This document shows, piece after piece, positions 1 through 64,000 of a stretch of 64,000 nucleotides of DNA. The stretch's first letter is position 1. Every line of letters begins with the position of its first letter. The translations under genes and the position numbers were made by a program. The stretch covers positions 1-64,000 of the forward strand of contig PYJD01000024.1 of the NCBI GenBank assembly GCA_003635315.1, written 5' to 3'. The notes under the pieces were generated by a model. The model worked only from the letters and a program-made list of their open reading frames with translations. It had not been told where the DNA came from and did no database searches. The DNA is from Candidatus Poribacteria bacterium. GTDB lineage: Bacteria; Poribacteria; WGA-4E; WGA-3G.

Positions 1-484
1 CTCCCGGTAGTGTCTTTTCAAACTGCTGAACGAACGCTTTACAAAACTCTTGAACAAGCACATTATGACTACGGAACACCATTTTGTCGAAGCTATCTTT
101 ACGATAGATTTGCCAATAGATTGGAATAGCACGCTTGCGAAACGGCGCTGCAATTACTATAACTCTATAATCTTGAAGGATGTCCGTTTCATCAACGAGT
201 AAGATACGCAACTGACGCCCCGCTTTACGAAGCGAACATAAGACAAAGGCACACCAAGCATCCAAAGCAACATCTGTGGGAAAGCAAGAGTTAATAAATC
301 GAAGGAGTCGCTTCTGTTTTGTTTTGTAATGTCTGACAGCAACAGGCAACTTGGCTGCAAGCGTGTTTATCTGAAAAGCGTTGACACGAGTACTCGCAAG
401 CACTGTCAAAAGTAGATTTCTTAGAGCAGGGCGTTTCAACACGGGTTTGAATACTTGTGTCATTTGTGAGATAAGCGAACACAT
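1..484 (-). CDS. IS4-like transposase, N-terminal part (cut by window edge)
   Basis: A minus-strand frame stays open from an ATG at 484 to the window edge (about 161 codons), so only the N-terminal part is visible. The protein is basic. It contains LLVDETD near residue 95, which fits the first catalytic Asp of a DDE transposase, then AAPFRKRAIPIYWQIY, the 'PxRxRAxPxxW' stretch typical of IS4-like elements. The family assignment is inferred from these motifs. No in-frame stop lies just upstream of the ATG, and a TTG about 30 bases upstream is another possible start. I see no terminal inverted repeat in 485-995. Whether the element is intact cannot be judged here. Confidence 0.7.
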   Translation of the reverse strand, partial: MCSLISQMTQVFKPVLKRPALRNLLLTVLASTRVNAFQINTLAAKLPVAVRHYKTKQKRLLRFINSCFPTDVALDAWCAFVLCSLRKAGRQLRILLVDETDILQDYRVIVIAAPFRKRAIPIYWQIYRKDSFDKMVFRSHNVLVQEFCKAFVQQFEKTLPG

Positions 485-995
485 AGGAACTTTATGAGGT
501 AGAGTGTATTTCAATGATAAATCTACAAGAACTATTCTAAAGAATATAATAGAAACACAATTTATCATAATAAACACTTTTGCACAAGATCCGAAATGTC
601 ATTGATAAAAACTGGGGGTAAACCAGCATGAAAATAACCCATACATGAAAATAACCCGGCAAATGCTGTCTATTCTGTTGTTTATTTTCAAGTCTTATGC
701 TATAATGCAAAAATATATAATAGTATAGATATATTAATGTATGGTTAATTCTACTAATAATGTATTCATTACATATTTATTGTTACGAAAAACATACCAA
801 TTATGAAGAACATAAGAAAGAAGAACATTTACCATCTCAGTTCATTGATTTGAGATAAATAAGGCAAGTATATTTTCTCCCAAGAGTAGAAGCAATGAAA
901 TGATATAAATTACAGATGACAATTAGACACAAGTTTGGTGTTTATTCACATTGTGATCTATCTATTCTTTCTTCTCTCCTTCAGAGGGAATTACA
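485..995. other. AT-rich intergenic region between transposase and Psp module
   Basis: No convincing gene is visible here. It holds two 14-base direct copies of catgaaaataaccc around 629-660, and one good promoter candidate (listed separately). The remainder is very AT-rich. The terminal repeat of the transposon on the left is expected here, but I could not identify it. Confidence 0.5.
678..706 (+). promoter_or_regulatory. Candidate sigma-70 promoter upstream of the Psp-like module
   Basis: TTGTTT at 678-683, a 17-base spacer and a perfect TATAAT at 701-706. It lies about 290 bases before the first PspA-like gene, which would imply a long leader. It is seen by eye only. The -35 matches consensus at 4 of 6 positions. 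Confidence 0.35.
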
Positions 996-1667
996 ATGAA
1001 TAAGCGATTCACCAGATTCTTTAAAGTATTATGGGGTACTTTGAATGAACAAGCTAAAGAAAAAGCAAATAAAACAAAGGTCAAGGATGACCGGCTTATG
1101 GAGGACCTTAAAAATATACACGCCTCTTATAGGGAGTTAATCCAAAATATACAAACAAATATTCAAAGTTACAAACAAGCTATTGGACAATCAATCGCAT
1201 TAATTGAACAAAAAAAGAATCAACTACGATGTGATAAAACAGATATAATACATCTTGAAAAAGAATTGATTACTGCTAATTTAGTACTTGAAAGTACTAC
1301 CACCCTACTAAAGAATTCTGGAAACACTAATGAACAGATTGAACAGGATACAAAATATCTTAGATGCTATGATACACAAAGAGGTGTCCGCTCTTCATTA
1401 GATAAAAAGAAAGTTCGTATTGGACAACTTGAAGATGAGATTAAGAAAGAACAGAATACTTTGGAATCACATAAGCTTCGTATTGTTGTACTACGGGAGG
1501 GTCTGGATAAGATCGAGATTAAGAATGAGGTGGTTACTGATTTAATTATGACACATGGTAAAGAAGATATTGCAGAAACTCTCTCACGAATTAGCATGGT
1601 AGATATTACCACAGAATTAACAATATCACATGAAAATGGTGTTAAAATTACAGAGAGTATCTCCTAA
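996..1667 (+). CDS. Divergent PspA/IM30-like coiled-coil protein
   Basis: A 223-residue, almost entirely charged helical protein resembling the PspA/IM30 protein encoded just downstream. Shared features are the N-terminal RFFKxxWxxL amphipathic segment, the SYKQAIGQSIALIEQKK stretch in the first long helix, and the ordered series of heptad-rich helices ending ETLSRISMVDITTELT. PspA/Vipp1 proteins coat and stabilise stressed inner membranes and belong to the ESCRT-III superfamily. This copy lacks the acidic tail of its neighbour. The start follows an agaggg Shine-Dalgarno by 7 bases. It is probably a diverged duplicate. Function is inferred from the family. Confidence 0.7.
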   Translation: MNKRFTRFFKVLWGTLNEQAKEKANKTKVKDDRLMEDLKNIHASYRELIQNIQTNIQSYKQAIGQSIALIEQKKNQLRCDKTDIIHLEKELITANLVLESTTTLLKNSGNTNEQIEQDTKYLRCYDTQRGVRSSLDKKKVRIGQLEDEIKKEQNTLESHKLRIVVLREGLDKIEIKNEVVTDLIMTHGKEDIAETLSRISMVDITTELTISHENGVKITESIS

Positions 1668-1896
1668 ATAGTTAGAGATGTATAGTAGATACTATTTAAA
1701 TCCAGTATCTGATTTTAATAGGTACGAATATTTAATATTCTTAATCGCTATTCTATGGAACCAAGATTATAATATATTGAGATAACTTAAGAAACTTATG
1801 AATGTAGGAATATAAACAACGCTTTTCATTAGTCATATTAAGATTTTAGATGAAATAATTCAATCTAAATGATTACAATCTGTCAGGAGGGATCAA

Positions 1897-2736
1897 ATGG
1901 CAAATGGCATAACCCGTTTTTTTAAAGCAATCTGGTATTCACTTACTGGACGCGCACACGAACAAGCTGATAAGTTGATGGAAAATCCTGAGGCTGTTCG
2001 GGGTGCTTATGAAGATATCATTCGCGACAAACAAGGTAATATCCAACGATATAAGCAGGCAATAGGGCAACTAATCGCTCTTTGTGAACAAAAGAATTTA
2101 TCCGTTAAGAAATTAACCGATGAGGTGGAGGATTTAGAAAAGAAGAAAGCAGGAGCAATTGCAAAAGCAAAATCTACTGCTACAGAATTACAACAGGCTG
2201 GTACACCTGAGGAAGAAATCAAACAACATCCTGAATATACACGTTGTGTCGCAGCCTATAACGATTTTCATTCTACTTTAGATGAGAAAAATGCACGAAT
2301 TGATGAATTGGAAGCTGATATTGAAAGAGCACAAGAGGACATTGAATCACACAAACTTCAAATCACTACACTTCATCGTGATTTAGAGAAAATCAAAACT
2401 GAACAATCTGAGGCTGTCGCTGATCTTATTACTGCTCGAGAGCAGGAAGAGGTAGCTGATATGTTATCCGGTATCAGTATGGATGGTACTTCTGCTGAAC
2501 TCACAAGAATGCGGGAAATTAGAGAGAAAGCAAAAGGACGCTCCAAAGTTGCTCAGGAACTTGCTGGAACTGATTCAAAAGCTGAGGAAGAAGAATTCCT
2601 TACTGCTGCTCAAGAAGCTTCATCAAGTCAAGAATTTGATTCCCTAATATTCGGCGCTCAGCAGACTGATGCACCCGTTGAAACTGATACTGCAACTACT
2701 GAAGAAAAGAAAACTGATTCTGAACTCCCAATATAG
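1897..2736 (+). CDS. PspA/IM30 family membrane-stress protein
   Basis: 279 residues. The N-terminal amphipathic helix (ANGITRFFKAIWYSLTG) and the long coiled coil with YKQAIGQLIALCEQKN around residues 49-64 identify the PspA/IM30 family. A conserved helical region ends near residue 215. It is followed by an Ala/Glu/Thr-rich acidic tail of about 60 residues that is not part of the core fold. The start follows a strong aggagg site. A hairpin terminator lies just after the stop, and the AAA ATPase gene follows. PspA proteins protect the cytoplasmic membrane and maintain proton-motive force. No PspB, PspC or PspF homolog is visible, so regulation must differ from the enterobacterial system. Confidence 0.85.
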   Translation: MANGITRFFKAIWYSLTGRAHEQADKLMENPEAVRGAYEDIIRDKQGNIQRYKQAIGQLIALCEQKNLSVKKLTDEVEDLEKKKAGAIAKAKSTATELQQAGTPEEEIKQHPEYTRCVAAYNDFHSTLDEKNARIDELEADIERAQEDIESHKLQITTLHRDLEKIKTEQSEAVADLITAREQEEVADMLSGISMDGTSAELTRMREIREKAKGRSKVAQELAGTDSKAEEEEFLTAAQEASSSQEFDSLIFGAQQTDAPVETDTATTEEKKTDSELPI

Positions 2737-2746
2737 TAAATTTTTG

Positions 2747-2796
2747 ACGGGCACTATGTTATGACTCTATAAAATGAGATACCATAGATGCCCGTT
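2747..2796 (+). terminator. Hairpin terminator after pspA-like gene
   Basis: Inverted repeat with arms acgggcactatg and catagatgcccgt (one bulged base), followed by TTTATA. It lies 10 bases after the PspA-like stop. A partial terminator is consistent with separate or attenuated expression of the downstream ATPase. Confidence 0.55.
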
Positions 2797-2925
2797 TATA
2801 CGTTAGTCCTTACTATCAGAAAAATTAAAATAACCTAACTCTCAATTTCAAGCAATCCAATATACTAAGAGGATATAACAATAGCTGTTAAAGATCCATC
2901 ATACACATTTAGATCCGATACTGGA

Positions 2926-4734
2926 ATGCTGATTAATTCCGGTACATCCCGTAGTATTGTTCTTCATGGAAATATACATGATCTGTTTTTTATTCAATCT
3001 GAAAAACATGAAGACTATATACCCTTAGTTCCTTTTCTTACACGTAGCTGGGATATACCTGGATTTACACTCATTGTTTATGAATTAAATGGACCTTTAC
3101 GATTTTTGAATACAAATGACAGAGATTCTTTGAAAAATGCTTTTCTCAGTTGGCGTAAACTAATCGGTTCTGATCTGATCAAATCTTCAGAATTATCGTC
3201 AGAACGAAATCTGTCTGAATTAACAGATCCAAAGTCACAAAAACTACAAGGTTTTACGGATGATAAGTTCGAGAAATATCTCAATGATGCTATTGGTAGT
3301 CCAACTTTAGCACTCGAATTACTAAGACAATTTTGCTTAATTTCACGTACAAATAATCCTGATGGAAAGCCATTATTATCTGATAAGCTTATTATCTTTA
3401 TTGAAGCTACAGATATGTTATTACCTGAAGGTGAGATACGTAGTTTAAACATTAGTGACCGACATCGGGTCAGTATTGTTCAAGATTGGATTTCTGATTC
3501 AGATTTTATGAAATCTTCAGATACTGTAGTATTCATTGCTGAATCCAAAAGTCTGATTCACTCTCGGATAATGCGTTTGCCTCAAGTAGTAAGTGTTGAA
3601 ATACCTTCTCCTGATGAAAATGACCGTAAACATTTTATATCTTGGTTTAATAGAACACAAAAACCCAAAGATACGGTATTGAATTTATGGGGTAGTCAAT
3701 CTCAACTCGCAATGCTTACCGCAGGTTTATCAATACAAGCATTACGTCAACTTTTGCTATCGGTGTGCTATTCTGGACATAAACTACAACCCGACACTGT
3801 TATTGAAAAAGTTTCAGACTTCATTCAAGATCAATTAGGTGAGGATGTTGTAGAATTCAAGAAACCTAATCATAGTCTTAAGGATATTATTGGCAACAAA
3901 AAATTAATTGAATACCTAAGATCACAACTTATTCCACGTATTACTTCAACGGGTAAAGATGCTATCTCTGGTTTTAGTGTATGTGGTCCTATTGGAAGTG
4001 GCAAGACATTCATTTTTGAAGGTCTTGCTGGTGAACTTGATATACCTGTTCTTGTTCTCAAAAATATCCGCAGTATGTGGTTCGGACAAACTGATGTAAT
4101 TTTTGAGAGACTTCGCCGTCTTCTAATGGCTCTTGTAAATGTTCTGATTTTTGTTGATGAAGCTGATACACAATTTGGAGGTGTAGGCACTGATGCACAT
4201 TCTACTGAACGCCGATTAACAGGGAAGATCCAAGCAATGATGTCCGAACCTCATTTACGAGGAAACATTACATGGTTATTAATGACAGCACGCATATACA
4301 ATCTTTCGCCAGATTTACGTAGAGAGGGACGGGTCGGTGATATAGTAATCCCTGTTCTTGACCCAATAGGTGAGGATCGTGAAGAATTCTTACGGTGGAC
4401 ACTAAACAACGTAATTTCAACTGAATTGAATCAAGAGACACTGGAACGGTTTCAAGATTTAACAGAAGGTTATTCTGCTGCCAGTTTTGGGTCTCTCCGA
4501 GCCGATTTGGAAGCAGCAAAAACCCGTAAAGGTGAATTAACTGAAGATGAAATTGTCTCTGTAATATCTGATAGAATCTTACCTAATATTGGTCCAATTC
4601 GAAAATATCAAACATTGCAAGCCTACCTAAATTGTACTCGAAAATCACTCTTACCAGTTGACTACTCTCCTGAAATTCGAGAATCCTGGACACAGCAGAT
4701 TAAGCAGCTTGAATCACAAGGTATTACGGGTTAG
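2926..4734 (+). CDS. AAA ATPase associated with PspA
   Basis: The first ATG gives 602 residues. The reading frame is open back to 2869, and a good Shine-Dalgarno (aagagga, 2867-2873) is spaced 7 bases from an in-frame ATA at 2881. The true start may therefore be ATA, adding 15 residues. The C-terminal half is a canonical AAA module: Walker A GPIGSGKT near residue 354, Walker B VLIFVDEAD near 406, then a sensor region LLMTARIYNLSPDLRR with possible Arg fingers. The N-terminal half (HGNIHDLFF ... IIFIEATDML) looks like a degenerate second ATPase domain without a Walker A. Clustering with two PspA-like genes suggests it remodels PspA assemblies, as Vps4 does for ESCRT-III. That is inference. Confidence 0.8.
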   Translation: MLINSGTSRSIVLHGNIHDLFFIQSEKHEDYIPLVPFLTRSWDIPGFTLIVYELNGPLRFLNTNDRDSLKNAFLSWRKLIGSDLIKSSELSSERNLSELTDPKSQKLQGFTDDKFEKYLNDAIGSPTLALELLRQFCLISRTNNPDGKPLLSDKLIIFIEATDMLLPEGEIRSLNISDRHRVSIVQDWISDSDFMKSSDTVVFIAESKSLIHSRIMRLPQVVSVEIPSPDENDRKHFISWFNRTQKPKDTVLNLWGSQSQLAMLTAGLSIQALRQLLLSVCYSGHKLQPDTVIEKVSDFIQDQLGEDVVEFKKPNHSLKDIIGNKKLIEYLRSQLIPRITSTGKDAISGFSVCGPIGSGKTFIFEGLAGELDIPVLVLKNIRSMWFGQTDVIFERLRRLLMALVNVLIFVDEADTQFGGVGTDAHSTERRLTGKIQAMMSEPHLRGNITWLLMTARIYNLSPDLRREGRVGDIVIPVLDPIGEDREEFLRWTLNNVISTELNQETLERFQDLTEGYSAASFGSLRADLEAAKTRKGELTEDEIVSVISDRILPNIGPIRKYQTLQAYLNCTRKSLLPVDYSPEIRESWTQQIKQLESQGITG

Positions 4735-4784
4735 AGGTAATACCATTTCTATTTGATTATATGCCAATATATCACACTCTCCTT

Positions 4785-5097
4785 GTAGGCGGGAATTCCG
4801 ATTCCCGATCTTCTTTACTCTTCTTGTAGGAGGGAACTCCGATTCCCGATCTTCTTTACTCTCCATGTAGGAGGGAATTCCGATTCCCGATCTCCCTTAC
4901 TCTTCCTGTAGGCGGGAATTCCGATTCCCGATCTTCTTTACTCTCCATGTAGGAGGGAATTCCGATTCCCGATCTTCTTTACTCTCCATGTAGGAGGGAA
5001 TTCCGATTCCCGATCTCCCTTACTCTCCATGTAGGAGGGAATTCCGATTCCCGATCTTCTTTACTCTCCTGTAGGAGGGAACTCCGATTCCCGATCT
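4785..5097. repeat. Eight tandem copies of a 41-bp palindromic repeat
   Basis: Units begin gtagg(a/c)gggaa(t/c)tcc and run with a 41-base period (one unit is 40), differing at a few positions. Each unit carries a small hairpin, GGGAAT-tccg-ATTCCC, and starts with GTAG at the foot of the hairpin. The array fills the gap between convergent genes (AAA ATPase and Gfo/Idh oxidoreductase) and ends 7 bases before the stop of the latter. Related single palindromes occur elsewhere in the window. Confidence 0.9.
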
Positions 5098-5103
5098 TCT
5101 TTA

Positions 5104-6252
5104 CTAATCAAGCTCAATTACTTCACCAGTCGCCGCTGACGCATATCCTGCACATATAATTTCGACAGAATGTGCTGCAAATTCGGCATTCATTTCACTC
5201 TCTTCTCCTTTATCAATACAATCAATAAAGGCACTGAATTCTCTTTGTCCATCATCACTACTCTCAACATCTATCCAATGATTTTTTACACTCCTACCGA
5301 TCTCTGCCTGAGTACTACTCCACATCCCCATCGGATCAAGCGGATGTGGATCAGGCGGAACAAAGGAGGGTTCAGCAGCGAATACTTCCAATCTATTTGC
5401 TGATGCGTCAAATGTCAAGGATGCTTCAGTACCGACAAGATGAACTTTACGGATACCACCTTGTGCATGGCTCTGCCAACCATACCTCCCTGCAGCAATC
5501 GTTGCAGTAACTCCATCTTCTAATAATAAAACCATTGCCCCAAAATCCTCCACATCACAATGCTCATGTTCCCTAAAGAAATAATTACCCGTACCACAAA
5601 ATACTTGTTTGGCACATCTCTGAGTCAACCAATTCACCATTGAAACTGCATACACACCAACATCAAACATTTCAGGTTTTGCTTCCATGAAACTGTATCT
5701 ATCAAGTTTCGGTTTCTCATTACGTTTCTTACCAACTGTCGCACTACCGGGATGTCCTTTGGCAAACATTACATCACAATGAATTGCTCTCAGGTCCCCA
5801 ATTATCCCATCATTCAATCCATTCTTAACTGTACGTGCCCAATTACTATGGATATTGCTAAACATTTGTGTAATCACTCTATTTTTTTCAACTGCTTGAA
5901 CAATTTGTTGAGCATGTTCTCCATTCAGTGCCATAGGTTTATCAAGATAAACATGCTTACCTGCATTTGCACATTTCGCACCGATACGTCCTCGACGTTC
6001 AACATCCGTACATAGGCTTACAATGTGTATATCCGCACGTGATAAAGCATCATCCAGATTAGTTATATAAGGTAAATTCCTTTCCTCAGCAAGTGAACGT
6101 GCCAGTTGAATTCGTTCTTCTGGGGCATCTGGTTCATCTGCAAATGCTATCAACTTACAACGTGAATCTTCTTCAAAGTTTTTTGAATAGTTTTCTTGAT
6201 GGGTACGATGTCCGCCAAGTAATAAGACGCCATATTTATCATTATTAGACAT
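5104..6252 (-). CDS. Gfo/Idh/MocA family oxidoreductase
   Basis: 382 residues. The N-terminal Rossmann domain starts GVLLLGGHRTHQENY, with a modified glycine loop. A segment DIHIVSLCTD follows, then GKHVYLDKPMAL near residues 93-104, which carries the conserved Lys of the family's EKP motif (here DKP). The C-terminal half fits the alpha/beta substrate domain (HLVGTEASLTF). Such enzymes oxidise or reduce sugars and cyclitols with NAD(P). The substrate cannot be told. The upstream gene ends 2 bases before this start, and the Shine-Dalgarno (ggagg) lies inside that gene, so the two are translationally coupled. Confidence 0.85.
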   Translation of the reverse strand: MSNNDKYGVLLLGGHRTHQENYSKNFEEDSRCKLIAFADEPDAPEERIQLARSLAEERNLPYITNLDDALSRADIHIVSLCTDVERRGRIGAKCANAGKHVYLDKPMALNGEHAQQIVQAVEKNRVITQMFSNIHSNWARTVKNGLNDGIIGDLRAIHCDVMFAKGHPGSATVGKKRNEKPKLDRYSFMEAKPEMFDVGVYAVSMVNWLTQRCAKQVFCGTGNYFFREHEHCDVEDFGAMVLLLEDGVTATIAAGRYGWQSHAQGGIRKVHLVGTEASLTFDASANRLEVFAAEPSFVPPDPHPLDPMGMWSSTQAEIGRSVKNHWIDVESSDDGQREFSAFIDCIDKGEESEMNAEFAAHSVEIICAGYASAATGEVIELD

Positions 6253-6254
6253 GT

Positions 6255-6698
6255 TTACGCCTCCACCTTGATAGGTTTACCTGTAGCAAGAGATTGTGTC
6301 ATCACATCGGTAAACAAACCAGTTTCACCAAGTATAGGTGGATTTCCACTAAGATAATTTCTTCCTATAGGTGTTTGGTGATAAATCACTCCTTTATTTC
6401 CAACCAACATCAGATCTATATCGGTTTGACTATCAACCCGATTTGTACTTAATAATGCCATCTGCCCTCCAACAAAGTGCAGCATAACTGTTACCTGTGT
6501 ATCATCATTAGAACTCTGTGTATATAAACTACGTATTTCTGATGGTATTAACGCATTCGAAAAAGCAACTAATTCTGATGTAGGATGTATTAATGTATCT
6601 ACATTCTCAGCCATATTCAGAACAACACGTATGAATACAGGACTACCAATACGGTCTTGATCTATAACAGATTGTAAGGTTTCTTTCAATTCGTCCAT
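6255..6698 (-). CDS. Small protein resembling a Gfo/Idh C-terminal domain
   Basis: 147 residues with no Rossmann fold. The segment VTVMLHFVGGQMALLSTN followed by LMLVGNKGVIYHQTP resembles the sheet of the Gfo/Idh/MocA substrate domain, where a strand pair precedes 'xGxxGxI'. The gene starts after a Shine-Dalgarno (aggagga) and is coupled to the complete oxidoreductase that follows. It may be a free-standing substrate domain acting with that enzyme, or a shrunken paralog that lost its cofactor domain. The domain match is by eye and uncertain. Confidence 0.55.
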   Translation of the reverse strand: MDELKETLQSVIDQDRIGSPVFIRVVLNMAENVDTLIHPTSELVAFSNALIPSEIRSLYTQSSNDDTQVTVMLHFVGGQMALLSTNRVDSQTDIDLMLVGNKGVIYHQTPIGRNYLSGNPPILGETGLFTDVMTQSLATGKPIKVEA

Positions 6699-6831
6699 TA
6701 TTCCTCCTTATAAATAAATTCATTTTACATTTGACGATTCAATATCTATATGATATATTTACAACTAATATTTAAAAACACTACGAAGTCATTTCATAAT
6801 TACAAACTCAAAGGTTTTTTGGAGGATGACG

Positions 6832-7197
6832 ATGCCAATAAAAACAATTAAAGAGCTTGTTGCAGAAGCTAAAGAGATAGTGGATGATATCACACCAGAT
6901 GAACTAATTGAAGCAGGGGATTCTGTCATACTGTTAGATGTTAGAGATGAATCAGATTATGAAGAAGAACATCTACCGAATGCTGTATCATTACCACGAG
7001 GATATATTGAACTGGATATTGATGAAATAACTACTGATGAGAATGCACATATTGTAACATATTGTGGGGGTGGTACTCGAGCAACTCTCTCCGCACAGAC
7101 TCTAAGAAATATGGGTTATGAAAATGTCTCAGTCCTTACCGGTGGTTTTCGAGGTTGGAAAACAGAGGGTCTGGATACTGAGAAAGCAGACGAATAA
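6832..7197 (+). CDS. Rhodanese-like sulfurtransferase
   Basis: Single-domain rhodanese of 121 residues: ILLDVRDESDYEEEHLPNA at the start of the fold, active-site loop YCGGGTRA with the catalytic Cys near residue 86, and the terminal LTGGFRGWK motif. It transfers sulfane sulfur through a Cys persulfide. The ATG at 6832 is chosen because GGAGG (6821-6825) is 6 bases upstream; an in-frame ATG at 6826 would touch the Shine-Dalgarno. It is transcribed away from the oxidoreductase pair and has no obvious partner. Confidence 0.88.
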   Translation: MPIKTIKELVAEAKEIVDDITPDELIEAGDSVILLDVRDESDYEEEHLPNAVSLPRGYIELDIDEITTDENAHIVTYCGGGTRATLSAQTLRNMGYENVSVLTGGFRGWKTEGLDTEKADE

Positions 7198-7439
7198 TCA
7201 TACTCCACTTTTGATTTTAGAGTAGCATAGTTTCGCTTGTATGTCAATTTTGTACTGATTAACAGGTGTGTAAAGTTATCGCATGAAATGATTTTGATAC
7301 ACAAGAGATTGTATTTCTTGGCACTGTTGAAGCGTGGATTTTGAACATTGCGAATGAACATTTCCCAATGCTGTTCAGATTGATGATTATACCATTTCTA
7401 AGAAATATTTTGAAATATAAACACCATTTACCCAACCCG

Positions 7440-7463
7440 GTAGGAGCGGTTTGGAACCGCTCC
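7440..7463. repeat. GTAG-footed palindrome (REP-like)
   Basis: GTA followed by a perfect 9-bp stem, GGAGCGGTT / AACCGCTCC, around a 3-base loop. The GTAG tetranucleotide at the foot of a palindrome is the signature of REP elements mobilised by RAYT transposases. A second copy lies at 7510-7532. Confidence 0.75.
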
Positions 7464-7509
7464 ATAGGTGTCAATTTAAGAAAAAACAACCCTTGTAAAC
7501 CCAGTTCTT

Positions 7510-7532
7510 GTAGGAGCGGTTTGGAACCGCTC
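7510..7532. repeat. Second GTAG-footed palindrome
   Basis: Same GTAGGAGCGGTTTGG core as the copy at 7440. The stem is one base shorter. Related degenerate palindromes follow at about 7676-7697 (inverted, GTAGGTTCGG type) and 7731-7750 (GAGCGGTTC / GATCCGCTC, without GTAG). The 7198-7790 stretch carries no gene, only these elements. Confidence 0.7.
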
Positions 7533-7794
7533 TGGATTTTAAACATAAACCATAAATCCGACACAACCCTTTTAAAACTTGTAGGTACGGAAATCTACTT
7601 ATAGAAAACCTATCATTGCAGATAGATTGTGTAGAGACCCGGTGAATCAACACCGAATCCGCGTATGAAATTCGGAGGGTTCCAAACCGAACCTACCGCT
7701 CTTGCAAAACGTGCTAAATTGACACTAATGGAGCGGTTCGGATCCGCTCTGAATATAATATAACATGCCTGTTTATAGTACCTATTCATTTATA

Positions 7795-8150
7795 ATTCGT
7801 ATTACATTTTTGCCATATCCCACTTGTATAACGCTGCTAAATTTAGGTTTGGTAAGACAGAAACCGAAGTGGTATAAACTTGGTTAAAAGAGACAGAACC
7901 TTACCTTGAGGAAGAAAACATTAAAGAAGTTGTGGCACGCATTCATGCTTTATCCACGCAGCATCCAGAAGTATCGGATAGTTTAGAAAGAGAGGCAGGT
8001 TATTTTAAATATCAAAAAAATCGTATACAATACAAAGCGGTTAGAGAAAAAGGATATATGATTGGAAGTGTTGTTATTGAAAGTGCGTGTCAACATGTTG
8101 TTGGAGAGAGATGTAACAAGCCACTATGAGATGGAGTAACCGGGTATCAA
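7795..8150 (+). pseudogene. Decayed transposase C-terminus (ISKra4-like)
   Basis: An open stretch from about 7877 encodes WLKETEPYLEEENIKEVVAR, then YFKYQKNRIQYKAVREKGY and IGSVVIESACQHVVGER. These match the C-terminal 'YxxxNxxRMxYxxxRxxGxxIGSGxVExxCKxxVxxRxK' region of ISKra4-type transposases. It is preceded by in-frame stops. A frameshift near 8125 separates it from the expected terminal MRW, which is found in another frame. It is a dead fragment. The family assignment is from motif memory only. Confidence 0.6.
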
Positions 8151-8245
8151 TGCCGGGTTGAAGTGGAGATGTTTGGATAAAAATAAAACTTGGATCATTT
8201 ATTGATATCCAAACACAAAAGCAGCGTAATGTTCATGCAAAAACT

Positions 8246-8713
8246 TTACATCCCCTCCATTGGGGAAACTTCTTCTTCATGTTGTGAAACATCTATCGCA
8301 GTTCCTCGAATTCTACTCCATCCACCACCCATTCCTATGACATCAACATTCGGAGATTCTCTAAAAACTAATCTTGCAGATGTTGAATCGTGTACACCAC
8401 CCAGATAGTATATATCACCACCACCTGATAGGAACGTTTCATTTCTCTTGTCATTACCTGTTACATAACATGAACCAAAGTAGACTCCATCATACTTTGC
8501 ATTTGCTTCTACAGTTAACTCAACATAGTGTTGGTCATAATATTCTTGAGAATCGTTAAACAACACAACCCAAGTATCTCTTTCTATTTTAACAGACATT
8601 CCCATACCAGAATCCGATACTTGCATTGGGACCATCTCCTCTGGTAAAAGCTTGCTAACTGGCAATAAACTAAATACTAAGACAATTATGTAAATAAAAA
8701 TAGTACGAATCAT
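8246..8713 (-). CDS. Hypothetical exported protein
   Basis: 155 residues. A hydrophobic N-terminus (IRTIFIYIIVLVFSLLPVSK) looks like a signal peptide, though no clear AxA cleavage site is seen. The mature part is Gly/Asp-rich and beta-type (YDGVYFGSCYVTGNDKR ... DVIGMGGGW). Translation starts after a strong aaggagaa site. It follows the 249-residue unknown gene by 14 bases on the same strand, so both are probably co-transcribed. I do not recognise a family. Confidence 0.6.
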   Translation of the reverse strand: MIRTIFIYIIVLVFSLLPVSKLLPEEMVPMQVSDSGMGMSVKIERDTWVVLFNDSQEYYDQHYVELTVEANAKYDGVYFGSCYVTGNDKRNETFLSGGGDIYYLGGVHDSTSARLVFRESPNVDVIGMGGGWSRIRGTAIDVSQHEEEVSPMEGM

Positions 8714-8727
8714 TTTGCTTCTCCTTA

Positions 8728-9477
8728 TTACATATTTAAAAACTTATATGGATCAATACCTGCTCTATCATAATCAAGAAGTTGTATATGGGGTGGAGTC
8801 TTCCCACTTCTAATTAGTTTTACGTACGGAGCTATATCAGGTCCTCCAGTAACCCGTGCGATTGGTTGGTAAACATTACCATCAGGTAATATTATCTTCT
8901 TTTCGTATTGAACATATGCAGTATTTGCATAATGTGGATAAACTTTTCCATCAGATGTATTGTAACTTGCTCCTGTAATATCCTTTCTTCCTTGATTCCA
9001 TAATTTGATTAGAACTCTATCCATAATTTCATATGGTTGTGGATCACCGATTGGTACTCCTTTAGGATTTCTTAACCAAACAGGGCTTCTTAGTGGATAG
9101 TCCGTAGGTACATTTGGATATGAACCAAAACCCACGGAAGAAGCGTTTAAATTCTCAAGGTTTTCAGTCTTAACTTTTGAATTTTCATCATTCATAACAT
9201 TAGAATTTGGTTCTACTATTTTATTATTAGTTATTATGGTTTCATTAGATTTCTGTAACTTTGCAGATCTTCTGGTTATGTTTCCGGTCATGCTTTCTGA
9301 ATTTATGTCCGGGGTTATTTCTTCTTGATGGATAATTTGGTATGTATCTTCTGCTGATTTTTCGTATGGAGTAAGACTATGTTTATACCATATTAAACAC
9401 AACGCTGTAAAAGAACTTATCCAGATAATACCTCCGAGTATCCATTTATTGGCTAAAAAATTAATCTTCATATTCAT
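8728..9477 (-). CDS. Hypothetical membrane-anchored protein
   Basis: 249 residues with one N-terminal membrane segment (WILGGIIWISSFTALCLIWY). A polar Ser/Asn-rich linker runs to about residue 115. A globular C-terminal domain then includes RNPKGVPIGDPQPYEIMDRV and YIKKIILPDGN-like strands; a cytoplasm-in, domain-out topology is likely. ATG codons at 9477 and 9471 are both possible starts, and neither has a clear Shine-Dalgarno. The downstream exported protein is probably its operon partner. No family is recognised. Confidence 0.55.
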   Translation of the reverse strand: MNMKINFLANKWILGGIIWISSFTALCLIWYKHSLTPYEKSAEDTYQIIHQEEITPDINSESMTGNITRRSAKLQKSNETIITNNKIVEPNSNVMNDENSKVKTENLENLNASSVGFGSYPNVPTDYPLRSPVWLRNPKGVPIGDPQPYEIMDRVLIKLWNQGRKDITGASYNTSDGKVYPHYANTAYVQYEKKIILPDGNVYQPIARVTGGPDIAPYVKLIRSGKTPPHIQLLDYDRAGIDPYKFLNM

Positions 9478-9733
9478 TCTCTACTCAATTCCTCAGTAAT
9501 TGAGGGAGCTTTTAAACAATTAATTATTTGAGCATGCTGTACGATAACCCTCTGAATCATACAACTTGCTCCTTACTTGAAAATATGATAACATTAAGGC
9601 AAAAAATTAATCAAGTTGTCTTTTTTCAAAATCATTTCCAGCGAAAAACTTTACATATCTTCTATTCACAGGTTACAAATACTATACACAACAACTATCT
9701 GTGAATTGAAAATAATCTGATAGGAATAGTAAA

Positions 9734-10807
9734 ATGCTTAACAGAACTTCTCCTCTTTATAAATGTCTGAAAACCATAAAATTTATCTGTTCATTATTAT
9801 TCTACATTACAATTGTCACTATCTTTTCAACAGGTTGTGGTGACTCACAGAATCAACTCAACGTATTTACTTGGCCAGGATATATCAGTGAGGAAATTCG
9901 ATCAGGTTTCGAGCAGGAATTTGGTGTGAAAGTTATTCTTGATACCTACGGTTCAAATGAAGACTTATTAGCAAAACTAAAAGCTGGCGCATCTGGATAC
10001 GATATTATCATGCCATCTGATTATATGGTATCAAAGATGATTCAACTCGATTTAATAACAAAATTAAACCACGATATGATTTCAAACTTTGATAAAATCA
10101 GTCCAGATTATCTTGACAAATATTTCGATCCAGATAACAACTATTCCATACCCTATACCTTTGGTACAGCAGGTATTGCTTACGATTCGTCTGTCATCAC
10201 TTCAGTTGTTGATAGTTGGAATGTCTTGTGGGATAAAAATTATAAGAATCAATTTAGTATGCTTGATGACCCACGCGAAACGCCTGGGGCAGCATTGAAA
10301 CTGTTAGGATTTAGTCTAAATACAAAGGATATAAATCAACTCCAACAAGCAAAACAGAAATTAATTGAACAGAGAGAGCTTGTCAAACAGTATAAAAACG
10401 AGGCTGAAGAACTCCTGATTTCTGGTGATGTTGTACTCGCACATTGTTGGAGCGGTGATGCATTCCGGGCTGCTGAAAAACGACCATCCATTAAGTATGT
10501 TATTCCAAAAGAAGGTTCAAGTCAATTTATTGATAATGTCTGTATACCAAAAGCAGCACCACATGTGCAACTTGCACATAGTTTTATCGATTATTTACTT
10601 CGTCCTGAAATCAATGCAAAAATATCCACATTCACTATGTATGGTACATGTGTTCCTGCAGCAAAAGAGTACTTACCTAAAAAATTGCTTGAGCATGAAT
10701 ATATCTATCCTTCCAAAAATACAATGGATAGTCTTGAGTGGCTAAAGGATTTAGAGGACTTCACACAGAAATATAGTAGAGCCTGGGATGAAGTCAAAGC
10801 CAATTAA
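9734..10807 (+). CDS. Spermidine/putrescine-type ABC substrate-binding lipoprotein
   Basis: 357 residues. The signal peptide ends in a lipobox-like FSTGC (Cys near residue 35). The mature protein begins NQLNVFTWPGYISEEIRSGF, followed by DTYGSNEDLLAKLKAG and YDIIMPSDYMV, all characteristic of the PotD/PotF periplasmic binding-protein family. It would capture polyamines or similar cations for an ABC importer. No permease or ATPase gene lies on either side, so its transporter partners must be encoded elsewhere, or it acts as a sensor. The spacer to the next gene (about 200 bases) shows nothing notable. Confidence 0.85.
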   Translation: MLNRTSPLYKCLKTIKFICSLLFYITIVTIFSTGCGDSQNQLNVFTWPGYISEEIRSGFEQEFGVKVILDTYGSNEDLLAKLKAGASGYDIIMPSDYMVSKMIQLDLITKLNHDMISNFDKISPDYLDKYFDPDNNYSIPYTFGTAGIAYDSSVITSVVDSWNVLWDKNYKNQFSMLDDPRETPGAALKLLGFSLNTKDINQLQQAKQKLIEQRELVKQYKNEAEELLISGDVVLAHCWSGDAFRAAEKRPSIKYVIPKEGSSQFIDNVCIPKAAPHVQLAHSFIDYLLRPEINAKISTFTMYGTCVPAAKEYLPKKLLEHEYIYPSKNTMDSLEWLKDLEDFTQKYSRAWDEVKAN

Positions 10808-11008
10808 CGCAACAGAATATATTCTCTAAGATAAATACTTTTACATTCTCTCCAGTATATTAGCCTAAGCTAAATCCCTCCCTACCAATAGATAATTAGA
10901 ACTCCTAATTTAATTGAAGAAACTATCCTCTGATGCAACTAATTATGTAATTCCACTTATTCTATAACATATTCTCAAAACTTATATTTATAGCAATACA
11001 ATTACGGA

Positions 11009-11875
11009 ATGTTACTTATGCTAAGAAACACGCGTGATGCTCTTGTGTATATGCTGAAAAATCCAATGTATATAATTATACATTTTGGTTGTTGGTTTAT
11101 ACTGTTTGCTTTATTAACACTGCCATATACATCTGAAAACTATTTAATTTACCTAATAAATGGAATACCTATTATCGGCGTTATGGCATTTATTACAAGC
11201 TATAGAGAAGTCCGAGGTATCATGAAAGGTATCTACAAAACACAAAATGTTTGGACACATTGGTATAATCAACAGGTTATAAATAAGGATCAATTTGTTA
11301 AATATGACAACCCTCCTATCATAGAATATACGCAGGACGATTCAATATTTTATAAAGTAAGATCTGTTCTCCTTTCACTATTTCGTCAGCCTGTACCATT
11401 TTTAGTTCATTTTGGCGTCTGGAGTATTGCTTCTCTCACAGGTACATACTTAGATGATCCGATGCAAGCAGATATATTAGGTGGAACATCAACTAATAGA
11501 TTGATTGAAGACATAATATCTGAATACTGGGATAATATTCTATTTATACTAACCGTTGCTATTATTACAAGTATACAGGAAGTAAGGGGTTACATATCTG
11601 GTATTGTAAAGAAACATCAGGAATATATAGAATGGTATGATAGACATTTCAATGAAATGAATGTAAATGATTCATTGGATGAATCTCCCTTTGATTTGAA
11701 AACCATAAATGTCACTTCAATTACAAACGTAGTAGCAGGATATCTGTTCTTACAATTTGGGCTTGGTATTCTGTTATACTTTTCAATCTCATTGGTATTG
11801 AGTACTATAGGTATTGTTGATAATCCAAATTTCCTTTTATGTTACTTATCAATTGCACTATTTGTAGTCATATAA
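11009..11875 (+). CDS. Repeat-type polytopic membrane protein, truncated
   Basis: 288 residues built from a repeating unit. Each unit has a P-x(4,5)-H-F-x2-W entry segment, two membrane helices, then a cytosolic-type motif (E/R)VRGxxxGxxxxxxxWxxWY. Two full units are present (ITSYREVRGIMKGI near residue 66; ITSIQEVRGYISGI near 192). A third begins around residue 240 but stops after its second helix, without the terminal motif, so the protein looks truncated relative to its two four-unit neighbours. I do not recognise the family. It could be remotely related to small 2TM-domain proteins. Confidence 0.6.
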   Translation: MLLMLRNTRDALVYMLKNPMYIIIHFGCWFILFALLTLPYTSENYLIYLINGIPIIGVMAFITSYREVRGIMKGIYKTQNVWTHWYNQQVINKDQFVKYDNPPIIEYTQDDSIFYKVRSVLLSLFRQPVPFLVHFGVWSIASLTGTYLDDPMQADILGGTSTNRLIEDIISEYWDNILFILTVAIITSIQEVRGYISGIVKKHQEYIEWYDRHFNEMNVNDSLDESPFDLKTINVTSITNVVAGYLFLQFGLGILLYFSISLVLSTIGIVDNPNFLLCYLSIALFVVI

Positions 11876-12599
11876 CTTCATAAGACAATTTTCTACAAAA
11901 TAAAAAATAAAATGAAGAAAGTATCTAAATCTAACAACTAACATTATCATGAGCTACTTTTATAGTTCAAACATCCAGTTAAGGTTTCTCCAAAAAAGAC
12001 ATCACAAATACGAAAAGAGATTGACACAAGAATAACTATACGTTACAATAACACATAGAAAACTATTATTATACTCATACTAATACAAAATATAGGATAA
12101 ATCAATATGATTAAAGAAAATGTATATAGTTATACAAATGTCAATGACACACATTTTAATGGGAAATAAAGTGTTTAGAAATCTATCAAGAGAACTTTTT
12201 TATTTTCTTTACAAAATTTCGTAAATTGGCTGTAAACATAGATGTGGACAGACCTAACAGCCACTATACTAAAATTGGGGTGACAGAAAAAAGTTACGAT
12301 TTCGTAACTTTTTTACAAATAGCAGAAAACTATCTAATGACGATCCAATACATGCAAAATATTCTTAAAAACAGAAACAGCATCAACTATATCAATTCTG
12401 AGCAAAAAAGTTGCATTGATGGTTTATGGGAATGTCATCTAATAGGATACACCCTAAAGGGTAATGCTATAGACCATTCAAATACGGTTCCAAAACGCAC
12501 CTACGAGACAGTATACACGAAGGTTGTGTTTCTAAAATTAACACATAAGGTAGTAAATTAGGCTAACATACATATTTTACAATGCACAATTCAATTAGA
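11876..12599. other. Gene-poor region with remnants of a dispersed repeat
   Basis: There is no credible gene. A short AT-rich block at about 11905-11975 matches, in reverse complement, 36120-36200, so it belongs to the dispersed repeat described separately. A perfect 12-bp hairpin lies at 12287-12314. An open frame at 12226-12561 exists but has a TTG start, no Shine-Dalgarno and contains the hairpin, so I do not call it. Confidence 0.5.
12287..12314. terminator. Perfect 12-bp hairpin, possible bidirectional terminator
   Basis: Arms aaaaaagttacg and cgtaactttttt around a 4-base loop. A-tract and T-tract flanks make it terminator-like on both strands, although no gene ends right beside it. Confidence 0.45.
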
Positions 12600-13058
12600 G
12601 ATAATTTGATGGTATGAGTAAATCCTACTTCAAATCAAAACTTTAATGGAAAATATATAATACGAGAATAGATGATGAATATCTATAAAAACGTCCTAAA
12701 TACAAAAAATATTTTATGTCAAAAAATCAGCTTTAATATGCAGTTTGAAAACACAAAATCACCCAGGACAACAAAAACACAAAAACACACTTTTTGCAAA
12801 TTCTTATAAAGTCAATTCAAAGTGGAGCGAAGTCAGTCTATGACAAAGGTTAGAGGGGTAATTTATACCAATTTCAATGACACACAATGTGTCAAAAAGT
12901 GTAACTTTTTTCACTTTTTCGATACATGGAGAAATTCAACATTTTCACAATTTATTATCTGGGAATTTAGGATTAAAGGACTGTTTTTGCACCTAATTAG
13001 GTTGTCTGGATATTAGGATTAAATGTTCAATTTTTGACGATGAGTTCTAATCTAATTT
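12600..13058 (+). repeat. Dispersed non-coding repeat, copy 1
   Basis: About 450 bases aligning by eye, in reverse complement, with 35525-36000. Shared landmarks are atgagtaaatcctactt, tatgtcaaaaaatc, the segment aattcttataaagtcaattc, and the end gattaaatgttcaattt. The two copies differ at scattered positions. A small palindrome is kept with changed bases (GACACAcaaTGTGTC here, GACACAttcTGTGTC there), as is an aaaaagtg/cacttttt hairpin. It does not encode a plausible protein. Confidence 0.7.
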
Positions 13059-13180
13059 CAAAGTAAAAATATCTCTTTTTAATAGCAGACCTTGGTTAGG
13101 CAGATTTATAATGACCTTCCCATAAGTCTGGAATGCATCAACATTTCTCAGACATGGTTAACAATTGAGGGTATTGAAAC

Positions 13181-14614
13181 ATGTTACTTCTTACATTGAA
13201 AAAACTTAGTACTCTAAATCTATTTTCAATCCTAATCTACTTGCTGATTTATATAACTATCTTTACAACAATAGCTACAGTTGTAGATGATTCATTTGCA
13301 AGATCTACATATAAAGACTTTACCGAAGATATCAGTAGATCATTCAATAATTTACCTTGGTCTTTATGGAGAATAGTCTTAGCACTATCTGATATAGTTA
13401 AAGAAATAGTAAGTGAATTTAGTTTCAATATTCTTTCTTTTGCCATTCCACCAACATTGGTTGCATACTATTGTTCATACAGAGGAAGAAAAAAAGGCAA
13501 AAAAACAGAAAGGGAGATTTGGATGCAATGGTATGAAAAAATGAAAAACGATAACGTACCTTTAGATACAAATACGTTGCCAATTCTATCGGGTTCAATC
13601 CTAAAAAACTCCCATTTCAAGAGAATATCTGATGCTGTAATACAAATTGGTCGTTCACCTGTAATATTAGTCCACCATTTCGTTTATCATCTATTTGCTT
13701 TTTCTATATTATTAATTATACGATCCATACCCATATCTATCGGTATAGAGGTATATTTTCTATATGTGGTATTCTTTTTCTCAATAATATGTACTCTTAT
13801 ATCAGCTTTCATAGAAGGAAATAGTATCATCAATGGTACCAACGCAGAGAGATTTGTCTGGACAAAATGGTATTTTGCTAATTATGGATATATCTCACAA
13901 GTAAAACAACTCCCTGAACCCCCAAATTCAATTCAAGGAAATACATACTCAATTATTACAAGATTGAAAACTACAGGAATTCTGATTTTTCACCAACCCA
14001 TCTCAATATTACTCCATTTGGTATTTTGGATTATAAGTTGTCATATAATTTATTCAAGATCTCTGGGTTATTGGATTAGTATAAGATCTGATAGAATTGG
14101 TCGTTTAATGTTTGAATATAGTATATGTGCAATCATAATCACACTGATAATTATGTATCGAAAAGCAAAAGGTAGACAGAAAGGAAGAGCGTTAGAACAA
14201 GATAAATGTATGAATAAGTATTCAGATATATTTCAGCAATTATCAACAATAAAAATTAAGAAAGATAGATATTCAACTTTCGATTCAAACCACCAATACT
14301 TCTTAACACTGCAGGAGGCGGTAAATGTAGTATTTCGAAAGCCACAAGTTCTGATATATCATTTCGTAGGATGGACAGTAACTCTGGTTCTATTATACGG
14401 ATTCACAGATTGGTTGCTACTTGAACGACTCATTAAATTCCTACAATTATCGGTAGTAATCATTCTTACATTCATAACATGTATTTTGGAGACGCAACAA
14501 CATATAATAGGTATAGTAAATCAAAGACAAAAATGGACAAATTGGCATCATAGGTTTATAGAAGTAAAAAATGATGATTTATCTTTCACTGAGTTGCCAC
14601 CCATCATTGACTGA
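13181..14614 (+). CDS. Repeat-type polytopic membrane protein (four units)
   Basis: 477 residues made of four copies of the same unit as its neighbours. Each has an amphipathic entry helix containing Pro and often His-Phe/Leu, two hydrophobic helices, then a conserved polar motif. The motif copies begin CSYRGRKKGKKTEREIW, FIEGNSIINGTNAERFVW, YRKAKGRQKGRALEQ and LETQQHIIGIVNQRQKW; three end in WxxW(Y/H), while the third is degenerate (CMNKY). Eight membrane segments are expected. The polar motifs are all basic and likely cytoplasmic. The family is not recognised. The next gene encodes a co-oriented paralog 43 bases on. Confidence 0.65.
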   Translation: MLLLTLKKLSTLNLFSILIYLLIYITIFTTIATVVDDSFARSTYKDFTEDISRSFNNLPWSLWRIVLALSDIVKEIVSEFSFNILSFAIPPTLVAYYCSYRGRKKGKKTEREIWMQWYEKMKNDNVPLDTNTLPILSGSILKNSHFKRISDAVIQIGRSPVILVHHFVYHLFAFSILLIIRSIPISIGIEVYFLYVVFFFSIICTLISAFIEGNSIINGTNAERFVWTKWYFANYGYISQVKQLPEPPNSIQGNTYSIITRLKTTGILIFHQPISILLHLVFWIISCHIIYSRSLGYWISIRSDRIGRLMFEYSICAIIITLIIMYRKAKGRQKGRALEQDKCMNKYSDIFQQLSTIKIKKDRYSTFDSNHQYFLTLQEAVNVVFRKPQVLIYHFVGWTVTLVLLYGFTDWLLLERLIKFLQLSVVIILTFITCILETQQHIIGIVNQRQKWTNWHHRFIEVKNDDLSFTELPPIID

Positions 14615-14669
14615 ATTAGGGTATTATTTTCAAAGTGAAAACTGAACCAACTATTTTATGGAGTATAAG

Positions 14670-16103
14670 ATGAAAATTCGTAAAACGATTATTTTCATGA
14701 TTCAAAATCCATCACCGATGTTATTGTATTTTCTAATGTCTTGGTTACTCTTTTCTTCACTATCGACTATATCTGATGATCCATTCCTATATGGTACTAT
14801 ACCAGATGCATCTGAAAATATACAAAACTGGTCATCCAATCTACCTTGGTCAATTTGGAAGATATTTCAGGCTCTTTCCTTCATGATAGAAGAGATCATT
14901 CGTGATATATCATATGAGAATTTTTGGTTTGTGATAATCCCAACAATTATTATTGGTTTTTTGGAAGCAAGAAGTAGTATGATTGGAATAAGCAAGGAAA
15001 GAGAAGATTGGATAAAATGGTATGATTCAATATCAGAAGAGAAGCAATCATCAGATGGAGTACAACTACCTATCAAACCTGAACCTAAAAATCATTTCTC
15101 TTTATATTTCAAAGAATTACGACTACATATTATGTGTTGGATGGTATTTTTCTTAATTATTACGTTAATCATTGGATACAAAAGACACATTAATAATCCA
15201 TATTTTGGATTTTCCCAGACAATACTTGAGTATTCATCTATATTTTCCATGTTCATTATCCCTGTTATTCTATTAACGCTACTTTCCAGTTATCGTGCTT
15301 CGAGGGGGATTACAATTGGGGTTTCGACAGAGAGGAATAGTTGGATGAATTGGTATAAACAACACCGAAATGCTGAAAACTATAGTATTGAAAAACCACC
15401 ATCCGAATCAGTACAGGTTGAATCTATCTACAGTAGAGTATTAGAACCAGTGATTTTCATATTACGTAACCCTTCACAACTATATAAACAGTTTCTTGTA
15501 TGGGGAATTGTAATTCCAATACTCTTTTTTCTTCTTTGTATAATTATTTGGGGTATAGGAGATTTATCTTTAGACCGTGCTCTGTTAGACATGTTTGTTA
15601 CATTTACTATTCCTCTATGTATAATTGCTTACATCATGAGCTATAGAGATGCAAAGGGAAAAATTACGGGAATTAGATTAGAACAAAGTTTCTGGAACAA
15701 TTGGTATAATAACATACAGATTAAAACAGATTATTTCAGAAAAGATGTCAACAATACAGATACGTCTATAGAAGAAACCTTTTTCTACACTATTAGGTTG
15801 ACTTTAGAATTCATGATTGAAAGACCAATACGGATTATATACCACATTCTTGGTTGGATAGTATGTTTTGTTGTAATTTATGGTATAACTGATTGGGTTT
15901 TTCTTGAAGGTTTTTCAGATGCTATACAAGTATTGTTAATTCTAAGTCTTGCAATTATTTCTTACTATTTAGAAACTAAGGGTTACTTAATTGGATGTAT
16001 GAATCAAAGAAGATACTGGATAGATTGGTTGAATCAGAAACGTGAAAATGAAGAAGGGGATTCCGATTCCCACGATACACCTGGTTTATTAGAGGTGTGT
16101 TAG
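14670..16103 (+). CDS. Repeat-type polytopic membrane protein (four units)
   Basis: 477 residues from the ATG at 14670, preferred over the in-frame ATG at 14658 because a GGAG site lies 6 bases ahead of it. Four units end in LEARSSMIGISKEREDW, YRASRGITIGVSTERNSW, YRDAKGKITGIRLEQSFW and LETKGYLIGCMNQRRYW, each followed by xxWY or xxWL. The last unit closely matches the last unit of the preceding gene (both contain YGxTDWxxLE between the helices), so unit order is conserved and the genes arose by whole-gene duplication. Function unknown; an inner-membrane location is expected. Confidence 0.65.
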   Translation: MKIRKTIIFMIQNPSPMLLYFLMSWLLFSSLSTISDDPFLYGTIPDASENIQNWSSNLPWSIWKIFQALSFMIEEIIRDISYENFWFVIIPTIIIGFLEARSSMIGISKEREDWIKWYDSISEEKQSSDGVQLPIKPEPKNHFSLYFKELRLHIMCWMVFFLIITLIIGYKRHINNPYFGFSQTILEYSSIFSMFIIPVILLTLLSSYRASRGITIGVSTERNSWMNWYKQHRNAENYSIEKPPSESVQVESIYSRVLEPVIFILRNPSQLYKQFLVWGIVIPILFFLLCIIIWGIGDLSLDRALLDMFVTFTIPLCIIAYIMSYRDAKGKITGIRLEQSFWNNWYNNIQIKTDYFRKDVNNTDTSIEETFFYTIRLTLEFMIERPIRIIYHILGWIVCFVVIYGITDWVFLEGFSDAIQVLLILSLAIISYYLETKGYLIGCMNQRRYWIDWLNQKRENEEGDSDSHDTPGLLEVC

Positions 16104-16334
16104 TATATTAATCATAAAGCAACCATAAAGATAATTATAGGATAATACCCGATTTACTTCTGGTGCATTATTGTATTCACTCAAAATCAATACAAATCAG
16201 ACTCCTAACATCACTTGTAGTGGATATGAGTTTCCCACCATCAGAGCATCTGTCATACTAATGGATTAATAATCAGGTAAATCCTTAGGATAAACTGGAC
16301 AATATAATGCTTCTGAATAATACATAGAAAACTA

Positions 16335-16363
16335 TTGACATTGACATACGATATTCCTATAAT
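16335..16363 (+). promoter_or_regulatory. Perfect-consensus sigma-70 promoter
   Basis: TTGACA at 16335-16340, exactly 17 bases, TATAAT at 16358-16363. This is a full match to the housekeeping consensus and lies 57 bases before the start of the bactofilin-like gene. It should drive that gene and the overlapping VWA gene. The rest of 16104-16334 shows no gene. Confidence 0.7.
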
Positions 16364-16420
16364 GAGAACGGTTTTCCATGTGTATACGTCAATACTTACC
16401 ACAGATTAAAATGAGTTTTC

Positions 16421-17656
16421 ATGACAAACATACCAAATTCAAATTTGTCTTTTAATTTACGTTTAAATATAGTTGGTTGTATTACTTTTCTTATGATATT
16501 CTTAGGTATACAACTGTTATTTAGTCAAACCCTAACTCCTGAACAAGATATACCATCACCAGAATTACAAGAACAACAGACTGAACAAGACAACCCTCCA
16601 GAAATTGAAGAAAACAACCCTCCAGAAATTGAAGAACCTTCACCAGAAACACCTATGTCAGAAACTACAGTCAATACCGAGCAGATTGAAGAAAATATCA
16701 ATCAAGAACCAGATGAAAACGTGCCACAATCTACTTATGAAGACCTAACTGATGGTGAAAAAAATAACACAACGATGGCATTCGTTGAAGAAGATAATCA
16801 ATTAACAGATAACTCACAAGAGGACAGTGAAAAAAACTGGAAAGGAAAACACCGAATCTTTAAGCTTGTAAATGATTATCAAGTTAAGTCAGATGAAATA
16901 CTGACAACTCTTGTCATGATTGCTGGGAACGCATCAATCCATGGATCTGTTACAGGAAATGTTCTTATCATTGGCGGTAATGTTGAATTGGCTTCAGGTG
17001 CATATATTAAAGGAAAGCTTCAAGTTATTGGTGGACAGGTAATTGGAGATAGAAAATATGTCGAGAACATTAGTCAAGATAACGGATGGAATATAATACC
17101 CGCTGCCACTAAGATTCTTATGCATCCACATACTGTATGGGATTTAAGGAAACATAGTGACATACGTATTACAATCGCTAAGTTTGTGTTTTTTACTTTA
17201 GCATACCTACTATTAGTATTGTTTTTCCCAAAACCAATTAATGCAATCAGTACTCATTTAACTCGTAAACCAATACTCAGTATTCTATTCGGTATCTTAA
17301 CGGCGATTGTAATTCCCGTTGTAGCAATTATTTTAATACTCTCTATTATAGGAATACCATGTTTAATGTTAGGAATAAGTCTATTGGTTCCATTTGCATT
17401 ATGTGGAAAAGCAGGAATCTTTTTTACTCTTGGAAGTACACTTCTCGCAGGTAGATTAAAACCTCTCTCAGTAATATTTGGATACATTCCCTATTTTATG
17501 GCAACCGAAATCCCATATATTGACTGGATTACTTTCATTGTATTTAATACTATTGGTATAGGACTCTGTATATTACTAATCATATCTGGTCTTTCTACTC
17601 GAAATCAGAGAAAAATAAATAACTGGTCTGACAGGATTCCAAATAATGCAGTTTGA
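16421..17656 (+). CDS. Membrane protein with bactofilin-like beta segment
   Basis: 411 residues. An N-terminal hydrophobic segment (residues 15-33, signal or anchor) is followed by an extracytoplasmic Pro/Glu/Asn-rich linker with a repeated NNPPEIEE unit. Around residues 165-205 is a short right-handed beta-helix-like stretch (GNASIHGSVTGNVLIIGGNV) as in bactofilin/polymer-forming proteins. The C-terminal 160 residues hold about five membrane helices. This resembles the 'polymer-forming' membrane proteins with a DUF8173-like C-terminal domain; that name is from memory. It overlaps the VWA gene by 11 bases, so the two are coupled. Confidence 0.65.
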   Translation: MTNIPNSNLSFNLRLNIVGCITFLMIFLGIQLLFSQTLTPEQDIPSPELQEQQTEQDNPPEIEENNPPEIEEPSPETPMSETTVNTEQIEENINQEPDENVPQSTYEDLTDGEKNNTTMAFVEEDNQLTDNSQEDSEKNWKGKHRIFKLVNDYQVKSDEILTTLVMIAGNASIHGSVTGNVLIIGGNVELASGAYIKGKLQVIGGQVIGDRKYVENISQDNGWNIIPAATKILMHPHTVWDLRKHSDIRITIAKFVFFTLAYLLLVLFFPKPINAISTHLTRKPILSILFGILTAIVIPVVAIILILSIIGIPCLMLGISLLVPFALCGKAGIFFTLGSTLLAGRLKPLSVIFGYIPYFMATEIPYIDWITFIVFNTIGIGLCILLIISGLSTRNQRKINNWSDRIPNNAV

Positions 17657-18644
17657 ATCACCGTTATTTCTAATACTTCTCATCATACTTATTTTGGGGA
17701 TTTTGTATATAGCATTTTCAAAAAAATCCAAACCCAATGCAATTCGGTTTGGTGGTCTAAACAGTTTTTACACACTTCCAAAGACCTTTATTTCCAAAAC
17801 ACTACCTATTCTTAGTTTAACTAAGATATCTATAATCATCTTACTCATTCTTACACTTGCAAGTCCTCATCTTCTTCAAAGTCAAGTGCGACGTTTTCCT
17901 GAAGGTATAGATATTTACTTAACATTAGATGTATCAGATAGTATGCGTGCAGAAGATGTAATGGATTCAAACAGACTTGAAACAGCAAAGTCAGTAATTC
18001 GAGAATTTCTTAACAACAGAGATGCTGATCGTATAGGTTTAGTCGTTTTTTCTGGTGAAAGTTTCACCCTCTGTCCACTCACACTTGATTATAAGGTAGT
18101 AAAAGAATTACTCAATGACATTGAGGTAGAAATGGGAGATCGTTTACAAGCCGGAACAGCAATCGGAGATGCAATTGGAACATGCACAAATCGTTTACAA
18201 ATGGCTGATTCAAAGAGCAGGATTGTGATTCTATTAACTGATGGAGAGAATAATGCTGGTTCCGTAGATCCAATCACTGCTGCTTCAGTTGCACTATCAT
18301 ACGGTATTAGGATATACACAATCGGTTTTGGTAGAGAGGACGGTTCATTAATTCCTGTTGAAGATACTACATTTGGCAAAAGATATGAAGAAACACGTAC
18401 CTTTCTTGATGAAGACACATTAATGGATATTTCTAATATTACTGGTGCCCGTTATTTTCGTGCAACTGATATGGGATCATTACGACAAGTTTATTCAGAA
18501 ATTGACCAACTCGAAAAAACTAAATTTAAGGCTATTGAATACACCAACCAGAAGGAACTGGTACCTTTTTTTCTCTTACCAGCAACAATTCTGTTTGGGT
18601 TAGAGATACTTTTAAGTAATACGGTATTAAGAAAAATACCATAA
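17646..18644 (+). CDS. VWA-domain membrane protein, BatA-like
   Basis: 332 residues. Two N-terminal membrane helices (residues 6-24 and 60-74) flank a short loop. A von Willebrand A domain follows, with the metal-binding MIDAS motif DVSDS at 95-99 and LLTDGENNAGSVD near 196, and there is one C-terminal helix. This is the layout of BatA/BatB proteins of the aerotolerance (MoxR-associated) operon. Here no MoxR ATPase or DUF58 gene is adjacent; the partner is the overlapping bactofilin-like gene. It probably presents a protein-binding VWA domain in the periplasm. Confidence 0.85.
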   Translation: MQFESPLFLILLIILILGILYIAFSKKSKPNAIRFGGLNSFYTLPKTFISKTLPILSLTKISIIILLILTLASPHLLQSQVRRFPEGIDIYLTLDVSDSMRAEDVMDSNRLETAKSVIREFLNNRDADRIGLVVFSGESFTLCPLTLDYKVVKELLNDIEVEMGDRLQAGTAIGDAIGTCTNRLQMADSKSRIVILLTDGENNAGSVDPITAASVALSYGIRIYTIGFGREDGSLIPVEDTTFGKRYEETRTFLDEDTLMDISNITGARYFRATDMGSLRQVYSEIDQLEKTKFKAIEYTNQKELVPFFLLPATILFGLEILLSNTVLRKIP

Positions 18645-18674
18645 TCATACTAAAATTTATTGGTAGGAGAAAAT

Positions 18675-19436
18675 ATGAAAAATGTAATTGCATGTAATTT
18701 AGGTAGTTATCGCCAATTTGGGGAAAATGCTTACACTCACTTAGCTGAAATTGGGTTAACCAATGTCGAAATCCGTGTACCTGCAGCAAATGAGATTGCG
18801 AAAGTTCAATCTGATTTGAGGGAGCATGGTTTGACTGCAACAAGTCTGCTTGGAGGTTGTGATGTAAAGTCTGATTCAGTTGTTGAGGATTTCCAGTCTA
18901 CACTAAATGCAGCTGCGGAAATGGGTGTTAAGATTATTTTCGTGAGTGTACATACAGGCGAAACAGATCGTAATGTTGTATATGACCGACTTCGTGCAAT
19001 CGGGGAGAATGCAGCACCATTAGATGTGAAGGTTTGTCTCGAAACACACCCCGATATGGCTCATAATGGAGATATTGCCTTGGAAACAATGAATGGAGTG
19101 GATCATCCAAATATATGTATCAACTTTGATACTGGCAATGTCTATTACTATAATCACGATGTTGATGCAGTAACAGAAGTTAATAAGATTATCAACCATG
19201 TTGGAGCAGTTCATCTGAAGGATACCAATGGTGGATACAGGACATGGCATTTTCCTACACTTGGTGAAGGTGTAGTCGACTATAAAGGTGTATTTGATAC
19301 ATTGAATGAAGCTGGTTTCTATGGTCCATTTACTATGGAACTGGAAGGGATTGAGGGTGAAAACCTTGATGAAACTGGTGTTAAGGCTCGTGTAGCAGAT
19401 TCACTACAACACCTAAAAGACATTGGAGTAATCTGA
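18675..19436 (+). CDS. Sugar phosphate isomerase/epimerase (xylose isomerase-like TIM barrel)
   Basis: 253 residues from the ATG at 18675, which has a taggaga site 4 bases ahead. Metal-site strands of the AP-endonuclease-2/xylose isomerase superfamily are visible: VCLETHPDMAHN, ICINFDTGNVYYY and VGAVHLKDTNGG with the family's Asp/His/Glu ligands, and FTMELEGIEGE near the end. It probably isomerises or epimerises a ketose or inositol derivative. The stop overlaps the next start (TGATG), indicating translational coupling with the cupin gene. It is the first of four co-directional carbohydrate genes and begins 30 bases after the VWA gene. Confidence 0.85.
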   Translation: MKNVIACNLGSYRQFGENAYTHLAEIGLTNVEIRVPAANEIAKVQSDLREHGLTATSLLGGCDVKSDSVVEDFQSTLNAAAEMGVKIIFVSVHTGETDRNVVYDRLRAIGENAAPLDVKVCLETHPDMAHNGDIALETMNGVDHPNICINFDTGNVYYYNHDVDAVTEVNKIINHVGAVHLKDTNGGYRTWHFPTLGEGVVDYKGVFDTLNEAGFYGPFTMELEGIEGENLDETGVKARVADSLQHLKDIGVI

Positions 19437-19795
19437 TGGATACAAATTTATGTGTAATTCATCTTGATGCTGGTGAACGAATTGGTGAATCAATCGGAGA
19501 AATATTAGATACTCCGGATATGACTACAATTGGTCCATTTACTGTATCAAAAGACAATCCAACGGAACTACATTACCACGATTTTGATGAGTATTGGTAT
19601 TTCACCGAAGGAACGACTACTGTAACGCTCCGAACACCAGATGGAAAATCTACATCATATAAAATAGGTCCTGGAGATTTAGTTGTTACCCCTAAGGGTG
19701 TAGAACATGGACATATTCCAGATGATGTCGTCAAAGGGGTTCAGTGGGTGAGTGTCATCCAACCAACTGCAAGAACTGGGCATTTACATCGATAA
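19436..19795 (+). CDS. Cupin-domain protein
   Basis: 119 residues forming one small beta-barrel cupin. Motif 1 is LHYHDFDEYWYFTEG (two His plus acid metal ligands) and motif 2 is GPGDLVVTPKGVEHGH. It starts inside the stop codon of the isomerase gene. Such single cupins can be sugar isomerases or metal-dependent dioxygenases. The setting in a carbohydrate operon favours a sugar substrate. Confidence 0.85.
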   Translation: MDTNLCVIHLDAGERIGESIGEILDTPDMTTIGPFTVSKDNPTELHYHDFDEYWYFTEGTTTVTLRTPDGKSTSYKIGPGDLVVTPKGVEHGHIPDDVVKGVQWVSVIQPTARTGHLHR

Positions 19796-19803
19796 GGTCA
19801 AAT

Positions 19804-20691
19804 ATGGCAATCCCCAAGATTGAATTACAGAAAAGACGGTTAGGTCGTACTGAATTAGAGGTAACCTGTCTTGCATTGGGTGGTGCGCGTATTGGTGGAG
19901 GTGATGTAACTGATGATGAAGCCATTGAAACCGTACATCGTGCCATTACTTTAGGCATGAATTACTTAGACACATCACCGCTCTATGGTGAAAGTGAAAG
20001 AAGAGTTGGACTTGCTTTACTCGATGGTTGGCGTGATAAGATATTTCTTGCCACTAAGACAGGGACACACCCAAAATGGCGTGGAGATTATAGTGCATCT
20101 GGAACAAGACGAAGTGTAGAAAATAGTCTGGATCTCTTAAAGACTGACTACCTTGATGTCTGCTTGGTACATGACCCAGCAAGTATGGAGCCAGTAATTC
20201 AAAAGGGTGGTGCTTTGGACGAACTACAACGGATGCGGGAAGAAGGTATAATTGGATATATTGGTCTCGGTGTTAGAGAGCATGAATTTCATAAAATAGC
20301 TATTGAAACTGGAATTGTAGATGTAATTCTTACCTATCTCGATTATACACTCATCAGTCAATCTGCCAATGATTGGTTGTTGTCTTTTGCATCTGATCAT
20401 GATATTGGTATTGTAAACGGGAGTCCAATTGCTGCTGGTCGTCTATCTGGTATTGAACCTGAAATTAGTTCAGGATCACCTGAAGATTTAAGAGCACACC
20501 TGTTATGGAAATGGTCAATAGAGAATAAAATAAGCCTTCTGAACCTTGCGATCCAATTTTGTTTTCGTCAACCACTAATTACAACAAACTTAACAGGATC
20601 AAGAAATGTGATTGAGATTGAACAGAATTTTAATGCTGCGACAACACCAGTTCCTGATGATGTGTGGGAACAATTAGATATGCTTCTGTAG
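19804..20691 (+). CDS. Aldo/keto reductase
   Basis: 295 residues from the ATG at 19804, 8 bases after the cupin stop and preceded by ataagg. The catalytic tetrad is complete: Asp and Tyr in LDTSPLYGESE, Lys in LATKTG, His in CLVHDP. It is NAD(P)H-dependent, with the C-terminal cofactor segment ITTNLTGSRNVIEIEQN. This class includes L-fucose and D-arabinose dehydrogenases; LGRTELEVTCLALGGARIGG at the N-terminus is typical of that subgroup. Together with the neighbouring isomerase, cupin and SDR it suggests a pathway for an uncommon sugar. Confidence 0.88.
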   Translation: MAIPKIELQKRRLGRTELEVTCLALGGARIGGGDVTDDEAIETVHRAITLGMNYLDTSPLYGESERRVGLALLDGWRDKIFLATKTGTHPKWRGDYSASGTRRSVENSLDLLKTDYLDVCLVHDPASMEPVIQKGGALDELQRMREEGIIGYIGLGVREHEFHKIAIETGIVDVILTYLDYTLISQSANDWLLSFASDHDIGIVNGSPIAAGRLSGIEPEISSGSPEDLRAHLLWKWSIENKISLLNLAIQFCFRQPLITTNLTGSRNVIEIEQNFNAATTPVPDDVWEQLDMLL

Positions 20692-20702
20692 GAGTACGAA
20701 AT

Positions 20703-21452
20703 ATGAAACTCGAAGGTAAGGTTGCATTAGTAACAGGTGCAAGTCGTGGAATTGGAAGAGAAACCGCATTACAACTTGCAGCTGAAGGTGCAACTGTTGC
20801 AGTTCACTTTTCCAAATCGAGTGCCAAAGCAGAAGCTGTCTGTCAACAAATCCATGACTTAGGTCAAAAAGCAGTTCTTGTAAAAGCTGATATTGCTGAT
20901 AGAAATGCCGTCAATAGAATGGTGAAGATCCTCTCGAATGAAATCGGTCCAATTGACTTATTAGTCAACAATGCTGGCGATGTCGGTGATGTCTCTTTTA
21001 ACGAACTCACTCCAGAACATTGGGATCGAATTATTGCCATAAACCTTACCGGTCCCTTCAATGTCTTGTGGGCTGTGAAGGAAGATATGATAAAACAGAA
21101 TTTTGGACGAATCGTCAATGTTTCGTCTATTGCAGCTTTAGCAGTACGACCTGATCAATTACCCTATGCAGCAGCAAAAGCAGGGATTATATCTCTCACA
21201 AAATCTTGTTGTGGACCACTTGCCAAACATAATATACGCATCAACTCTGTTGCCCCTGGTGCAATTGCTACGGATATGTTAAGCGAAGTTTCAGATGAGA
21301 TGGTGGAACAACTCAGGTCAACCACACCACTTGGTAGACTTGGTGAACCCGATGAAATGGCAAAAGTGATTACTTTTCTACTGAGTGAAGATTCAAGCTA
21401 TATGACCGGTTCCACAGTAATCGCCAGCGGTGGAAGAATCCTCATACCATAA
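20703..21452 (+). CDS. Short-chain dehydrogenase/reductase (FabG-like)
   Basis: 249 residues from the ATG at 20703, with a taggag site 7 bases upstream that overlaps the previous stop. Classical SDR motifs are all present: TGASRGIGRE for cofactor binding, NNAGDVGD, the catalytic Ser in VNVSSIAAL, and YAAAKAG with the Tyr and Lys. The C-terminus (MTGSTVIASGG) resembles FabG-type oxidoreductases. It is last in the carbohydrate operon, so a sugar or polyol is a likelier substrate than acyl-ACP. The 150-base gap to the convergent minus-strand gene shows no clear terminator. Confidence 0.88.
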   Translation: MKLEGKVALVTGASRGIGRETALQLAAEGATVAVHFSKSSAKAEAVCQQIHDLGQKAVLVKADIADRNAVNRMVKILSNEIGPIDLLVNNAGDVGDVSFNELTPEHWDRIIAINLTGPFNVLWAVKEDMIKQNFGRIVNVSSIAALAVRPDQLPYAAAKAGIISLTKSCCGPLAKHNIRINSVAPGAIATDMLSEVSDEMVEQLRSTTPLGRLGEPDEMAKVITFLLSEDSSYMTGSTVIASGGRILIP

Positions 21453-21606
21453 ATCAAAACCTACTGATTATTTCTATTTTTAACAACACGCTATTTTTGC
21501 ATATAAGAAAAAATCTTCATATTGCCTCTATAGTTGGACCATTATACAAACACGTTAATTAGGAAATGTATGTGAACATAATTGTAAAACACCAATGATT
21601 AGAAGA

Positions 21607-22872
21607 TTATAGTGTTAATTTGATTAAAGTATCACCAATTTCTAAATCAAATGCGACAAAAGTACGTTGTTCCTCAATTAGATAAGTATCTCTTTGAAAA
21701 TCCCTTCTGGATTGTACTTTGCGTAAACACCCACCATTTACTTTAACATGCTGTATTGGCGAATTAATCATGAATGTATAGTTTTGGGTTGGAAATTGTG
21801 TTGAAATTAATATCTCTAATTGTTCACTGTTAACCGTTATCTCAGATAATTCCCGCGCCATCCAATAATGTGCTATTTCTGAGGTCTTCATCCAGATGGT
21901 CTTAGTTCCATCAGGATCATAATCGTCAAGTCGTGCTTTTACAGTTTTCAATACATCAAACCCACTCTTCATTCCATTAAAATAGAAACCCGGCCAATGT
22001 CCTACCATTACACACGGAAGCTCTTTCTCAAGAATAGTTGGTAAACGGCCACCTGACAGATCTTCAGTAATAAATAGATCCGCATCCCCAAGATCATATC
22101 CAGTCCAACCACCAAACCAATCCCCAGCACATGCAACTATACTTGCAATTGCATTACCTTCGTCTTTATCAATATGCCAGATAGGAACATTAGGAAGTTC
22201 ATCATGTTTTAACCAGAGAAAGTAAAATGGATAAGGATTGTTATTTACTTGCAGTGATGCAGTTAATACCCCTTTTGCATAAGCTGCTTCTTGTCTCTTA
22301 CCAAATGCTCCAGGACTGGTAACACCTTCACATGGAATACCAACATTGTTAAGCATTTCCATTGCAGTAATTATGTAATCAGTGAGTCGATTATCAACCG
22401 GCGGGTTAACCCATTCAACCTGTTCCCATTCTTCTGTAAGGGTAAATGTCTTTAAGTCAACGACTGCGGTATGTGTGAGTAATTCTGGAGTTAGATCAAA
22501 ATTTGGCCAGATTATTTCCCGATATATTCGCAGCCAAGACTGGTATTCATGTTTTGGAAAGTCTGGAAATCCTTCGTCTATGCGACCTACTCCAGCCGGA
22601 AATGGAATTATACTAAATTTACCTTTCACTCCATTTTCCCAGCACCATTCTGCCCATTCCCAAGCAAAATCTGCAGGTATAGTCGGAGGCATATCATTTA
22701 GTTTCGAAGAATTCCCCTCCCACTGTTCTGGTTGAACACCTGGTTGATGTCGTGATTTCCATTCATGTCTTTGTTGGATCCAATAATATGTAAGGTTAAT
22801 CACTGGACAGGAATCATCAACAATGAGGGATAGCGGAGTTCTGAGGAGTGGGTTACATACTGATATATCCAT
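21607..22872 (-). CDS. Polysaccharide deacetylase-like protein (tentative)
   Basis: 421 residues, no signal peptide. The N-terminus TPLSLIVDDSCPVINLTYYW resembles the first strand of NodB-like TIM barrels, where the DD pair contributes to the metal site. Further on, WCWENGVKGKFSIIPFPAG fits the following helix and strand. A DLFITEDLSGG segment and a C-terminal beta-rich part follow. Members of this type occur beside sugar-metabolism genes in sponge and planctomycete-related bacteria. The match is weak, and the activity is uncertain. It ends the minus-strand group that starts at 25590. Confidence 0.5.
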   Translation of the reverse strand: MDISVCNPLLRTPLSLIVDDSCPVINLTYYWIQQRHEWKSRHQPGVQPEQWEGNSSKLNDMPPTIPADFAWEWAEWCWENGVKGKFSIIPFPAGVGRIDEGFPDFPKHEYQSWLRIYREIIWPNFDLTPELLTHTAVVDLKTFTLTEEWEQVEWVNPPVDNRLTDYIITAMEMLNNVGIPCEGVTSPGAFGKRQEAAYAKGVLTASLQVNNNPYPFYFLWLKHDELPNVPIWHIDKDEGNAIASIVACAGDWFGGWTGYDLGDADLFITEDLSGGRLPTILEKELPCVMVGHWPGFYFNGMKSGFDVLKTVKARLDDYDPDGTKTIWMKTSEIAHYWMARELSEITVNSEQLEILISTQFPTQNYTFMINSPIQHVKVNGGCLRKVQSRRDFQRDTYLIEEQRTFVAFDLEIGDTLIKLTL

Positions 22873-22886
22873 ATCAGTAGTATTTG

Positions 22887-23651
22887 TTAGTTATCATTAT
22901 ATTGTTCAACAAAATCTCTAATTAATGGCACATCATCTACCCACAATCCATGAATTCCATGTTTCAATGACCATGCAACATCTTTAAATTCTCTTATGAA
23001 ACCGGCTTCAACAATTATACCATTTTCTTTTAATCTCTTTACTTTACGTTGAATGGATCTGAAAAAAGTATTATAGATATTAAAATGATTAATATTACTC
23101 CATCCTAATATAATTCTGTCTGCATCTATATCTTGTGCAGCCCTAAGAAAGTTGGCGAAAGGATTAATTACAATTGTACTTGTGCAGAGTTGTGGTTCAA
23201 GTTTTTTAGCATCTACCAAGAGATGTTTCTGGTGATAAAAGGTGAGAATACTGACAAGGTGAGTGACTTCAAAGTGATGAATACGGTCTAAGATGATTGG
23301 AAGAATTTCTGGTATATCTGTTTTCGGTTCAAGAAATCCTGGAAACTGATTTTCTCGAATAAACCTAAGTGCATCATCAAGATGCGCAACAGGTTCCTCA
23401 GATTCCAACATTGTTATCTCTTGAATATCTTCCCATGTTAGTTCACTCAATGGCGTTGTATTGCCAGTTGCAATACGAATATCGTCATCATTAAAGTCAA
23501 CATGAATCAAGACAGGTTGTTTATCTTGGGTAAGACATACATCAAACTCAAACCCATCAGCACCATCAGATAATGCTTGATGAAAGGATGTAAGTGTATT
23601 TTCTGGTGCCCGACCCATTCCACCACGGTGAGCATATAATCTAATATCCAT
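22887..23651 (-). CDS. Glycerophosphodiester phosphodiesterase family protein
   Basis: 254 residues. It has the GDPD signature: YAHRGGMGRAPENT at residues 6-19 with the catalytic His8 and Arg9, GFEFDVCLT with metal-binding Glu and Asp, and LIHVDFND in place of the usual HD(x)LDR with the second His. A late strand EAGFIREF and GLWVDDVPL complete the TIM barrel. It hydrolyses glycerophosphodiesters to glycerol-3-phosphate and an alcohol. No signal peptide, so cytoplasmic. It lies 14 bases upstream of the deacetylase-like gene. Confidence 0.88.
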   Translation of the reverse strand: MDIRLYAHRGGMGRAPENTLTSFHQALSDGADGFEFDVCLTQDKQPVLIHVDFNDDDIRIATGNTTPLSELTWEDIQEITMLESEEPVAHLDDALRFIRENQFPGFLEPKTDIPEILPIILDRIHHFEVTHLVSILTFYHQKHLLVDAKKLEPQLCTSTIVINPFANFLRAAQDIDADRIILGWSNINHFNIYNTFFRSIQRKVKRLKENGIIVEAGFIREFKDVAWSLKHGIHGLWVDDVPLIRDFVEQYNDN

Positions 23652-23682
23652 AAAGTCTTAATTTAGAATCATACAAGATATG

Positions 23683-24411
23683 TTAATCACTCTTCTTATG
23701 CCACCGTATGTCAAAGTTATCCTGTGGATTGAAACCTAAGATACGTTTCGTCTTAGCATTGGAAAATTGCTGATGGGGTAGGTCGGCGAATATATTAAAA
23801 ATTTCACATTTTGAAGGTAGCTTTTTTAAATCAATCTCTAATCCTAATCGAAACGCTTCCGCAGCATCACGCCAACTTACAGTAAATGGGTTTACATCAC
23901 TACCCTCAGTCAGATTATCATGTTCTTGAAAACTGAGAAATAGGTAACATAAGACATGAATGTCATATTGCTCAGTGAAGACTTTGCAAATTTCCTGTCC
24001 GAGCCCTTTCGTTAATGGATATAAACCAGTACTTGTATGTGGTGGCACATCAGGCTTTATATCATAATCATAAGTTGTATAATCATCACCTTGGATGGTA
24101 AAGTGGGGACCAGTGTTGATCAAACGATCCATGCCTTGTTGAACTGCAGCACGCATGGCATTGTAAGATCCGCGTGTACTCACATCAAATGCCAATTGTC
24201 TATCTTGGCGTAATACTGAACAGTTGATAATAGTATCCATCCCTTCTGCTGCACGCAAAACCTGATCTAAATTACTAACATCAATATGCATGGATTCATG
24301 CTTAGTATCAATATCATTGATGTCAGTTACACGGAGAGTATAATAAGGTTCTAAGGCTTTTACAACATGGGGTCCAAGATAACCATTGCCACCTAAAATG
24401 AGTACTTTCAT
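23683..24411 (-). CDS. NAD-dependent epimerase/dehydratase
   Basis: 242 residues. An extended SDR fold with an intact glycine motif, VLILGGNGYLGPHVVK (GxxGxxG), and the active-site pair in GLYPLTKGLG (YxxxK). The short C-terminal domain makes it smaller than the usual 310-340 residue sugar epimerase, close to the short 'NAD(P)-dependent oxidoreductase' subgroup seen beside Gfo/Idh genes. A paralog follows upstream on the same strand (24445-25149). Substrate unknown, probably a nucleotide sugar or free sugar acid. Confidence 0.85.
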   Translation of the reverse strand: MKVLILGGNGYLGPHVVKALEPYYTLRVTDINDIDTKHESMHIDVSNLDQVLRAAEGMDTIINCSVLRQDRQLAFDVSTRGSYNAMRAAVQQGMDRLINTGPHFTIQGDDYTTYDYDIKPDVPPHTSTGLYPLTKGLGQEICKVFTEQYDIHVLCYLFLSFQEHDNLTEGSDVNPFTVSWRDAAEAFRLGLEIDLKKLPSKCEIFNIFADLPHQQFSNAKTKRILGFNPQDNFDIRWHKKSD

Positions 24412-24444
24412 TATGTTCTTGCTCCCTTCATGAATTAGATCGGA

Positions 24445-25149
24445 TTATACAGTTGGAACAAATCTTGGTTGAAAATTAAGGTGACCTTTTGCATTACCAA
24501 TATCAAAACGTGAACCCGGAAATTCCGATTGTATATGAAATATACCCCATCTGGATGGAGCTTCAATTGCACCTTGGAAAGCAGCAACCGCATCATTAAC
24601 TTCTAACCACATTGAGTCAATTTCACCTGTCTTAGAATCTTCAGCAGATGTTAAGTTTCCAAGTCTAAGGATAGATACGTTAATCTTTCCTTCCCGTGAG
24701 AATTCTCTACATGTAAATTCACCAAGATGTTTGGATAATACAAAACTATCTGTAGTTGGTCGTGGTCTCCAATTCTCTTTAACTGTCCAATTCTCATCAT
24801 GATTCTCAAATAATCTGAGTGTGCTTGTATAAATGAAGTGTTTCACACCTTCTTCAGATGCAGCCATTAGTAAGTTATAGGTACACCGTGTCTGATAATC
24901 CAAATGAAGGTTATCAGATTGGTTAGCATTTTCCAAAATAGTTGGTGGAATTTCAGCAATATGAACTATAGTATCCATACCGTTTACCAATTCATTCGTT
25001 GAATCATCATGTCCTAAATCACTCTTAATAAAGTCTAAATTGGTATCTACAGATAGGAGTTCTGTAAGACGAAGCGTATGTGAATCCGATAATGCTAACA
25101 CTAACCTTTTTGATAATTCTGATGCAGCTGAGGTAATTAATACATTCAT
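24445..25149 (-). CDS. Epimerase/dehydratase paralog with altered active site
   Basis: 234 residues, clearly related to the gene at 23683 (shared TIINC/TIVHIAE and GVKHFIYTSTLR-type segments, and similar length). Two key sites differ. The nucleotide loop reads VLITSAASELSKRL, lacking the GxxGxxG glycines. The active-site motif reads DSFVLSKHLGE, with Phe in place of the catalytic Tyr. It is probably not a standard dehydrogenase; a binding or regulatory partner of the neighbouring enzyme is possible. Confidence 0.75.
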   Translation of the reverse strand: MNVLITSAASELSKRLVLALSDSHTLRLTELLSVDTNLDFIKSDLGHDDSTNELVNGMDTIVHIAEIPPTILENANQSDNLHLDYQTRCTYNLLMAASEEGVKHFIYTSTLRLFENHDENWTVKENWRPRPTTDSFVLSKHLGEFTCREFSREGKINVSILRLGNLTSAEDSKTGEIDSMWLEVNDAVAAFQGAIEAPSRWGIFHIQSEFPGSRFDIGNAKGHLNFQPRFVPTV

Positions 25150-25182
25150 AATGTTTTTAAATAGTTTTAGGTAAGGACTTAT

Positions 25183-25590
25183 CTATAATGCTTGCTGTAT
25201 TTTATCTGCAATTTCCTTAATTTCTTGAATGTCACCTTCACTTGGATTCCAAGGAAGTCTTAGTGGATCTTCTTCCCAACGTGGGATAAGATGCAGATGA
25301 AAATGGAACACGGTTTGAAATGCTGCTGGTTCGTTTGATTGGAACAGATTGAGTCCATCTGGATTTAAGGCATCCTGAATAGCATTTGCAAGTGGAACTG
25401 CAGCTTTCATAATCTTACTGCCTATATCTGCAGGCATATCAAAGATATTTCTATAGTGTTGTTTTGGTATTATAAGTAGATGACCCGGATTTGCAGGTGC
25501 AATGTCCATAAATGCAAATACATGGTCGTCTTCATAAACCTTGGCAGATGGGATCTTCCCTTCTATAATAGCACAAAAGATACATTCCAT
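25183..25590 (-). CDS. HIT family nucleotide hydrolase/transferase
   Basis: 135 residues. The HIT active site is FHFHLHL with the histidine triad at residues 96-100, and the N-terminus has the CIFCAII zinc Cys pair. It starts like bacterial Hinrhodopsin-independent HinT/Ap4A-type proteins: KVYEDDHVFAFMDIAP, then NPGHLLIIPKQH. It hydrolyses adenosine phosphoramidates or dinucleoside polyphosphates. It is the first gene of the minus-strand group reaching 21607, and lies 65 bases downstream of the ATP synthase epsilon gene. Confidence 0.9.
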   Translation of the reverse strand: MECIFCAIIEGKIPSAKVYEDDHVFAFMDIAPANPGHLLIIPKQHYRNIFDMPADIGSKIMKAAVPLANAIQDALNPDGLNLFQSNEPAAFQTVFHFHLHLIPRWEEDPLRLPWNPSEGDIQEIKEIADKIQQAL

Positions 25591-25654
25591 TTACTTGAAT
25601 CCTTAAATTTTAAGCTTATTTTATCAAATATTGGAATGTATATCAATAGGATTC

Positions 25655-26065
25655 TTAGTCTATGGTTGCAACTTTGATGCGGTTTTGGGCGCGGGCGAGA
25701 GCTGCTTCGACGCGGGGACGGTTTAGGTCTGGGTTGTCATCGGTGAGTTGTTCTTTGGCACGTGTGAGAGCTGCTTCGGCGCGAGAAACGTCTATTTCAG
25801 TTGACCATTCGGCTGTTTCTACTAATGCGGTAACACCTATACGCAATACTTCAAACACACCACCTGATGTTGCCATACGTCTTAAAGTGTTCGATGATTC
25901 ATTTATTCGAATTTCACCGACTCCTAATGCGGTAAGAAAAGGGATATGTCCTGCTAAGATCTGAAAGTTACCTTCCACCCCAGGAGCTCCAACACTGGTG
26001 ACATCACCTTCAAAAATTAACTGTTCCGGCGTTCGAATTTCAAGATGAAAACTTCTATTTAGCAT
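25655..26065 (-). CDS. atpC: ATP synthase F1 epsilon subunit
   Basis: 136 residues: N-terminal beta-sandwich (LEIRTPEQLIFEGDVTSV, GNFQILAGHIPFLTAL) and a C-terminal two-helix hairpin (SRAEAALTRAKEQLTD ... RVEAALARAQNR). It couples rotor gamma to the c-ring and can inhibit ATP hydrolysis. It is the last gene of the atp operon, separated from atpD by about 135 bases. That gap contains an AT-rich stretch without an obvious terminator. Confidence 0.93.
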   Translation of the reverse strand: MLNRSFHLEIRTPEQLIFEGDVTSVGAPGVEGNFQILAGHIPFLTALGVGEIRINESSNTLRRMATSGGVFEVLRIGVTALVETAEWSTEIDVSRAEAALTRAKEQLTDDNPDLNRPRVEAALARAQNRIKVATID

Positions 26066-26200
26066 TTTCTACCTTACGCTAAGTATACTGACAGGTTTAT
26101 CATTAGAGATAATATATAATCTCTGAATCAGTTTTGACAGTCTATTAAAACAGAATGCAATCTGAAGGTTGGGTATCGTAAACACTACACAACCTACAAT

Positions 26201-27658
<1,458 letters not shown>

Positions 27659-27698
27659 TCATATTAAGATGAATATATGAGGTGCTATGCGTTTCAAA

Positions 27699-27905
27699 CT
27701 ACGAACCGTTTTTGTCCTTATTTTTAGTGAAATACCATACAAGAAAGGCTATTAAACTGATTGTCAGAATTGCTGTGTTTATCACCGTAAAGATTAAAAT
27801 AATTAGTAGTAAAGTATTGGAAGGTCCACACCCACTAATAGAAATACCCAACCAAACTATACCTAATATAATCAGAAAGTTTTGCTTAAGTGTCTTATAC
27901 TTCAT
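27699..27905 (-). CDS. Small lipoprotein-like membrane protein inside the atp operon
   Basis: 68 residues from the ATG at 27905 (a TTG 6 bases upstream is less likely). It has a basic N-terminus, a hydrophobic segment ending SISGCGPSN with a lipobox-like Cys, and a second hydrophobic helix (LLLIILIFTVINTAILTISL) with a charged tail KNKDKNGS. It lies between atpG and atpD on the same strand and must be co-transcribed with them. I know of no standard ATP synthase subunit with this position or sequence. It could be an assembly factor or a chance insertion. Confidence 0.5.
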   Translation of the reverse strand: MKYKTLKQNFLIILGIVWLGISISGCGPSNTLLLIILIFTVINTAILTISLIAFLVWYFTKNKDKNGS

Positions 27906-27950
27906 AAGCAATATCCCAAATTCATAAATCGGTTTAGACCCACGGTTTGA

Positions 27951-28829
27951 TTAGCCTTCCTGAGCGGAAGCACCACTAACAATTTCTGAGATTTCTGTTG
28001 TAATTTGTGTTTGACGTGCTCTATTCCGTTGCAAGACTAATTCATCAATAAGTTCTTTGGCTTTCTGTGTAGCATTTTCCATAGCAGCCATTCGTGCAGC
28101 TTGTTCAGCAGCATTTGAGTCTAATAATACTTTCCACATCTGCATGTTGAGATGTTTTCCAAGAAGCATTTCAAATAGTTCAATCTGACTCGGTTCGTAG
28201 ATATAATCCTGAAAAAGAGTATCACCTTCTGGTTCTTCAGGAACAAGGGGTAGGAGTTGTTCAACAAGGACAGTTTGTAAAATAGCAGACTTAAAATTGT
28301 TATATATCACTTCAACTCTATCGATTTCCTTATCTACATATAGATGTTCAAATTCGTGAACTACATCAACAGCAGTTTGGAATTCTAACTGGCGAAAGAT
28401 ATTGATGTATCCATCAGTAATATCGTATCCTCTACGAGTAAAGTGTTCATGTGTGCGTCTACCTATACAAATGAGTGTTGTATCTGCACCCCCGTCCTGA
28501 TAGTGTTGAATACGTTGTGTTGTTGTTCGAATGACATTACTATTGAAACTACCACACAATCCACGATCCCCAGAAACAGAGATAATACAAACGTGTTTTA
28601 ACTCTCGTTCCTCTAATAGTGGATGAGTAAGCGCTTGCTCCTTAGTGTTCATCTGTGATATGAGATGACCAAATATAGTCTTTAGTTTATCAGCATAAGG
28701 ACGTGTAGCGGTGATATTTTCTTGTGCACGACGAAGTCTTGCAGCAGCAACAACCCGCATCGCATCTGTTACCTGCTCAATATTTTTTATACTTGCGATT
28801 CGTCGTCGTATTTCTCGGAGTGTAGCCAT
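27951..28829 (-). CDS. atpG: ATP synthase F1 gamma subunit
   Basis: 292 residues. N-terminal REIRRRIASIKNIEQVTDAM and C-terminal ALIDELVLQRNRARQTQITTEI-like coiled coil are diagnostic of the central stalk; SGDRGLCGSFNSN is the conserved central-domain motif. The ATG directly abuts the atpA stop codon, so translation is coupled. Confidence 0.96.
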   Translation of the reverse strand: MATLREIRRRIASIKNIEQVTDAMRVVAAARLRRAQENITATRPYADKLKTIFGHLISQMNTKEQALTHPLLEERELKHVCIISVSGDRGLCGSFNSNVIRTTTQRIQHYQDGGADTTLICIGRRTHEHFTRRGYDITDGYINIFRQLEFQTAVDVVHEFEHLYVDKEIDRVEVIYNNFKSAILQTVLVEQLLPLVPEEPEGDTLFQDYIYEPSQIELFEMLLGKHLNMQMWKVLLDSNAAEQAARMAAMENATQKAKELIDELVLQRNRARQTQITTEISEIVSGASAQEG

Positions 28830-30410
28830 CTATTCCTCTTGTGACGGAGTTTCCTCTGAAGACACTTCCTCAATTTGGGGTTGTGCAGGTGTGTCACTCC
28901 AATTTTCCTTAAATGCTTTTACTGCAGTATGTAATGTTTCAAGCAACTCATCACTTAATAGACCTGTTTCTGCTATTTCTGTTAATATCTCAGCATTATT
29001 TCTATCAAGGTATTGTAGGAATTCTGATTCAAAACGTGCAACCTCTTCTTCAGGTATATCATCTAAGTATCCGTTTGTACCACAGAAGATTGATGCGACT
29101 TCCCGTTCTACAGGCATTGGTTGGTATTGTGGCTGCTTAAGTAATTCTACCAAACGTGTGCCTTTCCGTAATAGGGACTGAGTCATTTCATCAAGATCAG
29201 ATCCGAATTGAGCAAATGCAGCAATTTCCCGGAAACTTGCCAAATCGAGTTTAAGTGTTCCTGCAACTTCTTCAGCCTTCATAGCTTTCACCTGTGCATC
29301 ACCACCGACACGGGAAACTGAAGTACCGACATCAATCGCAGGTCTCACACCCTTATTGAATAGGTCTGTGGTGAGATAAATTTGTCCATCCGTAATTGAA
29401 ATCACGTTTGTAGGAATATAGGTTGTTAAATCCCCTTCAAAGATTTCGATGATTGGGAGTGCAGTAAGTGAACCACCACCTAATTCATCACTGAGTTTTG
29501 CTGCACGTTCTAAAAGTCTTGAATGTAGATAGAAGACATCTCCTGGGTAGGCTTCACGACCTGGAGGTCTTCTGGATAGTAGAGACATTTGACGATATGC
29601 CCATGCGTGCTTGGTTAAATCATCATAGATGATAAGGGCGTGTTTTCCATTATCTCGGAAGTACTCCCCCATTGATGTACCGGAATAGGGAGCGAGATAT
29701 TGTAATGGGGATGGCGCACTTGCAGGTGCAGATACGATCGTAGTGTATTCCAATGCATTATGTTCACGAAGTGTATTTGCAACTTGTGCAAGAGTAGATC
29801 CTTTTTGTCCAATTGCAACATAGATACAAAATACATCCGTATTTCTTTGACTGAGTATAGCATCTATAGCAATAGCAGTCTTTCCAGTTCTTCGATCCCC
29901 AATGATAAGTTCGCGTTGTCCTCGTCCTATAGGGGTTAAGCTATCAATTGCTTTTAACCCTGTGTATAATGGTTCACTTACAGGTTGTCTTTGGACAATA
30001 CCTAATCCTTTTGTTTCGACAGGAAGTTTGTGTTCAGTCTGGATATCCCCTAACCCATCTATTGGTTGACCAAGTGCATCAACAATCCGTCCGAGGAGTG
30101 CTTCCCCCACAGGTACTTCAGGTAATCTGTTCGTACGTTTTACAGTGTCACCTTCATGAATGAGTTGGTCTTCGCCAAATAGAACGCAACCGACGTTGTC
30201 TTCTTCCAGGTTAAAAGCGATACCGTAAATATTGTTTGGGAATTCAATCATTTCGCTTGCCATAGCATTGGCAAGTCCATGAACCCGTGCTATCCCATCG
30301 CCAACCTCCAGCACAGTGCCGGAATCGTAAACGTCCACATCCTGTTCAAATTGTTGGAGCTGTTGTTTAAGTATATTCGATATTTCGTCCGGTCGGACTT
30401 CTCTTGCCAT
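28830..30410 (-). CDS. atpA: ATP synthase F1 alpha subunit
   Basis: 526 residues. P-loop [10 protein letters not shown] near residue 169, [17 protein letters not shown], and the C-terminal signature region [19 protein letters not shown]. The N-terminus [19 protein letters not shown] binds the delta subunit. An extra Glu/Pro/Ser-rich tail of about 20 residues follows the usual C-terminus. This is the non-catalytic subunit of the F1 hexamer. It is preceded by atpH at a 44-base gap and runs directly into atpG. Confidence 0.97.
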
Positions 30411-30454
30411 ATTTCTATCCTCTATGGAACGCTATTAGGTGATTTATATGTTTA

Positions 30455-30994
30455 TTATCCTCTTGCGAGTTGTTGTTTCAGTCGTAGTAGTTGGGTTGCT
30501 ATACTTGCATCAAAGACAGTATCATCAACTTGAACAATAAATCCACCTTGAATCTGTTCATCTGTTTCCGTTGCTAAACGTACTTGTTTACCAGAAAATG
30601 TACTGAGTAGTTCTATAAGTCTCTGTTCCTGATCCTGTGTAATAGGTGTTGCTGTTTTTACTTTTGCAACAATTCTCCCAGCAGCTTCATCAACTATTGC
30701 AGTAAAAACATCAATTATTGCTATTAGGAAACGTTCTCGTTGTTTTTGTGCAAGAAGTTTAAGAAAATTAATGGTGAGTGAATGCATGGTATCCGCAAAT
30801 AGTTGTTGAAAAGTATCGCTCTTGAATTGTGGTGATAACAGTGGTGTACTAATAAATTCAGAAAACTCCTGCGATTGTTCAATAACATTATGTAACTGAT
30901 CAATATCGTTTACAATAGCATCTAATTCATCTTGTTCAACTGCTGCTTCGTATAATGCACGAGCATAAGGTTTAGCAACTCGGATATCTCTCAT
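30455..30994 (-). CDS. atpH: ATP synthase F1 delta subunit (OSCP)
   Basis: 179 residues, normal length. N-terminal helical domain (VAKPYARALYEAAVEQ) and C-terminal stalk-binding region (IVAKVKTATPITQDQEQRL, then GGFIVQVDDTVFDASI). It joins the peripheral stalk b dimer to the top of the alpha/beta hexamer. Its position between atpF and atpA is standard. Confidence 0.94.
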   Translation of the reverse strand: MRDIRVAKPYARALYEAAVEQDELDAIVNDIDQLHNVIEQSQEFSEFISTPLLSPQFKSDTFQQLFADTMHSLTINFLKLLAQKQRERFLIAIIDVFTAIVDEAAGRIVAKVKTATPITQDQEQRLIELLSTFSGKQVRLATETDEQIQGGFIVQVDDTVFDASIATQLLRLKQQLARG

Positions 30995-31054
30995 TAATTA
31001 TAATCACCTATTACGAATTGATTTAACTGGCATCAGATAAATTTGGATTAATAC

Positions 31055-31645
31055 CTAATTCTGATTAGCAGACAATCTATCAATGGAGGTATTAATGATA
31101 TCTTGGTGTCTTTCAGGAGTGAGTTCAGCACTGATGATTTTTCCAGCTGCATCAATAGCCAGTTCAGCTACTACACCTCTAAGTTCAGAAATCGCATCAT
31201 CTTTTTCGCGTTGTATTTCAGCACGAGCTCTTGTAATCTCTTCCTCAGCCTCTTGTCGTGCTTGAGTTACAATCTGTTGTCGTTCAGCATTTCCCTGTTC
31301 TATAGCAGCTTGAATTTTTGTCTGTGCCTCAGTTTCAATTTCACTCAAACGTTGTCGTGTTTCAGCGGTCAATTGATCTAATTCTTCACGATCAGTTTTT
31401 AATTGATCTAACTGAGTTGTAATTTGATTTCGACGTTCATCTAATAGTCCACCGACTTTTCCAAAAACAAACTTATTTAGAACTACCAAAACAATAAGGA
31501 ATCCAACAACTTGGGTTATGATTGTTTGTGGATCAATACCGAGTAGAGCCAATAGTCCATCACCAGCGGGAGCATCTGCAGCATATACACTGGTATAACT
31601 ATTTACTATAAGAATAAGACAAAGTATATATAGTGTTTTTCTCAT
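31055..31645 (-). CDS. atpF: ATP synthase F0 b subunit
   Basis: 196 residues from the ATG at 31645, chosen for the agga site 6 bases ahead; a GTG start 15 bases upstream is less likely. It begins with a signal-peptide-like segment ending SVYAADA, then the membrane helix (IITQVVGFLIVLVVLNKFVF), then a long charged coiled coil of the peripheral stalk. A presumed cleavable presequence on a b subunit is unusual, but the a subunit of this operon shares it. There is one b gene, so the stalk is a homodimer. Confidence 0.93.
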   Translation of the reverse strand: MRKTLYILCLILIVNSYTSVYAADAPAGDGLLALLGIDPQTIITQVVGFLIVLVVLNKFVFGKVGGLLDERRNQITTQLDQLKTDREELDQLTAETRQRLSEIETEAQTKIQAAIEQGNAERQQIVTQARQEAEEEITRARAEIQREKDDAISELRGVVAELAIDAAGKIISAELTPERHQDIINTSIDRLSANQN

Positions 31646-31722
31646 GAGTTTCCTATACACGACTATATCACCCCAACCGATGGGGCAAATAATGAGATGC
31701 CCCAGATTGTTGGAGATGTCAT

Positions 31723-32040
31723 TTACTGATCCTGGTTGTTATTTTGCTGTACTTGTTCTATCCGGGCACCAGCATCAGCATCAATCATATCTTTCAGATC
31801 GGGTCCTACTGGTAACTTTGACTGAAGGATAAAGAACATTAGGAGTGCATAAATAACGAGAGACTCAATTAGTGCTAATCCGATAATCATAGCAGTTTGT
31901 ATTTTTGCGGCTGATTCAGGTTGGCGTGCAATACCTTCAAGTGCAGTACTTGTAGCACTACCTTGTGCTCTTGAAGCAAAAATGACTGCGATTGGTAATC
32001 CTAAGGTTACCCCAAACGCCAATACAGCTAAATAAATCAT
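31723..32040 (-). CDS. atpE: ATP synthase F0 c subunit, long form
   Basis: 105 residues, against 75-90 for most bacteria. Two membrane helices are joined by the polar loop ARQPE. Helix 1 carries Gln in the SRAQGSATST segment. Helix 2 has the ion-carrying Glu in LALIESLVIYAL. Gln, Glu-Ser and the Tyr four residues later coincide with Na+-ligand positions of the Ilyobacter c-ring, but the Thr following Ser is Leu here, so specificity is open. After helix 2 comes an unusual hydrophilic tail of about 28 residues rich in Asp, Gln and Asn. Standard position between atpB and atpF. Confidence 0.94.
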   Translation of the reverse strand: MIYLAVLAFGVTLGLPIAVIFASRAQGSATSTALEGIARQPESAAKIQTAMIIGLALIESLVIYALLMFFILQSKLPVGPDLKDMIDADAGARIEQVQQNNNQDQ

Positions 32041-32090
32041 AAGATGTCCTCCTTGGACAGATAGGGTTAAGAGATTCTTAGCCCACTAAA

Positions 32091-32921
32091 TTAATGATGC
32101 GCTTCATGCGCTTCTTCATCATGTTCAATGAACAGAACGATATAGATAGATGTTAAGATTGTAAAAACGAATGCCTGTAAGAAACCAGCGAACAACCCGA
32201 AGAACAGCATTGGAACCTGAACTGGTATTGGTAGAAAGAATGATGATCCTATGGTAATAATTCCCATACCTGTAAGTTGAATAACAACGGATTTTTCGCC
32301 AAAAATATTACCGAAAAGCCGGACAGCAAGTGAACCTGCCCGTGATAATTGTGCGATAACTTCAAGTGGGAACATCAAAATCCCTAATAGCGGTGGGTTT
32401 CCGAGTAAATGTTTCAGATAGCCTACTATCCCAAGCTCTTTAATAGCGATAATTTGAACACCTAATACAGCTGTTATACCGAGTGCAAGTGTTGTGTTCA
32501 AATCTGCTGTTGGAGGTTGTAGACCAGGAATGACTCCAAGAATATTTAGGAAGAGAATGAAGATGAAGAAGGATCCAACGAATGGGATATACTTTTTACC
32601 GTGATCACCTAAAATACCTCCGAAGAAGTCCATGATACCACCCACAAAGACTTCTAATAAGGTTTGACCTTTCCCTTCAGGAACCCTTTTCAACTTACGG
32701 GTAACGAAGATAAAGAACAGAGTTAAGATAATAACAGCAAAGTATGTGTTGGGAATTAGATCCGGTTGATGCCACCGAGTGGGTTCAGGGATAATTTCAT
32801 CCGGTAGAATCTGTGAAAGCGGATAAAGCAAACTACGGTGGCCATTGTCGGCTGCGAAACTACCAAATACTGCAGTAAAAGTGATTCCGAAAACCAAACA
32901 TATAAACGATATTTTTTTCAT
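32091..32921 (-). CDS. atpB: ATP synthase F0 a subunit
   Basis: 276 residues. The N-terminal segment KKISFICLVFGITFTAVFG ending SFAADN looks like a signal peptide. There are five or six membrane helices. The essential Arg lies in GSLAVRLFGNIFGEK, and the last helix ends TSIYIVLFIEHDEE. It provides the half-channels next to the c-ring. The His-rich C-terminal tail (EEAHEAHH) is exposed. Confidence 0.95.
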   Translation of the reverse strand: MKKISFICLVFGITFTAVFGSFAADNGHRSLLYPLSQILPDEIIPEPTRWHQPDLIPNTYFAVIILTLFFIFVTRKLKRVPEGKGQTLLEVFVGGIMDFFGGILGDHGKKYIPFVGSFFIFILFLNILGVIPGLQPPTADLNTTLALGITAVLGVQIIAIKELGIVGYLKHLLGNPPLLGILMFPLEVIAQLSRAGSLAVRLFGNIFGEKSVVIQLTGMGIITIGSSFFLPIPVQVPMLFFGLFAGFLQAFVFTILTSIYIVLFIEHDEEAHEAHH

Positions 32922-32985
32922 GTGATATTTGTCTTATAATAGTAGATTCTGTGATCTACTATTTATGTAGACTTTCGACTATTTA

Positions 32986-33417
32986 TTATAGTTCATCAGG
33001 ATCATTTTCTTTAAAAGCATTTACCATCAATCCAATTGCTAAAATAATGATGGATCCCTGAACCAAGACAATCCCTCCTGCAAATGCGATAGTATTTAAC
33101 CATTCCATCTTAAATAAGAAATAGAAGAGAATCCCAATTATGGTATATTTCGCAAGGGCAATAAAACCGAGTAGATATTTAGTTCGTACTGTCTTTCCTG
33201 GTGTAACAAGTCTTCTAACGAAGAATTCAATTGACCATAATATACTTAGTCCAATAATACTACCAATTAAGAAACTTGGGAATACCTTAAGATTAAAAAT
33301 TACTAAAATTAGACTAATTGATATAGTGAGACAAATAGTAAGGATATAGACCTGTCTTATAAATCGGTCCCCGAATTCAAGCTTTGAACCCATACAGGCA
33401 GGTGACTCCTTTGTCAA
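32986..33417 (-). CDS. ATP synthase subunit I-like membrane protein
   Basis: 143 residues with four hydrophobic helices and no large soluble part. The first helix starts FIRQVYILTICLTI, the last ends IIILAIGLMVNAF. This size, helix pattern and position between atpZ and atpB fit AtpI-type proteins, which assist c-ring assembly or Mg2+ supply. Sequence identity in that family is low, so the assignment rests mostly on context. Confidence 0.7.
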   Translation of the reverse strand: MTKESPACMGSKLEFGDRFIRQVYILTICLTISISLILVIFNLKVFPSFLIGSIIGLSILWSIEFFVRRLVTPGKTVRTKYLLGFIALAKYTIIGILFYFLFKMEWLNTIAFAGGIVLVQGSIIILAIGLMVNAFKENDPDEL

Positions 33418-33433
33418 TGTCTGTCCATTGGTA

Positions 33434-33739
33434 TCAATTCTTCATGTTTCTTTCATCAGAATCAGCGGATTGTAACGACTCCTCACGACGCTTTTTTTCT
33501 AATCTTTCAAGTTGACGGTTCCAGCGTGCGATAGAACGGAACATTTCCATGAAACCGGCTGCAGTGCCGAATCCAAATCCGATATATGATCCAATTTCTG
33601 CGTTGCCTAATTTCCCCCCTATCCACTTTCCTCCGAAATATCCGATTGTGATAGCAAGGGCGAGAGTAATCCCTATAGAAGCAAGGTCAAACATCCCAAT
33701 ATTTTCATGTTTGAATCGATCTGATCGACGTTTAAACAT
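33434..33739 (-). CDS. AtpZ-like ATP synthase-associated protein
   Basis: 101 residues from the ATG at 33739; GGGAG lies 8 bases ahead, while the in-frame ATG at 33754 has no good site. Two short hydrophobic helices with a glycine pattern (SIGITLALAITIGYFGGKWI, YIGFGFGTAAGFMEMFR) and a basic amphipathic tail match the AtpZ family (F0F1-ATPase subunit) that precedes atpI/atpB in many genomes. First gene of the operon, behind a near-consensus promoter. Confidence 0.78.
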   Translation of the reverse strand: MFKRRSDRFKHENIGMFDLASIGITLALAITIGYFGGKWIGGKLGNAEIGSYIGFGFGTAAGFMEMFRSIARWNRQLERLEKKRREESLQSADSDERNMKN

Positions 33740-33803
33740 GAGCGTTGCTCCCATACTACCAAAGTGCTGTAGAGATTGTATTAGAAGTTAAGCAACGGTG
33801 TAA

Positions 33804-33832
33804 ATTATACTACAAGAAAACTGTGAATGCAA
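33804..33832 (-). promoter_or_regulatory. Promoter of the ATP synthase operon
   Basis: On the minus strand: TTGCAT, 17 bases, TATAAT (ATTATA at 33804-33809 on the plus strand). It lies about 65 bases before the AtpZ start, and no other open frame intervenes. The -10 is perfect, and the -35 matches 5 of 6 positions. Confidence 0.6.
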
Positions 33833-33859
33833 AATTTATCATTAATTTCATTTGGGATA

Positions 33860-35290
33860 TTACTCTATCTGAACTAAAACTGCCCAATGTGAATCAGTGG
33901 GTTGTGTTAATGTAATACTATCCTTGAATGACATCTTCTTTTCAAGTTTCCATTCGCTTTTATTTATATTTATCCATCTTAATCTAACTGTCTTAGCATC
34001 CTTCTCGTCCTTAACGTTCAAGTTAAGATCAACCGAACCACCTTTAGGGAAATATACAGCATACTCTTTCCCGGGATTTGCAATAACATAGGCTTCATTA
34101 TCTTCTCGATTCGATAAGAGTTGATTTTGGGGTTCACATGTAAAAACATCCATTTCGTCAGTAATCATACGCATGCTCTTTAGATGTGCTTGTGCAATTT
34201 CACTCAATCCCACACCACTATCTGGACGATGAAAACGTGCTGAGGCAAATCCCCCGAAGATATTCCGCCAAAACCGTTCTAATCCATCTCTTGTACTACC
34301 AAAACGTCCACCGTCTGCCCCATAGATTTTTATATTATTGATGGGTCTGATGGGATTAAGGTTTGCTCGAATTTTCTGAGCATTGTCCCAGTGTCGTTGA
34401 CGTTTCTGATGGTTATTCTGTGAAATATCGCAGAATGAGTATGTTTCGGGGTGGTCGAATGTAGCCTTGTGTTTTTCATCGGATAGATCCCATGGATCCC
34501 ACATTTCAGTTGTTTCTACATATCGTCCCTCTTCTGCTGCCTTCTTTTGAATATAGGTCGCCCAATATTCTCCCCAAGAAACAGTAACCGCAGTTTCATT
34601 GTCCATACAGTAGAGTATATGTCCATAGGGAAGTGTTTCCTCAAGTAGTTTATCCACATATTTTTCCTGATATTTTAGGACAGTCTTCTGGTTGCGTTCT
34701 TTTGGCACAGACCAGAAGAAATTATTCTTTGTTGCTACAGGGTGACTATTTACAACAGTTGGTAATCCAGATTCTTCTTCTGTGTAGTTCGTGTTGTTGT
34801 TTGGATTGTATGGATTGGCTAACCAAGACTCTCGGTAATAGGTGAATGTTGCCCAAACTTCAATTTGTACAATAATATCCAGTTCGTGTGTCCATTTTAT
34901 GAAGTTTCGAAAACGGTTCCAGAAATCTTCGTCCCATTGATTTAGGTCGTACTTCTCTCCAACTTTTTTGAATGGAGGTATATTGCCTTCATCATTCCAA
35001 CCCATGGTTGATCGTACATAGTTCCCACCTACTGACTTCAGGAGTTCAAGATGTTCTCTTAAGTTTTGTATTTGAAACAAATTATCTTCAACTGTACCAC
35101 CGATTAGGAGTATTGGTTCACCTTTATACTGCCAATAACGTGGATTTTCTTTATAAATCTGAATTCTATCTTTTTCCATATCTAAGTCCTCTCTGGCATT
35201 GACTTCCTGTACTGTTATGTATAGAAATCCAAGGATAAATAACATTCCTATCATACAGAAAATGAAACGTGTTCTTCCATTGATTGTCAT
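33860..35290 (-). CDS. Secreted glycoside-hydrolase-like TIM-barrel protein
   Basis: 476 residues from the ATG at 35290 (aagga 7 bases ahead), preferred over an in-frame ATG 24 bases upstream. An N-terminal membrane or signal segment (FIFCMIGMLFILGFLYITV) precedes YWQYKGEPILLIGGT, the opening of many cellulase-like barrels. Trp/Asn-rich loops (YVRSTMGWNDEG, IVQIEVWATF) follow, and ILYCMDNETAV may carry an acid catalyst. A beta-rich C-terminal domain closes the protein. It probably degrades or binds extracellular polysaccharide. The exact GH family cannot be given. Confidence 0.65.
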   Translation of the reverse strand: MTINGRTRFIFCMIGMLFILGFLYITVQEVNAREDLDMEKDRIQIYKENPRYWQYKGEPILLIGGTVEDNLFQIQNLREHLELLKSVGGNYVRSTMGWNDEGNIPPFKKVGEKYDLNQWDEDFWNRFRNFIKWTHELDIIVQIEVWATFTYYRESWLANPYNPNNNTNYTEEESGLPTVVNSHPVATKNNFFWSVPKERNQKTVLKYQEKYVDKLLEETLPYGHILYCMDNETAVTVSWGEYWATYIQKKAAEEGRYVETTEMWDPWDLSDEKHKATFDHPETYSFCDISQNNHQKRQRHWDNAQKIRANLNPIRPINNIKIYGADGGRFGSTRDGLERFWRNIFGGFASARFHRPDSGVGLSEIAQAHLKSMRMITDEMDVFTCEPQNQLLSNREDNEAYVIANPGKEYAVYFPKGGSVDLNLNVKDEKDAKTVRLRWININKSEWKLEKKMSFKDSITLTQPTDSHWAVLVQIE

Positions 35291-35395
35291 AGGATTTCCT
35301 TCAGAACATGTCAATTTTATACCTATTCTAAGAAATGATGTCGTAATACAGTTTTATGTAGTATGTCATCTTATACTGTACAACTTAGAAGTTAT

Positions 35396-35537
35396 GCTAC
35401 AATCAAGAGAATCTATCATTTAGAAATAATACTATTTCTGTAAGTTTTCTCTCATTACCAACCGTAAGAAATGGATCGGAGAACGGCACAATCTAACAGA
35501 TTGTGCTACAATCAAGAGAATCTATCATTTAGAAATA
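35396..35537. repeat. 33-bp direct repeat with a GTAG-type palindrome
   Basis: Two identical 33-base copies (35396-35428 and 35505-35537) begin gctacaatcaagagaat. The second is preceded by a perfect palindrome, CACAATCT-aac-AGATTGTG (35487-35505). Read on the minus strand this gives GTAG at the foot of the hairpin. The same palindrome family forms the 29-bp array at 42739-42850. Confidence 0.7.
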
Positions 35538-36000
35538 AGATTTGAATTCATAGTCGTAAATTGAACATTTAATCCTAATATCCGGTCAAACTAATAGGGT
35601 GCAAAAACAGACCTTTAATCCTAAATTCCCCGGTAATAAATCGTGAAAATGTTGACTTTTTCAATTCGTCGAAAAAGTGAAAAAAGTTACACTTTTTGAC
35701 ACATTCTGTGTCATTGAAATTGGTGTAAATTACCCCTCTAACCTCTGTCATAGACTGACTTCACTCCACTTTGAATTGACTTTATAAGAATTTCCCAAAA
35801 GTGTGATTTTGTGTTTTTGTTGTGCTTAGGATTTTGTGTTTTTCAAACTGCATATAAAAGCAGATTTTTTGACATAAATAAAGTTTCTGTATTTAGGATC
35901 GATTTTATAGATAGTCATCATTTATTCTCTAAATTATATATTTCCCATGAAAGTTACGGTTTTAAGTAGGATTTACTCATGTCATCTAAATATCTTATAG
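35525..36000 (-). repeat. Dispersed non-coding repeat, copy 2 (inverted)
   Basis: It aligns in reverse complement with 12600-13058 over most of its length; a further block at about 36115-36200 matches 11900-11980. It retains the GACACA...TGTGTC palindrome with different loop bases and the aaaaagtg/cacttttt stem. No protein is encoded. It occupies most of the 1-kb gap between the glycoside-hydrolase-like gene and the CBM9/DUF5916 gene. Confidence 0.7.
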
Positions 36001-36033
36001 TAAACTATTGAATTAATGGAACATTTTACAACT

Positions 36034-36055
36034 GGCGAGGTGACCTCGCCCCTAC
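36034..36055. repeat. GTAG-footed palindrome between blocks of the dispersed repeat
   Basis: GGCGAGG-tga-CCTCGCC followed by CCTAC; on the minus strand this reads GTAGGGGCGAGG. It sits between two blocks of the dispersed repeat and is absent from the corresponding place in copy 1, so it may be a later insertion. Confidence 0.7.
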
Positions 36056-36338
36056 GATGGACGTTCTTCGTAAACATTGAAATGCCTTATTAATTATTCA
36101 CTTTACTATAAATCAATTTTCTTGAAGTTTGTACTAAAAAAGTATCTCTTGGTAATGTTAGTTGTTAGATATAGTTATTCTCTTCAATTTATTTTCAATA
36201 TTATTAAAAATAGTGTGTAATCAGCATTTGGTCTGGTAAAAATGACATTATATGTATGAATTCACAGTACAATTATACCATGCGATTTTGCATAGCATAA
36301 GTGGATTCATAACTCAGACACGGATATCCGTGATAATA

Positions 36339-38345
36339 TTAGAATGCCTGAATAATTTTTGCAACTATACGTCTCTTGAATTCTATTGCATTTGGATCAC
36401 CAAGGATAATGAAATAGTCTGTACCTGCGTAACCTGATCGGCGTAATGCGAAGTAGATATTGACCCCTTCTACTTGCCATATCAATCGACTCCCAAGACT
36501 AATGGCAGGTGTAAAGTCATAGGAGAGTGTGAGAATTTGTTGGTAACGTCGTTCAAAGTGCCACTGGATACTGGTGGTGAAACCTGCAGTAATACTATAC
36601 AAGCGTAGGTTAAGATTACCACTAATCCGTTGTAGTTTTTTATCTGCCTGTTTACCCCAGTTGTAACCAATATTTATGTTGTTAAACTGGTCTGAGGAAC
36701 GAGCACTCATTCTAACGGATAATATACTATCCGTGAATTCCTTGAATTGTCCGCCAAACCAATTTACATAGAGAGAGTAATCACTATGTGTGGAGATATT
36801 TGAGAATATGGCATAGTCTTGTTGAAATAATTCACCTTCATAGGTATTTGAAGTAATAGCATTCGCGCCGATGAAAATACTCCGTATTATGCCCTGACGC
36901 CATTCATTTGATAGGACTCCTTGTACACCGCCACCGCGTATCCCGGTGAATGGACGATAACCAAGGTGATTTACGTAATCTGGATCTACAAAATATGCAT
37001 AAATGGCTGATTGAAAAAGAGACCCGTTGTATACAAGATTTATCTCCGCTGTTCTTCCATCAGACTCCTTCTCCCAAGATTGTGTGAAGCTTGAATCTGC
37101 AGAAAACTTCCCCTTTCTAATACTGCCTGAAAGATGTCCTATGTTATTCAGTAGAGTATCCGGTTGATGGTGGGAAAGGAATCCAGCAATGATATGTGAA
37201 GTAGCTGTTAATGATTGTTTTGCGCGTATTATCAAATTTTGGTTATTACGATGGTATGTCCCTAATGTACCAATTGATGTGTGTTTTGCTACTTTTCCAT
37301 AAAGTTTAATACCTCCGTCCATATCGTTTATCCGTCGTGAATAGAAAAGGTTGCCAAGATGGTATACATTTCCACCTTCAGAAAAGAAGGGTCTTCGGTC
37401 TTCAACATATCTTTCACTATAGGAAAAGTCGATCCCTTCAACAGATTGTTCAATGTTATCAAAATCAGGATTGGCAGTGGTTATAAGTCGTAGTTGTGGT
37501 GTGACCTCATAACGCAAATCACCACCGACACGTGCAGTGTATTCTGTTTGCGTCTCGTTTATTCCCTCACCTTGATTTTCCGTTTCGCTGATACCACCGA
37601 TAAAATAGGGTAAGAATTTCATGTCTCTTTTACGGGGTGGTGGTAATACATCAATCCAATGTCCATCATTTTCCCGGAATTCTTGAACACCTAAATTACA
37701 CCACCATGAACGTTCACCAGTCCGTTGTTGAAACCTGTCAAGATTAATACCCATCCGAATTGGTTTTACAGTCTGAGGATAATCCAATATTTCCCATGGG
37801 ATTTCCATCTCAACTATCCATCCATCTTCAACGATATTTGCTGCAGCCTTCCATAGTCCAATCCATTCACTTTTTTCTGCGCGACCAGTGGCGAGATGTG
37901 CGAATTTTGTTCCGATTGGATTCACAATAAAGAAGTTTCTATCAGAAAACTGGTGGGTATGGTATGGGTCAATGGTAAACGAAACCCAATCCTCACCCCT
38001 GATTCGTGTTTGATCTTTTTCTTGTCGTGCCACTATCTGTTTGGGTTTATCATCATAGAGATGAAGTCCTACATAAATTGAACTATCATTATAAATGATT
38101 CTACCGATAGTTTGATTTTTGGCAGGTAGTTCTGTACGTTGGTCAGTAAATCCGATAGCTGTTGGTACGTCTTTCCAACAATCATCGTTAAGATTACCAT
38201 CAATAGTTGGAGATTTTTCAGATTTTATTGCGATGAGTTCTTTTTTGACTGTTTGTATTATTTCTGTAGATGCGGTGTTTATGTTAATTATAAAAATCAG
38301 TGTAAGTATTACCATAATCTTCTTATATGTTGCTTTTATTGCCAT
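36339..38345 (-). CDS. CBM9-like/DUF5916 outer-membrane barrel protein
   Basis: 668 residues. A signal peptide (residues 1-27) is followed by a carbohydrate-binding-module-9-like domain: KSPTIDGNLNDDCWKDVP, YVGLHLYDDKP, WVSFTIDPYHTH. The rest (from about residue 240) is beta-strand-rich with alternating hydrophobic and aromatic residues and ends in Phe, as outer-membrane barrels do; EGIDFSYSERYVEDRRPFF is the DUF5916 hallmark. It shares its N-terminal domain with the 831-residue protein at 46401. It is probably an outer-membrane protein with a periplasmic or surface sugar-binding domain. Confidence 0.8.
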   Translation of the reverse strand: MAIKATYKKIMVILTLIFIININTASTEIIQTVKKELIAIKSEKSPTIDGNLNDDCWKDVPTAIGFTDQRTELPAKNQTIGRIIYNDSSIYVGLHLYDDKPKQIVARQEKDQTRIRGEDWVSFTIDPYHTHQFSDRNFFIVNPIGTKFAHLATGRAEKSEWIGLWKAAANIVEDGWIVEMEIPWEILDYPQTVKPIRMGINLDRFQQRTGERSWWCNLGVQEFRENDGHWIDVLPPPRKRDMKFLPYFIGGISETENQGEGINETQTEYTARVGGDLRYEVTPQLRLITTANPDFDNIEQSVEGIDFSYSERYVEDRRPFFSEGGNVYHLGNLFYSRRINDMDGGIKLYGKVAKHTSIGTLGTYHRNNQNLIIRAKQSLTATSHIIAGFLSHHQPDTLLNNIGHLSGSIRKGKFSADSSFTQSWEKESDGRTAEINLVYNGSLFQSAIYAYFVDPDYVNHLGYRPFTGIRGGGVQGVLSNEWRQGIIRSIFIGANAITSNTYEGELFQQDYAIFSNISTHSDYSLYVNWFGGQFKEFTDSILSVRMSARSSDQFNNINIGYNWGKQADKKLQRISGNLNLRLYSITAGFTTSIQWHFERRYQQILTLSYDFTPAISLGSRLIWQVEGVNIYFALRRSGYAGTDYFIILGDPNAIEFKRRIVAKIIQAF

Positions 38346-38380
38346 TATGTGTTTTCTCCATGATGAGTGAACCTAAAAAA

Positions 38381-38406
38381 TGCCGAATGCCATTGAGCAT
38401 TCGGCA
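38381..38406 (-). terminator. Intrinsic terminator of the first sigma-TPR gene
   Basis: Perfect 10-bp stem (TGCCGAATGC / GCATTCGGCA) with a 6-base loop, followed on the minus strand by TTTTTT. It lies about 155 bases after the stop of the sigma-TPR gene and before the DUF5916 gene, separating their transcripts. Confidence 0.75.
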
Positions 38407-38482
38407 TTAGGAGTTAGAAATTATTTACTTCATTATACCATGTCTAATTGACAAAGTATCATTCCCATTCTTCAGTTTCTTT

Positions 38483-38509
38483 GTAGGAGCAACCCCTGGT
38501 CGCTCCTAC
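38483..38509. repeat. GTAG-footed palindrome
   Basis: GTAGGAGC ... GCTCCTAC, 8-bp outer stem with an imperfect inner acc/ggt pairing. It is of the same family as the elements at 7440 and 46085, and lies between the sigma-TPR stop and its terminator. Confidence 0.7.
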
Positions 38510-38560
38510 TGAAGAGAGTATTGTATTCGGACAACTGATTTATGAAATAATGTCCTATCA

Positions 38561-40279
38561 TTATTTAGAAATGGTATTGGTAAAAATACTCAAGAATTCT
38601 GGATCATCTTTTATATCAGAAAATTCGTATGTATTAACGAAATATGAGTAGTAACTATCCCGAAAATTATAGGAAGAAACAACATAGCTTTTCTCAGCAA
38701 TCTTCAAGTGTTGTAGCGTCTTCTCACGGTCTTTCTCGGATGCCCAAATACTCACAGCCAATTGGTAGTGTCTATAGTGATCCTCACCTCCCAAGTCACA
38801 AGCAACTTGAAGGAAACTCCTTGCTAAATTATACTTATTCATCCATACCAGAGAACAACCGATATCATGTGTAAGCCAGATCAGATCCCCAGTATTTACC
38901 GGTTGACGTGCGGTATATTTCTTATACTCACCTTCCATATAGTCTTTGAGTTCGGTTATTATTTCATCAAAACGTTTTGAATCATTTCGTCTGTTATACA
39001 ATAGCAATCGATTGGTCTTCACATGTAACCAGAATCGAAAATAGTGTCTCCAATCCTGTTTGGTATTCGTATTTTCTAATTTTTCAAGCAGAATTAATGA
39101 CTCATCAGATTTGCCATTTGCCCGTAATACTTCTGCCCCGATTTGAAGAAATACGCAGCGGTCTAGATAACTTACATCAGAATTTTCTAAACGTTCTGAT
39201 GCCTCATTATATAGTTTAATCCATTCATCAATACGATCTTCCGCTGACCAGGCTCCTGGGTTCTCAAGATTAGAAGAGAAGATTTTTAATATATCCCTAT
39301 CTGAAATATTGTTTTTGCATGCCCACTGATAAAGCTGTAATTGTTCCTCAACGGAATCTCTGTGTCTCCCAAGAAATGCAAAACTTGATGCTAACTCTTG
39401 ATGTGCCCAAAATCGTTCTTTATTATCTGGTGGGTTTTCCAAGAACTTATGTAGAAGAGGCAGTCGTTTTTCTATTCCCTGTTTACCCATATGGGGATAT
39501 ATGTCATCAACTAATAAATGTACTACTTCAGGAGAAATATCTCCATTAAGTGTATTCTCAATCTCATTGAATGTATTCGTAAGAAGATCCTCTCTTGATG
39601 TAGGATTATTTTTCACTTGTTCCATGTATGAATCGAATTTGCTTTGAATTTTTTCCAATTGACTCATGATATTCTCCTTTAGTTTATCAGATATTGGGAA
39701 GTAATCTAAAAATTCCTGATTGATGATTTCTTGATCTGTTTGTAGACGTTTTCGTGCGCGTTGAAGTCGACTCGTAATTGTATTTACGGACACTCCCATG
39801 AATTCACCGATTTCTTTTGTAGACATTTCGTCAAGATAATAGAGTGTTACAGCCGTGCGTTCATTCTCTGGCAGTTTTACCAAGAGCTTTTGCACAAGCT
39901 CCTGACAATACTCGTTTCTCTCTGTCACCTGCTGTTCTGACATGTGATGTGTATAAGAGGATTCCTCTATTTCTTCCTGACGTGTGTCATTCAAGGATTG
40001 CATCGCAGGTTTTTGTTTTCGTACCCAATCAATGCAAAGGTGTTTTGCGATAACATGGAGCCATCCAGCAAATTGGTTGGGATTCTCGAGTGTCGGAAGT
40101 CTTTTGTATGCATTAAGGAAGGTATCTTGCATAATCTCTTCCGCATGGTGAAAATCCTGAATCTTCCGCCACGCAAGAGCATGAATGCTCTTTTGATATT
40201 TTACTACCAAAATGTCAAATGCAGTATCGTCGCCCGATAAGATTTTGCGAATCAGTTGAACATCGTCATCTTTTTCCAC
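38561..40279 (-). CDS. ECF sigma factor with TPR-like C-terminal domain
   Basis: 572 residues. Residues 1-190 form an ECF sigma factor: region 2 (DFHHAEEIMQDTFLNAYKRL, GWLHVIAKHLCIDWVRK) and region 4 (AVTLYYLDEMSTKEIGEFMG with a helix-turn-helix). Residues 205-572 are helical, with repeated Trp/Tyr/Leu patterns suggesting TPR-like repeats (WAHQELASSFAFLGRHRDSV, LIWLTHDIGCSLVWMNKYN). The start is ATG/GTG-type near 40279. An internal ribosome site plus ATG sits at the junction (39665-39680). There is no anti-sigma gene beside it, so the extension may itself regulate the sigma part. Closest relative: the next gene upstream. Confidence 0.85.
   Translation of the reverse strand: MEKDDDVQLIRKILSGDDTAFDILVVKYQKSIHALAWRKIQDFHHAEEIMQDTFLNAYKRLPTLENPNQFAGWLHVIAKHLCIDWVRKQKPAMQSLNDTRQEEIEESSYTHHMSEQQVTERNEYCQELVQKLLVKLPENERTAVTLYYLDEMSTKEIGEFMGVSVNTITSRLQRARKRLQTDQEIINQEFLDYFPISDKLKENIMSQLEKIQSKFDSYMEQVKNNPTSREDLLTNTFNEIENTLNGDISPEVVHLLVDDIYPHMGKQGIEKRLPLLHKFLENPPDNKERFWAHQELASSFAFLGRHRDSVEEQLQLYQWACKNNISDRDILKIFSSNLENPGAWSAEDRIDEWIKLYNEASERLENSDVSYLDRCVFLQIGAEVLRANGKSDESLILLEKLENTNTKQDWRHYFRFWLHVKTNRLLLYNRRNDSKRFDEIITELKDYMEGEYKKYTARQPVNTGDLIWLTHDIGCSLVWMNKYNLARSFLQVACDLGGEDHYRHYQLAVSIWASEKDREKTLQHLKIAEKSYVVSSYNFRDSYYSYFVNTYEFSDIKDDPEFLSIFTNTISK
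39665..39680 (-). promoter_or_regulatory. Internal ribosome binding site at the sigma/TPR junction
   Basis: On the minus strand AAAGGAG, 6 bases, ATG (codon 39667-39665), in frame with the sigma-TPR gene at residue 205. Translation from here would give a separate 368-residue TPR-like protein. The paralog has the same arrangement. Confidence 0.6.
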
Positions 40280-40434
40280 AAGACATTCTCCTATTGAAAT
40301 CGGTTTATCCTTCTAAAATTAAATGACGAAAGTTTAAGAAGAAAACGTGCATCATGGAAGAAAAAATGGAAATCTCAGGAATTTTTATTGTGTTTTCACA
40401 AGTTTGTTACAAGAGAATTGTAATAAATTATAGA

Positions 40435-40467
40435 CCTGCTCTATCTCAGTAAGCGAGATAGAGCAGG
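40435..40467. terminator. Strong hairpin between the two sigma-TPR genes
   Basis: Perfect 13-bp stem CCTGCTCTATCTC / GAGATAGAGCAGG with a 7-base loop, about 95 bases after the stop of the upstream sigma-TPR gene. No long T tract follows on either strand, so it may be a Rho-assisted terminator or an RNA-stabilising hairpin. Confidence 0.5.
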
Positions 40468-40563
40468 CCCTCTATGAGCCAGGAGCGTTCACACTCCTCA
40501 GAAAATTATGTGGTAGAAATAGATTTAAAATAATTGAATCACTACCAACAAGTAAAAGTAACC

Positions 40564-42261
40564 CTATTTCTGCCCAAGGACTTTCAGAAAATCTTTATCG
40601 TCCTTTACATCAGCGAATTCGGGTGTTTCAAGGAAGGCAGGATAGTACCTATCTTGATTCCAATAATTCAGCACATAATCGGAAGCGAGTTTTAGGTAAT
40701 GTAGAGTTTTTTCCCGATCCTTGTCAGTTGCCCAGACACTTACAGCAAGCATGAAATATGCCCAGTCATTTTTATGCTGTAAATCAAGTGAGATTTGTAG
40801 GAAACGTTTTGCTTCGTCATACTTCTGCGTCCACACCAGACAACATCCTACATCATGTGCAGCCCATATTAGATCGTTAATTTTTACAGGATAACCTGCC
40901 TCATGTTTTTCCAGTTCAAGTTCAATATATCTACTGACATCTGCCAAAACTTGATCATAACTATCCCAATCTTCCTGTTTACCGTATAACAATAATTTAT
41001 TGGTTCTCACAGCCAACCAGAACCTAAAATAATGTTCCCAATCTTGTTCTTTATTAGCGCGTTCCAATTTTTCAATTCCAAGAAATGCATCATCAAAGCG
41101 GTCATTGTGTCGTAGCACCTCTGCCCCGATTTGCAGGAAATCACAACGTGAGTAGGCACTTACTTCAGGCTTTTCAAGACGTTTAGATGCTTCATTATAT
41201 AGTTGGAACCATTCATCAATACGTCCTTCTTCTTTCCAACATCCCGCACTGGTGAGATTGGAAATAACTTCCAACACATACTTATCTGACATATTTTTGC
41301 ATGTCCAACGGTAAAGACTCTTCTGTTCATCAATAGCCTCTGCGTTCCTATCCAGACAATTGAGGCTATACACTAAGTGTTCATGTGCCCAGAAACGTTC
41401 CTCATCATTGGGTGCTATGTCTTGATACTTTCGGAGCAACGGGATCCGTTTTTCCATACCGATTTTCCCGTAATGTGCGTATATACTGTCCACAGCAAGA
41501 TGTGCCAACTCCGGTGTGATTTCCCCTTTGAGTGCTTCTTCCACCTCGTCATAGGCTTCCTTGAGAAGTGCCTCACCTGCAAGAACATCCTCTCCAGAAA
41601 TTGGATAAGATTCCACTTTTTCCATGAAAGCATTAAACTTGCCGCGAATTTCCTCTAATTTATTAGACATTAAATCTCCTTTATGACCACCCCATAACTC
41701 TCGGATCGTGTGTTCCTCCTTCTGTAGACGTTTACGAGCACGGTGGAGCCGACTTTTGACCGTGTTAGGTGAAACACCTAAATACTCTCCAATGTCCTCA
41801 CATGATTTGTCATCAAGATAGTGGAGCGTTACTGCAGCACGTTCACTCACTGGTAACTTTTGAAGGAGGTTATTGACAACCTCGCGTTGCCGTTCACTCA
41901 CGAATTCTTCCTGTTGATGTGTGTAGTATTGTGTATAAGCCAGATCCTCCAATTCCTCTGTTGGCATCGCATCTATCGATTCCATTGGGGGACGTTTTAT
42001 TTTCAACCAAGCGAAACAGTAGCGCGCCGCTATCACGTAAAGCCATCCTGCAAAACTATTACGGTCTTTCAAGGTATTGAGCTTTTGATACACCCTGAGG
42101 AATATATCTTGCGTGATTTCTTCAGCGATGTGGTAATCACCGATTTTCCGCCATACAAAAGCGTGGACTGACTTTCGGTATTTTTGCACAAGTGTGTCAA
42201 AAGCAGATTGGTCACCTGCCAATGTGCGTTGAATCAATAATTGTGCATCATCGTTTTGCAT
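40564..42261 (-). CDS. ECF sigma factor with TPR-like C-terminal domain (paralog)
   Basis: 565 residues, collinear with the gene at 38561. The sigma part (1-190) has DYHIAEEITQDIFLRVYQKL and CEDIGEYLGVSPNTVKSRLH for promoter recognition. The C-terminal 368 residues share WAHEHLVYSLN, GRIDEWFQLYNEASKRLE, FLQIGAEVLR and HYFRFWL segments with the paralog. The C-terminal part has exactly the same length in both. An internal ribosome site with ATG is again found at the junction. It probably belongs to a class of ECF factors controlled by an attached sensor rather than a membrane anti-sigma factor. Confidence 0.85.
   Translation of the reverse strand: MQNDDAQLLIQRTLAGDQSAFDTLVQKYRKSVHAFVWRKIGDYHIAEEITQDIFLRVYQKLNTLKDRNSFAGWLYVIAARYCFAWLKIKRPPMESIDAMPTEELEDLAYTQYYTHQQEEFVSERQREVVNNLLQKLPVSERAAVTLHYLDDKSCEDIGEYLGVSPNTVKSRLHRARKRLQKEEHTIRELWGGHKGDLMSNKLEEIRGKFNAFMEKVESYPISGEDVLAGEALLKEAYDEVEEALKGEITPELAHLAVDSIYAHYGKIGMEKRIPLLRKYQDIAPNDEERFWAHEHLVYSLNCLDRNAEAIDEQKSLYRWTCKNMSDKYVLEVISNLTSAGCWKEEGRIDEWFQLYNEASKRLEKPEVSAYSRCDFLQIGAEVLRHNDRFDDAFLGIEKLERANKEQDWEHYFRFWLAVRTNKLLLYGKQEDWDSYDQVLADVSRYIELELEKHEAGYPVKINDLIWAAHDVGCCLVWTQKYDEAKRFLQISLDLQHKNDWAYFMLAVSVWATDKDREKTLHYLKLASDYVLNYWNQDRYYPAFLETPEFADVKDDKDFLKVLGQK
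41668..41682 (-). promoter_or_regulatory. Internal ribosome binding site at the sigma/TPR junction (paralog)
   Basis: On the minus strand AAAGGAG, 5 bases, ATG (41670-41668), in frame at residue 198. Initiation here would yield a 368-residue TPR-like protein, the same length as from the paralog. Confidence 0.6.
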
Positions 42262-42297
42262 TCTTCAGCTCCAAAAACATTGTGTCTTTCATAATGT

Positions 42298-42328
42298 TAA
42301 GATAGGTAATAGAAGCGGCATGGTTGCA
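42298..42328 (-). promoter_or_regulatory. Candidate ECF-type promoter motif
   Basis: TGCAACCAT (42320-42328, minus strand) is also present at 50768-50776 ahead of another ECF sigma gene. In both places the GCAACC core is followed 17 bases later by TAT, and the distance to the start codon is about 50-60 bases. It could be a shared autoregulatory promoter. With two examples this is weak. Confidence 0.3.
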
Positions 42329-42738
42329 TAAAATGCAATAAACAGAAAAATGTTAATTTTATTTATCTCTTACTTTTTCGTTCATATAGATTAGGCGGGG
42401 ACATAGAGACCCACCCATAGGTGTCAATTTAATGGTTCTCCATAGACATCAATTAAAGGATTTTCCAATCATATTTGGGTGATTTCTATCCTCTTGTAGG
42501 TTGGGTTGATAAGCCGTTCTTACCAGGTTTGTTGTATGATTTTTATATGACATAATATTTTTTAGGTATGGTATTAGGTTAAATAGACAATACCTTCGCT
42601 ATTTTGAATGCTTCAGTTGAATGAGTATATAGTGTTGATCTACCATTGCTCTGTGTATTGTAGGATTCTATGAATAAAATTAATTCATGTTTTCTTTGAA
42701 CTATTTTTAATTTCCATAGAACCTGTTTTGACAATAGG

Positions 42739-42850
42739 CACAATCTAACAGAATGTGCTACAAAAATCACAATCTAACAGAATGCGCTACAAAAAACACA
42801 ATCTAACAGAATGTGCTACAAAAAACATAATCTAACAGAATGTCTATTAT
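42739..42850. repeat. Four tandem 29-bp repeats
   Basis: Units of cacaatctaacagaatgtg followed by ctacaaaaaa, with a 29-base period; the fourth unit is degraded. On the minus strand each unit begins with GTAG next to a partial palindrome. It is related to the palindrome at 35487. The remainder of 42262-43027 contains no gene. Confidence 0.85.
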
Positions 42851-42929
42851 TGGTGAAAGTATTAATAGTATGATTTGATAATTGTTGTATTTTCCTCTAA
42901 TCCAATTTACCTTACATAATTAAATTAAT

Positions 42930-42961
42930 AATGAAGATTAGGCATGTTCCTAATCTTCATT
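42930..42961. terminator. Hairpin after the sigma-FtsZ fusion gene
   Basis: Perfect 13-bp stem AATGAAGATTAGG / CCTAATCTTCATT with a 6-base loop, about 65 bases after the fusion gene stop. The minus-strand tail is AT-rich but not a clean T run. It marks the likely end of that transcript. Confidence 0.6.
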
Positions 42962-43027
42962 AAATGTACTTATAAAGACAGGTATGTTTAGACTTTTTAT
43001 CTACATGTATTATACTTTAGGATGATG

Positions 43028-44227
43028 CTACATGAGGTTAGCGTAAAGATTGGATAAACATTCAACACTGTGGAGCATAGCCTTATCACTCATACTAAAT
43101 GCTTCATGTATCTTCATTTGATGAGACGCAGCGTTAAGAAGACTTTGGTTTTGAATTACAACAATAGAATCGGTGTTTTTCCGTAATTCTCGTAGTCCTT
43201 GTTCTGCGCGGTGGTGAAACCGTTGTCCCTCAAAATTAAATGGACAAGTGACAACTCCAATAGTTATTGCTCCTTTTTGTTGGGCAAGAGAAGCAATAAC
43301 GGGTGCTGCCCCCGTTCCAGTACCACCTCCCATCCCAGCAATAATGACGATAATATCCGTATCGACAACAATTTCATCTAATTTCTCAATATCTTCTTCA
43401 GCAGCTTTCTTACCAATCTCTGGATTTGCTTGGCTACCAAGTCCTTGAGTAGTGTTACCGCCAATCTGTATGCGGATACCATATTCACACTTGTCAAGGG
43501 TTTGTAGATCTGTATTTACAATGTAGGATTGAATGTCTGTCATACCCATCTCTACCATCCGTTGGACAGCATTACAACCTGCACCACCGACACCAATCAC
43601 CTTAATTCTATTTTGCATATTTTCTGATTCATGATTACGTATCATATTTCCCCTTATATTTGGTTCGACACCGAACTCTTTACGAAGAAGCTTTCGTATC
43701 TGCATTAATCTTGTCTTAATTGTTCCAACTGCGATACCAAGTTCCCTGTGGATTTCTGCAATACTCCACATATCCAAATAATATAATTTTGCTATACGTA
43801 GTAATTTATCTGGAAGATTATGTACTGCTTCAGTCACTGCATTAAGTAGCTCTGTTCTGTTGAAATATGTAATGGAGTCTTGATTAATTCTATCTAAAAT
43901 GAATACATCAGAACACAGTACTTCATAGTTAGAATATTTCTGAGAATTATAGTACCGTTTACATGCATTGTAGGCAATGGTACTGAGCCATGCCCCAAGA
44001 CTCCCAGGATTTTGTAATCCTTTGATGTTATCCCATACAGATATCCAAACATCCATAAATATCTCTTCAGCATCACAACGTGATCTTGAATTCATTATAA
44101 TCACTTTCCATAGATTTGGACTAAAACGTGACATCAGCTCATTTAATGCAGACTCATCACCATCTTGTGTAAGTCGTATAAGTTCTTCATCCGTAAGTTC
44201 AGTGTTTCTTACTATATCGAATTGCAT
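43028..44227 (-). CDS. ECF sigma factor fused to an FtsZ GTPase domain
   Basis: 399 residues in one uninterrupted frame. Residues 1-190 are an ECF-type sigma factor: RCDAEEIFMDVWISVWDNI in region 2 and LYYLDMWSIAEIHRELGI leading into the region-4 helix-turn-helix. From residue 204 the sequence is unmistakable FtsZ: RIKVIGVGGAGCNAVQRM, YIVNTDLQTL, ANPEIGKKAAEED, the tubulin signature GMGGGTGTGAAPV (GGGTGTG at 300-306), and VTCPFNFEGQ. It stops after the central H7 helix (ECLSNLYANLM), so the T7 loop (usually NVDFADV) and the C-terminal domain are absent. Nucleotide binding is plausible, but normal GTP hydrolysis and filament formation are not. An internal Shine-Dalgarno and ATG precede the FtsZ part. 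Confidence 0.9.
   Translation of the reverse strand: MQFDIVRNTELTDEELIRLTQDGDESALNELMSRFSPNLWKVIIMNSRSRCDAEEIFMDVWISVWDNIKGLQNPGSLGAWLSTIAYNACKRYYNSQKYSNYEVLCSDVFILDRINQDSITYFNRTELLNAVTEAVHNLPDKLLRIAKLYYLDMWSIAEIHRELGIAVGTIKTRLMQIRKLLRKEFGVEPNIRGNMIRNHESENMQNRIKVIGVGGAGCNAVQRMVEMGMTDIQSYIVNTDLQTLDKCEYGIRIQIGGNTTQGLGSQANPEIGKKAAEEDIEKLDEIVVDTDIIVIIAGMGGGTGTGAAPVIASLAQQKGAITIGVVTCPFNFEGQRFHHRAEQGLRELRKNTDSIVVIQNQSLLNAASHQMKIHEAFSMSDKAMLHSVECLSNLYANLM
43643..43655 (-). promoter_or_regulatory. Internal ribosome binding site before the FtsZ-like domain
   Basis: On the minus strand AAGGGG, 4 bases, ATG (43645-43643), in frame at residue 195 of the fusion. Initiation would give a 205-residue FtsZ-like GTPase domain starting nine residues before MQNRIKVIGVGG. 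Spacing is a little short. Confidence 0.5.
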
Positions 44228-44390
44228 AGATAGATATTCATTTAGATTTAAGCTTAAGAGAGTGAATTATCAGAGGATGGTTTAAAAAATAGTATTAACA
44301 GATAAGATTATTGATGATACGGAACTGCCAAGATTATTGGATTGGTTCAGTTTTGCTCAGCGTGTCTCAAATTGATATATCAATTCTTTA

Positions 44391-45200
44391 TTAATTACTG
44401 TCTTCTGTTTTCAGGTATTTTAGTGGACTTTCAAGGTTGTAATCTCCCGATGCCTCAAGAAAATGCTGCACAAGATAGACATGACCTGCACCGATTATCA
44501 ACAGAATTCGGTCTTCAGAAGATTCGGTAATACGCGTTAGATTCACAAAAATTTTGAGATTTCTATCGTACCAATAATGTGACAGCCAATTCGCTCCGGG
44601 GTATTGGTCGCCTAAGCCAATCTGCGACCTCCGTAGGTATAGCTGATGTTCGGCACGTCTCCCTTCAGGTTCGTTGTCGCGAATGTATATGTCAATGAGA
44701 GATTCGTATTTTGTAGGTACAATCCAGACACTACCATCTTCCTCCTCGTGGAATTCCACGTTAGCATCAGGATAGTAGTCCTCTATGGTTGACAACAAGT
44801 GTTCTTGATTGTGTTCCTTTGCAAATTTAGTAGCATCGGTCAAATCCGAGTCAAGATCTTCTGGTAAAAATGGGTTATGCTTTGGCCAATAATCAACACA
44901 GTATACCATTGCATGTCCCATCTCTTTTGCCAACCTATAACCAATCTGATCACCCTCGTCCCGTCTGAGTTCGTATGTTCCGTTCAGATAACCTTGATAG
45001 TCTTTGTTTTCGGCTTCACAACGACTTGGATCCAACTCAAGTGCAATCTTGGTCGGTTTAAATTCCTTGAGTAGTTCAACTAACTGTTTAATTTCGCGCT
45101 GGCGTTTGGGTGCAAGCACATCGTCAATTTTGAAATTGTATGCGTCCATGCCAGGATTCGCTAAGTGTCTACTGCCGAGAATCATGATTGTTGGTTTCAT
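44391..45200 (-). CDS. DUF5694-type protein
   Basis: 269 residues from the ATG at 45200, which has an aggggag site 7 bases ahead; longer in-frame starts are less likely. IMILGSRHLANPGMDAYNFK, DVLAPKRQREIKQLVELL and FKPTKIALELDPS fit the DUF5694 family, distantly related to TraB/PrgY-like proteins with conserved His and Glu residues. A late segment ILLIIGAGHVYLVQHFLE carries a second GxxH. No signal peptide or membrane helix. Function of the family is unknown. It stands alone between the sigma-FtsZ fusion and a lipoprotein gene. Confidence 0.7.
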   Translation of the reverse strand: MKPTIMILGSRHLANPGMDAYNFKIDDVLAPKRQREIKQLVELLKEFKPTKIALELDPSRCEAENKDYQGYLNGTYELRRDEGDQIGYRLAKEMGHAMVYCVDYWPKHNPFLPEDLDSDLTDATKFAKEHNQEHLLSTIEDYYPDANVEFHEEEDGSVWIVPTKYESLIDIYIRDNEPEGRRAEHQLYLRRSQIGLGDQYPGANWLSHYWYDRNLKIFVNLTRITESSEDRILLIIGAGHVYLVQHFLEASGDYNLESPLKYLKTEDSN

Positions 45201-45326
45201 ATATTGCTCCCCTTTTAATTTTTTAAACATTATAGCATACATGAGGAATTAGTAGGCTGTCCATCATAAAATTGTATGTATCAATAAATGATGTCGTGAC
45301 GAGAAGGTCGCTCCTAATACAACAAA

Positions 45327-45361
45327 TTGACGCCGAATGTACGTATGGTGTTCGGCGTCAA
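45327..45361 (-). terminator. Hairpin terminator after the lipoprotein gene
   Basis: Perfect 11-bp stem TTGACGCCGAA / TTCGGCGTCAA, 68 bases after the lipoprotein stop, with TTTGTT following on the minus strand and TTT on the plus strand. Its core resembles the ccgaatg...cattcgg repeats near 51.1 kb. Confidence 0.6.
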
Positions 45362-45428
45362 TTTCATTACATTACCTATTATTGTATTCTTATATCATCT
45401 CACGTTACACTTTGGGACAATAACTTAT

Positions 45429-45983
45429 CTAATCGGTAGACCTAATAGGAGGTGGTGTATTATCATCTAAAAAACTTTTAACAGATTTTGATGTGCCTTC
45501 GTAACGACTAAAAGTACTTATTATATATATATTTCTGCCCACTTCAATTGGGTGTATATCGTTATGATTTCCATAATTGAAATTTCCATCTCCATTAAAT
45601 CGGATAATGAGACGAATTGAATTTATATGGTCATCACTTGTGGGATTAACATTTGTACAAATTAGACTTAGAGCTATAGTGGGTTCCTCGTCTGATAACG
45701 GAAATGTCTTACTAAAGTTTTTGGTAATAGTATATTTTTCATTGTAATTGTAATCAATCACTGTACTACCTAAACTGTCTTTATATAAACTGTAGTCTGT
45801 AGAAATATCAAGGTTAAATGCAGTACCCTCTGGAACATCTTGAATCATAACGGTTACACTTTCAGGCAGATCAGTATTGGGGAATTGGATTACACGATTT
45901 CCTTCACTACAACCGATAAGAGAAGATACCGTTAGTAGAAAGGTGATAATAGTAATACATAAAAACAGATTTGTTACTCTCAT
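45429..45983 (-). CDS. Hypothetical lipoprotein
   Basis: 184 residues. The signal peptide ends LTVSSLIGCSEG, a good lipobox with Cys near residue 25. The mature part is beta-rich with many Asn and Asp (VIDYNYNEKYTITKNF, IIRFNGDGNFNYGNH) and no recognised domain. Translation starts after aaaggaga. A single-gene transcript is likely, bounded by the hairpin downstream and the repeat array upstream. Confidence 0.65.
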   Translation of the reverse strand: MRVTNLFLCITIITFLLTVSSLIGCSEGNRVIQFPNTDLPESVTVMIQDVPEGTAFNLDISTDYSLYKDSLGSTVIDYNYNEKYTITKNFSKTFPLSDEEPTIALSLICTNVNPTSDDHINSIRLIIRFNGDGNFNYGNHNDIHPIEVGRNIYIISTFSRYEGTSKSVKSFLDDNTPPPIRSTD

Positions 45984-46084
45984 TAGATTCTCCTTTCAAT
46001 GTTCATAAGGTTAAAATCAAGATAGGTATTGAGGTATTAACTATGGTAAACATTAGATTTAATTAGACACTTTTCTTGTAGGAG

Positions 46085-46400
46085 TGTCCTCCTGATCGCG
46101 ACCGGGAGGTCGATCCTACAAAAGAGTTGCGGGATGAAAACAAATGTTGTGCAAATAGAAATGTCCTCATGGTCGCGACCGGGAGATCGCTCCTACAGAA
46201 GAGTTGCAGATGAAAACAAATGTTGTGCAAATAGAAAATGTCATACTGGTCGCGACCAAAAGGTCGCTCCTACAAAAGAGTTGCGGGATGAAAACAAATG
46301 TTGTACCAATAGAAATGTCCTCATGGTCGCGACCGGGAGATCGCTCCTACAGAAGAGTTGCGGGATGCGAATAAATATTGTACCAATAGAAAATGTATAA
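46085..46400. repeat. Four tandem ~78-bp repeats carrying GTAG-type palindromes
   Basis: Each unit combines a palindrome (ggtcgcgaccgggagatcg then ctcctac, i.e. GTAGGAGCGA on the minus strand) with a spacer containing agagttgcgggatga and acaaatgttgt. Units differ at several positions. The array ends exactly where the 831-residue gene's stop codon begins. A plus-strand open frame through it is only a by-product of the repeat. Confidence 0.85.
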
Positions 46401-48896
46401 TTAAAATGTTCGGGACCATTTAAAGTTAGCTTGATATCCACGTTCTCTGTCAAGAGGTCTTGCGAAATTCAATCTGAAGATACCAAGTTGGAAACCGATT
46501 CCGAGGTTAATCTTTGGATTAATATGTTTAACGTCATTAAAATGCTCCCACGTTTGTCCTATGTCTACGAAAGGTACAATGAAGAATCCTTTTGTTAAGT
46601 TATGTAGATACTCCAAATTGAAGAGAAAACCGTGGTTACCGACAAATTCATAGAGGGTATATCCGCGTAATGTTCCGATACCACCAAGCACAAATTGGCG
46701 TTGGAAAGGTAATGAATATTCCGTAGCTGCAACTCCAATTTTGAGGCGTGTATCGATGCGGTTTTCACCAATTGGATGGTAGTTCCGTAGATGTATCATA
46801 AAACGTGTAAAATCATAGGTAGAACCGAATTCAGAATTTGAATGTTCAATCAGAAAAGTGTTATACCACTCGTTATGACTCGCTTTATTTTTCAAGTCGT
46901 ATCGAATTCTTGTGTCTTTACGATTATCAAAATCATATTTTAAGGATAGACTATGCATTCTGCCACTATATATCAGAGAATTTTTTCTTGTATGTGTACC
47001 TAAGTAATACCCATCAGTTCCGATTCTGAAGTAAGAATCGCTATTTATGAATATGCTTTCATGTTCTTCCAAGAGTAGTGTTAGTCCAATGGAATGCTTC
47101 AATGTAGGGTTCTGCCATTGAAGTGCCATCACTCCTCCCTGTCTGGCATAGTAATCCTGAAAGTCAGTACTAAAGAATGCTCTCACAAATTGCTCACTAC
47201 CACTTAACAAAAGGTCTCTATCCCTTGTAGATGTTAGTCTATGAATTTGAGCACTATAGGTTAGATATGATTTGTCACCAAATGTGATTCCACCACCAAG
47301 CCGATAATTAGGAGGAACTGACTGAGTCGTAAAACTCATACTCCCGTATACAAACGGTCTTAACCCTAAGTTGGACGGTATGTTTAGATCTTGGTTCACT
47401 TCAACCGGGATAGATCCAGTATTTACATTTCGTCGTATGGTTTCACCTGAACGATCAAAGAAGTATGGATCAGAATTCCAGCGTGTTCCAAGTTCAATTC
47501 CACCCCCGAGTCGAATTCCATCGACAGGATTTATTCCACTGGTATTCACAAACCGTAGAAAATCTCTGTTCGTGAGTGATTCATCCTTCTCTTTAGCCAA
47601 TACAAGTGGTATACTGTGGTTTTCATTTTCTAAGGCATCTAACATACCTTGCATAAGTGAGAATTTGGAAGGAGGTATAATCTGTTTCCAGTTTCCATCG
47701 TCTTGGTAATTCTCTCCATCACCGATATTTGACCACCAAGAATGCACGCTTGTTCTTTGGTGTTTTCGTTCAAAATTGATCCCCATATGGATTGGTTCAG
47801 AACTCTCAGGATAATCCAGTATTTTCCAAGGAATTTCCATTTCTACAACCCATCCGTCTTTAACAGTCTTCGTTGCCACGTTCCATTGATTAGCCCTTTC
47901 GTCATCTTTTGCGCGACGTGTACCAAACTGAATATACTTCTTGCCAACAGGGTTTACCATAAACAGTGTTCGTTGTGTAGATTTGTGTGTATGGAAAGGG
48001 TCAATAGTAAAACAGACAGAATCTTCATCGGTAAAATTACTTTTATCCTTTGATAGGTGTGAAGTGATCTTATTTGGTTGAGAATCATGTAGATACCATG
48101 CAACATAGATTGCTTTATCGGTATATACCAGTTTTGCTTCAGTTTGATCTTTTACGATTTCTTCGGTCATTGCATGTGTGAATTTATCTGCTATTGGTGC
48201 AGTTTTCCAACATATATCTTCAAGATTTCCATCTATAACAGGTGGTTTTTCAGACTTGACAGCCAGCAACTCTCTTTGAATTGTATCTCGATTTACATTT
48301 AGTTCTGCGCTTGTCTTTAGTGTCCCCTTAAGATCTATATCAGTCATACCGAAATTGCTTAGATTACCGAGTAATTCAGTAATTCTATCTGGTGCAATTC
48401 GTCCAATGATATTGATAAATGTCACCTCATCAGGATTCTTGGTAGCAAAGATAACAAAGATACCATAAGCAACATCTTCATCGTATAATAAACTGATTTC
48501 AACAATTTCTGCAGTATCTCTTTTGTTCTCGCGTTGATTGACTTTTACAAGAGTTTCCCATTTATTTTTCTTAAGTTTATCTCGATAATACTTGATCATA
48601 TCAATCTCTGTAACACCGTATTCGCCATAGGTCCGTAGATAGATACCCTCAATCATTTTGATTAGTTCTACCACCTCTGGTTTGGAATTTACGGATTTGG
48701 TTACCAGATTGATGAGTTTATCGGTAAGATTAACCTCTACCTGTGCTTCAAGTTCATCCAAATAATCAAAAGGTACGAGTCCTTTTTTGATCTGATTATT
48801 TTGGTTTTCTTGAGCAAATGAATGCTGAATAGGTATGGTCGATAGTAGTAAGAATAACACTGTATATACCAGTGAAAGTATTCTTTTGAGATTCAT
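46401..48896 (-). CDS. DUF4252 - CBM9-like - Omp85-like barrel fusion protein
   Basis: 831 residues. A signal peptide ends near residue 28 (HSFAQEN). Residues 45-200 are a DUF4252-like domain similar to the separate protein encoded next (ELIKMIEGIYLRTYGEYGV, VTFINIIGRIAPDRI). Residues 210-420 are a CBM9-like domain (KPPVIDGNLEDICWKTAP, VCFTIDPFHTH). The C-terminal 350 residues form a beta barrel ending in Phe, with FVLGGIGTLRGYTLYEF, the lid-lock RGY motif of Omp85/surface-antigen barrels. It is likely an outer-membrane protein exposing periplasmic sensor-like domains. It is the last gene of the ECF operon from 50718. Confidence 0.8.
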   Translation of the reverse strand: MNLKRILSLVYTVLFLLLSTIPIQHSFAQENQNNQIKKGLVPFDYLDELEAQVEVNLTDKLINLVTKSVNSKPEVVELIKMIEGIYLRTYGEYGVTEIDMIKYYRDKLKKNKWETLVKVNQRENKRDTAEIVEISLLYDEDVAYGIFVIFATKNPDEVTFINIIGRIAPDRITELLGNLSNFGMTDIDLKGTLKTSAELNVNRDTIQRELLAVKSEKPPVIDGNLEDICWKTAPIADKFTHAMTEEIVKDQTEAKLVYTDKAIYVAWYLHDSQPNKITSHLSKDKSNFTDEDSVCFTIDPFHTHKSTQRTLFMVNPVGKKYIQFGTRRAKDDERANQWNVATKTVKDGWVVEMEIPWKILDYPESSEPIHMGINFERKHQRTSVHSWWSNIGDGENYQDDGNWKQIIPPSKFSLMQGMLDALENENHSIPLVLAKEKDESLTNRDFLRFVNTSGINPVDGIRLGGGIELGTRWNSDPYFFDRSGETIRRNVNTGSIPVEVNQDLNIPSNLGLRPFVYGSMSFTTQSVPPNYRLGGGITFGDKSYLTYSAQIHRLTSTRDRDLLLSGSEQFVRAFFSTDFQDYYARQGGVMALQWQNPTLKHSIGLTLLLEEHESIFINSDSYFRIGTDGYYLGTHTRKNSLIYSGRMHSLSLKYDFDNRKDTRIRYDLKNKASHNEWYNTFLIEHSNSEFGSTYDFTRFMIHLRNYHPIGENRIDTRLKIGVAATEYSLPFQRQFVLGGIGTLRGYTLYEFVGNHGFLFNLEYLHNLTKGFFIVPFVDIGQTWEHFNDVKHINPKINLGIGFQLGIFRLNFARPLDRERGYQANFKWSRTF

Positions 48897-48958
48897 GGTC
48901 TTATCTCCTGTAAATGTAATGTAGATAAAGATTCTTTATATATTGGAAGAAAGGTTGA

Positions 48959-49516
48959 TTATTCAGATTTCTTATCACTGATATTTGCAAAATTAGCATC
49001 AATTTTGATTTTCTTCATAAAGTCTGGGGATGTTTCCATTATTTTTGCAAAGAGGACACCAAGCTTTTGAAAATCAATTTCACCAAAGATATTGACAAAA
49101 GTCGTGTTCTGTTTTTCAGTGAATGATATAAAGATTCCATTAAGAACACCAGGAGTTTCATCAAAGAGCATACTGACATAAAGTTCGTCCTTTACCTTGA
49201 CGATCTGCTCCCAATTTTCTGTTTTTAGGGTTTTTTGGAATTCGTTCTTCATATTTTTTAAATCCGGTGACTGTTTATCATAACTCTGTATGTAAATTCC
49301 ATCAATCATTTCAGCGTACTCAGAAAATTCTGGAAGATTCAGCGTAAAATTGATAAACAGATTAAAAAACGATTGGTCTAAGCTAACTTCAATTGTTGGC
49401 GTTGGATTATTAGGTAATTTCATATCTATTTTTCCTCGGATCACATTGGTCTGTGCATAAGTGCTACCGAAAAAACAGATTGTAACGAATAAGGTAGTAA
49501 GGGTAAGTCGTTTCAT
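48959..49516 (-). CDS. DUF4252-like exported protein
   Basis: 185 residues with a signal peptide (LFVTICFFGSTYAQT). The mature part resembles the N-terminal domain of the 831-residue neighbour: EYAEMIDGIYIQSYDKQS, TLKTENWEQIVKVKDE, TTFVNIFGEIDFQKLG. DUF4252 proteins are typically found in operons with ECF sigma factors, as here. The start overlaps the anti-sigma stop (ATGA). Probably a periplasmic component of the same stress response. Confidence 0.75.
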   Translation of the reverse strand: MKRLTLTTLFVTICFFGSTYAQTNVIRGKIDMKLPNNPTPTIEVSLDQSFFNLFINFTLNLPEFSEYAEMIDGIYIQSYDKQSPDLKNMKNEFQKTLKTENWEQIVKVKDELYVSMLFDETPGVLNGIFISFTEKQNTTFVNIFGEIDFQKLGVLFAKIMETSPDFMKKIKIDANFANISDKKSE

Positions 49517-50184
49517 TGTATATTTCCTCCTGGCTGTTGATTATTTACATCAATCGGATTATCTCTTGACCTACTTGAATCTTGTTTTTCTGGTCTATCT
49601 GAACCTGTTAGTATGTGAAGGATATCAAAAGTATTTTGAATTGATGATGAAATTTCGATTGTTGGTTTAAGTGCACGCCTTGGTGCATCGTCAATGTTAA
49701 GAGAAGTAAAACTTTCATTTACTCCCAAACTTGTTTTCCGTACAGCGATCTGCACTTTACTCATAGCATAATAGAATTCGTCTTTCGCTTGTTCCAAGAC
49801 AATATATCTACGATATTGGTGTATCCCAATTAACATCATACCGATAATGAGTATTAAAGTGCTGAATCGTAATACTGGAGAACGTAGGAATGACGAAACA
49901 TAGGAGAAATTAGGGATCTTATGTAACCAACCATACTTTTTCTGATTTTCCCTGACATAAGCCATAACTTCATTTAATACCTCTGGTGGAGAAGTCGGTT
50001 TTTCCAAATCATCTAATATTGTATCAATCGTCTGTGCCATACGATATTCTTTTTGGCAGACGTCACATGTGTTTAGATGATATTTGATTGAGGATTCGAC
50101 TTGAGAATCTAATTCTCCAGAGATATATTCTTCCAAAAATGTTTGTATGTCAGTGCATGAATTAATGTATGGTTGTTGTGCCAT
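49513..50184 (-). CDS. Membrane anti-sigma factor (zinc-finger type)
   Basis: 223 residues. The cytoplasmic N-terminus has the zf-HC2 zinc motif: SIKYHLNTCDVCQKEY (His-x3-Cys-x2-Cys) plus an earlier Cys near residue 9. One membrane helix lies around 110-125 (FSTLILIIGMMLIGIHQY), with a periplasmic part of about 95 residues. It would hold the co-encoded ECF sigma factor at the membrane and release it on an envelope signal. It starts 3 bases after the sigma stop and overlaps the DUF4252 gene. Confidence 0.88.
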   Translation of the reverse strand: MAQQPYINSCTDIQTFLEEYISGELDSQVESSIKYHLNTCDVCQKEYRMAQTIDTILDDLEKPTSPPEVLNEVMAYVRENQKKYGWLHKIPNFSYVSSFLRSPVLRFSTLILIIGMMLIGIHQYRRYIVLEQAKDEFYYAMSKVQIAVRKTSLGVNESFTSLNIDDAPRRALKPTIEISSSIQNTFDILHILTGSDRPEKQDSSRSRDNPIDVNNQQPGGNIQ

Positions 50185-50187
50185 TGA

Positions 50188-50718
50188 TTATATCTCCATT
50201 ATACGGTTTAATATCTCACGTAATTTCTTTCGAGCACGAAAGACGGTGGATTTAATAGTATTCTCAGATTGTTTTACAACCATTGCTATTTCTTTGTAAC
50301 TCATTTCTTCTAATTCCCTCATGACTACTATAGACCGAATGTCTGGCGGTAATTCTGATATAGCCTGATGTACCAATTGTTTTGTTTCCTGATTAATAGT
50401 GTTTTCCTCTGGTGATGGATTTGGCTGGTGGGAATGTTCCTGTAGTAATATTTCCAGCGAATTACCATCCTCTTCATCTGACAAATGAACCTGAAACTTC
50501 CGTCTTTTAATTTTATTAAAGCACAGATTCCGTGCACATTTTAATAACCAATAACGAACAGTATCTTGTCTCAATTTTGATCGATGTTGCCATGCCTTCA
50601 TGAAAGTTTCTTGTGTCATATCCTTAGCGTCATCAATGTTTTTTAGAAGATAGAGTGTATGTCGGTATACTTGATCTTGATGCTTCTGGACTAATTCAAG
50701 GAATTCCTCTTCAGTCAT
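50188..50718 (-). CDS. ECF RNA polymerase sigma factor
   Basis: 176 residues, a standard two-domain ECF factor. Region 2 reads DDAKDMTQETFMKAWQHR and YWLLKCARNLCFNKIKR; region 4 reads IVVMRELEEMSYKEIAMVV with its helix-turn-helix. It is the first gene of a four-gene operon with a membrane anti-sigma factor and two DUF4252-containing envelope proteins. It probably activates its own operon. It is closely similar to the sigma factor at 52989, indicating a recent duplication of the sigma/anti-sigma pair. Confidence 0.92.
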   Translation of the reverse strand: MTEEEFLELVQKHQDQVYRHTLYLLKNIDDAKDMTQETFMKAWQHRSKLRQDTVRYWLLKCARNLCFNKIKRRKFQVHLSDEEDGNSLEILLQEHSHQPNPSPEENTINQETKQLVHQAISELPPDIRSIVVMRELEEMSYKEIAMVVKQSENTIKSTVFRARKKLREILNRIMEI

Positions 50719-50745
50719 TTCACAACTCCACGCTCCATGGATAAT

Positions 50746-50776
50746 ACTAATACAAATGAAATTAAGAATGGTTGCA
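50746..50776 (-). promoter_or_regulatory. Candidate ECF-type promoter motif
   Basis: TGCAACCAT (50768-50776, minus strand), followed 17 bases after GCAACC by TATTAG, 50 bases ahead of the sigma start. It matches the arrangement upstream of the sigma-TPR gene at 42261. Only two examples, so tentative. Confidence 0.3.
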
Positions 50777-50940
50777 TTTTTTTATTATTTAAGGATTTAG
50801 GTATTTTGATTTGACATGTATCAACTGATAGAGAATATAGCTAATGAATAAGTAATTAACGTAAGTTTGATAAATAAGGTCACTTCTATTAATTATCACC
50901 TTATTACAGGTTCTTAGGAATGAAACAGGGAAGACACAAA

Positions 50941-50963
50941 CTGAAAGTTTGTGCTACAAAAAA
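50941..50963. repeat. GTAG-type palindrome, single copy
   Basis: CACAAACT-gaa-AGTTTGTG followed by CTAC; on the minus strand GTAG lies at the foot of the hairpin. Same family as 35487 and 42739. The rest of 50719-51105 is gene-free apart from this element. Confidence 0.65.
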
Positions 50964-51105
50964 AGATTTTATGAATTATAAATGGTATAACAAGTTGGGA
51001 AAACGGAGAAAGGTAGAAGGATCTAATGGATGTGGAAGGCTGGTTTGGTTGTCTGAATCGCCAAATCCACCCGAATCCGCGGAATCAAGGAATCAACGTT
51101 ATGAA

Positions 51106-51237
51106 TGCTATTTAGCATTCATATGACATTCGGCCAAATCAACACCGAATGCGCGTATGGCATTCGGCCAAATCAACACCGAATGCGCGTATGGCATTCG
51201 GCCAAATCAACACCGAATGCGCGTATGGCATTCGGTG
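51106..51237. repeat. Three tandem 34-bp palindromic repeats
   Basis: Three full units (51136, 51170 and 51204, period 34) of aaatcaacaccgaatgcgcg followed by tatggcattcgg. Each forms an 8-bp hairpin CCGAATGC / GCATTCGG. A degraded unit precedes them from 51106. They lie about 135 bases after the clamp-like gene on the minus strand and may also act as its terminator. Single related hairpins occur at 7640-7670, 38381 and 45327. Confidence 0.85.
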
Positions 51238-51371
51238 GGTTTCGTTCCTCTACCCGATCTACGAAAGAATAAAAGAAAAAATAGAATTGGTATTAGTTTA
51301 CATGTACAAAATACATAATCGATCCTATCCAATAAGCATGACTATGTTTTGAATTGGATGTCCTACGATCT

Positions 51372-52526
51372 TTACTCCATATATTTCATTGGAGAAATTA
51401 CAAACACATGGTTCTCTTTAGTTATAGAATTAAAAATAACCGGCATTAAATTGGTACTATACTCCATTTTGACTGCCTCATCGTTCATGTGTGATAAACC
51501 TTCTATCAAGTAGTTAGCATTTAGATAAATATCAATATCAATTCTATCTCCTATATGTTCAATATCTATCTCCTCAAATGCATTACCTATATTATCTGTT
51601 TCACTTGATAGGATGAGCTTATCTGGTTGAATTGATAATTTCACTCTATAAAGTTTAGGATTTGATAAGACAGACACTCGTTTTAATCCATCAATTAATC
51701 TTGTACGATGAATTTTAATACCTGCGGAAGTTTCTTGTCGAAGGAGATGTTGATAATCCGGATAATTTCCTCCACCAAAGACTTTTGAGGTTAATTTTGT
51801 ATTATCATCATTAACCTGAATATAAGAAAGATTGTTTTTCTTTGTATTCATATCTTTATCGGCATCCATAAAAATGGTTACATCTGAAGTATCAGAAATA
51901 TGTTCTATGATATTCTGTGCTGATTTCTTTGGGAGAAAAAATGAATAATTCTCAAGAGAACTTTTGGATTTGAATTCTGCCAATGAAAAAACAACACTAC
52001 CATTCGTTGCAGCAATTTCAGATTTATTTTTCTGAATATTAAAAAGTAATCCATGTATACCTTTATCAACTGCATTTTCATCTACAGCAAAAGCGGTCTT
52101 GTTAATCAGTGAATGTAAGGACTGATCTTCTATAGAAAGCGTTGATCCATGTAGGGTTGGTATAACTGGAAAATCAGTAAGAGGAAATGTCCTAAGATTA
52201 TAAACACCTTGGGGGCATGAAATTTTTAGAACATCTCTCTCATTAGATGAAGATATGTCAACCAGAGCTTCTTTCGGTAGTTTATCAATAATTTCAGTCA
52301 TATGATTACCCAATACCACTACTTTACCATCTTCTGTAACTGCACAATTGACTGTAGTCTGAATGGTGATTTCTGAATCTGTAGTAGTCAATTCTATACC
52401 ATCACCATTTGTTTGTATAAGTAAGTGGGATTGTTTGTATAATCCATCGTTAGAATTAAGATCACTCTCTATTTTTATTGATGTTAATGCAGTTATTAAA
52501 TCCTGTCTATTTGTAGTTAGTTTCAT
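51372..52526 (-). CDS. Divergent DNA polymerase III beta-clamp (DnaN paralog)
   Basis: 384 residues, close to DnaN length. It shows the three-domain clamp pattern: start MKLTTNRQDLITALTSI, TTDSEITIQTTV in domain 1, NKTAFAVDENAVDKGIHGLLF and YSFFLPKKSAQNI in domain 2, KLTSKVFGGGNYPDYQHLL in domain 2/3, and the C-terminal SPMKYME in place of the usual MPMRL. Several normally conserved positions differ, and there are no dnaA, recF or gyrB neighbours, so this is probably an accessory clamp. It follows an ECF sigma/anti-sigma pair by 71 bases on the same strand. Confidence 0.85.
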   Translation of the reverse strand: MKLTTNRQDLITALTSIKIESDLNSNDGLYKQSHLLIQTNGDGIELTTTDSEITIQTTVNCAVTEDGKVVVLGNHMTEIIDKLPKEALVDISSSNERDVLKISCPQGVYNLRTFPLTDFPVIPTLHGSTLSIEDQSLHSLINKTAFAVDENAVDKGIHGLLFNIQKNKSEIAATNGSVVFSLAEFKSKSSLENYSFFLPKKSAQNIIEHISDTSDVTIFMDADKDMNTKKNNLSYIQVNDDNTKLTSKVFGGGNYPDYQHLLRQETSAGIKIHRTRLIDGLKRVSVLSNPKLYRVKLSIQPDKLILSSETDNIGNAFEEIDIEHIGDRIDIDIYLNANYLIEGLSHMNDEAVKMEYSTNLMPVIFNSITKENHVFVISPMKYME

Positions 52527-52597
52527 AATTATTTCTCCCTTGATAAGTTTCTTATTTTATCCTCTTATTACTTTCGGTTCGTATGAATTAATTGTCC

Positions 52598-52987
52598 TTA
52601 AAGATTGGGTATATCTTGTAAGGTTAATTGAATCCAATTTGATTCAGTGAAATTTGTATCAATTATTTCATCAGATTCGACTGATAATTTTGATTTGGAT
52701 TGGTGATTTGTTGTTAGGTTAAACATGATTAGCTGTTCCCATCTGCTCTCATCAGTATTAACTTCAATATAATCTATTACTTGGTTGTATAACTTAGCGG
52801 AGGGTTCTGGTGAAGGCAGATCACATAGTGCTTGATTAACTACCTGTGCCAATTTATATGCGTATTGACACTTCTGACAATTCTGTAAATGGCTTGAAAT
52901 CAATATATACGTTTCTGTATCTAATTCATTGTCAAGGTATTTATCTAATAAATCTTCGCATTGTAAACATGTTATTTCTTGGTTCAT
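52598..52987 (-). CDS. Soluble anti-sigma factor (zinc-finger type)
   Basis: 129 residues. The zf-HC2 motif is complete: TCLQCEDLLDKYLDNEL and SSHLQNCQKCQYAY (Cys, then His-x3-Cys-x2-Cys). Unlike the related 223-residue protein at 49513 it has no membrane helix, so it should sense an intracellular signal, for example redox state through its Cys-bound zinc. It starts 1 base after the sigma stop. The C-terminal 50 residues are polar and unrecognised. Confidence 0.85.
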   Translation of the reverse strand: MNQEITCLQCEDLLDKYLDNELDTETYILISSHLQNCQKCQYAYKLAQVVNQALCDLPSPEPSAKLYNQVIDYIEVNTDESRWEQLIMFNLTTNHQSKSKLSVESDEIIDTNFTESNWIQLTLQDIPNL

Positions 52988-52988
52988 T

Positions 52989-53516
52989 TTACTTCTCCAA
53001 CATATTACTTAGTATTTTACGCAATTTCTTTCTGGCTCGATATAGGTTCGACTTCACAGTTCCTTCAGGTATACCCATTACATGTGAAATATCGCTATAA
53101 CTCATTTCATCTAATTCCCGCATCACCACAATCAGTCGCAGTCTTGGGGGTAATTTGCCAATTGCTTGATGAACTAACCTTTTAGTCTCTTCATTACAGA
53201 CAATCTTTTCAGGAGACTGTACGTGTTGTATGGGTTCAGAGTGATGCAAATTATTAACAATATCAGTAAATTCATCTGAAGGGTAAACCTGGTATTTTGG
53301 TCTCTTTAATTCATTAAAACAGAGATTCTGAACACATTTTAGTAACCAAGAATGAACGGTAGATATTCGTAGATCATTTTTCAGTTGCCATGCCTTAACG
53401 AATGTTTCTTGGGTCATGTCTTCGGCACACTCAGTATTTTTCAATAGATAAAAAGCATGTCGGTATACTTGTTTATGATGTTTATTAAATATAGATAGAA
53501 ATTCGTCCTCTGACAT
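52989..53516 (-). CDS. ECF RNA polymerase sigma factor
   Basis: 175 residues. Region 2: ECAEDMTQETFVKAWQLK and SWLLKCVQNLCFNELKR. Region 4: LIVVMRELDEMSYSDISHVM followed by the recognition helix GIPEGTVKSNLYRARKK. It is very similar to the sigma factor at 50188. It is coupled to a soluble anti-sigma factor and followed by the sliding-clamp paralog, forming a three-gene minus-strand operon. A GGAACTTT element lies upstream, suggesting autoregulation. Confidence 0.92.
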   Translation of the reverse strand: MSEDEFLSIFNKHHKQVYRHAFYLLKNTECAEDMTQETFVKAWQLKNDLRISTVHSWLLKCVQNLCFNELKRPKYQVYPSDEFTDIVNNLHHSEPIQHVQSPEKIVCNEETKRLVHQAIGKLPPRLRLIVVMRELDEMSYSDISHVMGIPEGTVKSNLYRARKKLRKILSNMLEK

Positions 53517-53548
53517 GTTATTGCTCCGATAAATTGTATGTTGATGTT

Positions 53549-53576
53549 ACTACAATGAGGAAGAGATAAAGTTCCA
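53549..53576 (-). promoter_or_regulatory. Candidate ECF promoter (GGAACTTT -35)
   Basis: On the minus strand TTGGAACTTT, then about 16 bases after GGAAC, TGTAGT, 30-55 bases before the sigma start. GGAAC is the classical ECF -35 core. No second example with this exact core was found near the other ECF genes. Confidence 0.4.
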
Positions 53577-53609
53577 ATTTTTTGATGTGTTAGAGGTATG
53601 TAACAAAAA

Positions 53610-53647
53610 CACCTCAATATCGAGTATTTATAATCGATATTGAGGTG
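53610..53647 (-). terminator. Terminator of the nuo operon
   Basis: Perfect 14-bp stem CACCTCAATATCGA / TCGATATTGAGGTG with a 10-base loop, followed on the minus strand by TTTTTG. It lies 38 bases after the nuoN stop. One of the clearest intrinsic terminators in the window. Confidence 0.85.
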
Positions 53648-53685
53648 TCATTGCAATAATCTATATTTATGATTAGGACTTAATA

Positions 53686-55116
53686 CTACATGACTGCATT
53701 TTGTATAGGACTGACTAAGAGTGCAGGTAAAATTCCGATAAGGAGTACTCCTATAGATGCAACTACTAATCCTAAAACTAATGTTGAGGGATATGGGTTG
53801 AACTCTAATTCTTCTTCTGGTTCATTCATATACATTTTCACAACAACCCTTAGGTAATAGAATGCTGAGATTGCAGTGTTAATTGCTCCAATGATTACAA
53901 GCCAAACATATCCGGCTTGGACAGCAGATTTGAAGATATAGAATTTTCCTACGAAACCTGCAGTTGGGGGAAATCCAGCGAGAGATAATAACATTAACGT
54001 TAGGAATAGACCGAGTAGTGGTTTTCGAAAACCGAGACCCGCATAATCGGAAATCAGAAGGCTTTCACCGTCAGCATTTTTTGCTAATATCACAGCTCCG
54101 AACGCGGCGATATTCATAACACAATAAATCAACAGATAAAACATTGCACTTGCTTTGCCGTCATTACTGGCTGCGGCTAAACCGATAAGTATGTACCCCG
54201 CATGAGCAATACTTGAATATGCAAGCATTCGTTTAATGTTAGTCTGTGCTATAGCTATGATATTCCCACCGGTCATGGTAATCATAGCTAAAAGGATAAT
54301 TATACCGTTCCATTGTGGTTCCAAGTCTGGCAATGCATCCAAAAAGATTCTCATAAAAGCTGCGAAACCAGCTGCTTTCGGTCCTGCAGAGATGAAGGCA
54401 GCTATGGTGGTAGGTGCACCTTCGTATACATCTGGTGCCCATTGATGGAATGGGACAATTGCGACCTTGAAACCAAAACCTACGATGAGTAGAAACATAC
54501 CTGATAACAGTAAGGGTGATAGACTATTTTCATTTAGTTTTGTTGCGATATCGGGAATGCTTGTTGTTCCAACTGCCCCATAGATAAGTGCAATACCGTA
54601 TAGAAAAAAAGCACTCGCGAAAGCACCGAGTAATAGATATTTCATTCCTGCTTCACTTGAAGCTGGACTTTCACGGAAATATCCTGCTAAGACATATAAA
54701 GAAAGAGACATCAATTCTAAACCGAGGAAGACAATTATCAACTCATTCCCTGCTGCCATTAACATCATACCCAGTGTAGCAAGTAGAATAAGAATGTAGT
54801 ATGGTCCCTGTTTCTTGTGATCCGTACCCAAATAACTGAGAGAGATAAGCGTAACTAAAATTGTGGAAATCAGGAATATGATATTAAAAAAGAGTGAGTA
54901 TCCGTCGATCTCGAACATACCGCTGAATTCTGTTCCTACTTCACCAACTAATAGCATGTTTATAGAAACCCAAAGAGCGATGGCTGCTCCAACAATAGTT
55001 ATCCATCCAAGCACTTTCTTTGACAGCGAATCAATCATGTCAAAGATAAGGACAATGAATAGTGTTGAAACGATAACCAGCTCTGGCATCAACAAAGACC
55101 AGTTAATTGTTGGCAT
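53686..55116 (-). CDS. nuoN: NADH-quinone oxidoreductase subunit N
   Basis: 476 residues with about 14 membrane helices of the Mrp-antiporter-like family. LELMSLSLYVLAGYFRESP and VPFHQWAPDVYEGAPT carry the conserved Glu/His region of NuoN, and MLAYSSIAHAGYILIG the conserved discontinuous helix. A proton-pumping subunit of complex I. The start follows a strong cggagg site. It is the last gene of the operon, separated from the other nuo genes by an antiporter gene. Confidence 0.95.
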   Translation of the reverse strand: MPTINWSLLMPELVIVSTLFIVLIFDMIDSLSKKVLGWITIVGAAIALWVSINMLLVGEVGTEFSGMFEIDGYSLFFNIIFLISTILVTLISLSYLGTDHKKQGPYYILILLATLGMMLMAAGNELIIVFLGLELMSLSLYVLAGYFRESPASSEAGMKYLLLGAFASAFFLYGIALIYGAVGTTSIPDIATKLNENSLSPLLLSGMFLLIVGFGFKVAIVPFHQWAPDVYEGAPTTIAAFISAGPKAAGFAAFMRIFLDALPDLEPQWNGIIILLAMITMTGGNIIAIAQTNIKRMLAYSSIAHAGYILIGLAAASNDGKASAMFYLLIYCVMNIAAFGAVILAKNADGESLLISDYAGLGFRKPLLGLFLTLMLLSLAGFPPTAGFVGKFYIFKSAVQAGYVWLVIIGAINTAISAFYYLRVVVKMYMNEPEEELEFNPYPSTLVLGLVVASIGVLLIGILPALLVSPIQNAVM

Positions 55117-55202
55117 TCAAGACCTCCGTTATAAATACTCCGTAATTGCGATATGATGCAGTATAAGAGTTCATCATTGATTCTTCCATTCTTTTTCATT
55201 TC

Positions 55203-56690
55203 CTATAGTAGGAAGATAAAAGTCACTATAACAAATAAAGGCACTAAGATAACAACAGACCATAACATATACCCGAAGAAACTTGGCATACGAATACCAC
55301 TTTGTTCAGCGATTGCCTTAACCATAAAATTGGGTGCGTTTCCGATATAAGTGTTCGCCCCCATGAAAACTGCCCCAACAGAAATTGCGGTCAGAAGTCT
55401 GACGAAAGTTTGATGATCAGCGATAGTTAATTCAGCAACCGGTGTATTCAAAATATCCGGAACCTGCGCTTCGACTAAATGTAACTTTCCAAGAGCAGTG
55501 TTGTAGAAGGTGAGATAGGTTGGTGCATTATCTAAGAAACTTGACAATCCGCCAGTAATCCAGAAATAGTGCCATGGTTTTTCAATAGCCACAATCAATC
55601 CGCTGAGAGCACCATTTTCACCGACACCGAGGATAGTCAAGGCTGGTATTATAGTAATAAAGATTCCAGCAAATACTTTTGCAACTTCCTGAATAGGTTC
55701 CCATGAAAATTCATTTTCTTTACGTAATTTACCAGTAAAGGGAGTAAACATGAGAGATAGAAGTCCCATCACTACAATCAGCACATCGCGTGCAATATTT
55801 TGCCAATATACATGAACACCGATAATGTTGATTTCACCCCATTTGTAACTTCCGCTCATCAAAACTGCAACGATGATACCAAAAAGAAAGATAAGATTGA
55901 AGAGACCATCAATACGAATTGGTTCATTTGTACCATCATCTGGTACTACACCTCCTTCACGTTTGAACATAAAGGTATCAATAATGAAGAAGAGGACTAT
56001 CAAGATAACGCTAATGAATAGCATGTGTGGGAATAATGCTGATGTGGTCCAGAAGAAAGGCACACCGTGTAGAAAACCTAAAAATAGGGGCGGGTCACCT
56101 AAAGGTGTCAAAGATCCACCGATATTGCTAACAAGGAATATGAAGAATACAACAAGATGGACCTTACTCTTTCGATATTCGTTGGCACGTATTAATGGAC
56201 GAATCAAGAGCATTGAAGCACCAGTCGTTCCAATCCAAGATGCGATTGCAGTACCAATTAAAAGTAGTAATGTATTAACTAAGGGTGTTCCTCGTAATGT
56301 GCCACGTACCAGAATACCACCGGCTACTGTGAACAGACCCCATAATAATACAATAAAGGGGATATAGTCGATCAGATAGATATATAGAATATCGTGAAAA
56401 GCATCCCCACCGTATGCAATAAGGTAGGGTATTGCAAAGATTAACCCCCATGCCAAGGACATTTTTCCACCGTGATGTACCAGGAAATGGGAATCCAATA
56501 TAAGAGGTAGAAGAGCGATTGATAGTAGAATTCCTACAAATGGAATAATGCTCCAAAGTGGTAGTTTAGTTCCATCTACTTTATAGTGTCCGTGTGCTTC
56601 TTCATCTGCACCGAAGACTTCTGTTGAGAATGAAAGGCATAATCCAATAATAACAAAAACTATAAGACAGGAGACAAATCTTGATTTCAC
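55203..56690 (-). CDS. NhaD-like sodium:proton antiporter
   Basis: 495 residues. An N-terminal signal-like segment (residues 1-28) and a short His-rich loop (EEAHGHYKVD) precede about 12 membrane helices. VSNIGGSLTPLGDPPLFLGF and GGLSSFLDNAPTYLTFYN are the two re-entrant ion-binding motifs of the NhaD/ArsB (ion transporter) superfamily. It starts with GTG, overlapping the nuoM stop by one base (TAGTG), so the two are translationally coupled. Its place inside the nuo operon suggests exchange of Na+ and H+ alongside complex I. Confidence 0.85.
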   Translation of the reverse strand: MKSRFVSCLIVFVIIGLCLSFSTEVFGADEEAHGHYKVDGTKLPLWSIIPFVGILLSIALLPLILDSHFLVHHGGKMSLAWGLIFAIPYLIAYGGDAFHDILYIYLIDYIPFIVLLWGLFTVAGGILVRGTLRGTPLVNTLLLLIGTAIASWIGTTGASMLLIRPLIRANEYRKSKVHLVVFFIFLVSNIGGSLTPLGDPPLFLGFLHGVPFFWTTSALFPHMLFISVILIVLFFIIDTFMFKREGGVVPDDGTNEPIRIDGLFNLIFLFGIIVAVLMSGSYKWGEINIIGVHVYWQNIARDVLIVVMGLLSLMFTPFTGKLRKENEFSWEPIQEVAKVFAGIFITIIPALTILGVGENGALSGLIVAIEKPWHYFWITGGLSSFLDNAPTYLTFYNTALGKLHLVEAQVPDILNTPVAELTIADHQTFVRLLTAISVGAVFMGANTYIGNAPNFMVKAIAEQSGIRMPSFFGYMLWSVVILVPLFVIVTFIFLL

Positions 56691-58276
56691 TACTTAATCT
56701 GTGCCTCCTCATTCGTCATAAAAATATTTTCGGACTCAATTATTTGACCAGATTCAATAGAGTTTTCATTGAATTTCAATTGACCGACAGCAGGTGTATT
56801 CTGTGTCGTGTCAACCTTTCTTACCACTTCATTTACCGACATTTTCATAGGATTTAGGAATGAACTTGGATATACCCCTATCCAGACAATCAAGACCAAG
56901 ATAGGTAGAAGGAGAACAATTTCTCGTGGGTTTAAATCACGGAGTGATTCGTTGGTAGAATCCAGTTTTCCAAACATTACACGTTGGAACATCCATAGCA
57001 TGTAGACAGCTGCCAGAATCACACCAGTTGTAGCGAAAACGACATACCATTTGGAAAATGCCCCTTTTACAAAACTTCCCAATAGGATCATGAATTCACC
57101 GACAAAACCGTTGAGTCCAGGTAATCCGATAGATGATAGTGTAACAATTAGGAAGAATGTAGCAAATACAGGCATCCGTTTTGCTAATCCGCCGAAATCG
57201 ACAATCATTCGACTATGTCGTCGTTCATAGATCATCCCAACTAAAAGGAATAATGCTCCAGTGCTTAGACCGTGATTTATCATCTGGAGGACACTCCCTT
57301 GTATCCCTGCATGGCTTTGGGAAAACAGACCTAAAACAACAAAACCGAGGTGACTCACACTGGAATATGCCACCAGTTTTTTCAGATCGGGTTGTACCAT
57401 TGCTACTAATGCACCGTATATGATACCTATCACAGCAAGGGGGATTATCCAAGAAGTAGCATTTGCAGCTGCTTCTGGAAATAGGGGTAGACAAAACCGG
57501 ACTATCCCGTATGTTCCCATTTTTAGTAGTACACCCGCAAGGATGACACTCCCAACTGTTGGTGCTTCAACGTGTGCATCTGGTAGCCAAGTATGGAATG
57601 GGAAAAGAGGAACTTTAATGGCAAATGCTATGAAGAATGCGAGGAAAAGTAAGTGTGAATGTTCGAAAGGACCACTTTGTGTCAATGCAACAAAATCAAA
57701 ACTATTATCATTTTGGAAATAAAGTGCTAATATCCCAACCAACATGAGAGCACTGCCAGCCATTGTATATAAAACGAACTTGATAGTTGCATAAATCCGA
57801 CGTTCTCCACCCCATATACCGATGAGGAAATACATTGGGATAAGCATTGATTCCCAGAAGACAAAGAAGAGGAATAGATCTAAAGAACAGAAAACGCCCA
57901 ACATTCCGGTTTCCAGAGCAAGGAGGGACATCATAAATCCACTTAACCCTTTTTCAATGGAATTCCAGGCAGCAATAACACATATTGGGGTTAGAAATGT
58001 TGTGAGTAGAATCAACCACAGAGAAATACCATCAATTCCAACATGGTAACTAATACCTAAATCAGTGACCCAGTTTAGTTTCTGGCGTAATAGATCCGTA
58101 GTTTGAAAACCTTCAATATCTGCGTCAAAACCGTAATATAATCCAATTGAGATTAGGAATGTCAATAAGCTTATAATAAGTGCAATCCCTTTTACGGTAG
58201 ATGCCCCCATTCCTCTGAGTAATGCAATTGCTATTACGCCGAGTAGTGGTAAGAAAATAACTAATGATAGTAGCAA
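56690..58276 (-). CDS. nuoM: NADH-quinone oxidoreductase subunit M
   Basis: 528 residues. FWESMLIPMYFLIGIWGG with the key Glu, FPFHTWLPDAHVEAPTVGS and VAYSSVSHLGFVVLG are NuoM signatures. The start is TTG at 58276 with an aaggagaa site 6 bases ahead. The C-terminus carries an extra polar tail of about 40 residues. It is coupled to the NhaD-like gene downstream. Confidence 0.95.
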   Translation of the reverse strand: MLLSLVIFLPLLGVIAIALLRGMGASTVKGIALIISLLTFLISIGLYYGFDADIEGFQTTDLLRQKLNWVTDLGISYHVGIDGISLWLILLTTFLTPICVIAAWNSIEKGLSGFMMSLLALETGMLGVFCSLDLFLFFVFWESMLIPMYFLIGIWGGERRIYATIKFVLYTMAGSALMLVGILALYFQNDNSFDFVALTQSGPFEHSHLLFLAFFIAFAIKVPLFPFHTWLPDAHVEAPTVGSVILAGVLLKMGTYGIVRFCLPLFPEAAANATSWIIPLAVIGIIYGALVAMVQPDLKKLVAYSSVSHLGFVVLGLFSQSHAGIQGSVLQMINHGLSTGALFLLVGMIYERRHSRMIVDFGGLAKRMPVFATFFLIVTLSSIGLPGLNGFVGEFMILLGSFVKGAFSKWYVVFATTGVILAAVYMLWMFQRVMFGKLDSTNESLRDLNPREIVLLLPILVLIVWIGVYPSSFLNPMKMSVNEVVRKVDTTQNTPAVGQLKFNENSIESGQIIESENIFMTNEEAQIK

Positions 58277-58372
58277 ATAATTCTCCTTCTCATTTGGTGA
58301 TACATACTTTCATTTTTTATATTTGTTTGATTCAATATCTCAGGTAAAGATGAATAAGTAGTTGATACATCT

Positions 58373-60271
58373 TTAATTCACAACAAACAGATAGAACGCA
58401 AGGAATATTACGATACCGATAACCATTGATACAATATACGCTTGGACGATTCCAGTTTGAAGTCGTCTTAATGTTCCGCCAAACCATCTAACAACAGCAG
58501 CAACACTGTTGACAATTCCATCAATAATACCAGTATCAAATAGTTTCCATAATAGGAAGTGAGATCCATTTTTTATGGGTTGAACAATGAATGTATTATA
58601 AAGTTCATCAATATAGTATTTGTTTTCTACGAGTTTTTCTAAAGAATTAGTAGATTCTTCAGCAGGAACACGATTCTTATACCGTTTCCAAGCAAATAGA
58701 ATACCCCCTAAACCAACTATAGTTGATATTGCCATAAACAGATATGCGTTTCCAGCCATCTCACCGTGTGCTGTAGGAAAAACATCTTTAGTGAATTTGT
58801 GGAGCCAACTGTTGTGTAGACCTATACCTAACAGAAGTCCTATCAAAGCGGATGGTACTGCAAGGATGACTAATGGTAACCACATGACTGAAGGTGATTC
58901 ATGAAGATGTGAAGCAGTTTCAGAATCCACACGTGATTCACCGTAGAAAGTCACAAAAATCAGACGGAACATATAAAATGCAGTTAGGAAGGCTGTGATT
59001 AAACCGATAATATAGATGTATGGAGAACTACCCCAAGCACTATGCAATATCTCATCCTTACTCCAGAATCCACTTAAGAATGGAAATCCTGCGATTGCTA
59101 AAGCACCGATTAAGAAAGTTGCATGTGTGATCGGCAATTTACTTCTAAGCCCACCCATTTTCCGTATGTCTAATTCGTTTGACATAGCGTGCATGACACT
59201 ACCAGCGGTGAGGAACATGAGACCTTTAAAGAATGCATGGGTAACCAGGTGGAAAATACCTGAAGCATACGCACCAACACCAACACCAACAAACATATAC
59301 CCGAGTTGGCTGACAGTGGAATATGCGAGAATGCGTTTGATGTCGTTCTGTTTGAGTGCAATTGTAGCTGCGAAAAACGCTGTTAGGACACCGATCCATG
59401 CCACAACCCATCCAGTATGCGCGATATTATATAGTATTGCTGACCGTGCTATCATATAGACGCCTGCGGTAACCATCGTAGCGGCATGAATTAATGCACT
59501 GACAGGGGTTGGACCTTCCATTGCATCTGGTAACCACACATACAGAGGTATCTGTGCTGATTTACCAATTGCTCCTACGAAAAGTAGCAAAGTAGCAACA
59601 ATGAGTGTAATATCACCGAATACCGGATTGTAACCTCCTGCTTCTGCTTCCGTGAAAATGCTCCCGAAATCGAGTGTGCCAAATGCAGCAAAAAGTGTGA
59701 ACATACCGAGTAGGAAACCGAAATCCCCGATTCTGTTGACAATAAATGCTTTTTTGCCGGCATCTGTAGCAGACTGTTTTTCATACCAAAATCCGATAAG
59801 GAGATATGAGCATAGACCTACACCCTCCCATCCGACAAACATCAATAGATAGTTATTGCCAAGGACAAGGATTAACATAGCGAAAACAAACAGGTTTAGA
59901 TAGGCAAAATAACGGGTATAGCCTTCATCTCCATGCATATATCCGATTGAATATACATGAATAAGGAATCCTACACCAGTGATGACTAACAGCATTATAG
60001 TTGTTAATGCATCAACCTGGAAACCGATATTGAAGGTAAAATTCTCACCTGAAATCCATGTATAGAGAACCCCAGCTTCTCCTTCCAGTGTATTTCCATT
60101 ATTTACACTGATGAATGCCATTATGGAACATACTAATGAGATAAGGACAGCAATTGCACCGATCCATCCGCTGAGTTTTTCATTTCCCTTTAACCATTTG
60201 CCGAATAATCCATTAATGAGGAATCCTACAAATGGAGAAATTAACAGAATAACAATCAGATTCAGAGACAT
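58373..60271 (-). CDS. nuoL: NADH-quinone oxidoreductase subunit L
   Basis: 632 residues. FVGWEGVGLCSYLLIGFWY, PLYVWLPDAMEGPTPVSALI and ILAYSTVSQLGYMFVGVG are classic NuoL motifs. The C-terminal region includes the long lateral helix that spans the antiporter subunits (last 100 residues, ending FLAFYLFVVN). It is the most distal proton-pumping subunit of complex I. Confidence 0.96.
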   Translation of the reverse strand: MSLNLIVILLISPFVGFLINGLFGKWLKGNEKLSGWIGAIAVLISLVCSIMAFISVNNGNTLEGEAGVLYTWISGENFTFNIGFQVDALTTIMLLVITGVGFLIHVYSIGYMHGDEGYTRYFAYLNLFVFAMLILVLGNNYLLMFVGWEGVGLCSYLLIGFWYEKQSATDAGKKAFIVNRIGDFGFLLGMFTLFAAFGTLDFGSIFTEAEAGGYNPVFGDITLIVATLLLFVGAIGKSAQIPLYVWLPDAMEGPTPVSALIHAATMVTAGVYMIARSAILYNIAHTGWVVAWIGVLTAFFAATIALKQNDIKRILAYSTVSQLGYMFVGVGVGAYASGIFHLVTHAFFKGLMFLTAGSVMHAMSNELDIRKMGGLRSKLPITHATFLIGALAIAGFPFLSGFWSKDEILHSAWGSSPYIYIIGLITAFLTAFYMFRLIFVTFYGESRVDSETASHLHESPSVMWLPLVILAVPSALIGLLLGIGLHNSWLHKFTKDVFPTAHGEMAGNAYLFMAISTIVGLGGILFAWKRYKNRVPAEESTNSLEKLVENKYYIDELYNTFIVQPIKNGSHFLLWKLFDTGIIDGIVNSVAAVVRWFGGTLRRLQTGIVQAYIVSMVIGIVIFLAFYLFVVN

Positions 60272-60330
60272 TTTATATCCTTAGTTGGTCTGATATTCAG
60301 TAATTAAACCGATTACTGAAATCAATGTAC

Positions 60331-60633
60331 CTATCCTTTCAGCGAATTGATTTCATCAACATTTATCGTTTCGCGATGTTTAAAGACACTAACAATTATT
60401 GCTAAACCAATTGCCACTTCAGCTGCAGCAACTGCCATAACAAAGAAAACGAACAGTTGTCCTTCGACTTGTCCGAGACTACGGCTAATAGCTACAAAAG
60501 CCAGATTTGCAGCATTCAGCATGAGTTCTATACACATAAAGATGATAATAGCGTTTCTACGGATTAAAACACCAATAACACCTATAGTAAAGAGAAGAGC
60601 ACTTAAAATTAGATAGTATTCAATAGACAACAT
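60331..60633 (-). CDS. nuoK: NADH-quinone oxidoreductase subunit K
   Basis: 100 residues, three membrane helices. [18 protein letters not shown] contains the conserved Glu of the proton path, and [17 protein letters not shown] the second. Standard position between nuoJ and nuoL. Confidence 0.95.
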
Positions 60634-60676
60634 AAACTATGTACTACATATAATGTAGATACGACTCCATAATATA

Positions 60677-61213
60677 TTAATTCTCTTGTTGATTCCCGCG
60701 TTTGACTAAAACAATTACACCAATTAAGGCAGCTAACAGGATGAGCGATGTAACTTCAAATGGGAGTAGGTAATCTTTAAATAGCAACTCACCTATTTCT
60801 TCAATTGAGTAAGAGGTATCTGCAGCAACTTCACTTGAAGCTACAGCTGTATTTGGATTATTGAGTGTTGTAACTGCAATATATATGCCTTCAATGGCTA
60901 AGAGGATACCTAACAGTATTGCAACACCTTTTAGTTTACCTGATAATGCTCCCTTCAAGGAGAGTGTACCCAGATTCAATAGCATTATGACGAATAGGAA
61001 CAATACCATGATTGCCCCAGCATAGACAATTACCTGAACAGCGGCAACGAAGTGAGCACCTAAGAGTACAAACAGACCTGCTTGAGCGAAAAACGTAACT
61101 ATCAGAGCAAGAGCACTATAGATTGGATGTCGGAATGAAATGACAGAAATTGCCCCTATGAGAGACACACCGCCAAAGATGAAAAAAAATATATGTTCTG
61201 CAGTCATCAACAC
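60677..61213 (-). CDS. nuoJ: NADH-quinone oxidoreductase subunit J
   Basis: 178 residues with five membrane helices. SFRHPIYSALALIVTFFAQA and VQVIVYAGAIMVLFLFVIML (the conserved pi-bulge helix) identify NuoJ. It starts 4 bases after the nuoH stop, so nuoI, which normally lies between H and J, is missing at this place. Confidence 0.95.
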   Translation of the reverse strand: MLMTAEHIFFFIFGGVSLIGAISVISFRHPIYSALALIVTFFAQAGLFVLLGAHFVAAVQVIVYAGAIMVLFLFVIMLLNLGTLSLKGALSGKLKGVAILLGILLAIEGIYIAVTTLNNPNTAVASSEVAADTSYSIEEIGELLFKDYLLPFEVTSLILLAALIGVIVLVKRGNQQEN

Positions 61214-61217
61214 TCTC

Positions 61218-62393
61218 CTATTCTATTGCATCCAAACCGGGTAGTGAAACTTCAACAGTATTATCTACCGTAGTTTTCTTACTATTATCAACCATAAAAA
61301 TACCTGCTACGATAGATATAACAATGAATGCTGCAATGACATTTCCAATACCGATCCAGAGTAGACTTCCATCAGCGATTATCCACAATGTTCCAGTAAC
61401 AACTATGGATGTGAGGGCAACAGGTAGTAGGAACTTCCACCCAAAATTCATCAGTTGATCATATCGGAATCTTGGTAGTGTCCATCGTACCCAGATGAAT
61501 ACGAATAGGAATATAGCTGTCTTGACGAAGAAGATAGCGAAAGAAATTAATCCACTCCATAGAGGTCCACCCATATTTTCTAATCCAAAGAAATGCCATC
61601 CACCTAAGAAAAGTGTAACAGTAACAGCAGAACCAACAATCATATTCATATATTCAGCCATAAAGAACATGGCGAATTTCATACTACTATATTCGGTGTG
61701 ATAACCTGCAACGAGTTCTTGTTCAGCTTCAGCAAGATCGAAGGGTAGTCTATTCGTTTCAGCATACATAGCAGTGGTAAATGCAAGAAAAGCCGGGAGA
61801 TGGATAAAACAATTCCAAACACCTTCTCCTTGGGTAATAGCAATCTGTCGTAAGCTTAAGGATTCGGAAAGCATCAACACACCGATTATCGAAAGACCAA
61901 GGGTTAATTCATAGCTAATCATCTGTGCGGATGAACGTAAACCACCTAAGAGAGAGTACTTGTTATTGGACGCCCATGCCCCGATTACAACACCATAAAC
62001 ACCGAGTGATGTTATTGCTAAGATGTAAAGAACTCCGATATTTATATCTGCGATTTGTAGAATGATTGTTTCACCGAATAGTTGGATGGAACTGCCGAAA
62101 GGAACGACAGCAACAGTTATCATAGCAGGCACTAAAAGCATCGCTGGTGCGAGAACATAGAGTGGTTTGTCGACATGGTTGGGGATAAGATCTTCTTTAA
62201 ATAGGAACTTAATTCCGTCTGCAATGGGTTGGAGTAAACCTTGTGGACCAACACGATTTGGTCCCAATCGATCTTGTATCCATCCACTAACCCGTCGTTC
62301 TGACCATATCATTACCATAACACCAATAATTAACATATGGGCAATGATAAGTATTTTTACGATAGGTATTACAATATCAATCAATAGATTCAT
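61218..62393 (-). CDS. nuoH: NADH-quinone oxidoreductase subunit H
   Basis: 391 residues, eight membrane helices. ERRVSGWIQDRLGPNRVGPQ, the Q-site loop YAETNRLPFDLAEAEQELV, and WVRWTLPRFRYDQLM are all diagnostic. It forms the quinone-binding heel of complex I. It has a slightly long C-terminal tail (TTVDNTVEVSLPGLDAIE). Preceded by nuoG at a 36-base gap. Confidence 0.96.
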   Translation of the reverse strand: MNLLIDIVIPIVKILIIAHMLIIGVMVMIWSERRVSGWIQDRLGPNRVGPQGLLQPIADGIKFLFKEDLIPNHVDKPLYVLAPAMLLVPAMITVAVVPFGSSIQLFGETIILQIADINIGVLYILAITSLGVYGVVIGAWASNNKYSLLGGLRSSAQMISYELTLGLSIIGVLMLSESLSLRQIAITQGEGVWNCFIHLPAFLAFTTAMYAETNRLPFDLAEAEQELVAGYHTEYSSMKFAMFFMAEYMNMIVGSAVTVTLFLGGWHFFGLENMGGPLWSGLISFAIFFVKTAIFLFVFIWVRWTLPRFRYDQLMNFGWKFLLPVALTSIVVTGTLWIIADGSLLWIGIGNVIAAFIVISIVAGIFMVDNSKKTTVDNTVEVSLPGLDAIE

Positions 62394-62429
62394 TTAATCT
62401 CCTTAGTCAACCGATACAAGAACAATCCT

Positions 62430-64000
62430 CTATGCTAACTTTATACCTTCATCACCAATCTTTTGATGTGTTGCGTCTTCATATCCCTGAACATTTTCAG
62501 AAATAGCAATTGAAATTTCACCAGAAAAGCTGTAATTGAATTCTCCACCGAGTTGTGTAGCAATCTGCTGTGTAATTTGCCAATCTAACTGAGCTTCACC
62601 AGGAGGATCAATTGCCTTTCGTATTCGCTGTACCCATCCAGAAGAGTTAGTGAATGTGCCATCTTTTTCAGCGAAAGTTGTTCCGGGTAGGACTATATCA
62701 GCTAATTCCGTAACTTCTGAAGGGAGTATATCTTGAACAATGAGGAAATCGACATTTTCTAATGCTGCTTTTTCTGCATCTTGAAGAGTTCTATCGGGAA
62801 TACCGCTAACAAGATATACAACTTTTGCATTTGCGACTTTTTCCCAGAGTGCATCATCTTCCAAAACAACATTCCCATTAGCGGAACCGAGAATAGTCCG
62901 CGCCCCTGCTGTGTTAGGATTTTTATCAGATTCAATTGTAAATTGAGGGAATTTGTGCTCTTCGCCAGGTAGTTGACCAAAGAGACCTAAATGTGTGGTA
63001 TTTAGAACATTGTGTGCAAACAGTTGTAGTACATAGTTATCTTCATTTGTGGCTTGTGCTGATCCGATAACAACAATATCATCTGCTTCTACTTCGGAAA
63101 GTTTTTCTGTAATGGTGGTTAATGCATCTGACCATTGGGTTACGGATTGTTGACCATCAACTTTTTTAAGGGGGAGTTGAAGCCGATCTTCTCTATTTAC
63201 ATAATGATAACCCAGTCGACCATCGTCACACATCCAATGTTGATTTATATCTTCATGGAACCGTGGTTTTACTCTATAAACCCCATCTTCCTTATATTCA
63301 ACTGTAATATTACATCCGACACTACATCCTGTACAGATACTGTTTTGTTTCTCCATAAACCATGGGCGAGATTTGAATAAGAAATCCTTACTAATCAATG
63401 CCCCAACAGGACAGATATCAACAACATTTCCTGCGAGTTTATTGTCGAGGACTTGGATAGGATTCCCTTGGTGGCTTCTTGGGATATCGATTTCATCATG
63501 TGAACCTCGGTTTATCAGACCGAGTTCACCCGTACCTGACACCTCTTCGCAGAAACGTATGCAACGTGTACAAACAATACAACGTGTGGAGTATAGTAAG
63601 ATATCTGGACCTAAATCTTTTTTCGGTGGAATATTTTTGACTTCAACATAACGACTCTGATCTCTACCATGCCTATGACTATAATCTTGTAAATCACATT
63701 CGCCTGCTTGGTCGCAGACTGGACAATCAAGTGGATGGTGTACTAACAGAAATTCGAGTATATCCTCGCGTGCTGTAATCACCCGTGGAGTATCAGTTCT
63801 TACAATTGCATCGAATTTTTCTTCATACTTTCTGTCAGGTGGTGCAGTACGAACAGTTGTGGTACATCCTGTAGCTAATTGCCGGTCAGGTGCGATTGTA
63901 CCTGGGGGTGCGCCTGGTGGCGTACCATAGGTCTCAATAAGACACATTCTGCAGTTGGCTGGCCGTGTTAATCCTGGATGATAACAATAGTGAGGAACTT
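62430..64000 (-). CDS. nuoG: NADH-quinone oxidoreductase subunit G (5' end beyond window)
   Basis: The frame is open to the right edge. Before the first internal Met (63947) it already encodes YCYHPGLTRPANCRMCLIE, the [2Fe-2S] Cys cluster, so the gene starts outside the window. Then come HHPLDCPVCDQAGECDLQD (His/Cys-ligated 4Fe-4S), CIVCTRCIRFCEEV (second 4Fe-4S) and CTGCSVGCN...MCDDGRLGY (third cluster, N7 type). A shortened molybdopterin-like domain follows, ending near residue 500. It is the electron-input scaffold of complex I. Total length would be about 540 to 560 residues, a short NuoG. Confidence 0.95.
   Translation of the reverse strand, partial: VPHYCYHPGLTRPANCRMCLIETYGTPPGAPPGTIAPDRQLATGCTTTVRTAPPDRKYEEKFDAIVRTDTPRVITAREDILEFLLVHHPLDCPVCDQAGECDLQDYSHRHGRDQSRYVEVKNIPPKKDLGPDILLYSTRCIVCTRCIRFCEEVSGTGELGLINRGSHDEIDIPRSHQGNPIQVLDNKLAGNVVDICPVGALISKDFLFKSRPWFMEKQNSICTGCSVGCNITVEYKEDGVYRVKPRFHEDINQHWMCDDGRLGYHYVNREDRLQLPLKKVDGQQSVTQWSDALTTITEKLSEVEADDIVVIGSAQATNEDNYVLQLFAHNVLNTTHLGLFGQLPGEEHKFPQFTIESDKNPNTAGARTILGSANGNVVLEDDALWEKVANAKVVYLVSGIPDRTLQDAEKAALENVDFLIVQDILPSEVTELADIVLPGTTFAEKDGTFTNSSGWVQRIRKAIDPPGEAQLDWQITQQIATQLGGEFNYSFSGEISIAISENVQGYEDATHQKIGDEGIKLA

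Follow-up and report, generated by a model that had tools for sequence, protein, structure and literature searches.

An ECF sigma factor fused to the GTPase half of FtsZ is conserved in Poribacteria and may read the state of native FtsZ

Introduction

A gene in a 64,000-nucleotide stretch of Candidatus Poribacteria DNA (hereafter the window) joins a complete ECF sigma factor, in frame, to the GTPase half of FtsZ, and this fusion is real and conserved. Sigma factors are subject to control by anti-sigma factors and by regulatory domains fused to them. Those of the ECF class are defined by having regions 2 and 4 and lacking regions 1 and 3. To the best of our knowledge, the sigma–FtsZ fusion has not been described: a literature search, with the groups of the main ECF classification outside its reach, returned neither this fusion nor any other sigma factor joined to division or replication machinery. 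We tentatively suggest that the protein is a conserved, probably autoregulated ECF sigma factor whose FtsZ half reads the state of the native FtsZ and gates the sigma part, a proposal to which we would give somewhat less than an even chance.

In order to characterize the gene and its relatives, we combined domain and structure searches, an AlphaFold model, comparisons across the phylum, estimates of selection, and analyses of the translation start and promoter signals. The same sigma clade turns out to be joined to several other partners, and its genes carry a conserved upstream element as well as a putative second, internal start signal.

Results

One frame encodes an ECF sigma factor and half of FtsZ

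The gene begins with ATG and, as stated in a preliminary description made from the sequence alone, stays open for 399 codons with no internal stop. Its features and those of its immediate surroundings are collected in Table 1.

Table 1. Positions of the fusion gene, its domains, and neighboring features in the window.
Feature	Position	Strand	Basis
Sigma–FtsZ fusion gene, short form, 399 aa	43028..44227	−	Open reading frame, Pfam, homologues
Sigma-70 region 2, residues 36–97	43937..44122	−	Pfam PF04542
Sigma-70 region 4, residues 129–181	43685..43843	−	Pfam PF08281
FtsZ/tubulin GTPase domain, residues 207–366	43130..43609	−	Pfam PF00091, PDB matches
Internal Shine–Dalgarno-like AAGGGG in the linker, function predicted	43650..43655	−	−7.0 kcal/mol against the 16S tail
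Free FtsZ GTPase half of 205 aa, predicted as a second product, from Met195 (43643–43645)	43028..43645	−	Shine–Dalgarno match, solo halves
Predicted ECF promoter TTTAAACC-N18-CTCTTAA, beginning 59 nt 5' of the start codon	44254..44286	−	Family pattern
Inverted repeat 3' of the gene, possible terminator	42929–42942 / 42949–42962		14-bp arms
DUF5694 protein, adjacent upstream gene	44391..45242	−	Pfam

The domain composition proposed in that description, an ECF sigma factor followed in the same frame by the GTPase half of FtsZ with its nucleotide motifs intact, is borne out by the Pfam profiles Sigma70_r2, Sigma70_r4_2, and Tubulin, each of which exceeds its cut-off. Sigma region 4 (PF08281) does so barely, with 27.8 bits against 25.7, and the tubulin-signature GTPase domain characteristic of FtsZ (PF00091) reaches 152.4 bits against 33. 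The profile TIGR02937 (sigma70-ECF) scores 72.4 bits with a cut-off of 42.9. PF04542 and PF08281 are the only sigma regions matched by Pfam, and a further domain is added at the C-terminal side of region 4, as in ECF factors with extensions. The motifs VNTD, GMGGGTGTG, and PFNFEG are all kept. Similarity to FtsZ continues past the Pfam domain to about residue 395, which corresponds to the end of helix H7, and there the gene stops. The alignment thus agrees with the truncation noted earlier: the T7 loop is missing, as is any Pfam match to FtsZ_C (PF12327), and TIGR00065 scores 240.1 bits, under its cut-off of 295.2.

The best 50 of 1866 PDB matches are all FtsZ, with 38–47% identity and rmsd values of 1.0–2.6, and in a PDB sequence search the sigma part matches structures of SigW, sigma-E, and RpoE. 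RepX, which shares the tubulin superfamily, also appears in the sequence search at 1.3e-6, but the window's domain is far nearer to FtsZ (best 5.6e-51), and judged by these matches it is a true FtsZ relative. The AlphaFold model of the fusion, computed from a 71-row alignment (A1), has a mean pLDDT of 79 and a pTM of 0.51. Because residues 188–204, which link the sigma and FtsZ parts, have pLDDT values below 50, the two look in the model like beads on a flexible string.

In contrast to canonical FtsZ, the window's half has no T7 loop, C-terminal domain, or tail, and it is joined to a sigma factor in a genome that keeps a separate, normal FtsZ. Indeed, a tubulin-family search of this genome found two places, 43130–43609 and contig C40, the latter with a 443-codon open frame encoding the normal protein.

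The fusion recurs throughout two genera

Homologues with both domains are common in related genomes. Sigma–FtsZ genes (match at E up to 1e-70) occur in 54 of 84 phylum genomes, namely in 17 of 18 from the window's genus and 37 of 38 from the sister genus; none was found in a third genus of the family (0 of 2 genomes) or outside the family (0 of 26). The 89 loci comprise 46 short forms, like that of the window, and 43 longer ones, both kinds being present in 33 genomes. Open frames of the short forms span 398–445 codons, and two genomes carry two each. The second short form of G017, on a 3.1-kb contig, resembles those of the other genus and could be a contaminant; no weight should be placed on its mosaic pattern.

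Among 7990 homologues at E up to 0.001, the 120 listed (the window's protein included) are 397–443 aa long and cover 97–100% of the query, far beyond chance. Of these, 119 have precomputed family assignments to both Tubulin and sigma region 2; the other, P0003, is assigned to Tubulin alone, yet 100% of the query is aligned. All 48 relatives in named genomes come from Candidatus or uncultured Poribacteria, 26 of them reaching residue 388 or beyond and 22 matching the sigma part only, with an end by residue 240.

The preliminary description had held that the gene is not an obvious frameshifted FtsZ, and had named a stop codon or an assembly join between the domains as evidence that would speak against a genuine fusion. 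The fusion recurs, none of the 89 matches listed contains a stop, and short forms are found in four one-contig assemblies (G023, G081, G082, and G083). On the basis of this recurrence and of the dN/dS values given below, we rejected an assembly artefact, a frameshifted FtsZ, and decay. A phage origin was likewise rejected, no relative having been found among the viral contigs searched. Plasmid records gave 68 matches, none with 80% query coverage, and the best five cover residues 150–394 only.

Both domains of the short form are under purifying selection

We gathered 62 proteins (the window's and 61 others), consisting of 32 short, 10 mid, 18 long, and 2 solo forms. All 32 aligned short forms terminate after H7 and retain the H7 Asp, and most have a SISEFHSS-like tail. 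The nucleotide-binding loops T1 and T4 are conserved at 0.96 and 0.95, respectively, in the 31 of 32 short forms used. In the window's protein, T1 reads GVGGAGCNA where the short-form consensus is GVGGAGGNA, and T4 reads GMGGGTGTG where the consensus is GMGGGTGAG; Cys218 of T1 and 11 more positions deviate from residues common to the short forms and canonical FtsZ. No short form has a T7 loop; in the long forms of the sister genus it is NVDF-like, and among the mid forms of the window's genus several lack an NVDF-like loop.

The sigma and GTPase domains are both under purifying selection. A crude Nei–Gojobori script applied to the 22 closest of 496 short-form pairs gave dN/dS values of 0.105–0.305 for the whole protein, 0.05–0.33 for the sigma part, and 0.09–0.24 for the GTPase half, the last of which disposes of the concern that the FtsZ domain is decaying in close relatives. 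Constraint is not steady in the 15-residue linker and the tail, where single pairs reach 1.67 and 1.16, respectively. For the window's gene and its closest relative (G011), dN is 0.17 and dS is 0.58. Because dS differs between the two halves in some pairs (0.10 and 0.78 for G030 and a G075 copy, 0.18 and 0.64 for G024 and G034), the sequences suggest recombination between sigma and GTPase modules in these cases.

In a GTPase-domain tree of 83 rows, canonical FtsZ proteins fall on one side of a branch with support 97/87, short and solo forms group together (100/96), and mid and long forms divide by genus. When the tree is rooted on five FtsZ of other families, the family's 16 canonical FtsZ are separate from the fused group. 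This topology fits an origin of the fused FtsZ in a gene that was duplicated once, close to the family's base, although fast evolution of the fused copies could mislead here.

The same sigma clade carries whole FtsZ, DNA polymerase III alpha, the beta clamp, and WD40 propellers

Partners of this sigma clade include the FtsZ half, whole FtsZ, FtsZ together with DNA polymerase III alpha, polymerase alpha alone, the beta clamp, and WD40 propellers. Mid forms (553–605 aa) consist of sigma and whole FtsZ, with GTPase and FtsZ_C domains (Pfam on two), and long forms (1341–1745 aa) have in addition domains of DNA polymerase III alpha, namely PHP, polymerase, and finger (Pfam on four). Sigma, whole FtsZ, and polymerase alpha occupy a single frame at 18 loci, for example, L033:3064-7356, L036:4762-8796, and L038:1600-5643. 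In the stretches read, an RbsC-like permease gene stands upstream of the mid and long forms. All 18 long forms have the PHP motif HNHS, and 16 have the PDxD motif. Because 16 of the 18 stop at residue 803–884 of the 1179 in canonical DnaE, they are missing what we take, from the roles of the domains, to be the clamp- and tau-binding end. A DnaE of normal length (open frames of 1174–1202 aa) was found in 14 of 14 genomes tested, 8 of which have a long fusion. In G011, sigma is joined to DnaE with no FtsZ.

Sigma fused to a complete DnaN (Pfam) occurs in G023, and seven further genomes have relatives, of which one is split into two pieces. In three of these eight (G023, G074, and G080), the gene stands beside the RbsC-like permease in place of sigma–FtsZ; no permease was seen beside the gene at the other five loci, three of those stretches being short. 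A second ECF lineage is also fused to DnaN (Pfam, NCBIfam), with a sigma part that is 23–26% identical to the window's and 48–51% identical to the two ECF genes that neighbor sigma–FtsZ in the window. In several sister-genus genomes it lies 3–4 kb from a short sigma–FtsZ gene. Loci of the two lineages include L168:2004-3746, L057:3845-5578, and L219:451-2202.

The WD40-propeller fusion is identified by Pfam on one gene, L149 of the window's own genome, and elsewhere in the clade this type was assigned by frame length or by eye. Stand-alone FtsZ halves without sigma are found in two genomes, G009 and G002. Upstream of the solo half in G009, short GC-rich repeats (CGCCCCGCTGGGGC; L046:5490-5760) are seen at the position expected for sigma.

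A predicted, conserved internal start precedes the fused partner

The junction residue Met195 lies in the disordered linker and is at least 90% conserved in alignment A1. It is preceded by a purine-rich stretch, AAGGGG in the window and AGAGGG, AGGGGA, or AGGAGG elsewhere. At the junction Met, the mean energy of the duplex with the 16S tail is −7.8 kcal/mol (59 of 60 genes scored, with the wrong Met taken for G071 and probably for G006), compared to −1.7 kcal/mol at other internal Mets, of which 54 of 946 equal the junction Met in strength, and −5.3 kcal/mol for synonymous shuffles at the junction. In the short forms the mean is −8.0 kcal/mol, with 32 of 32 at −6 or lower. The fusion's own start averages −4.2 kcal/mol (30 of 32 short forms, two with an extended called start being omitted) and canonical ftsZ starts average −3.3 kcal/mol (n = 21). 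At the 5% level the shuffle test is passed by 17 of 59 genes and by 5 of 32 short forms, including that of the window at 4%; it is weak in most short forms because the peptide itself is conserved.

The signal accompanies other partners as well. All 10 clade genes of 798–913 aa (WD40 type; Pfam on one) have a junction Met with −7.2 to −11.3 kcal/mol. All four first-lineage DnaN fusions scored have a strong match (−10.8 to −11.3) before the start of DnaN itself, and the old sigma-junction Met is weak in two of this lineage (−3.6 and −3.3). The DnaN start in the second lineage gives −6.6 to −10.7 in 3 of 3. The solo half of G002 begins with MISN, by eye apparently at the equivalent of Met195, and in G009 MISN lies ten codons inside the longest frame. 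A conserved in-frame start codon with a putative ribosome-binding site, the hallmark of a nested gene, is present in these genes, and we predict that translation from the internal Met also gives the FtsZ half as a free protein, encoded by the mRNA of the fusion.

A family-wide promoter-like element lies upstream

Typical ECF sigma factors transcribe their own genes from a promoter whose −35 box contains AAC. The sigma genes of the clade are preceded by a family-wide element, TTTAAACC-N18-CTCTTTA. In 31 of 32 short-form genes, TTTAAACC lies no more than 160 nt from the called start, 29 of them at 52–60 nt; in the remaining one (G082), the site is 174 nt upstream. Beyond the element, no conservation of the upstream DNA is apparent by eye outside close relatives. 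Neither of the two sigma-less solo genes has TTTAAACC within 160 nt.

The pattern TTTAAACCN{14,18}CTCTTTA occurs at 106 sites in 50 of 57 family genomes, and the reversed pattern at 4. Of these sites, 76 sit 58–224 nt 5' of clade genes: 24 belong to short, 28 to long or probable long, and 6 to mid forms, 7 to DnaN fusions (two before one gene), 9 to frames of 812–896 aa counted as WD40 type by length, and 2 to others. Six of the 30 sites outside clade genes were read; they precede an ABC-2 permease (Pfam), three MacB/FtsX-like permeases (by eye), a lipoprotein-like protein (by eye), and, in one case, no frame longer than 60 aa within 320 nt.

The strict pattern has no match in the window's genome, where the gene's own site reads CTCTTAA, and the pattern was widened to TTTAAACC-N18-CTCTTWA so that this site fits. 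The window's site is then the sole perfect match in its genome, and one WD40 fusion there has a site at one mismatch. Because this gives 6 sites in all against 4 in the control, the other sites in this genome are no better than chance. We predict that the element is the fusion sigma's own promoter, and that the sigma recognizes it and would therefore drive its own gene and some ABC permeases.

Discussion

Relation to known systems

The fusion shares its plan, an ECF core with a fused C-terminal domain, with ECF41 (SnoaL), ECF42 (TPR), and ECF57 (WD40). In the accessible part of an ECF review, the activities of ECF41 and ECF42 are described as regulated by their C-terminal extensions, and a term search of that text gave no mention of FtsZ, tubulin, or Poribacteria (PMC8999054). 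Regulation without an anti-sigma factor is plausible for the present fusion too, and its clade also includes a WD40 fusion (L149). It differs in that the partner is FtsZ, DNA polymerase III alpha, or the beta clamp. A further difference is the predicted internal start, which would release the fused domain. As far as we have seen, ECF factors with C-terminal extensions are known, whereas these partners and the nested start are new.

CapRel-Ebc resembles the fusion as a regulatory protein that uses FtsZ to report perturbed division. According to the part of its description available to us (PMC13423816), it is an antiphage protein, a fused toxin–antitoxin, that senses Gp0.4-bound FtsZ. There FtsZ is a separate host protein, whereas here a copy of FtsZ is built into the sigma factor.

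A model for the role of the FtsZ half, and its rivals

Most likely, the FtsZ half serves as input domain to a sigma factor that is autoregulated, and would read the state of the native FtsZ. Because sister genes carry whole FtsZ, a DNA polymerase, or the sliding clamp, the fusions would probably couple gene expression to how division and replication are proceeding. In the accessible text of PMC7327170, FtsZ is described as two independently folding domains, with the nucleotide site of one subunit contacting the T7 loop of the next. A half with the nucleotide face and without the T7 face could bind a filament end or a monomer but could not extend it, and for this reason we infer that it docks on native FtsZ and thereby gates sigma. 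In this model, the GTP-bound fused half would dock via its nucleotide face onto the exposed T7 face of native FtsZ, and docking would keep sigma from RNA polymerase during normal division; when docking sites are lost, sigma would be freed. The free half made from the internal start would compete for the docking sites and so set a threshold. The sister genes may play the same role for the replisome (DnaE, DnaN). Cys218 and the other 11 positions at which the window's protein departs from conserved residues count against this model.

Should the copies of FtsZ, DnaE, and DnaN act as inputs, transcription would be wired directly to division and replication within one polypeptide, and the predicted promoter would offer a ready-made reporter for testing this role.

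A serious rival, although on our analysis an unlikely one, is that the FtsZ half, DnaE, and DnaN are integrated decoys, serving as bait for phage or toxin inhibitors whose binding activates sigma. These are core division and replication proteins exchanged at one permease locus, DnaN has been joined to two separate ECF lineages, sigma and GTPase modules appear to have recombined in some pairs, and CapRel-Ebc, in the part of its description cited above, detects a phage protein complexed with host FtsZ (PMC13423816). However, dN/dS is low, viral contigs hold no relatives, WD40 partners do not fit, and the handful of candidate targets examined encode permeases and one lipoprotein-like protein rather than known defence functions. 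PADLOC found no known defence family in the sigma–FtsZ gene and its six neighbors and no match in one long form; a sigma–DnaN relative gave one weak match, CARF3 (E 0.00042). Partner switching at one locus (FtsZ, FtsZ–DnaE, DnaN) would suit a decoy and a state sensor equally. The reuse of core cell-cycle proteins as partners, with DnaN in two ECF lineages, makes a case for bacterial decoy sensing. On a wider view, Poribacteria may possess a class of two-product sigma factors for cell-cycle surveillance, in which fused and free copies of FtsZ, polymerase III alpha, and the clamp are mimics that report sabotage or stalling to transcription, like integrated-decoy sensors; we regard this wider picture as possible but rather doubtful.

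The half could instead act as a monomeric GTP/GDP switch, reporting on the nucleotide pool without contacting native FtsZ. Its nucleotide loops are retained and the catalytic T7 loop is gone, but DnaE, DnaN, and WD40 at the same position would be left unexplained, as would the whole FtsZ with T7 and FtsZ_C in sister genes, and we consider this improbable. About as improbable is that the free half is the main product, a division inhibitor that caps FtsZ filaments, with sigma merely amplifying its own expression. The internal Shine–Dalgarno signal of the short forms, which on average outscores the one at the start of the fusion, and the sigma-less solo halves in two genomes point this way, but WD40-type and DnaN partners share the internal start and are not expected to cap FtsZ. 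An assembly join or a decaying pseudogene, for which only the oddity of the fusion and the longer-form gene broken into two frames in G069 could be adduced, has a negligible chance in view of the 54 of 84 genomes with sigma–FtsZ, dN/dS values far below 1, and the identical end point of 32 of 32 short forms.

A sponge metaproteome considered as a source of expression evidence provided none: the accessible text lacks the word FtsZ, and the six Poribacteria proteins given there are all oxidoreductases (PMC6081418).

Genomic surroundings

The hairpin that the preliminary description placed after the gene is real, with arms of 14 bp rather than 13. A relative of the adjacent DUF5694 gene lies near 14 of 30 short-form or solo loci examined, including both solo loci. 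Four ECF sigma genes, sigma–FtsZ among them, are clustered within about 12 kb on the minus strand of the window (38561–50718). Two of the others (38561–40279 and 40564–42261) have long C-terminal extensions in which Pfam finds no domain; their identification as TPR fusions was rejected, Pfam giving sigma regions and a weak HTH only. The fourth is a plain ECF gene (50188–50718), followed by a protein with a zinc-finger-anti-sigma-like cysteine motif (by eye; no Pfam match). A DnaN (beta-clamp) protein of 384 aa with three of three Pfam domains is encoded at 51372–52526 (minus strand), 7 kb upstream of sigma–FtsZ, and many relatives have two or more DnaN-like frames. Several ECF-fusion frames of about 1000 aa or longer, with WD40 or sortilin-like propellers, occur elsewhere in the window's own genome (L151, L152, L153, L154, and L163). 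Very many large ECF fusions are also seen in relatives, with 42 sigma region-4 matches in G009 and 74 in G034.
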